A stretch of DNA of 36,331 bases. It comes from Actinomycetes bacterium. GTDB taxonomy: Bacteria > Actinomycetota > Acidimicrobiia > Acidimicrobiales > Ilumatobacteraceae. A model generated the notes under the pieces. The model saw nothing but the letters and a program-made list of their open reading frames with translations. It was not told the origin of the DNA and made no database searches. Of this stretch, positions 1 through 36,331 are shown piece after piece (position 1 is the stretch's first letter; each line of letters opens with the position of its first letter). The stretch lies in contig JANXUX010000223.1 in the NCBI GenBank assembly GCA_025351965.1, forward strand, positions 1-36,331, in the 5' to 3' direction. The position numbers and the translations under genes are program-made.

Positions 1-1
1 C

Positions 2-709
2 TGGGCGCTCGACACGCCGGCCGACGGTTGGACCGTGCTCGACCAGATCGGCCATCTCGCGTACTTCGACGAGATGGAGACGCTCGCCGTCACCGACCCG
101 GAACGGTTCTGTGCTGCGCGCGATGTCTCACGCAGCGAGGAGACGAGCGTCATCGACGCCGCCGTCGTGGCCGGGCGGGCGATGTCGCCGGCCGCCACCC
201 TTGACCGGTTCTCGGCGTCTCGGGCGGCGATGAGCCGAGCGTTCCTCGACGCCGACCCCGCCGCACGAGTGCCCTGGTACGGGCCCTCGATGAGCGTCGG
301 AGCGGCGGTCACGGCGCGGATCATGGAAACGTGGGCCCACGGTCAGGACGTGTTCGACGGCCTCGACCGCCCGCATCCGGTCACGACGGCGTTGCGCCAG
401 GTGGCCCACATCGGCGTGCGCGCCCTGCCGAACAGCTTCCGCACACGCCAGCTCGACGTGCCGACCGAGCCGGTGTACGTCCGTCTGGAAGCTCCCGCCG
501 GCGACCTGTGGGAATGGGGCCCGATCGATTCAGCCGACCGGGTGAGCGGATCGGCGCTCGACTTCTGCCTCGTCGCGACCCAGCGCCGCCACGTCGCCGA
601 CACCGAACTGGAGATCACCGGAGCTGTCGCCGAGGAGTGGTTGGACATCGCCCAGGCTTTCGCCGGGGCGGCAGGAACCGGCCGGCTTCCGGGCCAGTTC
701 CCGCGCTGA
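2..709 (+). CDS. TIGR03084-like / maleylpyruvate isomerase N-terminal (DinB-like) metal-binding family protein, 5' end truncated by window
   Basis: Reading frame stays open to the window edge (WALDTPADGWTVLDQIGHLAYFDEMETLAVTDPERF...), typical of the TIGR03084 family N-terminus; MSVGAAVTARIMETWAHGQDVFD motif. Confidence 0.8.
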   Translation, partial: WALDTPADGWTVLDQIGHLAYFDEMETLAVTDPERFCAARDVSRSEETSVIDAAVVAGRAMSPAATLDRFSASRAAMSRAFLDADPAARVPWYGPSMSVGAAVTARIMETWAHGQDVFDGLDRPHPVTTALRQVAHIGVRALPNSFRTRQLDVPTEPVYVRLEAPAGDLWEWGPIDSADRVSGSALDFCLVATQRRHVADTELEITGAVAEEWLDIAQAFAGAAGTGRLPGQFPR

Positions 710-715
710 CGGCGT

Positions 716-769
716 GATCAGTCGTTCGGGCGGGATCAGCCGTTCGGCGGGCTCAGCCGTTGGGCGTGA
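716..769. repeat. 18-bp tandem repeat, three imperfect copies, overlapping the 3' end of the ADH gene
   Basis: gatcagtcgttcgggcgg / gatcagccgttcggcggg / ctcagccgttgggcgtga. Confidence 0.7.
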
Positions 770-1820
770 CGACGGCTCGGCCGCGCAACGTCCCGTGATG
801 GAGCGCGTCGTAGGCGTCGGTCACCCGGTCGAGCGGGAACAGGTCCGCATCGCTGCGGATCAGGCCCTGCTCGGCGAGCTTGACGACGTCGTGCGCGTCC
901 GAGACGCTCGAGCCCTGGAACGTGATGATTTCGCCGTCGCGGGGCAGCGCCCCGTACCACGGCCGCTTCAGCGTGCCGCCGTTGGTGCCGATGATCCCGT
1001 ACGTGCCGTAGGGCTGGACGGCGCCGACGCCGACTGCGATGGTGCGGTCGACGCCGACGAAGTCGAGCACGACCGTGACGCCTTCGCCGTTGGTGATTTT
1101 CGTCAGTTCTGCAGCGGTGTTCTCGTCGACGCCGTTCACCGTGTGGTGAGCGCCGAGGTCGGACACGTAGCTGAGCCGATCGGGGTTGTTGTCGATTGCG
1201 ATGACGGTCGCCGGGCTCATCGAGCGCAGCAGCTGGATCGCGAACGACCCGAGGCCACCGGCGCCGATCACGACGGCGGTCGAACCCGGGATCAGCTTGT
1301 GCAGCACCTTGCGCACACCGTGGTACGAGGTTGCGCCGGCATCGGTCATCGGCGCGGCGACGCGCGGGTCGAGTGAGCCGATCTTGATCACGTCGCGCGG
1401 CGCGTTGGCGACGACGTACTGGGCGAGCCCACCATCGCGTCCGTAGCCGCGGCCCGTGAGACCGTTCGGGCAGGCGCTGTCGTGGCCGCGCACGCACAGG
1501 CTGCACACACCGCACGATGCCGGGCTGACGAGCGCGACGGCCTCACCGATCTCGAAACCGGCGACCCCCCGACCGATCGCGGCGATCACACCGCCGATCT
1601 CGTGGCCGAGCGTGAACGGGACGCGCCAGTCGATCATCCGCCCGATCTCTTCGGGCAGCTCCATCATCGACAGATCGCTGTGGCAGAGGCCGTTGCCCTT
1701 GACCTCGACCAGCACCTGTCCGGCACCGGCGGTGGGCACGTCGATCTCGACGAGCTGCGGCGGCTGCTGCCAGTCGAGCAGTCGGTAGGCGAGCATGGTG
1801 TCGTTCACGCCGTTGCTCAT
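753..1820 (-). CDS. Zinc-dependent NAD(P)-dependent alcohol dehydrogenase (MDR superfamily)
   Basis: GNGLCHSD, GHEIGGVI, structural-zinc CGVCSLCVRGHDSAC and Rossmann GAGGLG motifs; start overlaps the upstream SDR stop. Confidence 0.93.
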   Translation of the reverse strand: MSNGVNDTMLAYRLLDWQQPPQLVEIDVPTAGAGQVLVEVKGNGLCHSDLSMMELPEEIGRMIDWRVPFTLGHEIGGVIAAIGRGVAGFEIGEAVALVSPASCGVCSLCVRGHDSACPNGLTGRGYGRDGGLAQYVVANAPRDVIKIGSLDPRVAAPMTDAGATSYHGVRKVLHKLIPGSTAVVIGAGGLGSFAIQLLRSMSPATVIAIDNNPDRLSYVSDLGAHHTVNGVDENTAAELTKITNGEGVTVVLDFVGVDRTIAVGVGAVQPYGTYGIIGTNGGTLKRPWYGALPRDGEIITFQGSSVSDAHDVVKLAEQGLIRSDADLFPLDRVTDAYDALHHGTLRGRAVVTPNG

Positions 1821-2593
1821 CGCGCTGCCGGCCAGTCACGGGTGCGCAGCTGGGCCTCGGTGCCGCCGTCCATGAACACGACGCTGCCGACGAAGAACGC
1901 GGCGGCGGGGGACAGCAGATAGGCGAGCAGCCCGGCGACCTCCTCGGCCGTGCCGGCGCGTCGGATCGGGACCGGGAAGATGTCGCCGAGGCCGAGCACG
2001 AACTCCACGCCACCGCCGGCCGTCATCGGCGTGTCGATCAGGCCGGGTGCGATCGCGTTGAGGCGGATGCCCGAGCCGATCCAGTTGCTCGTGATCGCGT
2101 TCGTGCGCACCCAATGGGCCAGCGCCAGCTTCGAGGCCGGGTAGCCGCACATCGGCGCGCGCTTGGCTTCGACCCGAGCCGTTGTCTCGTCGTCGGCCAG
2201 GCAGGCTTCGACGGCGGCGAGCGGGATGTGCTCCTGCGTCGTCGAGCTGTTCGAGCTGATCGCGATCGCACTCGGGTTGGTGCCCTTGGCGAGCAACGGA
2301 CGCAGGCTGCTCAGTGCTGCGATCGCCCCGAAGTAATTGGTCGCCACGACGAGGTCCTCGTTCGAGCCGTTCGAGCTGATGCCGGCTCCCGCGACGAGAC
2401 CGTCGAGCACGCCGCCCGATGCCTCGGTCACGCCGGCGATCATCGCCTCGCGACCCTCGACGGTGGACACGTCGGCGATGACCTCGGCGTCGCGCAGGTC
2501 GACACCGATCACGCGGTGGCCCGCTGCTTCGAGGATGGCTCGCGTTGCGACGCCCATCCCCCCGGCTGATCCGGTGAAGGCGATGGTGCTCAT
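1817..2593 (-). CDS. Short-chain dehydrogenase/reductase (SDR)
   Basis: N-terminal TGSAGGMG cofactor loop, Y-P-A-S-K catalytic motif (CGYPASKLALAHW), C-terminal FVGSVVFMDGG; overlaps the P450 stop. Confidence 0.92.
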   Translation of the reverse strand: MSTIAFTGSAGGMGVATRAILEAAGHRVIGVDLRDAEVIADVSTVEGREAMIAGVTEASGGVLDGLVAGAGISSNGSNEDLVVATNYFGAIAALSSLRPLLAKGTNPSAIAISSNSSTTQEHIPLAAVEACLADDETTARVEAKRAPMCGYPASKLALAHWVRTNAITSNWIGSGIRLNAIAPGLIDTPMTAGGGVEFVLGLGDIFPVPIRRAGTAEEVAGLLAYLLSPAAAFFVGSVVFMDGGTEAQLRTRDWPAAR

Positions 2594-3801
2594 ACCGGTG
2601 CGCCGACGAGTTCGATGTGCGCGGACTTGATGCCGAACACGAAGGGGTTGGGCATCTCGACGACCGAGCCCGGCACGACGCGGAACGACTCCACGCGGCG
2701 GACGAACTCCTCGAAGAACGTACGGATCTCGAGCCGGGCCAGGGCCGCTCCGAGGCAGAAGTGGGTGCCGAAGCCGAACGCGATGTGGTGGTTACCGGGC
2801 CGGGTGACGTCGAACGTCTCCGGGTCCTCGAAGTGGCCAGGGTCGCGGTTGGCCGACGAATACATCAGCACGACCTGGTTGCCGGCCGGGATGGTGGTGC
2901 CGTTGAGGTCGTAGTCGATCTTGGCGACGCGGCACATGTTGTGGATCGGCGTGACGTAGCGGATGAACTCCTCCACGGCCACGCCGATGTCGGCGCCGGC
3001 CTTGAGCTTGGCCCACTCGGCGGGGTGCTGGTCGAGCAGGAGGAGGGTGCGTGCGATGACCGTGCGGGTCGTCTCAGCGCCCCCGTCGAGCAGGAGCAGC
3101 GCATCGGACACGGCCTCGGTCGTCCCGAACTCCTGGCCGGTGATCTCGGCCGTCGTGTACATCGACATCAGGTCGTCCATCGGACAGGCCTTCTTCGAAT
3201 CGTACAGCTCGGTCGCAGCGACGGCGAACTCGATCGCCGCGTTCATACCGTCTTCGGTGAAGCAGCGCGGGCCGCCGCCCATGACGATCGTGCGCTCGGA
3301 CCAGTCACGCAGCTTCGGCCAGTCCGAATCCTCGAACCCGAGCAGGCGACCGATCATCAGCGCCGGCAGGGGAGACGCGAGCTCCTCGATGATCTCGACT
3401 GGTGTGCCGTCGGCGCGCGGCGCGAGCGCAGCATCGAGCAGCCCGGTGACGACCGTGCGGATCTGGGCGTCCTTGTCGGTCACGGCACGAGGTGTGAACC
3501 GGCGCGCGACGAGCGCTCGGCGCTGCTGATGGAACGGATCGTCGAGACCGATGATCGCCGGGTCGGCGGGCAGGTTGGGACGATAGCCACCCTTGACCTG
3601 GTCGCTGTTGATGAACACGTCTTTGCGTCGCTCGATCTCGACGATGTCGTCGTACCGGGAGATGCCCCAGATCTCGTTGATCGAGTCCCAGTAGGCCGGT
3701 GCGTTGTCGCGCATCCAGGCGTAGGTCGGGTATGGATCGGTCGTGTAGAACTCCCCGTCGAGGAGATCGATCGTGCGGTGATCGGGTGTGACGCTGGTCA
3801 T
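2590..3801 (-). CDS. Cytochrome P450
   Basis: I-helix LLLDGGAETTR, heme loop FGFGTHFCLGAALARLE; full length, 403 aa. Confidence 0.96.
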   Translation of the reverse strand: MTSVTPDHRTIDLLDGEFYTTDPYPTYAWMRDNAPAYWDSINEIWGISRYDDIVEIERRKDVFINSDQVKGGYRPNLPADPAIIGLDDPFHQQRRALVARRFTPRAVTDKDAQIRTVVTGLLDAALAPRADGTPVEIIEELASPLPALMIGRLLGFEDSDWPKLRDWSERTIVMGGGPRCFTEDGMNAAIEFAVAATELYDSKKACPMDDLMSMYTTAEITGQEFGTTEAVSDALLLLDGGAETTRTVIARTLLLLDQHPAEWAKLKAGADIGVAVEEFIRYVTPIHNMCRVAKIDYDLNGTTIPAGNQVVLMYSSANRDPGHFEDPETFDVTRPGNHHIAFGFGTHFCLGAALARLEIRTFFEEFVRRVESFRVVPGSVVEMPNPFVFGIKSAHIELVGAPV

Positions 3802-3810
3802 CTCGGCAGA

Positions 3811-3833
3811 GTATCTGACGGGGTGTCAGATAC
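3811..3833. promoter_or_regulatory. Perfect 9-bp inverted repeat (GTATCTGAC-ggggt-GTCAGATAC), candidate operator of the P450-SDR-ADH operon
   Basis: Perfect palindromic arms 3811-3819 and 3825-3833, 9 bp upstream of the P450 start codon. Confidence 0.7.
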
Positions 3834-4001
3834 AGGGACGCGAGCGAGGTCGCGTGCACGCCCTCGTCGTCACGAGTCTCAACTTGTACCCACGAAACGC
3901 ACAGGTAGTTGGCACTAGCGATCCACAGGCTCGGGCCGTCATCGTTGGCCATGGCCCGCAACCCACATCACCTTCGGTCGCTGCGTCGCTCGCGTCGGCA
4001 G

Positions 4002-4283
4002 ATGACCGTCGATCATCCCGACCGCCGTGCGCTCGAGTGCGCCGGCTGGCGGACCCTGCTCGACTACCGCGAGAACCACGTCCGCGACGACGAGGGCACG
4101 CTGCTCGCCGTCATCCCGCGCTGGACTGCCGAGGCCGAACGATTCGACGATGCAGCCCGTTCCGAGCGCGTCATCGTTGCCTCGGCGACCGCGACCTCAC
4201 GAGACGAGGTCTGGGCCAAGCTCCGCCGCGCAACGGCCATCGCCGGCCTCCGCCCCTACGACGGAGCCAACGACTTCGCCTGA
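4002..4283 (+). CDS. Small hypothetical protein (about 93 aa)
   Basis: Open frame MTVDHPDRRALECAGWRTLLDYRENHVRDDEGTLLAVIPRW...; no competing gene on the other strand; ATG at 4002 preferred over the longer ORF-track start. Confidence 0.5.
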   Translation: MTVDHPDRRALECAGWRTLLDYRENHVRDDEGTLLAVIPRWTAEAERFDDAARSERVIVASATATSRDEVWAKLRRATAIAGLRPYDGANDFA

Positions 4284-4335
4284 CGGCGTGGCCGGCGTTG
4301 CGCGATCTGTGATCAGCGCCGCGTCAGCACATGGT

Positions 4336-4410
4336 GGGACGTTCCGCGCCCTCGGGTGGCTGTGGTCCCGCTGGGCGGGACGGATCGAACACGAGGGCGC
4401 GGAACGTCCC
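4336..4410 (+). repeat. 75-bp palindromic interspersed element, copy 1 (perfect 19-bp outer arms, 7-bp inner hairpin)
   Basis: gggacgttccgcgccctcg (4336-4354) is the exact reverse complement of cgagggcgcggaacgtccc (4392-4410); inner gtcccgc-tgg-gcgggac. About 62/75 identical to the reverse complement of 14000-14074. Confidence 0.92.
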
Positions 4411-4413
4411 GGC

Positions 4414-4443
4414 CGCTGCGGCGCGGGTCGCTGCGGCGCGGGC
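4414..4443 (+). repeat. 15-bp tandem duplication next to palindromic element copy 1
   Basis: cgctgcggcgcgggt / cgctgcggcgcgggc, 14/15 identical. Confidence 0.8.
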
Positions 4444-4488
4444 CGCACAGATGGGTCGGCGCCATCAGCCGGCGGTCGGTTGGCGCGG

Positions 4489-6087
4489 TCAGTCCGCGCG
4501 GTGGCCGTTGAGGCGCTTGTACATCGCCCGTTGGGACGTGGCCATCTGCACGAACTCGGCGTACAACTGGGCGTGGACCGCGGTGTGCGCGGGGATCGGC
4601 TCGAACGAGCGGGCCGTCGGAGCGGCAGCGACGATGTCGTCGAGGGTGAGGTGGCCGAGGTGCATCGCCGCGAACCAGGCCGCGCCGCGCACGTTGACGT
4701 TCGCCGGGTCCACGACACGAAGGATCGGTCGGCCGATGACGTCGGCGTGGATCTGGCACCACAGGTCCGAGGTCGCCCCGCCGCCGAGCAGGCGCAAACC
4801 GTCGAGTGGTCGCTTGGCGAAGTGCTCGGTGGCCTCGAGCAGCCAGCGCACGTTGTAGGCCACGCCTTCGAGCACGGCGCGCACGAGGTGGGCGCGCGTC
4901 GTCGACATCGAGATGTTGAGGAAGCTGGCGCGCAGGTGCTCGTCGGACACGGGGGAGCGTTCGCCGGCGAGCCATGGGCAGAACAGGACGCCGCCACTGC
5001 CGGCCGGAGCGGTCGCGGCCTCTGCCGTGAGTGCGTCGTAGCCACCCTCGAACCCGTCGTCAGCGGTGAGTACGGAGTCGCGCAGCCAACGCAGCGCGGC
5101 ACCGCCGACCTCTTGGTTGTTGGCGATCAGGTACGAGCCGTTACCCACGCCCGGCACAGATGCCATCTGATGGGTGATGTCCGTCTTCTTGAACGGCACG
5201 GGTGCCGACACCCAGGCCGTCGTCGAGATCGCGATGTGGCCTGCGTAGTCGGCGACCGCGCCGGCGCCCATTGCCGCTGTGTGCAGATCCGGCACCCCGC
5301 ACACCACTGGCGTGCCGGCAGGCAGCCGCTCCGTGACGGCGAAGTCGGCGGCGACAGATGCGGTCAACGGCCCGAGCAGCGAGCCGGTCGGGAGCAGCTC
5401 GGGCAGCTTCGCGGCGGTGCGCTTGGCGAGCCGGACAAGTGTCGAGTTGTACGCGACGGGGGCGCCGGGACGGTTGTCGGTGAGCCACGAAGCGACCATC
5501 GACGCCGGCGTCGCGGCGATGCGTCCGGTGAGTCGCGCGCCGACGAAGTCCACCGGCTCGAGCAGCGCGGCTGCTGCGCGGTGGACCGAGGGGCGATCGT
5601 TGGCGAGGAACTGTTCGTGCCCGGTCGGGTCGGCACCGTTCGGGTTGGGCGCGCCGCCGGCGAGGCGCAACCACTGAGCGACCTTGGCCGGTCCGTATCC
5701 GGACACAGCGAGGGGCCCGCCCGTGATGCGCCTCGACCATCGGCCGCCTCGGTGATCGGACCAGAGGATGCACGCGCCGACGGCACCACCGTCCGCACCG
5801 ACGGGGATGGTCGAACCCCACTGGCCGGTGATACCGATGCCGTCGCACGGCGCGGCGACCGCAGCCGCAGCGACCGTCTCGCGCACGGCGCCGACGAGGC
5901 CGGTCCACCACTGGTCGGTGTCCTGGGTCGCGCCACCATCGGGTGTGCGGAGGGTGTCGACGGACCGGAACGCAGATGCCAGGACCCGACCGGCGATGTC
6001 GACGACGGCCACCTTCGTACCGCCGGTGCCGAGGTCGATCGCGAGGTACCAGCGGTGCTCGATGTCCGAAACCATGGGCGACATCAT
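4489..6087 (-). CDS. FGGY-family carbohydrate kinase (xylulokinase-like)
   Basis: WYLAIDLGTGGTKVAVVD phosphate loop, GITGQWGSTIPV, GVPDLHTAAMGAGAV, LRLLGGGATSDLWCQIHADVIGRPI; the N-terminal extension in the ORF track to 6930 is spurious. Confidence 0.92.
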   Translation of the reverse strand: MMSPMVSDIEHRWYLAIDLGTGGTKVAVVDIAGRVLASAFRSVDTLRTPDGGATQDTDQWWTGLVGAVRETVAAAAVAAPCDGIGITGQWGSTIPVGADGGAVGACILWSDHRGGRWSRRITGGPLAVSGYGPAKVAQWLRLAGGAPNPNGADPTGHEQFLANDRPSVHRAAAALLEPVDFVGARLTGRIAATPASMVASWLTDNRPGAPVAYNSTLVRLAKRTAAKLPELLPTGSLLGPLTASVAADFAVTERLPAGTPVVCGVPDLHTAAMGAGAVADYAGHIAISTTAWVSAPVPFKKTDITHQMASVPGVGNGSYLIANNQEVGGAALRWLRDSVLTADDGFEGGYDALTAEAATAPAGSGGVLFCPWLAGERSPVSDEHLRASFLNISMSTTRAHLVRAVLEGVAYNVRWLLEATEHFAKRPLDGLRLLGGGATSDLWCQIHADVIGRPILRVVDPANVNVRGAAWFAAMHLGHLTLDDIVAAAPTARSFEPIPAHTAVHAQLYAEFVQMATSQRAMYKRLNGHRAD

Positions 6088-6150
6088 GACCGTTGCGCGG
6101 TGTCCAGCAGGCCACCCCGGCGCCGACGTGGCTGTGACAAGCTCCACGAC

Positions 6151-7545
6151 ATGAGCAGTTACCCCTATGCCAATCGCTATCCGGTCGTGCGCACCCTGCC
6201 CGAGCACGGACGTGACCGCGGTGAGATCCTCGCCGAACTGCGCGAGATGGCGGCCGCCGAGGACTCGTTCTGGCAGACCGGTAAGGCCAGCGGGTCGTTC
6301 TACTGCGGCGACATGGACCACTACGCGTTCATGTCCGAGGCGTTCGGGCTGTACGGCCACATGAACGCGCTGCAGCGCGACGTGTGCCCCAGCGCGACCC
6401 GATTCGAGGGAGAGATCATCGCGATGGGCCTCGACCTGTTCCACGGTGACGCAGCGACTGCTGGAGGAGGTGACCCGGTCGGCATGATCACGAGCGGCGG
6501 CAGCGGCAGCATCCTCCACGCCGTCATGTCGTACCGCGAACACGCCGCGCAGACGCGGGGCATCACGCGGCCCAACTTCGTCAAGCCCGAGACCGGTCAC
6601 CCGGCGTTCGACAAGGCGTGCCATCTGCTCGGCGTCGTGCTTCGAGTGGCCCCGATCGACCCGCTCACCGCAACGGTCGACGTCGAGGCGATGGCGGCGA
6701 TGATCGACGATCAGACGATCGCGATCATGGGCTCGGCCTCGAACTACGGCTACGGCACCATCGACGACATCGCTGCGCTGGGCACGCTCGCGCTCGAGCG
6801 TGGCGTCGGTCTGCACGTCGACGGCTGCCTCGGTGGCTTCATTCTTCCGTTCGGCGAGCAGCTTGGCCACCAGATCCCGCAGTTCGACTTCCGCGTGCCG
6901 GGCGTGACGACCATCTCCGCCGACACCCACAAGTACGGTTACGGCCTGAAGGGCACGTCGCTGCTGATGTTCCGCGAGCGGGCGCTGCGCAACAGCCAGT
7001 ACTTCTTCCAGACCGCGTGGACCGGCGGAAAGTACTGCTCGCCGGGTATCGACGGCTCACGCTCGAGCGGACTGCTCGCCGCGACCTGGGCGGGCATGGT
7101 CGCCACCGGTCGCGAGGGCTATCTCGGCTACGCGCAGGAGATCTTTGCGACGTCGTACGCGATGCAGGCCGCGATCCGCAGCCACTCGCAGCTGCGGCTC
7201 ATCGGGGAGCCGAGCTACCTGTTCGCGTTCACCTCGGACGACTTCGACGTCTACCACGTCAACGATGCGCTGCGTGCGAAGGGCTGGCGGATGAACGGGC
7301 TGCAGTACCCGATCGCGATCCACATGGCCGTCACCCGCCCCCAGACCCAGCCCGGGGTGGTCGAGGCGTGGACCGCCGATCTCACTTCGGCCGTCGAGTA
7401 CGCGGTCGCCAATCGTGACGTCGCCCCGAGGAGCAGCGCGATCTACGGCGGCGTCTCCGGCGGCTGGACCGAGGGTGCCGACGAGTTCATCCGCACGGTC
7501 ATGAGCGACATGATGGACCAGCACCAAGCGCTCCCGCACCCCTGA
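6151..7545 (+). CDS. PLP-dependent aspartate aminotransferase-fold decarboxylase, sphingosine-1-phosphate-lyase-like
   Basis: SGGSGSILHAVMSYREHA, GLHVDGCLGGFILPF, PLP-lysine motif ISADTHKYGYGLKGTS; ATG at 6151, about 464 aa. Confidence 0.85.
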   Translation: MSSYPYANRYPVVRTLPEHGRDRGEILAELREMAAAEDSFWQTGKASGSFYCGDMDHYAFMSEAFGLYGHMNALQRDVCPSATRFEGEIIAMGLDLFHGDAATAGGGDPVGMITSGGSGSILHAVMSYREHAAQTRGITRPNFVKPETGHPAFDKACHLLGVVLRVAPIDPLTATVDVEAMAAMIDDQTIAIMGSASNYGYGTIDDIAALGTLALERGVGLHVDGCLGGFILPFGEQLGHQIPQFDFRVPGVTTISADTHKYGYGLKGTSLLMFRERALRNSQYFFQTAWTGGKYCSPGIDGSRSSGLLAATWAGMVATGREGYLGYAQEIFATSYAMQAAIRSHSQLRLIGEPSYLFAFTSDDFDVYHVNDALRAKGWRMNGLQYPIAIHMAVTRPQTQPGVVEAWTADLTSAVEYAVANRDVAPRSSAIYGGVSGGWTEGADEFIRTVMSDMMDQHQALPHP

Positions 7546-7589
7546 GGGCTCCGGGTTGTCTGCGCGGCACCGAGCGCCGGCGGCGCGGG

Positions 7590-8723
7590 TCACTCAGGCA
7601 CTGGATCGGTGCGTTCGATCATCAGCAGGCCGACGACGCCGAATGCGGGCAGGACCAGGGTGGCCCAGCCGAGGCCGACGACGTCGGAGAGCGCGCCGAG
7701 CAACAGTGGCCCGAACGTGACCCCGACGCCGGAGGCGATCGCCGCGGCCCGGCCGAGGGCCTCGGTGTCGTCGTGCAACTCGAACAGTCGCGAGAGCGAC
7801 AGCGGGTACACCGCGGCGAGCGTCAGGCCGAGCAGGCCGAGCCCGAAGACACGACCGACGAGACCCGGACCGAGCAGGAACGGCACGAGCGAGATCAGCA
7901 CGCCGACGAATGACACGGTGAGGATCCACTCGCTGCTGCGCCGTCGGAGCAGGCCCGTGAGGCCGATCCGCCCGATGCCCATCCCGACGAAGAAGACGGC
8001 GGTCAACAGCGCTGCCGTGCTCGTGGACGCATCGGCCTGGCTGACCATGATCGACGCGGCCCAGATGCCGGTGCCGATCTCGACGAGCACGCCGCATGCG
8101 AGGGCGGCCCAGCGGCGCGCGAACCGTGGGACGCGGAACAGCTGACCGAGGCTGATCGGCTCGGCGTGCAGTGCGTCCGGGACGCTGGAACGCCCGGCCA
8201 CCACGACGACCCCGACCGCAATCAGCACCAACGGCACGAGATACGCAACCCGCCAGGCGATGCCACCCGCGACCACGATGCCGACGGTGAGGGGGAGCGC
8301 AGTGGACGACAGCATCGGGAACGTGTTGAGCACCGAGAACGCTTCTCCGGGCGCGTCTGGCTGATGCGCGAAGATCACCGACGGGACGAGCACGACCAAG
8401 CACGCCGAGCCGGCGCCGGAGAGTGCCGCACCGGCGAGGGTCAGCCCAGCGTGATGGCCGAAGCCGAACAGCAGCCCGCCACCGAACATCGACGAGACGC
8501 TGATCGCCAGCAGGACCCGGTTGGACAGCGCGGCGAGGATGTGTCGACCGACCGTCGCGAGCAGGAGCAGGCAGATTCCGAAGAGGGATCCGTGCAGCGA
8601 TGCAACCGACGACGACATCTGGATTTCATCGCGCAACGCGGGGAGCACAGCGCCGTAGCCCATGGTCCACGCGAGCAGTGCATACGACAATCCGATGCCG
8701 AATGTCAGACGGTCCCAACGCAC
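7590..8723 (-). CDS. Major facilitator superfamily transporter (start approximate)
   Basis: About 12 hydrophobic segments, MGYGAVLPALRDEIQMSSS..., RRRSSEWILTV central loop; start placed near a GTG at 8723 to avoid the helicase leader. Confidence 0.8.
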   Translation of the reverse strand: MRWDRLTFGIGLSYALLAWTMGYGAVLPALRDEIQMSSSVASLHGSLFGICLLLLATVGRHILAALSNRVLLAISVSSMFGGGLLFGFGHHAGLTLAGAALSGAGSACLVVLVPSVIFAHQPDAPGEAFSVLNTFPMLSSTALPLTVGIVVAGGIAWRVAYLVPLVLIAVGVVVVAGRSSVPDALHAEPISLGQLFRVPRFARRWAALACGVLVEIGTGIWAASIMVSQADASTSTAALLTAVFFVGMGIGRIGLTGLLRRRSSEWILTVSFVGVLISLVPFLLGPGLVGRVFGLGLLGLTLAAVYPLSLSRLFELHDDTEALGRAAAIASGVGVTFGPLLLGALSDVVGLGWATLVLPAFGVVGLLMIERTDPVPE

Positions 8724-8773
8724 CGCATCGACGCTAAGGCGCCGATCGGTGAGTTCCGCCGCTAGCGTAGGAG

Positions 8774-8805
8774 CCGCATTGTTCCTACCCCCTGGGACAA
8801 TGCGG
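8774..8805 (+). promoter_or_regulatory. 12-bp stem / 8-nt loop hairpin in the upstream region of the DEAD-box helicase
   Basis: ccgcattgttcc-taccccct-gggacaatgcgg; all pairs canonical except one T-G wobble. Confidence 0.6.
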
Positions 8806-8857
8806 TCGAGTGCAGCGCCCTTCAGGCGCACGATTTCGTTCCATCGAGCGGACAGCC

Positions 8858-8896
8858 ATGCATCAACGGCCAACCGAACTGGAAGGAATCCAATGA
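8858..8896 (+). CDS. Candidate 12-codon upstream ORF / leader peptide MHQRPTELEGIQ, stop overlapping the helicase start codon
   Basis: ATG CAT CAA CGG CCA ACC GAA CTG GAA GGA ATC CAA TGA; the TGA overlaps the ATG at 8893. Confidence 0.35.
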   Translation: MHQRPTELEGIQ

Positions 8897-10404
8897 ACAC
8901 CAGCACCCCGTCTTCTGGCGCGTCGCGCCGCAACCCCCGACGTCGTCGCCCGAGTGGCGCCCCCGGCGGCAGCAACAACAACACCGCCAGCATCGACACC
9001 CGCGGCGCCGGTCAGGCCAGCGCGATGGACGCCGCCGACCTCGTCCCGTCGAGCGCACCCGTCGCCCCTGCGGCCGACTTCACCGAACTGAACGTCCCTG
9101 CACCGATCGTGGCCTCACTGACCCGCGACGGGATCCTCACCCCGTTCCCGATCCAAACCGCGACCCTGCCCGATTCCCTTGCCGGCCGCGACGTCCTCGG
9201 CCGAGGTAAGACCGGCAGCGGAAAGACGATTGCATTTGCAATCCCCACCGTCGTCCGCCTCGCCGAGTCCGGCGCCAAGCGCGAGACGAAGAAGCCCCGC
9301 GCGCTCATCCTGGTCCCGACCCGTGAGCTCGCCAACCAGGTCGCCGAGACGATCACCCCCATCGCCGCAGCCATGGGCCAGAAGGTCGCCGTCGTGTTCG
9401 GCGGCGTTGGCCAGGGCCCGCAGGTCACTGCGCTGCGCCTCGGTGTCGACATCCTCGTCGCCTGCCCCGGTCGCCTCGAAGACCTCATCTCCCAGCGCCA
9501 CTGCCGTCTCGACCTGGTCGAGGTCACGGTGCTCGACGAGGCCGACCACATGGCCGACCTCGGCTTCCTCCCGGCCGTCAAGCGCCTGCTCGACCAGACG
9601 CCCGCGAACGCCCAACGTCTGCTGTTCTCGGCGACGCTCGACAACGGCATCGATGTCCTTGTCAAGCGCTACCTCACGAACCCGGTCGTTCACTCGGTCG
9701 ACCCCGCCGTCGCCCCGGTCTCGACGATGACGCATCACGTCTTCGCCGTGTCCATCGCCGACAAGCCGGCCGTCATCAAGGAACTCGCGCAGGGTGTCGA
9801 TCGGGCGTTGCTGTTCATGCGCACCAAGCACGGCGCGAAGAAGCTCGCCAAGACGCTCTCGATGGCCGGTATCCCGGCTGTCGAGATGCATGGCAACCTG
9901 TCCCAGAACGCCCGAGAGCGCAACCTGGAGTCGTTCTCCGAGGGCACCACTCGCGTCCTCGTCGCGACCGACATCGCCGCCCGCGGCATCCACGTCGATG
10001 ACATCGCGCTGGTCATCCACGTCGACCCGCCGGCCGAGCACAAGGCCTACCTGCACCGTTCGGGCCGTACCGCCCGCGCCGGTGCCGAAGGCATCGTCGT
10101 CACGCTGATGACGCCTGACCAGGTCGGCGACGTCAAGGCGCTGGCTCGCGCTGCCAAGATCGAGCCGATCATCACCCGCGTCGCCCCGGGTCACGCGATG
10201 CTCGAGCATCTGGTCGGCATCGCCGCACCGCTCGTGCGCTACAGCGCGCCGATCGAGACGCCGCAGGGTCCCGGCCGTAGCGGCGGAGGCCGCTCCACCG
10301 GCGCTCACCGTGGTGGGCCGTCGGCCGGTCGTCCCGGTGCCCGCTCCGGCGGCGGTCGGCAGAGCTCGGGCCGCAGCGGCGGATCGGGCAACCGCAGCCG
10401 CTGA
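8893..10404 (+). CDS. DEAD/DEAH-box ATP-dependent RNA helicase
   Basis: Q motif FPIQTATLPDSLAGRDVLGRGKTGSGKT, PTRELANQV, DEAD as VLDEADHMADLGF, SAT, ATDIAARGIHV, HRSGRTARAG; Gly/Arg/Ser-rich C-terminal tail; RBS-like ggaagga before the ATG. Confidence 0.96.
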   Translation: MNTSTPSSGASRRNPRRRRPSGAPGGSNNNTASIDTRGAGQASAMDAADLVPSSAPVAPAADFTELNVPAPIVASLTRDGILTPFPIQTATLPDSLAGRDVLGRGKTGSGKTIAFAIPTVVRLAESGAKRETKKPRALILVPTRELANQVAETITPIAAAMGQKVAVVFGGVGQGPQVTALRLGVDILVACPGRLEDLISQRHCRLDLVEVTVLDEADHMADLGFLPAVKRLLDQTPANAQRLLFSATLDNGIDVLVKRYLTNPVVHSVDPAVAPVSTMTHHVFAVSIADKPAVIKELAQGVDRALLFMRTKHGAKKLAKTLSMAGIPAVEMHGNLSQNARERNLESFSEGTTRVLVATDIAARGIHVDDIALVIHVDPPAEHKAYLHRSGRTARAGAEGIVVTLMTPDQVGDVKALARAAKIEPIITRVAPGHAMLEHLVGIAAPLVRYSAPIETPQGPGRSGGGRSTGAHRGGPSAGRPGARSGGGRQSSGRSGGSGNRSR

Positions 10405-10447
10405 GCCTTCGGGCCAGCCGCGGGCGATCCGCACACAGCATTCCGAC

Positions 10448-10471
10448 CGGCGGTCCAGCGATGGGCCGCCG
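10448..10471 (+). terminator. Hairpin downstream of the helicase, candidate terminator
   Basis: cggcggtcc-agcgat-gggccgccg (8 of 9 Watson-Crick plus one wobble) followed by ttgtct. Confidence 0.5.
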
Positions 10472-10493
10472 TTGTCTCATCTAGAGTCGGGTC

Positions 10494-11156
10494 ATGGCTG
10501 ATTCCCCGAAGTCGCTCGGCGTGAGTGCCGAGCTCCACGCCTACCTCGTCGCCCACGGTTCGCCGCCTGACGCCGTGCTCGAACGTCTTGCTGCGGACAC
10601 CTCGGCGATGGGCCAGATCGCGCGCATGCAGATCGCTCCGGAACAGGGCGCACTGCTGACGATGCTCGCCCGATTGGTCGGGGCGCGGCTGATCGTCGAG
10701 GTCGGCACGTTCACCGGCTACTCCTCGGTCTGCCTGGCCCGAGGCCTCGCCGAAGGGGGTCGGATGATCTGCTGCGACGTGAGCACCGAGTACACCGACC
10801 GCGCTGTCCAGGCCTGGCAGGAGGCCGGGCTCAGCGACCGGATCGACCTGCGGATCGCGCCCGGTGCGGAGACGCTGCGCGCGTTGCCGCACGATCCGCC
10901 GATCGATCTGGCGTTCATCGACGCCGACAAGTCCGGATACGCCACGTACTACGAGGAGATCATCACGCGGATGCGTGCGGGCGGTCTGATCGCCGTCGAC
11001 AACGTGCTCTGGGGTGGGTCCATCATCGACATGACCGACACCAGTCGTGACACCGTCGCGCTCCGGGCGTTCAACGACATGGTCCTCGCCGACGAACGCG
11101 TCGATGTCGTGATGCTGCCCGTCGCCGATGGTCTGACCCTCTGCCGCAAGAAGTGA
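10494..11156 (+). CDS. Class I SAM-dependent O-methyltransferase (caffeoyl-CoA OMT-like family)
   Basis: LIVEVGTFTGYSSVCLARGL, DLAFIDADKSGYATYYEEI, GGLIAVDNVLWGG. Confidence 0.93.
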   Translation: MADSPKSLGVSAELHAYLVAHGSPPDAVLERLAADTSAMGQIARMQIAPEQGALLTMLARLVGARLIVEVGTFTGYSSVCLARGLAEGGRMICCDVSTEYTDRAVQAWQEAGLSDRIDLRIAPGAETLRALPHDPPIDLAFIDADKSGYATYYEEIITRMRAGGLIAVDNVLWGGSIIDMTDTSRDTVALRAFNDMVLADERVDVVMLPVADGLTLCRKK

Positions 11157-12301
11157 CCGTGCCGTTCGTGACCGCTTCGTCGGGAACCAGCGTGACAGCG
11201 GCAACTGCGCCGGGATCGACCGTGACGCTCGAAGACCTCGAGGTGTCGGCGCTGTGGCTGCGCGATGCGTGCGGATGCAGCGACTGTCGACACGCCGGCT
11301 CGGGCCAACGCCTGCGTAGTGTTCTCGCGCTCGACGCCGGTACCCGTGCGTCCATCGTCGACATCCGTGGTGACGACGTCGAGATCACGTTCGCACCCGA
11401 TGGTCACGTTGGTCGGTACTCGTTGGCGTGGCTTGCGGCCAATGCCCCCGGGCGGGGCGAGGTGTTCGACGACCGCAGCGAGCGCAGTCGACGCGTCTGG
11501 GCGGCCGCCGATCTGGCGCACGGCCCGCCGAGTGTTGCGTGGAACGACTTCATCGATCCCGGACTGTGCCGTTCGACGGCGATGCGCGAGCTGTTCGACC
11601 TCGGCGTGCTGCTCGTGCGCGATGTGCCGGTGGTGCCCGGCAAAGTGCTCGATGTCGCTCGCACGTTCGGGTTCGTGCGGACCACCAACTACGGCGACCT
11701 GTTCGACGTGCGGGTCGAGCCACAGCCGATCAACCTCGCCTACACCGGTCGCGCCATCGCTGCGCACACCGACAACCCCTACCGCGAGCCGGTTCCGGGC
11801 ATCCAGCTCCTGCACTGCCTCAGCTCGTCGGCGAGTGGTGGCGAGAACGTACTGATCGACGGCTTCGCTGCCGCCGCAGTGCTCCGAGCTGAGGACCCGT
11901 CTGCGTACGCGCTGCTGACCACGACACGCCTCACGTTCGGGTTCCAGGACGCGAGGACCTCGCTGCGCGCCAGCGGCACCACCATCGAGGTCAACGCCGC
12001 CGGCGCCGTCCGCGGCATCCGCTGGAACGAGCGGTCGATCGAGCCACCACAGGTCGCGCCGCATCTCGTCGACGAGGTCTACCGCTCGCTGGGCGCGTTC
12101 GCTGAGGTGATCGCCCGGCCGGAACTGGCGCTGCACATCACGCTCGCCCCGGGGGATTGCATCATTTTCGACAACACCCGCATCCTGCACGCTCGCGCTG
12201 CGTTCGCCGACGGTGCCGGCGCCCGGCATCTGCAGGGCTGCTACGTCGACCTCGACGGCCTCGCCTCGACGGTCGCTGTGCAGCAGAGGCCGCTGCGATG
12301 A
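11153..12301 (+). CDS. tmpA: Fe(II)/2-oxoglutarate dioxygenase, gamma-butyrobetaine-hydroxylase-like; probable TmpA-type 2-(trimethylammonio)ethylphosphonate hydroxylase
   Basis: N-terminal zinc module LRDACGCSDCRHAGSGQRL, HxD motif AAHTDNPYREPVPGIQLLHCL, distal His DNTRILHARAAF; GTG start overlaps the upstream stop and the stop overlaps the HD gene start. Confidence 0.75.
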   Translation: MTVPFVTASSGTSVTAATAPGSTVTLEDLEVSALWLRDACGCSDCRHAGSGQRLRSVLALDAGTRASIVDIRGDDVEITFAPDGHVGRYSLAWLAANAPGRGEVFDDRSERSRRVWAAADLAHGPPSVAWNDFIDPGLCRSTAMRELFDLGVLLVRDVPVVPGKVLDVARTFGFVRTTNYGDLFDVRVEPQPINLAYTGRAIAAHTDNPYREPVPGIQLLHCLSSSASGGENVLIDGFAAAAVLRAEDPSAYALLTTTRLTFGFQDARTSLRASGTTIEVNAAGAVRGIRWNERSIEPPQVAPHLVDEVYRSLGAFAEVIARPELALHITLAPGDCIIFDNTRILHARAAFADGAGARHLQGCYVDLDGLASTVAVQQRPLR

Positions 12302-12879
12302 CGCCCGCCGAGGCCGAGGCTGCGCTCGCCGCAATCGAAGCGGTCTTCGCCTCCAGCGAGGGAATGGCCTACCTGGGTGAGGACGTGACGATGATCCAGC
12401 ACCAGCTCCAGGCGGGGGCACGTGCCCTCGATGCCGGCGAGTCCGATGCGCTCGTCGTCGCTGCGTTGTTGCACGACGTCGGCCACATGGTGGGCCAGTT
12501 CGTCGGTGAACAGGACGCGTCCGTGGCACTCGCCGCCGACGCCGATGCGCATCACGATTCCAGCGGTGCACGGTGGCTCGGCCAGTGGTTCGGGCCGGCA
12601 GTCACCGACCCGGTGCGGCTGCATGTCTCCGCCAAGCGCTACCTCGTGGTGACCGAGCCGGGTTACAACGAGCGGCTCTCGGCCGCGTCGGTGCACACCT
12701 TGCGGTTACAGGGCGGGCCGATGAGCGAGGACGAGGTACGGGCCTTCGAGGCCCTGCCGCACAGCAGCGCCGCGGTGACGCTGCGGCGTTTCGATGAGCT
12801 GGCCAAGGATGCCGATGTCGACGCGCCCCCGCTCGCACGGCACCGTGAGCTGATCCGGCGGGTGTTGCTCGCCGGCTGA
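12298..12879 (+). CDS. tmpB: HD-domain mixed-valent diiron oxygenase-like protein (PhnZ/TmpB-like)
   Basis: MAYLGEDVTMIQHQLQAGARA...LLHDVGH...HHDSSGARWL...LHVSAKRYLV: Y-x2-E-x6-H, HD, and H-x3-K motifs; ATG overlaps the dioxygenase TGA. Confidence 0.75.
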   Translation: MTPAEAEAALAAIEAVFASSEGMAYLGEDVTMIQHQLQAGARALDAGESDALVVAALLHDVGHMVGQFVGEQDASVALAADADAHHDSSGARWLGQWFGPAVTDPVRLHVSAKRYLVVTEPGYNERLSAASVHTLRLQGGPMSEDEVRAFEALPHSSAAVTLRRFDELAKDADVDAPPLARHRELIRRVLLAG

Positions 12880-12929
12880 ACCCGTCGAAGCCGTCGAGCG
12901 CGCCTGGATCGTCGAGCGCAGTGGGGGAT

Positions 12930-13871
12930 TCAGGCCCTCCGGCTGCGGTGGAAGTCGCGGATGGACGCCGCGCTCCAGTTGTCGTGCTGCTCGCCGTAGC
13001 CCTCGTCGCCGTCGATCGACCAGCGCATGAGTGAGTTGATCGTGTACAGGTTCGGGTTGATGTTCCAGCCGAACCCATTCACCGAGCGACCCTCGGCGGT
13101 GAACGTGCGGCCGAGCTCGTCGGTGCCGACGATCACGACGTGCGTCGGGTAGCCCGACCCATCATCGCGCTGCAGCACCTGATGTGTACCGGAGGCGATC
13201 TTGGACTGCTCGCCGTCACGACGGAGGAACCCGTGCACGTTGACCGCGCCGTTGCCGAAGTCGCCGCACATCGAGAAGAACCCGTCGTCGTTCGCCGCCG
13301 TGCCCCAGGTGTAGGGCGCGTACCGGGCCGGACCCATCACCGTGTCGCCGAACTGGCTGCGCACGCTCCAGGAGCGGTCGCGGAACCCGACGCAGTCGAT
13401 GGCGATCCTCTCCTCGTCGAGCACGATGGTGCCGGTCGCCCGGGTGGCCTGGTCGTAGTGGGTGTGGAGGCGGAACGGCGCATCGATGCAGCGCACGTCG
13501 AGGTCGATGTTCAGATCGCCGCCGTCGGGATCGTCGTAGGCAACGGTGTATCGCGTCAGCGGCTCGGTCGCCGTGTAGCGGATGCCGTTGGCGAGGTGCA
13601 GGTCCGACAGCGGCGTCTCCGGCATCGGCAGGTGCCAGAAGTTCTTGGCATACCGGGCGGTCGACAGTTGGTCGGCCGCGCCGTCCCACACGTAGACGGC
13701 ACCGGCGGCCACGCCCAGGTTGGCCCGGAAGTACGGGTAGAACTGCACGGACATCTTCCGCTCGGGGATGGCGAACGTGAACCAGCAGGTCTCGGACCAC
13801 TCCACCTCGTTGCTGGTCGGGACGTGGAACTCGTCGTCGATGTTGCCGGAACCGATCGGTGGTGTCGTCAT
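12930..13871 (-). CDS. DUF7064/DUF7065-like (CrtC-related beta-barrel) protein of unknown function
   Basis: GFRDRSWSVRSQFGDTVMGPARYAPYTWG (G-x-R-D-x-S-W motif), HTHYDQ, AEGRSVNGFGWN. Confidence 0.65.
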   Translation of the reverse strand: MTTPPIGSGNIDDEFHVPTSNEVEWSETCWFTFAIPERKMSVQFYPYFRANLGVAAGAVYVWDGAADQLSTARYAKNFWHLPMPETPLSDLHLANGIRYTATEPLTRYTVAYDDPDGGDLNIDLDVRCIDAPFRLHTHYDQATRATGTIVLDEERIAIDCVGFRDRSWSVRSQFGDTVMGPARYAPYTWGTAANDDGFFSMCGDFGNGAVNVHGFLRRDGEQSKIASGTHQVLQRDDGSGYPTHVVIVGTDELGRTFTAEGRSVNGFGWNINPNLYTINSLMRWSIDGDEGYGEQHDNWSAASIRDFHRSRRA

Positions 13872-13921
13872 GCGCAGCCACCTTGGCGAACTCCGCCGCC
13901 ACCAGTCAACGTGGGCCACTC

Positions 13922-14002
13922 GTCAGTGGCGTCATTGGCGTCAGTGGCGTCAGCGACGTCAGTGGCGTCAGCGACGTCAGCGGTGTCAGCGGTGTCAGCG
14001 GG
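13922..14002 (+). repeat. 9-bp tandem repeat array, nine copies (consensus gtcagyggc / gtcagcgac), abutting palindromic element copy 2
   Basis: gtcagtggc gtcattggc gtcagtggc gtcagcgac gtcagtggc gtcagcgac gtcagcggt gtcagcggt gtcagcggg. Confidence 0.93.
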
Positions 14003-14074
14003 ACGAATCGCGCCCTCGGGGACGTGGTGTCCCACCCAGCGGGACCACAGCCACCCGAGGGCGCGAAACGTCGC
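14000..14074 (-). repeat. 75-bp palindromic interspersed element, copy 2 (inverted relative to copy 1)
   Basis: Arms gggacgaatcgcgccctcggg / cccgagggcgcgaaacgtcgc; its reverse complement shares the 31-bp core cgcgccctcgggtggctgtggtcccgctggg with copy 1. Confidence 0.92.
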
Positions 14075-14238
14075 AGGGATGGGTCGCGGCCGCACGGCTG
14101 TGCCCGTCATCGAGGTGGCCGGCGGCGCCTCGGCCCAGGCCAACTTCCAGCGCATCATCCACGTCGTCTGAGCGGGCTGAGACCTGAGCGCAGCGCTGGA
14201 CGCGCCGCTCGCGGACCGTCAGCAATACAGTCGGCGAG

Positions 14239-14925
14239 ATGTCGACATCCTCTGCCACTCCGCTGTCCGTCCACCGCCCGACGACCACACCTCGGGGCGC
14301 GATCATCGTGCTGCAGGAGGCGTTCGGCGTGAACGACGACATCGAGGACGTGTGCAGCCGGTTCGCCGACGCCGGTTGGCTGGCGATCGCGCCGCACCTG
14401 TTCCACCGTACCGGTGACCCTCAGCTCGGGTACGACGACTTCTCCAAGATCGGTCCCCATTTCGAGGCGCTGACCCCTGCCACGATCCTCGCGGACATCG
14501 ACGCTGCCCTGACCAGCGCTGCGGGCGAGGGCTTCGCGCCGCCATCGATCGGTGTGGTCGGGTTCTGTATGGGTGGCACGCTCGCGCTCCATACTGCTGT
14601 CGAGCGGGAGGTCGGCGCGGCGGTGACGTTCTACGGCGGTGGCGTGACCGCCGGGCGCTTCGGTTTCCCCTCCCTCGTCGAGGTCGCGCCTCGACTCGCT
14701 GTGCCGTGGCTCGGCCTCTTCGGCGATCTGGATACGGGCATCCCCGTCGACGACGTCGAGGCGTTGCGGACGGCAGCGGCGACGTCGGCTGCCCCGACCG
14801 AGATCGTGCGCTATCCCGAGGCGAACCACGGGTTCAACTGTGACCGCCGGGCGAGCTACCACGCTGCTTCTGCGTCCGATGCCTGGCGGCGGACGCTCGA
14901 CTTCTTCGCAGCGAACCTGGCCTGA
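14239..14925 (+). CDS. Dienelactone hydrolase family protein
   Basis: IIVLQEAFGVNDDIEDVCSRFADAGW, nucleophile GVVGFCMGGTLAL, LFGDLD, EANHGFNCDRR. Confidence 0.93.
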   Translation: MSTSSATPLSVHRPTTTPRGAIIVLQEAFGVNDDIEDVCSRFADAGWLAIAPHLFHRTGDPQLGYDDFSKIGPHFEALTPATILADIDAALTSAAGEGFAPPSIGVVGFCMGGTLALHTAVEREVGAAVTFYGGGVTAGRFGFPSLVEVAPRLAVPWLGLFGDLDTGIPVDDVEALRTAAATSAAPTEIVRYPEANHGFNCDRRASYHAASASDAWRRTLDFFAANLA

Positions 14926-14959
14926 GCCAGAGGCGAACCCGGCCTGACCCAGCAGCGCG

Positions 14960-16768
14960 TCAGGCTGCAGATGCGGCCGTCACACCACCCACCGCCGGCA
15001 GGTCGATGGTGATCGCTCCGAAGTCGATGGTGCCGCCGAGGCGGGGGACGGCATAGGCGACGGTGGTCGCAACGATCTGCAGCGTCACCGTGGCTGTCGG
15101 GTGGGCGGTGAACGCGATCATCTCGAGCGGCACCGTGGTGGTGTGACTGGCCCCGTCGAGGGTGACGGCGACCGGGGTGATCTGGTTGCCGAGCACGAGC
15201 CCAGAAGCGTCGTCGACGAGCTGGGCGAAGACGCGCGTGGGTTGCGGACCGTCGGGTGTCGTCCCGCTGTAGGTCATGGTCAGCTGTGGTGCGCCGACCA
15301 GCACGATGTCGGCGGCAGGCGCTGGAACGGTCACATCGACCGAGTTGGTGGCTGGGCCGGGCGTGATCGGCGAGATCGCGCCGGCGAGTGCGCCGCCAGC
15401 GCCGTTCGCCGTGAGCGGCCCGGCGCCGCCGGCGGCCACGAGGGCGAGTGTGCCCGCACCCGAACCGGTGAGCGGCGCAGCGGAGGAGGGCGAGGGCGGG
15501 AACTGGTCGGCGGTGTACGACACGCCGTCCTGATCGACGAACTCGAATGCCGGCCCGAGGACGACCGTGGTGTCCTTCATCACGTAGTGCCGCAGCCAGT
15601 CAAGAGCTGCCTCGGAGGTGTTCGCGCTGTCACCGGGATCGGTGAGGCACGCCCCGTGGCCGCCGCAGAACCACAACAACGACACCGGGGTGCCGTTGGA
15701 AGCCAGCGCTGCATAGTTGCTCGCCGATTCGTCGAGCGTGAACAGCGTGTCCACCGTGCCCTGGATGATGAGCGTCGGCACGGTGATGTCGGCGACGGAG
15801 TCACCAGGCCCGCGATCTGCGAACCACTGCACATCGGCTGGATCGATCAAACCGGTGCTGTTGCCGGCTGCGTCGGTGCGCGCGATCGTCGGGTCGAGCG
15901 ACCGGCCGGATGCGGCGGCCGACAAGAAGTTGGCCCAGCCGGTCTTGGCGGTGTCGGCCTTGAACAGGCTGGTCCGGAGGGAGTGCCAGGCAATCACCGG
16001 GACGATGGCGTCGACGCGGCAGTCGATGGCGGCCGTGACGAACTGGATGCCACCGCCGTAGGACGCTCCGAACATTCCGACCCGGGGATCGCGCTCGGAG
16101 TCCAGGGCAGCTTCGGGGCGGGCCGACACCCAGTCGAGGAGCTGTTGTACGTCACGTCCCTCGTATTCGGGACTGTCGACCTCGACGGTGCCCGTCGACC
16201 GGCCGAAGCCCCGCGGGTCCCACGTGAGGACGTTGAAACCCGCCTGGCGCAGGCTCGAGATCGTGACCACGTCGCCGGTGCCGACGCTGTTCACGTTGGT
16301 GTCGCCGGCCGAGCCCCATCCCGGCCCCATCAGCACGGTCGGTGCCGTGTCGGCGTCGTCGAGTCCGGCGAGTGGGAACCAGTGGGCCCGGATCACGGTG
16401 CCGTCGAACGAGGTGACGTCCCACTCCTGGCCCGTGTCGTCAGCGGCGGTGGCATCGACCGGGGTCGTGGTCGTCGGGGCGACGCAGACACGGGCGGAGC
16501 CGGTATTGCTATCGGAGCCGGTGGTGCTGTCGGTGGTGGCCGTCGTGTCGGGAGCGTCGAGCGTGGTGTCGGGCGTGGTGTCGGGCGGGTCCGTTGCGCC
16601 AGTGGCCGAACCCGCCGTGGACCCGGCCGGAGCCGTCGTGGCCGTCGTGGCCGTCGTGGCCGGAGCCGTCATGGCCGTCACCGACGTGGTCGACGCGTCG
16701 CTGCTGCAGGCCGCGAAACCCAGCGACGCGAGCGTGAGGAGGGCGGCAGCATGGCGTCGGGTGGGCAT
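14960..16768 (-). CDS. CocE/NonD (X-Pro dipeptidyl-peptidase-like) alpha/beta hydrolase, predicted lipoprotein
   Basis: Lipobox LASLGFAAC, Thr/Ala-rich linker, GPGWGSAGD, WDPRGFGRS, nucleophile GMFGASYGGGIQF, C-terminal jelly-roll-like domain. Confidence 0.87.
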   Translation of the reverse strand: MPTRRHAAALLTLASLGFAACSSDASTTSVTAMTAPATTATTATTAPAGSTAGSATGATDPPDTTPDTTLDAPDTTATTDSTTGSDSNTGSARVCVAPTTTTPVDATAADDTGQEWDVTSFDGTVIRAHWFPLAGLDDADTAPTVLMGPGWGSAGDTNVNSVGTGDVVTISSLRQAGFNVLTWDPRGFGRSTGTVEVDSPEYEGRDVQQLLDWVSARPEAALDSERDPRVGMFGASYGGGIQFVTAAIDCRVDAIVPVIAWHSLRTSLFKADTAKTGWANFLSAAASGRSLDPTIARTDAAGNSTGLIDPADVQWFADRGPGDSVADITVPTLIIQGTVDTLFTLDESASNYAALASNGTPVSLLWFCGGHGACLTDPGDSANTSEAALDWLRHYVMKDTTVVLGPAFEFVDQDGVSYTADQFPPSPSSAAPLTGSGAGTLALVAAGGAGPLTANGAGGALAGAISPITPGPATNSVDVTVPAPAADIVLVGAPQLTMTYSGTTPDGPQPTRVFAQLVDDASGLVLGNQITPVAVTLDGASHTTTVPLEMIAFTAHPTATVTLQIVATTVAYAVPRLGGTIDFGAITIDLPAVGGVTAASAA

Positions 16769-16921
16769 GCATACAGTGTACGACGGGGGTGTTTGCAGCG
16801 ATTCCGGCGAAGCGGGTGCGGTGATCGCAGCTCGACCCGGACGAGTGTGGATTACCCTGCCAGCCAGAGGCTCGCCGGTGCAACGGCGTCGAGTCGTCGA
16901 AGCGACAGAGAGGGGATCGCG

Positions 16922-18277
16922 ATGGCGATCAACCGTCCAGCAGAGCCACTGTGGGGCCACGAGACCGAGTTGGCCCTCGCCAACTTCGACGTGTCCGGGC
17001 GCCCGCTGCCGATCGAGGTCGTGCACGCGCTCGCGGCGATCAAGGTCGACGCCGCCGAGGTGAACGGGGCGCGACTGGATCCCGACGGTGGCGAGGTCGC
17101 GCAGCGGTTCCGCGCCATCGCCGAGGCCGCAGCGCGCGTCGAGGTCGGTGAGTTCGACGACCACTTCCTGATCGACGTCTTCCAGACCGGTTCGGGAACT
17201 TCGACCAACATGAATGTCAACGAGGTCGTCGCCCATCTCGCATCCGCTGCGAGCGGCCTGACCGTGCACCCCAACGATCACGTCAACGCCGGGCAATCGT
17301 CGAACGACACGTTCCCGACCGCGGTCAGCATGGCCGTCGTCGTCCAGATCACGGCGACCGTGCTGCCGGCCGTCGCCCAGCTGACCGAGTCGCTCGCGGC
17401 CGCAGCAACCCGGTTCGCGACGGTGGTCAAGTCCGGTCGCACCCATCTGATGGACGCCGTGCCGATCTTCCTCGGCGACGAGTTCGACGGCTACGCGGCG
17501 CAGCTGCGTGAGGCCTCCGAGCGTCTGCAGACATCGCTGCCGCGGATCGGTCGCGTGCCGCTCGGTGGCACGGCCGTTGGCAACGGCCTCAACGCCGACC
17601 CGTCATTCGGCGCCGACGTCGTTGCTCGGTTGGCGGCTCGATACGGCATCGGGCTGTCCATCGCTCCCAGCCGATTCGCGGCACAGGCGATGCGCGACGG
17701 CATCGTCGAGGCGTCTAGCCACCTGCGCGCCCTGGGCGTGTCGCTGCTCAAGATCGCCAATGACATCCGCCTGATGGGCTCCGGGCCTGCGACCGGGCTC
17801 GGCGAGATCCGGCTGCCCGAGCTGCAGGCGGGCTCGTCGATCATGCCCGGCAAGGTCAACCCGGTGATGTGCGAGATGGTGACCCAGGTCGCGATCCACG
17901 TCTTCGGCAACGACGCCGCGATCGCTTTTGCCGGCTCGCAGGGCACGTTCGAGCTGAACACCTACCAGCCGATGATGGCGGGGAACGTCATCGAGTCCGG
18001 CCGTCTTCTCGCCGTGGCGTGCACCCTGTTCGCAACGCGATGCGTCGACGGCATCGAGGCCGACGAAGAGCGTTGCGCGTTCTACGCAGGCGCAACGCCT
18101 GCGCTGGCCACGACGCTGAACGCCGCGCTGGGGTACGACCGTGTCTCCAAGATCGTCAAGACCGCCGTGGCCCGACATCGCTCGCTGCTCGACGTGGTCG
18201 TCGAGGACGGCGCCCTCGACGAGGCGACGGCGCGATCGCTGCTCGATGCCTCACGGGTCGCCCGCGGCAACCGCTGA
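16922..18277 (+). CDS. fumC: Fumarate hydratase class II
   Basis: FQTGSGTSTNMNVNEV, GRTHLMDAVP, signature GSSIMPGKVNPV; ATG at 16922 (the ORF-track N-terminal extension is spurious). Confidence 0.96.
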   Translation: MAINRPAEPLWGHETELALANFDVSGRPLPIEVVHALAAIKVDAAEVNGARLDPDGGEVAQRFRAIAEAAARVEVGEFDDHFLIDVFQTGSGTSTNMNVNEVVAHLASAASGLTVHPNDHVNAGQSSNDTFPTAVSMAVVVQITATVLPAVAQLTESLAAAATRFATVVKSGRTHLMDAVPIFLGDEFDGYAAQLREASERLQTSLPRIGRVPLGGTAVGNGLNADPSFGADVVARLAARYGIGLSIAPSRFAAQAMRDGIVEASSHLRALGVSLLKIANDIRLMGSGPATGLGEIRLPELQAGSSIMPGKVNPVMCEMVTQVAIHVFGNDAAIAFAGSQGTFELNTYQPMMAGNVIESGRLLAVACTLFATRCVDGIEADEERCAFYAGATPALATTLNAALGYDRVSKIVKTAVARHRSLLDVVVEDGALDEATARSLLDASRVARGNR

Positions 18278-18309
18278 GCGGCAGCTCCAGGACGCTGTCG
18301 CCCGATGCA

Positions 18310-18407
18310 AACACGTGTGCTGGTGTCCGCCGGCCATGGATGGGAGACGGCAGACGGACACCAGCGACGTGTTGTGCGTCGTCAGCGGGGAAGCTCATCC
18401 GACGCAC
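18310..18407 (+). other. Two adjacent stem-loops between fumC and the downstream lipoprotein gene
   Basis: Stem 1: aacacgt..gctggtgtccg (18310-18329) with cggacaccagc.acgtgtt (18355-18373). Stem 2: gtgcgtcg (18374-18381) with cgacgcac (18400-18407), perfect. Confidence 0.55.
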
Positions 18408-18482
18408 GTTGACCATCAACTACCCCTGGTTCGAGCGGCCGAAACCTGCAGATTCGGAGAATTTCGGAGTGTGTAGCGTGGC

Positions 18483-19382
18483 GTGGTGCGGCGGCTCGTG
18501 GGAATGCTCGGAATCATGATTGCGGCGACGGCGTGCTCCAGCGTCGCGTCGCCTGTCGACTCGTCGCAATCGACCGATCCGGAGACAACCATCATCTCGA
18601 CCAGCGCCACGCAACCGCCAGCGCCCACCCCGGCCACCATCGCATACGGGACCGATCCCTCACAGTTCGGACAGCTCTGGCTCCCCGCCGACGCCGACGC
18701 CGGCGGTGAGCCGCTGCCGGTCGTCGTCCTCATCCACGGCGGGTTCTGGCGAGCCGAGTACGGCCTCGATCTCATGGACGGCCTCGCCGCGGACCTGGCC
18801 GCCAGAGGGCGCGCGGTGTGGAACATCGAGTACCGCCGTGTCGGTCAAGACGGTGGCGGCTACCCGGGCACGCTCGAGGACGTCGCCGCGGCGATCCATG
18901 CCCTGCTCGGCATCGCAACGACACACCACCTCGATCTCGCCGACGTCGTGTTCGTCGGTCATTCCGCAGGCGGTCAACTCGCGCTGTGGGCCGCCTGCCG
19001 TGGCGCCCTGGCGTCGGGGGCGCCTGGTGCTGGACCGGTCGTCATCCCCCGTTTGGCGATCGGGCAGGGCCCGGTCGTTGATCTCGTCGCCGGCGATCGC
19101 CTCGGTCTCGGTGGGGGAGCGGTCACGGACTTCATCGGCGGGACGGCGGCGGAGTTCCCCGACCGCTATGCAATTGCGTCACCGTCCACCGCAGCGGGTG
19201 TGCGACTCGCCGTTGTGCGCGGTGCCGAGGACCAAATCGTGCCGGCGTCGTTCACGCTGCCGTCGGATTCGGCTCAGGCGGCACGCATCGACGTCGTCGA
19301 CGTCGATGGTGCCGATCACTTCGCATTGATCGATCCGACGAGTTCGGCGTGGCAGGCGGTGCTGACGCTCATCGCGGCGTGA
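18483..19382 (+). CDS. Alpha/beta hydrolase (BD-FAE/esterase-like), predicted lipoprotein
   Basis: Lipobox-like MIAATACSS, VVVLIHGGFWRAEYG, nucleophile FVGHSAGGQLALWAA, ADHFALIDP. Confidence 0.9.
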   Translation: MVRRLVGMLGIMIAATACSSVASPVDSSQSTDPETTIISTSATQPPAPTPATIAYGTDPSQFGQLWLPADADAGGEPLPVVVLIHGGFWRAEYGLDLMDGLAADLAARGRAVWNIEYRRVGQDGGGYPGTLEDVAAAIHALLGIATTHHLDLADVVFVGHSAGGQLALWAACRGALASGAPGAGPVVIPRLAIGQGPVVDLVAGDRLGLGGGAVTDFIGGTAAEFPDRYAIASPSTAAGVRLAVVRGAEDQIVPASFTLPSDSAQAARIDVVDVDGADHFALIDPTSSAWQAVLTLIAA

Positions 19383-20130
19383 GCAGTCGCGCCGCCCGCT
19401 CGTTGACCAGCGCCAGGGCGTAGAGATCAGCGAGGGCGATGGCCGCGCGCCGATCGTTCAGCGTCGAGCCGTGGCGGGAATCGGGGACCATCACGATGTG
19501 GCCGAGTGTGCTGCCGGGGACGGCGACGGCGATCGCCGCACCGGCGACCGGGAGCTCGAAGCCGCCGATCCCGATCCGCATCGACGTGCCCACCAGGGCA
19601 CCCGTGCGGGGAATCACGCCGACGGTCACAGCAGCGCCGCGACCAACGGCTTCGAACCGGCATTCGCTCAACCCGAGCGTCTCGACCAGCGTGGCTCGGA
19701 CGGTCTCGAACACGGCGTCTGACGGGTCACCTGCAGCAACCTGCTGGACCGCGGACTCCAGCGCGTGAGCCGTCGCTGCGACGTGCTGCGCTGCGGTCGT
19801 CTTTCGGCGCCGCGATGCGCCGATCTCGGCGACGAAGAGACCGAGCACGGCGAGCAGGACGACGGTCATGACGTCGCGGCTGCCGGAGATGCGCAGCGAG
19901 TGGTACGGCTCGGTGTGGAAGAAGTTGAACGACGTCGCTGCGGTCAGCGCAGTGACGATGCCCGCCGTCCGGCCTGCAAGGGCCGCCAGGACCACGACGC
20001 CGGCCAGGACGAGGGCGACGTTGGTCGCGCCGATGTCGTCGCGGAACCGGCCGAACATGCCCGCCACGAACACGGCCGCGATCGGACCACCGGCAATCGA
20101 CACCACTCCATCACTGTGCTGCTCGCTCAT
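19369..20130 (-). CDS. DUF4118-domain (KdpD-like) membrane protein without a kinase domain
   Basis: Hydrophobic N-terminal helices and the motif TSFNFFHTEPYHSLRISGSRDVMTV. Confidence 0.8.
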   Translation of the reverse strand: MSEQHSDGVVSIAGGPIAAVFVAGMFGRFRDDIGATNVALVLAGVVVLAALAGRTAGIVTALTAATSFNFFHTEPYHSLRISGSRDVMTVVLLAVLGLFVAEIGASRRRKTTAAQHVAATAHALESAVQQVAAGDPSDAVFETVRATLVETLGLSECRFEAVGRGAAVTVGVIPRTGALVGTSMRIGIGGFELPVAGAAIAVAVPGSTLGHIVMVPDSRHGSTLNDRRAAIALADLYALALVNERAARLLTPR

Positions 20131-20203
20131 CAGCCCGGTCTACGCGTGCGTCGGTCGGCCGTCCCGGTCGTTCACGGAATCTCCACGTCGGTGCGCTGGA
20201 TCT

Positions 20204-20584
20204 TCACGCTTGCTTGCCGAGCAGCCATGAACCGATCCGCAGCAGGTTGCCGTCGGGGTCGAAGTGGGCGAACTCGCGCAGCCCGTATTCGGTGTCGTTC
20301 GGCGGCATCAGCACGCCGAGGGCACCGCTCTCGCGCCATTCGACATACAGCGCGTCGGCATCAGCGACATAGATGTACGAGGTCGCGCCCTGGGCGTCGA
20401 TGTCGAGATCGGGAGCGGATTCGAGGTGCAGCCAGACCTCGTCGCGCTTGGCGAAGGCGTAGCCGCCGCCTTCGTACTCGGCGACGTCGAAGCCCAGCCG
20501 CGTGTAGTGGGCGATCGCCCGATCGATGTCTCGCGCCGGGAGCACCGGCGCAACGGTCAGGAACTTCTGGTCCACCTGCGTCAT
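20204..20584 (-). CDS. VOC family (glyoxalase/bleomycin-resistance-like) protein
   Basis: VAPVLPARDIDRAIAHYTRLGFDVAEYEGGGYAF..., FAHFDPDGNLLRIGSW. Confidence 0.9.
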   Translation of the reverse strand: MTQVDQKFLTVAPVLPARDIDRAIAHYTRLGFDVAEYEGGGYAFAKRDEVWLHLESAPDLDIDAQGATSYIYVADADALYVEWRESGALGVLMPPNDTEYGLREFAHFDPDGNLLRIGSWLLGKQA

Positions 20585-20664
20585 CGCGCCATCGTACGCG
20601 CCGCGCGATCGCGCAGGTCTTCGGACCGGTGATCAACTAGATCCAGGCGCCGCCCACCCGGCCG

Positions 20665-22869
20665 TCACCGCTTCAGGTCGGGACGGCCCACAGCATCGAA
20701 AATGAGGTTCGTGTAGAACTGTGCCGCGCCACCACCGCAGGCGATGTGGGTGCCGTCCTTGCACAGGCTCGTCGACATCGATGCGACCTGCCAGTCGAGC
20801 ACCGTCACGTTCGGGTACTGCGCCGGAAGCGCGCGGATGAGTTCGTTGTTGCCGTCCTGCCAGCTCTTCGGCACTCGCACGGTGAGGAAGACGACCGTCG
20901 GGGTCAGGTCGGGTGTGAGTTGGGCCATGATCCGCTGGAAGTCGCCGGCGCTGACGCTGCCGTTCGTGCCGATCTGGATGACCACGACGCTGCCGATCTG
21001 GTTGTTCGTGCGGAGCGTCTCGACAAGCGTCGCCATCTCCGGCCCCTGCCGACCTTTGAGAGCATCGACGTAGAAGCCCCCGGTCTGGAGATTGGTGATC
21101 GCTCCGAGCATCACCGACTCACCGAGCGCGATCGGCTGGATGCCTGACGGCACCGGTGCGGTCGTCGCTGCCGTGGTGGCGGCCGGCGCAGTTGTCGCGA
21201 GAACCGTCGCAGGAACCGTCGTCGGCGCGGATGTCGTCGCGGTGTCAACGGCGGGGGTTGTGGCGGTTGTCGTCGCAGCCGTCGTGTCGGCCTGGGCGAT
21301 GGTCGTGGTCTCGGCGACGGTGGTCGTGGCGGCCGTCGACGGTACGGCCGTGGTCGTCGCCCCGTTGCCGGTCGTATCCGATGTCGCCACGGCGTCGACG
21401 GTCGTGGCGGAGTTCGAGGCTTGCCCGGTGACGGTCGAGGCGACCACGGCCGGTCCGCCCGAGTTCGGTCCGTCGGCCGCTGCTCCTGCCTCGACGCTGC
21501 ACTCGACATCGCCGACGCAGACGTTGCGTGCCACTGCGAGGCTGACACCGGCAAAGCCGAGCACCGTCGAGAACACGGCGACGACGGCGACCAAACGCCG
21601 GCGGTGCCGTTCAGCCGGCGGTCCGCTGGGCACGTTCTCGCTGCGCAACCACGACCTGAACCTCCCGGTGCGGAAGGGAGTCTCGACGAGGCGGTAGCTC
21701 AGCTCGGTGATCGGCAGGGTGATGACCATCGCGAGGGCGAACTGCTTCCACGTCATCGCCAGACCGGCCTGCTGACGGATGATCTGGTAGATCGGCCAGT
21801 GGTACAGGTACAACCCGTAGCTGCGCGTCCCGATCCAGGCGAACAGCGGGTTGCCGAGGATCCGTCCGGTCAGCGCCCGACGGTGGGCCACGGCGGCGAT
21901 CACGGCGAGCGTCGCCACCCCGACGAGGAGGAACCCGCCACGGAACAGCCACGGGTTGTAGCGGGTGCCGAACGAGCTGCCCGAGCCCGACAGCGAGAGT
22001 GTGAACGCGAGCACAACGAGCAGCGCGACGCTGATCAACGCGATCAGGTCGAGACGGCGACCCTTGTCGCGCATCGGGCCACGGAGCAGGGCCAATGGCC
22101 GCCACCACATCGCGAACGCCGCGCCGAGCAGTAGCCCCCCGGCACGAGTGAACGTGCTCAGGTACAGCGCGTCGTCGATGTTGATGCACCGTCCGAACAG
22201 CGTCGCATAGCCGTGCGCCGAGCCAGTCCCGCACTCGTCGGCCACATCGCCGCCGACGAACAGGATTGCGACCACGATCGCGATCGCGACGCTGATCCCG
22301 GCCAGCCAGACCGCGACCTTGGGGAGGCGGTCGCGGCCTCGTCGCAGGATCAACGCCATCACCAACGGCCAGACCAGGTAGAACTGCTCCTCGACGGCCA
22401 ACGACCAGAGATGGCGCAACGGCGCGAATGCCTCGGACGCGGTGTAGCTCTGACCGACGACGATCTGATACCAGTTGCTGCCGTAGAAGATGCCGCCGAG
22501 GAAGTCGCCCCGGGTCCGGCCCTGCGGCCGCCGGTTGACCACTGCGAGGTAGGTCGCGAGGACGGCCATCATCACGAACAGCGCGGGGAGCAGGCGCCGG
22601 AACCGGCGCTTCCAGAACTGCCAGAGTTCGATGCGATCCGTGCGCTCGTGCTCGCCGATCAGGAGCAGCGTGATCAGGTAGCCGCTGATCACGAAGAACA
22701 CCTCGACACCGAGGAAACCGCCGCTCAACCATTCGTGGTTGGCGTGATAGATCATCACCGCGACGACGGCCAGGGCGCGCAGACCATCCAGGCCAGGCAT
22801 GTACCGGGTCTGGCTGATGTACGACATGGCGTTGGCGGACGGCCGTTGCGGCGGGGGCCAGGAGGACAT
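20665..22869 (-). CDS. Acyltransferase family (OafA/YrhL, acyltransferase 3) with C-terminal SGNH-like domain
   Basis: YMPGLDGLRALAVVAVMIYHANHEWLSGGFLGVEVFFVISGYLIT, then a Thr/Ala-rich linker, then GESVMLG, IGTNG and DGTHI blocks. Confidence 0.92.
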   Translation of the reverse strand: MSSWPPPQRPSANAMSYISQTRYMPGLDGLRALAVVAVMIYHANHEWLSGGFLGVEVFFVISGYLITLLLIGEHERTDRIELWQFWKRRFRRLLPALFVMMAVLATYLAVVNRRPQGRTRGDFLGGIFYGSNWYQIVVGQSYTASEAFAPLRHLWSLAVEEQFYLVWPLVMALILRRGRDRLPKVAVWLAGISVAIAIVVAILFVGGDVADECGTGSAHGYATLFGRCINIDDALYLSTFTRAGGLLLGAAFAMWWRPLALLRGPMRDKGRRLDLIALISVALLVVLAFTLSLSGSGSSFGTRYNPWLFRGGFLLVGVATLAVIAAVAHRRALTGRILGNPLFAWIGTRSYGLYLYHWPIYQIIRQQAGLAMTWKQFALAMVITLPITELSYRLVETPFRTGRFRSWLRSENVPSGPPAERHRRRLVAVVAVFSTVLGFAGVSLAVARNVCVGDVECSVEAGAAADGPNSGGPAVVASTVTGQASNSATTVDAVATSDTTGNGATTTAVPSTAATTTVAETTTIAQADTTAATTTATTPAVDTATTSAPTTVPATVLATTAPAATTAATTAPVPSGIQPIALGESVMLGAITNLQTGGFYVDALKGRQGPEMATLVETLRTNNQIGSVVVIQIGTNGSVSAGDFQRIMAQLTPDLTPTVVFLTVRVPKSWQDGNNELIRALPAQYPNVTVLDWQVASMSTSLCKDGTHIACGGGAAQFYTNLIFDAVGRPDLKR

Positions 22870-22881
22870 TTCGGCTCCAGT

Positions 22882-22897
22882 ATCGCTCGCGAGCGAT
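22882..22897. promoter_or_regulatory. 16-bp perfect palindrome in the divergent acyltransferase/IclR intergenic region
   Basis: atcgctcgcgagcgat. Confidence 0.55.
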
Positions 22898-22901
22898 GCA
22901 A

Positions 22902-22975
22902 GTTCGGGTCACACGTCAGGGATGTTCGGGTCACACGTCAGTGATGTTCGGGTCACACGTCGGTGATGTTCGGGT
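22902..22975. repeat. 22-bp tandem direct repeat, three full copies plus a partial fourth, upstream of the IclR regulator
   Basis: gttcgggtcacacgtcagggat / gttcgggtcacacgtcagtgat / gttcgggtcacacgtcggtgat / gttcgggt. Confidence 0.95.
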
Positions 22976-22999
22976 GGGGGTGTGTGGAAGAATCGGCCC

Positions 23000-23788
23000 G
23001 TGCCTGCTCAGCTCGATGATGCAACCACCGAGCATCGCTCGGGTGCCCAGAGCGTCGAGCGGGCGATCAGCGTGCTCCAGTGCTTCCGCAGAGGCCCGGG
23101 TGAGTTGGGGATCACGGAGATCTCGCGGCTGACGCATCTCAACCTGAGCACCGCGCATCGCATCGTCCGTGCCCTGTGTGCGGCGCAGTTCATGGAGCAG
23201 GACCCCGACAACGAGCGCTACCGGCTCGGCGCGGCGCTGCTCGTGCTCGGCCAGCGTGCCCTCGAGCACTCCGGGTTCGGTGCAGCGCTGCCGATCCTCG
23301 AGGAACTGGCCGAGACCACCGGGGAGTCGACCAGTCTCGGCATCCGCCGCGGTGATGAGGTCATCGTCATCCTCGCCGCGGCGTCACGGCAACGGCTGCG
23401 CTTCGACCACGAGGCCGGCGCCGGCATCGGACTGCACGCTTCGGGTATGGGCAAAGTCCTGCTCGCGTTCGCTGTCGACAGCCTGCGCACATCGGTCGAC
23501 AAGCTGCCGGCGCTCGACCGTTACACCGACACGACGATCACGTCGCGCTCGGCGCTGGTCGCCGAGCTCGAGCAGATCCGTGTCGTTGGATACGCGATCA
23601 ACCGACAGGAGCGTTACGACGGCGTGTTCGGTGTCGCGGCACCGGTGCTCGACCGTCGCGGTCGTGCCAACGCGGCAGTTGGTCTGCAGGGACCGTCCGT
23701 GCGTCTCGGGGTTGCCTCGCTCGAGGAGCTCGCCGTGCATGTCCGCGATGCCGCCGACCGGATCGCGGTCTCCGTCGACATCGCCTGA
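23000..23788 (+). CDS. IclR family transcriptional regulator
   Basis: SVERAISVLQCFRRGPGELGITEISRLTHLNLSTAHRIVRALCAAQFMEQD..., HASGMGKVLLAF effector-domain motif; GTG start at 23000. Confidence 0.94.
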   Translation: MPAQLDDATTEHRSGAQSVERAISVLQCFRRGPGELGITEISRLTHLNLSTAHRIVRALCAAQFMEQDPDNERYRLGAALLVLGQRALEHSGFGAALPILEELAETTGESTSLGIRRGDEVIVILAAASRQRLRFDHEAGAGIGLHASGMGKVLLAFAVDSLRTSVDKLPALDRYTDTTITSRSALVAELEQIRVVGYAINRQERYDGVFGVAAPVLDRRGRANAAVGLQGPSVRLGVASLEELAVHVRDAADRIAVSVDIA

Positions 23789-23825
23789 CGCCTCGAGCCC
23801 GGGGAGGAGCGCCTCGTCAGCTGCG

Positions 23826-24128
23826 TCAGCCGACGACCGGGTGCTCGACGACGAACATCCTGGTCCGGCTGCGGACATGGGCCATCGAGTCGGCGGCCAC
23901 GTGTCGGCCGAGTTCGGTCGCATAGGCCGCGTCGAAGTCCTCCCGGCTGTCGAACCACAGCTCCGAGACGCCGTCCACGTCGTCGGCGTCGGCGACGACG
24001 TTGAACACGATCCGGCGGACGCCCGGGAGCTGAGCGGCCAGTGGAGCGTGCTCCTCGAGCCACCACGACCGGAACTCGGCGGCGCTCATGTCGGTGCGCC
24101 GGGCGAGGAGGATGATTGCCTTGAACAT
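23826..24128 (-). CDS. EthD domain-containing protein
   Basis: MFKAIILLARRTDMSAAEFRSWWLEEHAPLAAQLPGVRRIVFNVV. Confidence 0.85.
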   Translation of the reverse strand: MFKAIILLARRTDMSAAEFRSWWLEEHAPLAAQLPGVRRIVFNVVADADDVDGVSELWFDSREDFDAAYATELGRHVAADSMAHVRSRTRMFVVEHPVVG

Positions 24129-24679
24129 CAGGCGGGCTCGCCGATGCGGTGCAGTGGGCGGCCACCGACGCCGAGTGCGAGCACGGCCAGGATCTCGTCC
24201 GGACGCGGTGCGTCGTCGATGCTGAACGCGATGGCGTCCATGTCGTCGAACACCCAGATGTCGGAGCAGTTGGTGAGCGGCGCGACGATGCGCGTCCCGG
24301 GCCCGCCGAGAAGCTTCGTCGACGGAATGATCGCCGGGCCTTGCCCGAGCACGGCCCGGATCGGCGCGCCGAACTTGGGGTGGATCAGCGCGGCGGCGTG
24401 CTCGATCTCACCGTTCGTCCCGACGACGGCGGCCTTGCCATACGCGCTGACGTCCGATGCCGCGCAGCCGAGTACGGCCATCGCTTCCTCGATCAATGCC
24501 TGACCGAGCTCGGCGCCGAGATCCACGAGCGGTCCGAGGTCGGCGATGTAGGACCCGGCGAAGGGGTTGGTCAGCACGATGCCGGTCGCCACCTTGCGGT
24601 GCAGTCCGTCCACCGGACGACCCATCTCGATCCGGGTGGTCTCCACGACCGACACGACCTTGCGAATGTCCAGCGTCAC
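24128..24679 (-). CDS. Amino acid synthesis (AA_synth, PF06684-like) family protein
   Basis: MTLDIRKVVSVVETTRIEMGRPV...VATGIVLTNPFAGSYIADLGPLV...YGKAAVVGTNGEIEHAAALIHPKFG; GTG start at 24679; stop overlaps the EthD start. Confidence 0.8.
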   Translation of the reverse strand: MTLDIRKVVSVVETTRIEMGRPVDGLHRKVATGIVLTNPFAGSYIADLGPLVDLGAELGQALIEEAMAVLGCAASDVSAYGKAAVVGTNGEIEHAAALIHPKFGAPIRAVLGQGPAIIPSTKLLGGPGTRIVAPLTNCSDIWVFDDMDAIAFSIDDAPRPDEILAVLALGVGGRPLHRIGEPA

Positions 24680-24740
24680 GGTTTCCCTCTCGTTCGTCCG
24701 GGTGGTCCCGGGCTCCGGCGACGAACGTAGCGCGTCAGGT

Positions 24741-27320
24741 TCAGCCGAGGCGGCGAATCGGGAAGACCGCGGGCGCAGCATCCTGCAGGGTGATCGTGGC
24801 ATCGGTCGCGACGCAGCCGTCGACGCTGACGATCGCCGGGTCGATGTCGATCATGTCCAGCTCGGGATGATCGGCCATCAGCTGGGCGACGCGCATGATG
24901 GCGTCGATCAGCGGCTCGCCATCGATGCCGGCCAGCTCGAGTGCGCCGCCCACCCGTGACGTGCGCACCAGCGCAGCGGCAGCGACGCGCGAAAGGGGCA
25001 CGAGCCGGCTCGCTCCGTCGTCGGCCTGCGGTGCCTGCAGGCTGCCGACGTCGAGGGTGACCACAGGCCCGAGCAGCGGGTCCGTCGTGCACCGGATGTG
25101 CACGTCCAGGCCGGGGGAGGCCATGTGCTGGACCACGAGCGAGTCGGCGTCCGGACCGAGCGAGCTGCGGATGAGGGCGAGCGCCTCGATCACTGCGTGC
25201 TCGTCGGACAGGTCGAGCGCGATGCCGGCGCGAGCGGATCGGCCGATGCGCCGGCGGTTGGCCTTGAGCACGACCGGATACCCGACCTGGATCGCCGACC
25301 GCACGACATCGACGGCATCCGATGTCTCCACGGAGACTCCCAGCGCGACGCTGATGCCGTAGGCCGTCAGCAGTGCGGTCGATTCGTCGAACGACAGGCG
25401 CGAACCGCCGCCGACGAGCTCACGATGGATGATCGCCGTCGCGGCCGCCGCATCGACGCCCGTGGACACCTCGAGCGGTGCATCCGCTTCTGTGGCGAGC
25501 CAGCGGCTGTAGTCGTACATGCGTCCGAGCACCCCTGCGGCGGGCTCGGGGAACGCGAACGCGGGTACCGCCGAGCCGGGCCGCAGCGGGCCGTCGGCGC
25601 CGCCGAGCATCACGGCCAGCACCGGCTTGGTCGACTCCTGCGCCGCCGCATCGATCTCCTGCGACGGTGCGGGCGCGGCGGCCAGTGGCGGGGCGTGGAT
25701 GACGATCACGGCATCGACGGTGTCCGACGCCAGGGCGGCGCGGATCGCGACGGCGAAGTCGTCCGCGGTCGACCGCCAGTCGAGACGTACGGGCGGCTCG
25801 ACCGGGTTGAGCCCGGCGGTGGCGACCGCAGCGCAGGCAAGCACCTGGGGGCTGCGCGCGTTGCTGAGCACCGCCACGTTCGGGCCGCCGGGCACTGGCT
25901 GGGTGGCAAGGACCCGCGCCGCGTCGAGCATCGCCCGTACGGTCGGCACCTCGATCAGGCCTGCCTGCTGATACAGGGCGTCAGCGGCATTGCCGACAGC
26001 AGCCGCACCGGTCCGAACCGCGACGATGGGGCGGGTCCGTCCGACTCGGCGGGCCAGGCGGGCGAACTTGCGCGGGTTGCCGAAGCTCTCGGTGTACATC
26101 GCGATGACGCCCGTGCTCTCGTCGTCCTCCCAGAACTGGAGCAGGTCGTTGCCGGAGATGTCGCACTTGTCGCCCAGCGAGACGAACCACGACACACCCA
26201 TCTGCAGGTCGCTGGCGAGCTGCAGCAGCGACGCTCCGAGCGAGCCGGACTGCATCGAGATCGCGACCCGCCCGTACGGCATCCGTCCGCTCACCAGCGC
26301 AGCGTTCAGCGCTCCCGTCCGACGTGGCGTGGCGATGCCCATGCTCGCCGGGCCGACGAGGCGCATCCCGTTGCGGCGGGCATGCGCGACGAGCGCGGGT
26401 ACATCGATGTCGAGCCCGTCGGTGGCCGTGATGATCAGCGCGCCTCGGATGCGTTTGGCGATGCACTCGTCGATGGTCGCGGCCAGCGCTGCCGCCGGCA
26501 CGGCGAGGACGGCGAGCCAGACGTCGTCGACGACATCGGTGATGCTCGCGTATGCAGGCACCCCCCCGACAGTGCTGTGCCGCCGGTTGACGGGATAGAC
26601 CGGACCGTCGAACCCGGCCGTGGTGTTTTGCCACAACTCGTGACCGACCGAACCGGGCTCGTCCGATGCGCCGATCACTGCGATCGAGCGCGGTAGCAGG
26701 ATGCGCGCCACGGCTCGGCTGTCGGCGCGATGCTCGCGCTGCTCGACGGAATCCACGAAGTGCTCGGTCTCGGTCAACGGGAACTCGATCTCGGTCAGGC
26801 CACTGTCGAAATGTCGCTCCACCGGCCACCCGGCGCGGCTGAAGACCCGCAGCATCGCGCGGTTGTCCGAGAGCGCCTCGGCCGTGAAGCGGAGGATGCC
26901 GTTCGAGCGGGCGATGGCCGCGAGATGCTCCAACAGCAGCGTCGCGATGCCCCGCCCCTGGTGATGTTCGTCGACCATGAACGCGACCTCGGCGTCGTCG
27001 CGAGCCTTCCAGCGTTCGTAGCTCGCCCACGCGATGAAGTCGCCGCGGTCCTCGACGACCAGCGCGACCCGGTCGTGGAAGTCGATCACGGTGAAGTGCT
27101 CGAGTTCCTTCGCGTTCAGCGTCGGCTTCGGCGAGAGGAAGCGCCGGTACAGGTTGTCGCGCGGCTGGCGCTCGTGGAACGCGAGCAGCAGGGGCGCATC
27201 AGCCGGGGTGATCGGACGTACGAACGCCGTGTCGCCGTCGGACAACACGATGCTCGACGACCAGCGCGACCGATCGTCCGGGTCGTCCGAGCCCTGGGTG
27301 TCTGCCTCGTCAGCCGCCAT
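24741..27320 (-). CDS. GNAT acetyltransferase fused to an NDP-forming acyl-CoA synthetase-like module (Pat/protein acetyltransferase type)
   Basis: N-terminal GNAT (VAFMVDEHHQGRGIATLLLEHL), CoA-binding SIAVIGASDEPGSVGHELWQN, ligase-CoA region, C-terminal ATP-grasp (GYPVVLKANRRRIGRSARAGIAL). Confidence 0.92.
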   Translation of the reverse strand: MAADEADTQGSDDPDDRSRWSSSIVLSDGDTAFVRPITPADAPLLLAFHERQPRDNLYRRFLSPKPTLNAKELEHFTVIDFHDRVALVVEDRGDFIAWASYERWKARDDAEVAFMVDEHHQGRGIATLLLEHLAAIARSNGILRFTAEALSDNRAMLRVFSRAGWPVERHFDSGLTEIEFPLTETEHFVDSVEQREHRADSRAVARILLPRSIAVIGASDEPGSVGHELWQNTTAGFDGPVYPVNRRHSTVGGVPAYASITDVVDDVWLAVLAVPAAALAATIDECIAKRIRGALIITATDGLDIDVPALVAHARRNGMRLVGPASMGIATPRRTGALNAALVSGRMPYGRVAISMQSGSLGASLLQLASDLQMGVSWFVSLGDKCDISGNDLLQFWEDDESTGVIAMYTESFGNPRKFARLARRVGRTRPIVAVRTGAAAVGNAADALYQQAGLIEVPTVRAMLDAARVLATQPVPGGPNVAVLSNARSPQVLACAAVATAGLNPVEPPVRLDWRSTADDFAVAIRAALASDTVDAVIVIHAPPLAAAPAPSQEIDAAAQESTKPVLAVMLGGADGPLRPGSAVPAFAFPEPAAGVLGRMYDYSRWLATEADAPLEVSTGVDAAAATAIIHRELVGGGSRLSFDESTALLTAYGISVALGVSVETSDAVDVVRSAIQVGYPVVLKANRRRIGRSARAGIALDLSDEHAVIEALALIRSSLGPDADSLVVQHMASPGLDVHIRCTTDPLLGPVVTLDVGSLQAPQADDGASRLVPLSRVAAAALVRTSRVGGALELAGIDGEPLIDAIMRVAQLMADHPELDMIDIDPAIVSVDGCVATDATITLQDAAPAVFPIRRLG

Positions 27321-27329
27321 CGCGTTTGC

Positions 27330-27785
27330 TCATCCTGCGCCGGATCCCTCGGCGAAGTGGGCCTGCAACCGGTCCATCGTCGCTTCCATCGAGACACGGT
27401 TGCGTGACTCGGCGCGCATCACCTTCAGAAACAACGCAGAGCGGCCGGTCGACCAGTCGAAGGTTTCGCGGACCAGCGTGCCGCCCTCGGTCGGCGTCAG
27501 TTCGTAGCGCCACACGTGATGGCCCCACCCCTGACGCCACGCGATCAGCCGGTCCTGATCCCACTCGACGATGGTGTTCGGCATCCGGTACGGGATACCC
27601 ATCCTCATGTCCATCCGGAACGTGCTGCCGAGCTCCATCGTGGTCGGGTTGCCGGGCAGGCTCTTGCGGACCGTCCCCGAACCGTCGAGGAGCACGTGTC
27701 CCGCCGGGTCGTTCAACAGGGCGAAGATGGCGGCGGCCGGCGCGCCGATCTCGCGTTCCACGGACACGGACTGTTCACTGGTCAT
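27330..27785 (-). CDS. SRPBCC family protein (polyketide cyclase/START-like)
   Basis: VSVEREIGAPAAAIFALLNDPAGHVLLDGSGTV..., WRYELTPTEGGTLVRETFDWS. Confidence 0.88.
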   Translation of the reverse strand: MTSEQSVSVEREIGAPAAAIFALLNDPAGHVLLDGSGTVRKSLPGNPTTMELGSTFRMDMRMGIPYRMPNTIVEWDQDRLIAWRQGWGHHVWRYELTPTEGGTLVRETFDWSTGRSALFLKVMRAESRNRVSMEATMDRLQAHFAEGSGAG

Positions 27786-27855
27786 GACGCCAGTCTCGCG
27801 TCATCGCGAGGGGCCCGGCGTCATCGACCGCTGCCGGCCGATGACGGGCGGATGC

Positions 27856-28674
27856 TCATGGAAGGATCCCGTTGGTGGCGGCCGCGCAGTTGCACGTGCG
27901 GGCATCGAGGCCCGCGATCGCATCACGGAGCACTCGCCGCAGGCGGTCGACATTGGCGGCGAACACTGCGAACACATCGGCCTGGTTGACGGCCCCGATC
28001 TCCGGGCGATCGTCGACGCCGCTGTCGTAGTCGGTGACCAACGCGATCGACGAATAGCACAGGCCCAGCTCGCGTGCGAGGGCGACCTCCGGACATTGGG
28101 TCATGTTGATGATGTCGTACCCGAGGGTGCGATAGGTCGCCGATTCGGCGCGGGTCGCGAACCTCGGCCCGGGAATGACGACGACGGTGCCGCGCTCGTG
28201 CACCGGCATACCCTGCGCCCGTGCAGCGGCGATCACGGTCGCGGCCATCTGCGGGCAGCACGGGTCGGCGATCGAGACGTGGTTGACGACCGGCCCGTCG
28301 AAGAACGTTCCGGCACGGCCATGGGTCTGATCGACGAACTGGTCGCACACGACGACGTCTCCCGGGGCGATGCTGGCGCGGAGCGATCCGCACGCCGACG
28401 GCCCGAACACGCGGGTGACGCCGAGTGATCGGAGCGCCCACAGATTCGCCCGGTAGTTGATGCCGTGCGGTGGGAACTGATGGTTGAGCCCGTGGCGCGG
28501 CACGAACGCGACCCGTTTCGCGCCATCGGTGGATTCGAGGGTTCCCATCGCGATCGGTCCACTCGGTTCACCGTACGGAGTCGTCACGAGGTGTTGCTCG
28601 ACGTCATCGAGGAAGGAGTAGAGACCGGAGCCGCCGATGACGCCGATGTGTCCCTGACCGGGAAGTTCATCCAT
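27856..28674 (-). CDS. mtnP: S-methyl-5'-thioadenosine phosphorylase
   Basis: IGVIGGSGLYSFL, FVPRHGLNHQFPPHGINYRANLWAL, GPRFATRAES, DIINMTQCPEVALARELGLCYSSIALVTDYD. Confidence 0.94.
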   Translation of the reverse strand: MDELPGQGHIGVIGGSGLYSFLDDVEQHLVTTPYGEPSGPIAMGTLESTDGAKRVAFVPRHGLNHQFPPHGINYRANLWALRSLGVTRVFGPSACGSLRASIAPGDVVVCDQFVDQTHGRAGTFFDGPVVNHVSIADPCCPQMAATVIAAARAQGMPVHERGTVVVIPGPRFATRAESATYRTLGYDIINMTQCPEVALARELGLCYSSIALVTDYDSGVDDRPEIGAVNQADVFAVFAANVDRLRRVLRDAIAGLDARTCNCAAATNGILP

Positions 28675-28747
28675 TGCCCGACCATATCTGGACGCCCGCT
28701 GCCGGCCGTTCCGCCGCCGGTACAGAAGGTGCGCGGGGAGTGCGGGC

Positions 28748-29035
28748 TCAGGCGTCGGGCGAGTGGTGGAAGTCGTCGAACGCTCGCTGGAGCGCGTCCA
28801 TCATGTCGGCCGGCACGGGCGCCGGCGGCGGCTCACCCTTGATCTGGCCGTCGATGTGGCCGGTGATCGCGATCGTGCGGCGCATCTGGGCGAGGTATTC
28901 GGTGCAGTGCGGGCACGCGGCGAGGTGACGGTCGATCGCCCTGACGAGGCCGCGCGGAAGCGCCCCTTCGAGGTAATCGGTGATCAGCTCGGTCCATTGC
29001 TGGCAGACGATGTTCTGGCGGCTGAGGAGTCTCAC
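28748..29035 (-). CDS. Small zinc-finger anti-sigma factor-like protein (no obvious TM helix)
   Basis: VCQQWTELITDYLEGALPRGLVRAIDRHLAACPHCTEYLAQMRR (H-x3-C-x2-C); GTG start overlaps the sigma factor stop. Confidence 0.85.
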   Translation of the reverse strand: MRLLSRQNIVCQQWTELITDYLEGALPRGLVRAIDRHLAACPHCTEYLAQMRRTIAITGHIDGQIKGEPPPAPVPADMMDALQRAFDDFHHSPDA

Positions 29036-29772
29036 GATGCACGTCCCAGCTGACCTTCGAGCATGGCCCGGAGTGCTGAGCGCCCGCGATGGAGCAGGAC
29101 GCGCTGATTTCCTTCGGTCAGGCCGAGGGCTGCGCACACATCGCCTGACGACCAATCCTCCACGTCTCTCAACATCACGACCCACTTCTGCTGCTCAGGT
29201 AACAGCCGTACCGTGTCGATGACCAACGAAATCGTTGCACTGGAAAGTACAACTTCTTCGGGAAGTTCGCTCCAGCGTGCCGGCGGCTGTGCCCAGGCGC
29301 CCTTGCCCGGCGGACCGACGAAGCGGTCGGGAGAAACCGCAGCATTGTCAGCGGCGTCGCTGAGCAGCGAACCCATCGGCACCGTGCGACGTTCCTTGAC
29401 GCCCTTGGTCCGGGCGATGTTGACGAGGATGCGCGTCACCCAGGTCTTCAGACTGGACCGTTGCTCGAACCTGTCGATACCGCGGATGACGGCGATCCAG
29501 GTCTCCTGGACGACTTCTTCGGCAACGGCGTTGGACGGCACGAACGTACCGGCCAGACGGAGGAGGGCCGGCTGATACGCCGTCACGACATCTCGGAACG
29601 CCGTGGAATCGCCGCGGCGGAGACGGTCGACGAGCTCGCTCTCGTCCGGCGGAGGTGTGGGCCCCGGCAGACGCAGCGGTCCGAGCGCCTCGTCCGGCGG
29701 CGGGGGTGGTGGCAGCGAGGACCGCATCGGCGGCACCATCGGATTCGGCTCGGGCGTCGGCACGATGCTCAC
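29032..29772 (-). CDS. ECF-type RNA polymerase sigma factor with Pro-rich N-terminal extension
   Basis: RRGDSTAFRDVVTAYQPALLRLAGTFV, AEEVVQETWIAVIRGIDRFEQRSSLKTWVTRILVNIA, region 4 LPEQQKWVVMLRDVEDWSSGDVCAALGLTEGNQRVLLHRGRSALR. Confidence 0.95.
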   Translation of the reverse strand: MSIVPTPEPNPMVPPMRSSLPPPPPPDEALGPLRLPGPTPPPDESELVDRLRRGDSTAFRDVVTAYQPALLRLAGTFVPSNAVAEEVVQETWIAVIRGIDRFEQRSSLKTWVTRILVNIARTKGVKERRTVPMGSLLSDAADNAAVSPDRFVGPPGKGAWAQPPARWSELPEEVVLSSATISLVIDTVRLLPEQQKWVVMLRDVEDWSSGDVCAALGLTEGNQRVLLHRGRSALRAMLEGQLGRAS

Positions 29773-30854
29773 GACGGGTTCACCGATTCACGTAGACGTG
29801 CCGTCGCGAACTCGCGCATGCCGTCGTCGAAACTCATCAGCGGTCGTAACCCGTGCAGGTCAGCGGCAGTGGCTGTCGAGGCGAACACGTGGCGGACATC
29901 ACCAAGACGGTACAACCCCGTCACTGTCGGCCAGCGCTCATCACCGGGAATCGATCCCATCGCGACGGCCAGACCCTCGGCCATCTGCAGCACCGACCGT
30001 GGCGTGCCGCTGCCGATGTTCACCGCGCCGACGATCGGTGTGTCTCCGAGCAGCGCCGTCACGTTGGCGTTGGCGACGTCGCCGACGTGCACGAAATCGC
30101 GACGCTGATGACCGTCCTCGGTGACTCCCGGCGCCTCGCCGCGCTCCAGCGCGCTGCGGACGATGCTGGCGACACCTGCGTACGGGGTGTTGCGCGGCAT
30201 CCGCGGCCCGTAGACGTTGTGGTAGCGCAACCAGCAGGCCTCGACGTCGTGTTCTCGGGCGAAGGCGGCGGTGAGGTGCTCCTGGTGCAGTTTCGTCGCT
30301 GCGTAGACGTTGCGCGGCTCCAGGGGGGCGTCCTCGGGGATCGGCTCGGCGTCGAGCACACCGGAACAGAGCGGGCATCTGGGCTCGAACCGGCCACTGT
30401 CGAGATCGTCGAGGAGGCGCGGGCCGGGGCGCACGATGCCATCGACGGCACACCGATACCGACCCTCGCCGTAGACCACCATCGACGACGCAAGCACGAT
30501 GCGCCCGGTGAACCTGCGCTGGTGGAGCGCCGTGAGGCCGACGACCCAGCCGACGTCGTTGTCGTCGACGTACGCAGTGGCGTCGCCGAAGTCCACGCCG
30601 AGCCCGACCTTGCCGGCCTGGTGGCACACCGCAGTGACGCCGTCGAGGGCTCGGTCCCATGCTGCGACGTCGCGCACGTCACCCCAGACGTACTCGGCGG
30701 CGGCATTGAGGTAGCCCGGTCGTGCGCTGTGCGCGGCAGGGGAGAGGTTGTCGAGCACCACGACGTCTGTGCCGCGTTTTACGAGTTGGTCGACGATGCA
30801 CGACCCGATGAATCCGGCGCCACCGGTGACGAGGACGCGGGTCATGGCCGACAT
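29769..30854 (-). CDS. NAD-dependent epimerase/dehydratase (extended SDR)
   Basis: VLVTGGAGFIGSCIVDQLVKRGTDVVVLDNLSP, YAATKLHQEHLTAAFA (Y-x3-K), RYHNVYGPRMPRNTPYAGVAS; stop overlaps the sigma factor start. Confidence 0.93.
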   Translation of the reverse strand: MSAMTRVLVTGGAGFIGSCIVDQLVKRGTDVVVLDNLSPAAHSARPGYLNAAAEYVWGDVRDVAAWDRALDGVTAVCHQAGKVGLGVDFGDATAYVDDNDVGWVVGLTALHQRRFTGRIVLASSMVVYGEGRYRCAVDGIVRPGPRLLDDLDSGRFEPRCPLCSGVLDAEPIPEDAPLEPRNVYAATKLHQEHLTAAFAREHDVEACWLRYHNVYGPRMPRNTPYAGVASIVRSALERGEAPGVTEDGHQRRDFVHVGDVANANVTALLGDTPIVGAVNIGSGTPRSVLQMAEGLAVAMGSIPGDERWPTVTGLYRLGDVRHVFASTATAADLHGLRPLMSFDDGMREFATARLRESVNPS

Positions 30855-30867
30855 GACCGCCTGTTCG

Positions 30868-32193
30868 TCACCACTTCGAGACCAGCATCACCTGAACGAT
30901 AATGGTGGCCGCCGCCTGCGCTCCCAGCCAGGCTCGCTGCCTCCAGATGCTCGTCGCGAGCGTTGCCGCGGCGACGGAGATCCAGGGCATGTAGAGCAAC
31001 CAGATCCGTTCGGTCTCGGCCTTGGACAGACCGGAGGCATCGGCGAGGAGCACACAGATCAGTGCGCCAGCGACGATGACGGCAACGGGGTTGCGGCGAA
31101 GGCGAGTGATCCCGGCGAGTGCAGCGGGGCCGATCGCGATCGCAAGCGCGGCGAGGTTGGCGAAGAAGAAGTAGAACGCGGGCCGGAACTTGGCGGTGCC
31201 GGCTGCATAGAACGTGCGCGTGTTGTCCAGCCCGGTCAGCCACCAGTAATGGTGCAGCGCGAAGCCGGCGAACACAGCCGCGATGCCGAGCAGTGCCGGG
31301 AGCATCCAGCGGAACTTCCTCGTTCGCCAGACCAACGCGAGGACGAGCGGGCCGAGGGTCGGGATGCCGAACGTGAGGAAGCACGATGCGCCGATGAGCA
31401 CACCTCCTCCCGCGGCTGCGACGACTTCGACCCGTCGACGTTGCGTCGTCATCGCGAGCACGAAGAGGGCGATGCCCGTCGCTGCGAGGCCGCTGAAGAA
31501 CGCGTCCGCCGATGTCCCCTGCCAGACGGCGTAGGGCGCGAGTGCGAGGAAGGGAAGCGCTCGGCGCAACGCATCGACGCCGGCGATCCGCCACACCGTG
31601 AACCCGACCGCTCCGACTGCGAGGCCGACGCCCAGGAACGAGACCGCCGCTGCCGCCCACGCGCTGCCGAGACCGATCCAACGCATGGACAGCAGCAGCA
31701 GAGTGAATCCCGGAGGGTGTCCGCGCACGTGGACGCTGTAGAACTTCTGGCGTTCGAGGAACGTGCTCAGGTAGTTGCCCGCCGGCCGCGCCTTGGCGAG
31801 TCCGGCCCAGTACTCCGTCTTGTCGATGACCGGCGCGATCACGGCCGACCAGCCGTCGGTGGCCGCCAATGCGACCGTGAAGGCCATCGCGACAACTGCT
31901 GTCGCCCCGATCGCTCGCCACGGTCCCCACCGGCGTGAGATGCGAGGCAGCCACCAGACGGCGAGGACCGCGATCACCACGACCGGGATCACCAGAGCCG
32001 TCAGGCGGAGCTCCCACGAGCCCACGAGCGGACCCGCCCCGAGCTTGACCTCGGGGTGCTCCCGGTCGAGCCGCCAGCCGCGCGTGAACGCATACCACTC
32101 GAGCACGCCGAGCACGCCGGCTGCGACGAGCGTCGCTGCCGCACGGACGCGCCGTGACCACCTGGTTCCGATCACGCCGTCATCGTCGTCCAT
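30868..32193 (-). CDS. Polytopic membrane protein, glycosyltransferase (GT-C/mannosyltransferase-like) candidate
   Basis: Many hydrophobic segments; VHVRGHPPGFTLLLLSMRWIGLGSAWAAAAVS, GTSADAFFSGLAATGIALFVLA; family assignment is weak. Confidence 0.65.
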   Translation of the reverse strand: MDDDDGVIGTRWSRRVRAAATLVAAGVLGVLEWYAFTRGWRLDREHPEVKLGAGPLVGSWELRLTALVIPVVVIAVLAVWWLPRISRRWGPWRAIGATAVVAMAFTVALAATDGWSAVIAPVIDKTEYWAGLAKARPAGNYLSTFLERQKFYSVHVRGHPPGFTLLLLSMRWIGLGSAWAAAAVSFLGVGLAVGAVGFTVWRIAGVDALRRALPFLALAPYAVWQGTSADAFFSGLAATGIALFVLAMTTQRRRVEVVAAAGGGVLIGASCFLTFGIPTLGPLVLALVWRTRKFRWMLPALLGIAAVFAGFALHHYWWLTGLDNTRTFYAAGTAKFRPAFYFFFANLAALAIAIGPAALAGITRLRRNPVAVIVAGALICVLLADASGLSKAETERIWLLYMPWISVAAATLATSIWRQRAWLGAQAAATIIVQVMLVSKW

Positions 32194-32288
32194 GGCCCAC
32201 GAGCGTTACACGATACGCAGGATCATCTCGACGAAGCCGATGCAGCGTGGGGACGAGGGCGAGCCCGGGCCCGGTCGCATCAGTGGTG

Positions 32289-33095
32289 TCAGCGGGCCAG
32301 GAGCAGCCCAGTGCCGAGCAGGAACAGCCCGGCGCCGTAGACACGTTCGAGCTTGGCGGCGTCCATCCGCAACGCGGTGCGTGCACCGACGCTGGACAGC
32401 GGGATCGAGGCCAGCCCGAACACGATCGCGATGTGCCAGTCGATGTGGCCGAGCGCCGCGTGCACGATGGTGCCGGGGATCGCCAGCAGTGCAGCGACGG
32501 CCAGCGAGCACGCCAGCGCGTTCTTGATCGGCAGGGCCAGCACGGCGAGGTAGAGCGGTACGAGCAAGAAGCCGCCGGAGTTGGCGAGCAACCCGGCGAG
32601 GAAGCCGACGGTCACGGCGACGAGCGCCAACTGGGTCCGGGCCGGATGGATCACTGTGGCCGGTGGCGGCGAGGCTTCCTCGGCCGGTCCAGCGGCCGGC
32701 GGGCGATGGAGCAGTACGCGCAGGCCCAGGCAGGCCACCACCCCGTCGGTGATCCCGATCAGCAGGTCGCCATCGACCCAGCGCGTGACGATCGCCCCCA
32801 GCACGGTGGCGGGCACCCCGACACCGACGCTCCACAGGATGACCCTGCGATCGGCGAAGCCCTTGCGGCGGTATCGGCGGAACGCGACGAGTGTGCCCGG
32901 CACCGTCGCAGGGAGCGGAGAAGCGACGGCGAGCAGCGGTGGTACGCCGATCAACGCGAGGAACGGTGTGGCGATCGCCGAGCCGCCCTTGCCGAAGAGA
33001 CCGCCGAGATACCCGACGCCTGCGCCGATCATCGCGATCAGGAACCAATGCACGGTTCCATGGGACCACTTGATCCAACTGCCGTCCAAGACCAA
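32289..33095 (-). CDS. TauE/SafE sulfite exporter family permease (start approximate)
   Basis: AMIGAGVGYLGGLFGKGGSAIATPFLALIGVPPLLAVASPLPATVPGTLVA; second half repeats the fold (VGFLAGLLANSGGFLLVPLYL). Confidence 0.9.
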   Translation of the reverse strand: MVLDGSWIKWSHGTVHWFLIAMIGAGVGYLGGLFGKGGSAIATPFLALIGVPPLLAVASPLPATVPGTLVAFRRYRRKGFADRRVILWSVGVGVPATVLGAIVTRWVDGDLLIGITDGVVACLGLRVLLHRPPAAGPAEEASPPPATVIHPARTQLALVAVTVGFLAGLLANSGGFLLVPLYLAVLALPIKNALACSLAVAALLAIPGTIVHAALGHIDWHIAIVFGLASIPLSSVGARTALRMDAAKLERVYGAGLFLLGTGLLLAR

Positions 33096-33123
33096 AGTTC
33101 TCTGACTTCCATAGGATGAGGCT

Positions 33124-34005
33124 ATGGAACTGCAGCAGATGCGCTACGCCCTGGCCGTGGTGGACACCGGGACGTTCACGGCAGCTGCGGCGCAGTGCCT
33201 CGTCGCTCAACCGTCGCTCTCGCAGTCGGTCCGCAATCTGGAGCGCGAGCTCGGGGTCGAGCTGTTCCACCGCGTCGGCCGTCGTGTGGTCGTGACGGCC
33301 GCCGGCTCGGCGTTCGCCGTAGCCGCACGTGTCGCACTGCGCGCGGTCGACAGTGTCCGGACCGAAGTCGATGCCGTCAGCGGGATGCTGGCCGGTGCGC
33401 TCGACCTCGTCGCCCTGCCCACGCTGGCCTCTGACCCGGTGACCCCGCTCGTCGGCGCGTTCCGAACCGCTCATCCGCTGGTGACCGTGCGGCTCGCCCA
33501 TCCCGACGGTACGGCCGATCTGCTGCAATCGGTGGTGCGCGGCGAGAGCGAGGTCGGCATCACGGTCGCGGGGCCGGCCGAGCCCGGCCTGCGCGGTGTC
33601 CAGCTCGTCAGCCACCGGCTCGGTCGGCAGGAGATCGTCGCCGTCCTCCCGCCGGGCTCCACGCGTCGTTCGGCGTTGTCGGCTCGCGCGCTCGCCGCCC
33701 TGCCGCTCGTGACGAACCCGATCGGGACATCGACCCGGGCGATGCTCGACACCCTGCTGGCTGACGCGGGACTGCGTGCCCAGATCGCGGTCGAGACCGA
33801 CCAGCGCGAGGCGATCATCCCGCTCGTCGTCGCCGGCGCCGGCGCGGCGCTCCTGCCGCGCTCGATGGCAGCAACCGCGCTGCTGCACGGGGCCGTGGTC
33901 GTCGCCCTGGAGCCGCGGCTGTGGCGAGAGCTGGTCCTGGTGCATCGCAATGCCACCCTCTCGCCGGCCGCCCGGGCGTTCGCCGACATCGCCCTCGCGG
34001 GGTGA
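33124..34005 (+). CDS. LysR family transcriptional regulator
   Basis: MELQQMRYALAVVDTGTFTAAAAQCLVAQPSLSQSVRNLERELGVELFHRVGRRVVVTAAG. Confidence 0.96.
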   Translation: MELQQMRYALAVVDTGTFTAAAAQCLVAQPSLSQSVRNLERELGVELFHRVGRRVVVTAAGSAFAVAARVALRAVDSVRTEVDAVSGMLAGALDLVALPTLASDPVTPLVGAFRTAHPLVTVRLAHPDGTADLLQSVVRGESEVGITVAGPAEPGLRGVQLVSHRLGRQEIVAVLPPGSTRRSALSARALAALPLVTNPIGTSTRAMLDTLLADAGLRAQIAVETDQREAIIPLVVAGAGAALLPRSMAATALLHGAVVVALEPRLWRELVLVHRNATLSPAARAFADIALAG

Positions 34006-34069
34006 CCTGCGCGCAGCGCAGCTCGGCGCGGGCAGGGCGAGATAGTCAGCCCTGGACTAACCTCGCCGC

Positions 34070-34903
34070 ATGTCGCGAGCAGGGATGACGGGCACCACGC
34101 GGGTTCGATTGCCGATCCCGATCCTGGTCCTGGCCGGCACAGCGATCGTGTTCTTCGCGCTGCCGTTGGTCGGTCTGCTGTGGCGCGCGCCGTGGAGTCA
34201 CGCATGGTCGTTCCTGACCGCCGACGGTGCGCTGACGGCGCTCCGGCTCTCCCTGATCTGCTCCCTGTGGGCGACCGGGCTTTCCCTCGTGTTCGGGGTG
34301 CCGCTTGCTTGGCTACTGGCCAAGGTCGACTTCCCCGGCCGCGGTGTCGTGCGCGCACTGTGCACGCTGTCGATGGTGCTGCCACCGGTCGTCGGTGGCG
34401 TCGCGCTTTTCTTTGCGCTCGGCCGACGGGGTCTGGTCGGCCAGTACCTCGACCGCTGGTTCGACCTCCGGCTGCCGTTCACCACCGCCGGCGTGGTCGT
34501 GGCCCAGACCTTCGTCGCGATGCCGTTCCTGGTGATCACCGTCGAGGCAGCACTCCGCCAGATCGACCCGCGGTTCGAGGACGCGTCCCGCACGCTCGGC
34601 GCGTCGCGCTGGTACACGTTCCGCCGGGTGACGCTGCCGTCGATCCGGCCGGCGCTGATCGCCGGAGCTGTCCTCGCGTGGGCGCGAGCGCTCGGTGAGT
34701 TCGGTGCCACCATCACCTTCGCAGGCAACTTCCCGGGTCGCACCCAGACAATGCCGCTCGCGGTGTACCTCGCCCTGGAGACCGACCCGGACGAGGCGAT
34801 CGTGCTCGCCCTCCTGCTGATCGCAGTGTCGTTCGCGGTCCTCGTCGCGATGCGCGACCGCTGGCTCGGCGCCGGCGTCCGCAACCGGGCGAGGTCGGTG
34901 TGA
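34070..34903 (+). CDS. modB: ABC transporter permease, molybdate ModB-like
   Basis: LSLICSLWATGLSLVFGVPLAWLLAKVDFPGRG, EAA loop DASRTLGASRWYTFRRVTLPSIRPALIAGAVLAWARALGEFGATITFAGNFPGRTQTMPLAVYLALE. Confidence 0.88.
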   Translation: MSRAGMTGTTRVRLPIPILVLAGTAIVFFALPLVGLLWRAPWSHAWSFLTADGALTALRLSLICSLWATGLSLVFGVPLAWLLAKVDFPGRGVVRALCTLSMVLPPVVGGVALFFALGRRGLVGQYLDRWFDLRLPFTTAGVVVAQTFVAMPFLVITVEAALRQIDPRFEDASRTLGASRWYTFRRVTLPSIRPALIAGAVLAWARALGEFGATITFAGNFPGRTQTMPLAVYLALETDPDEAIVLALLLIAVSFAVLVAMRDRWLGAGVRNRARSV

Positions 34904-35952
34904 CGCTCGAGGCCACGATCGGCACGACGATCGGTTCACTCGATCTCGATGTGCGACTCGAGATCCAGCCAGGTGAACTCGTCGCGCTCCTCGGTCCGAA
35001 CGGGGCCGGGAAGAGCACCGTGTTGCGCACGCTCGCCGGGCTGCAACGCCTTGAGCGCGGGAGTATCGCGATCGACGGTGTGGTTGTCGACGATCCCGAC
35101 TCTGGCGTCTTCGCAGAACCCGAGGCGCGGCCGGTCGGCGTCGTGTTCCAGGACTACCTGCTCTTCCCCCAACTGACGGTGCTGGAGAACGTCGCCTACG
35201 GGCTGCGGGCCCGCGGGGCGGATCGCCGCACCGCTCGGGCCTCGGCCGCCGATCTGCTCGAGCGAGTGGGCCTGGCGGCGTACGGCGGGCAGCGCCCGAC
35301 GGTGCTGTCCGGCGGTCAGGCCCAGCGGGTCGCCCTCGCCCGAGCGCTCGCGACCGGACCTCGGCTGCTGCTCCTCGACGAGCCCCTGGCAGCCCTCGAT
35401 GCCGGCACCCGGACCCAGGTCCGTCGCGATCTCCGCCGGTCGCTCGAAGCATTCACCGGGATGCGGTTGCTCGTCACCCACGACCCGGTCGATGCCTACG
35501 CGCTGGCCGATCGCGTGGTCGTCATCGAGGCCGGACGAGTCGTGCAGTCGGGCACGCTCGCCGACGTCACCGCCCGACCACGTTCGCGGTACGTGGCCCA
35601 GCTCATCGGCGTCAATCTGTTCAGCGGCGTCGTTGACGGCGACATCTTCACGTCGGCGGGTGGTGCCTCGATCGTCGTGGCCGACGCCTCGCCCGGGGAG
35701 GCGTTCGCGGCCATCCGTCCGCAGGCCGTTTCGCTCCACCGTGAGCGCCCCCATGGGAGTCCTCGCAATGCCTGGGCCTCCACGGTCGATGACATCGACT
35801 CGCTCGGTGACCGGGCCCGTGTCGGCCTCGACGGCCCGCTGCCGCTCATCGCCGAGGTCACTGTCGCAGCCATCGCGGACCTCGAGCTGCGCCCCGGCGA
35901 TGCCGTCTGGGCAGTCGTCAAGGCAACCGAGATCGAGACCTATCCGGCCTGA
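34900..35952 (+). CDS. modC: ABC transporter ATP-binding protein, molybdate ModC-like with TOBE-like C-terminus
   Basis: Walker A GPNGAGKST, signature LSGGQAQRVALARALA, Walker B LLLLDEPLAALD; overlaps the modB stop. Confidence 0.9.
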   Translation: MTLEATIGTTIGSLDLDVRLEIQPGELVALLGPNGAGKSTVLRTLAGLQRLERGSIAIDGVVVDDPDSGVFAEPEARPVGVVFQDYLLFPQLTVLENVAYGLRARGADRRTARASAADLLERVGLAAYGGQRPTVLSGGQAQRVALARALATGPRLLLLDEPLAALDAGTRTQVRRDLRRSLEAFTGMRLLVTHDPVDAYALADRVVVIEAGRVVQSGTLADVTARPRSRYVAQLIGVNLFSGVVDGDIFTSAGGASIVVADASPGEAFAAIRPQAVSLHRERPHGSPRNAWASTVDDIDSLGDRARVGLDGPLPLIAEVTVAAIADLELRPGDAVWAVVKATEIETYPA

Positions 35953-36001
35953 CGTCCGAGCGAACCGTCAGTCGTGACGCTCGAGCGGTGCCCGCTGTTC
36001 G

Positions 36002-36082
36002 AGACCGTCCGAGGAGGCCTCTCCGAAGCCGGATGCAGCATCCTCGTCGCCACGATGACCGGCTTTTGCGGGCGGACGGTCT
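36002..36082. other. Nested inverted repeats in the convergent modC / sterol-desaturase intergenic region
   Basis: agaccgtccg (36002-36011)/cggacggtct (36073-36082); aagccgg (36026-36032)/ccggctt (36059-36065); central ggatgc-a-gcatcc (36031-36043). Confidence 0.5.
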
Positions 36083-36331
36083 ACGCCGCGCCGCTCGACG
36101 CAATCTCCGCGCTGGTCTGAAACGAGCCGACGGCCGGCTTGGTGGGTGTCCAACCCGGGCGACCGAACACGTGGCGGAGCTTGTGACGCACGCCCGTTGC
36201 CGCCTTCACGTCGTGCACGATGGCGGCGTACTCGTGGTACGCGATGCGGAGCGGGTTGTACGTCGAGATGTTCTTGGTGAGGCCGTACTTCAGCCGGCGG
36301 ACCTCGGGCTCGAACGTGCCGAACAGGCGGT
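36081..36331 (-). CDS. Sterol desaturase / fatty acid hydroxylase family protein, C-terminal part (N-terminus beyond window)
   Basis: Manual reverse-strand translation: RLFGTFEPEVRRLKYGLTKNISTYNPLRIAYHEYAAIVHDVKAATGVRHKLRHVFGRPGWTPTKPAVGSFQTSAEIASSGAA*. Confidence 0.75.
   Translation of the reverse strand, partial: RLFGTFEPEVRRLKYGLTKNISTYNPLRIAYHEYAAIVHDVKAATGVRHKLRHVFGRPGWTPTKPAVGSFQTSAEIASSGAA

Follow-up and report, generated by a model that had tools for sequence, protein, structure and literature searches.

A dispersed family of REPIN-like palindromes and its probable AbiEi/Vsr-like nuclease partner in the Ilumatobacteraceae

The window analyzed here, a 36,331-nucleotide stretch from an actinobacterium of the family Ilumatobacteraceae (order Acidimicrobiales), contains two copies of a 77-bp palindrome belonging to a family that is dispersed through its source genome and inserted at sites that are empty in related species. 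Palindromes of this kind also flank a gene whose product joins an AbiEi-like domain to a Vsr-like nuclease domain, and this gene-element association recurs, with different palindromes, in many genomes. The element is probably a non-autonomous REPIN-like mobile element that has the nuclease gene as its partner and is moved by it, and we conclude that the two make up a system resembling a REPtron in which a nuclease takes the part of the RAYT.

A dispersed family of 77-bp palindromes

Copy 1 spans positions 4335 to 4411 of the forward strand. A sequence-only reading had described it as a 75-bp palindrome with perfect 19-bp outer arms and a 7-bp inner hairpin, and this architecture is borne out. 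The left arm (4336 to 4354; GGGACG-TTC-CGCGCCCTCG, in which CGCGCCCTCGG is invariant in 28 aligned copies) pairs perfectly with the right arm (4392 to 4410), and the inner hairpin GTCCCGC-TGG-GCGGGAC is found at 4365 to 4381, with 97% of cells paired over the 28 copies. The size needed correction, as the conserved unit is 77 bp, made up of the 75-bp core with one conserved Y before it and one R after it. Comparison with elements of the congener G004 and of another genus, g11, resolves copy 1 into two hairpin units of about 34 bp on the forward strand, unit 1 at 4336 to 4369 and unit 2, inverted with respect to unit 1, at 4377 to 4410, with the inner hairpin at their junction. Folding z-scores for copy 1 are -8.1 and -9.5, none of 200 shuffles is as stable, and the element folds far better than shuffled sequence on both strands.

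Copy 2, a whole 77-bp unit in inverted orientation (13999 to 14075, reverse strand), is 83% complementary to copy 1 over 77 nt, with 9,587 nt between the arms. The two form the longest inverted pair in the window and share the 31-base identical run that had been reported. Both are intergenic under a codon-usage gene model, again as first read, copy 1 lying between convergent genes (4002 to 4283, forward, and 4489 to 6087, reverse) and copy 2 between divergent ones (12930 to 13871, reverse, and 14308 to 14925, forward). Tandem repeats abut each: 2.3 copies of a 15-bp repeat (GCCGCTGCGGCGCGG) at 4412 to 4446 and a 9-bp array of the CGTCAGTGG type at 13912 to 14001, both given on the forward strand. 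An Rfam search of the element returned no match at the gathering score and no named family was found otherwise, in agreement with the first impression. Elsewhere in the window, the gap between two divergent genes (20665 to 22827, reverse, and 23000 to 23788, forward) contains a 22-bp direct repeat, GTTCGGGTCACACGTCAGTGAT, three times at 22902 to 22975, and these copies may be operator sites.

The sequence-only reading would have been refuted had the two window copies been the only ones, but the genome holds many more. Nucleotide search, together with a covariance model built from 28 copies, recovered at least 34 ungapped full-length copies, plus three cut by contig ends, from the 4.84-Mb source genome, a fragmented metagenome-assembled genome of 456 contigs that is 93.5% complete and breaks at repeats. 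All 34 distinct copies share the 75-bp core length, one of them (C175) having a degraded left end, and their mean pairwise identity is 78%. The consensus ends read YGGGACG...CGTCCCR. The copies vary in the WWN spacers and inner loops but hardly at all in GGGACG, CGCGCCCTCGG, CTGT, the inner hairpin and the mirror parts, although this core conservation is an upper estimate since the search partly favors core-bearing copies. Because the arms are nearly invariant, no covariation appears among the copies of this genome. Where a REP stem would carry a conserved mismatch or bulge, the WWN/NWW positions avoid pairing at only p about 0.02; at that level, and with their order ambiguous, we do not claim the AA/TT spacers as a target-site duplication.

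The copies are strongly biased in location. All but one of the 34 are intergenic by a simple codon-usage gene caller, and convergent gaps hold 15 of the 25 copies with both neighbors known, against 17% of intergenic bases (p = 2e-6; 450 kb of background), with some copies in divergent gaps too. Of 67 element flanks, 30 have tandem repeats within 120 bp, compared with 26 of 282 intergenic pieces (p = 1e-10). These repeats often touch the element directly, and some are built from its end sequence.

Empty orthologous sites, proposed earlier as a check on mobility, were found for copy 1 and for a second copy, C394. The convergent junction that holds copy 1 measures 205 bp in the source genome and lacks the element in two species of the same genus, where it shrinks to about 57 bp (G004) and 11 bp (G005). 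C394 lies in a 203-bp junction whose counterpart in G004 is 13 bp, and the adjoining junction shows the reverse, with an element in G004 and a short gap in the source genome. The absence of copy 1 from the orthologous junctions of two congeners therefore identifies it as insertional DNA. Flanking DNA at the empty junctions differs along with the element, the boundaries being too diverged for exact ends or a target-site duplication to be read.

These junctions bear on whether the palindrome is instead an immobile functional DNA or RNA structure, such as a terminator or a nucleoid or segregation site, that selection keeps in place at the ends of genes. Such a function would predict the strongly conserved core positions, the convergent-gene bias and the very stable fold, but we hold the explanation to be extremely improbable given that close relatives lack the element at orthologous junctions, that copies also sit in divergent gaps, that the stem is followed by no T-run and both strands fold alike, and that the sequences are species-restricted and match nothing in Rfam.

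Related elements in G004 and in two genomes of genus g11 (G124 and G144) have the same length and layout built on other core sequences. Every element compared consists of two inverted hairpin units of about 34 bp, with unit cores CCCTCGGG / CCYGAGGG in the source genome, CCCATGGT / ACCATGGG in G004 and CCCACGGG / CCCGTGGG in G124 and G144. Compensatory changes are present at 8 of 16 pairs of the g11 hairpin units, more than in shuffles and slid controls. This two-unit design is the REPIN layout (PMC3116915), including the choice of one long hairpin or two hairpins. A scan of named-organism genomes located the element in G004 (JAOBWO01, Acidimicrobiales MAG RYN_39) and gave two single matches in unrelated phyla, which we treated as chance. 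Matches of the element RNA model in a small-genome relative, G140, were simple perfect hairpins and were set aside; the long perfect hairpins of that genome (GTTCTCGGCGCGGTATGTCCCGC...; L056, 1501 to 1572, and L058, 1501 to 1574) are a different repeat type.

A nuclease gene flanked by palindromes

Comparison of the element-adjacent genes of the source genome and G004 singled out one gene that is bracketed by elements in each of the two species. In the source genome the flanking copies lie at C371:42-118 and 1137-1213, and the G004 ortholog is flanked by that species' own diverged element; from one species to another, divergence of the element goes with divergence of the protein. The gene is roughly single-copy and encodes a 311-residue protein in which an AbiEi-like winged-helix N terminus is fused to a DUF559/REase_MTES_1575 (Vsr-like) nuclease domain. 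Residues 8 to 176 match AbiEi profiles (E = 6e-20), and Pfam AbiEi_4 matches 24 of 28 homologs. The C terminus gives weak REase_MTES_1575 and DUF559 matches, with Pfam MTES_1575 matching 24 of the 28 members and the protein of the source genome itself falling below the curated cutoff. Invariant in the 28 homologs are E207, D239, E250-x-D252, H257, D266 and R269-D270. We read the nuclease half as a putative PD-(D/E)XK domain. A structure model (whole-protein pLDDT 42) has a local alpha-beta-beta-beta arrangement, the order expected of such a core, at pLDDT 70 to 83 and was too poor for a fold search, and a PDB profile match to the mobile-intron nuclease 3r3p was nonsignificant (E = 0.38).

No AbiEii toxin was found among the neighbors scanned in the source genome, G004 and G003. 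As far as the fetched loci reach, the gene has unrelated neighbors in six congeneric species. Plasmid records contain no instance of the protein, and phage matches were partial only, in two Meiothermus phages. Among open-license papers, we found nothing relevant that connects DUF559 or AbiEi with palindromic or inverted repeats. The source genome, G004 and G005 also contain more distant AbiEi/nuclease homologs (L232, L235 and L238) flanked by 62- to 69-bp inverted repeats that are non-hairpin and share the end TGCAAGCGCG.

The sequence-only reading had likened the palindromes to REP/BIME elements; the likeness stands for an interspersed palindromic intergenic family and breaks down for the expected RAYT partner. 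A Y1_Tnp search gave 0 matches in the source genome, the same search being positive in 5 of 14 control genomes, and the gene that is flanked by the element encodes the AbiEi-like/Vsr-like nuclease protein. The listed same-genus relatives likewise returned no Y1_Tnp gene, and the GTAG tag at the stem foot is absent from the element consensus. With neither a RAYT nor a GTAG tag, the family therefore departs from RAYT/REP membership in two tested features. One could still suppose an ordinary REP/REPIN family whose RAYT has been lost or falls in an assembly gap, which would suit the REPIN-like layout, the intergenic bias and an assembly that is incomplete and broken at repeats, and Y1_Tnp genes do occur in 16 of 121 family genomes. 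We find this very unlikely, however, as most other genomes carrying this element type also lack Y1_Tnp (G027 is the exception), the sampled RAYT-like loci of the family lie near other, unrelated palindromes, and the flanking copies belong to a different gene. The palindromes near the RAYT-like loci L115 to L124 include, for example, AGTGCCAGGCACT and GGTGTCAGACACC types.

Homologs of the partner gene are present in 85 of 151 family genomes. Repeats common to both 600-bp flanks (E <= 1e-6) were detected for 45 of 48 family homologs, which are related and so not fully independent loci, versus 3 of 167 comparably sized control genes (Fisher p = 5e-39). The proportion was 21 of 23 for close homologs and 24 of 25 for more distant ones. 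Many of the flanking repeats are palindromic, and some clades have long non-palindromic inverted repeats. Outside the family, 5 of 12 testable loci for small MTES_1575-domain proteins across the phylum had flanking repeats, against 0 of 15 for large multidomain proteins at the same cutoff (p = 0.008, computed with 16). In a distant actinobacterium (G268, locus L270), 49-bp direct repeats that are 92% identical abut a 307-residue homolog on both sides.

Membership of a mobile family would predict that a flank palindrome is scattered through its own genome and missing from others. The gene-flank palindrome of G006 occurs about 25 times in G006, about 22 times in G008 and about 12 times in G002, and is absent from six other congeners, including the source genome. 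G002 and G008 contain elements of the G006 type with no more than weak homologs of the partner gene, and elements can therefore persist as orphan populations. When 17 gene-flank palindromes were joined into a single query, matches were obtained in 17 of 18 genomes, almost always at each genome's own part of the query among the matches listed, and the source genome gave none. Dispersed loci number at least 29 in G027, a one-contig genome, and at least 13 in G157; several each are found in G083, G144, G124, G018 and G029, among others, and few or no copies beyond the flanks in G031, G205 and at the second G004 locus. In G124 the gene-flank palindrome is itself the dispersed family. The gene-flank palindrome of G144 (GGACCCACGGGTCC core) differs from the dispersed type that this genome shares with G124 (GCGCCCACGGGCGC core), possibly through a shift of specificity.

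The main rival account reverses the relationship, with another enzyme moving the palindromes and the AbiEi/nuclease gene, as a selfish or defense gene, homing into them or sheltered by them, such that the association reflects target preference. The nuclease half does resemble Vsr/EDxHD nucleases, some of which are homing enzymes; the unrelated gene neighbors in six same-genus species are what movement of the gene unit itself would produce; and G002 and G008 have elements with no close homolog. Yet the repeats on either side differ from species to species and accompany the gene in 45 of the 48 homologs, even in clades with long non-palindromic inverted repeats, a pattern that looks more like ends specific to the enzyme than like a shared target. 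We accordingly judge homing into the palindromes unlikely, if more credible than the other alternatives.

Proposed mechanism and significance

The association of gene and element is well supported, and from it we infer that the nuclease protein recognizes, cuts and moves the element. The winged-helix half would recognize palindromic units both in cis and in trans, and the nuclease half would nick or cut at element ends. Host replication and repair could then insert the freed or copied element, chiefly in 3' intergenic gaps, and repeated end-cutting and re-copying may generate the tandem repeats that abut many copies. Whether this amounts to a new class of mobile-element enzyme is, in our estimation, evenly balanced; in such a class AbiEi-like/Vsr-like nucleases, not HUH or DDE enzymes, would spread species-specific palindromes as autonomous palindrome-gene-palindrome units with REPIN-like non-autonomous derivatives, widespread in one Acidimicrobiales family and thinner elsewhere in the phylum.

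These results suggest that short repeats can spread in bacterial genomes by a route not described before. GTAG-type REPs alone have a proposed partner enzyme, the CGTC type having been described without one (PMC3733652). A nuclease family with species-specific palindromes on either side, from which the repeats dispersed in each genome can be predicted, offers a concrete, testable partner for a set of orphan repeats, as well as a possible function for a widespread uncharacterized actinobacterial protein family.

Comparison with known systems

A REPtron consists of a RAYT with flanking REPs (PMC3116915, PMC3733652, PMC8266576). Like REPINs and REPtrons, the elements described here are intergenic and multicopy and have two inverted palindromic units with a hairpin or two-hairpin fold, and they flank a roughly single-copy gene with which their species-specific sequences diverge. 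Unlike in REPtrons, the partner is an AbiEi-like plus Vsr-like nuclease protein and not an HUH/Y1 transposase, the element has no GTAG tag, and the gene unit sits in unrelated neighborhoods in congeneric species. CGTC-tagged REPs, which apparently have no dedicated transposase, are likewise short palindromes, mostly in head-to-head dimers, with no RAYT (PMC3733652), but here the stem is longer, CGTC forms part of the paired terminal arm instead of an unpaired tag, and a partner gene has been identified.

MITEs and TIRtrons likewise comprise a short element whose ends are inverted and a gene with similar ends on both sides (PMC3733652); they differ from the present system, for which no known transposase family was found and no target-site duplication could be read. 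The protein has parallels of its own. It shares with AbiEi, the antitoxin of the type IV AbiE system, an N-terminal half that matches AbiEi profiles, and departs from it in the added C-terminal nuclease domain and in having no AbiEii toxin among the neighbors scanned. With EDxHD/Vsr-like homing endonucleases it shares a similar C-terminal catalytic motif pattern and a nuclease gene tied to its own spread, but it differs from them in standing free, in its fusion to an AbiEi-like domain, in the palindromes on either side of its gene and in its link to dispersed short elements.
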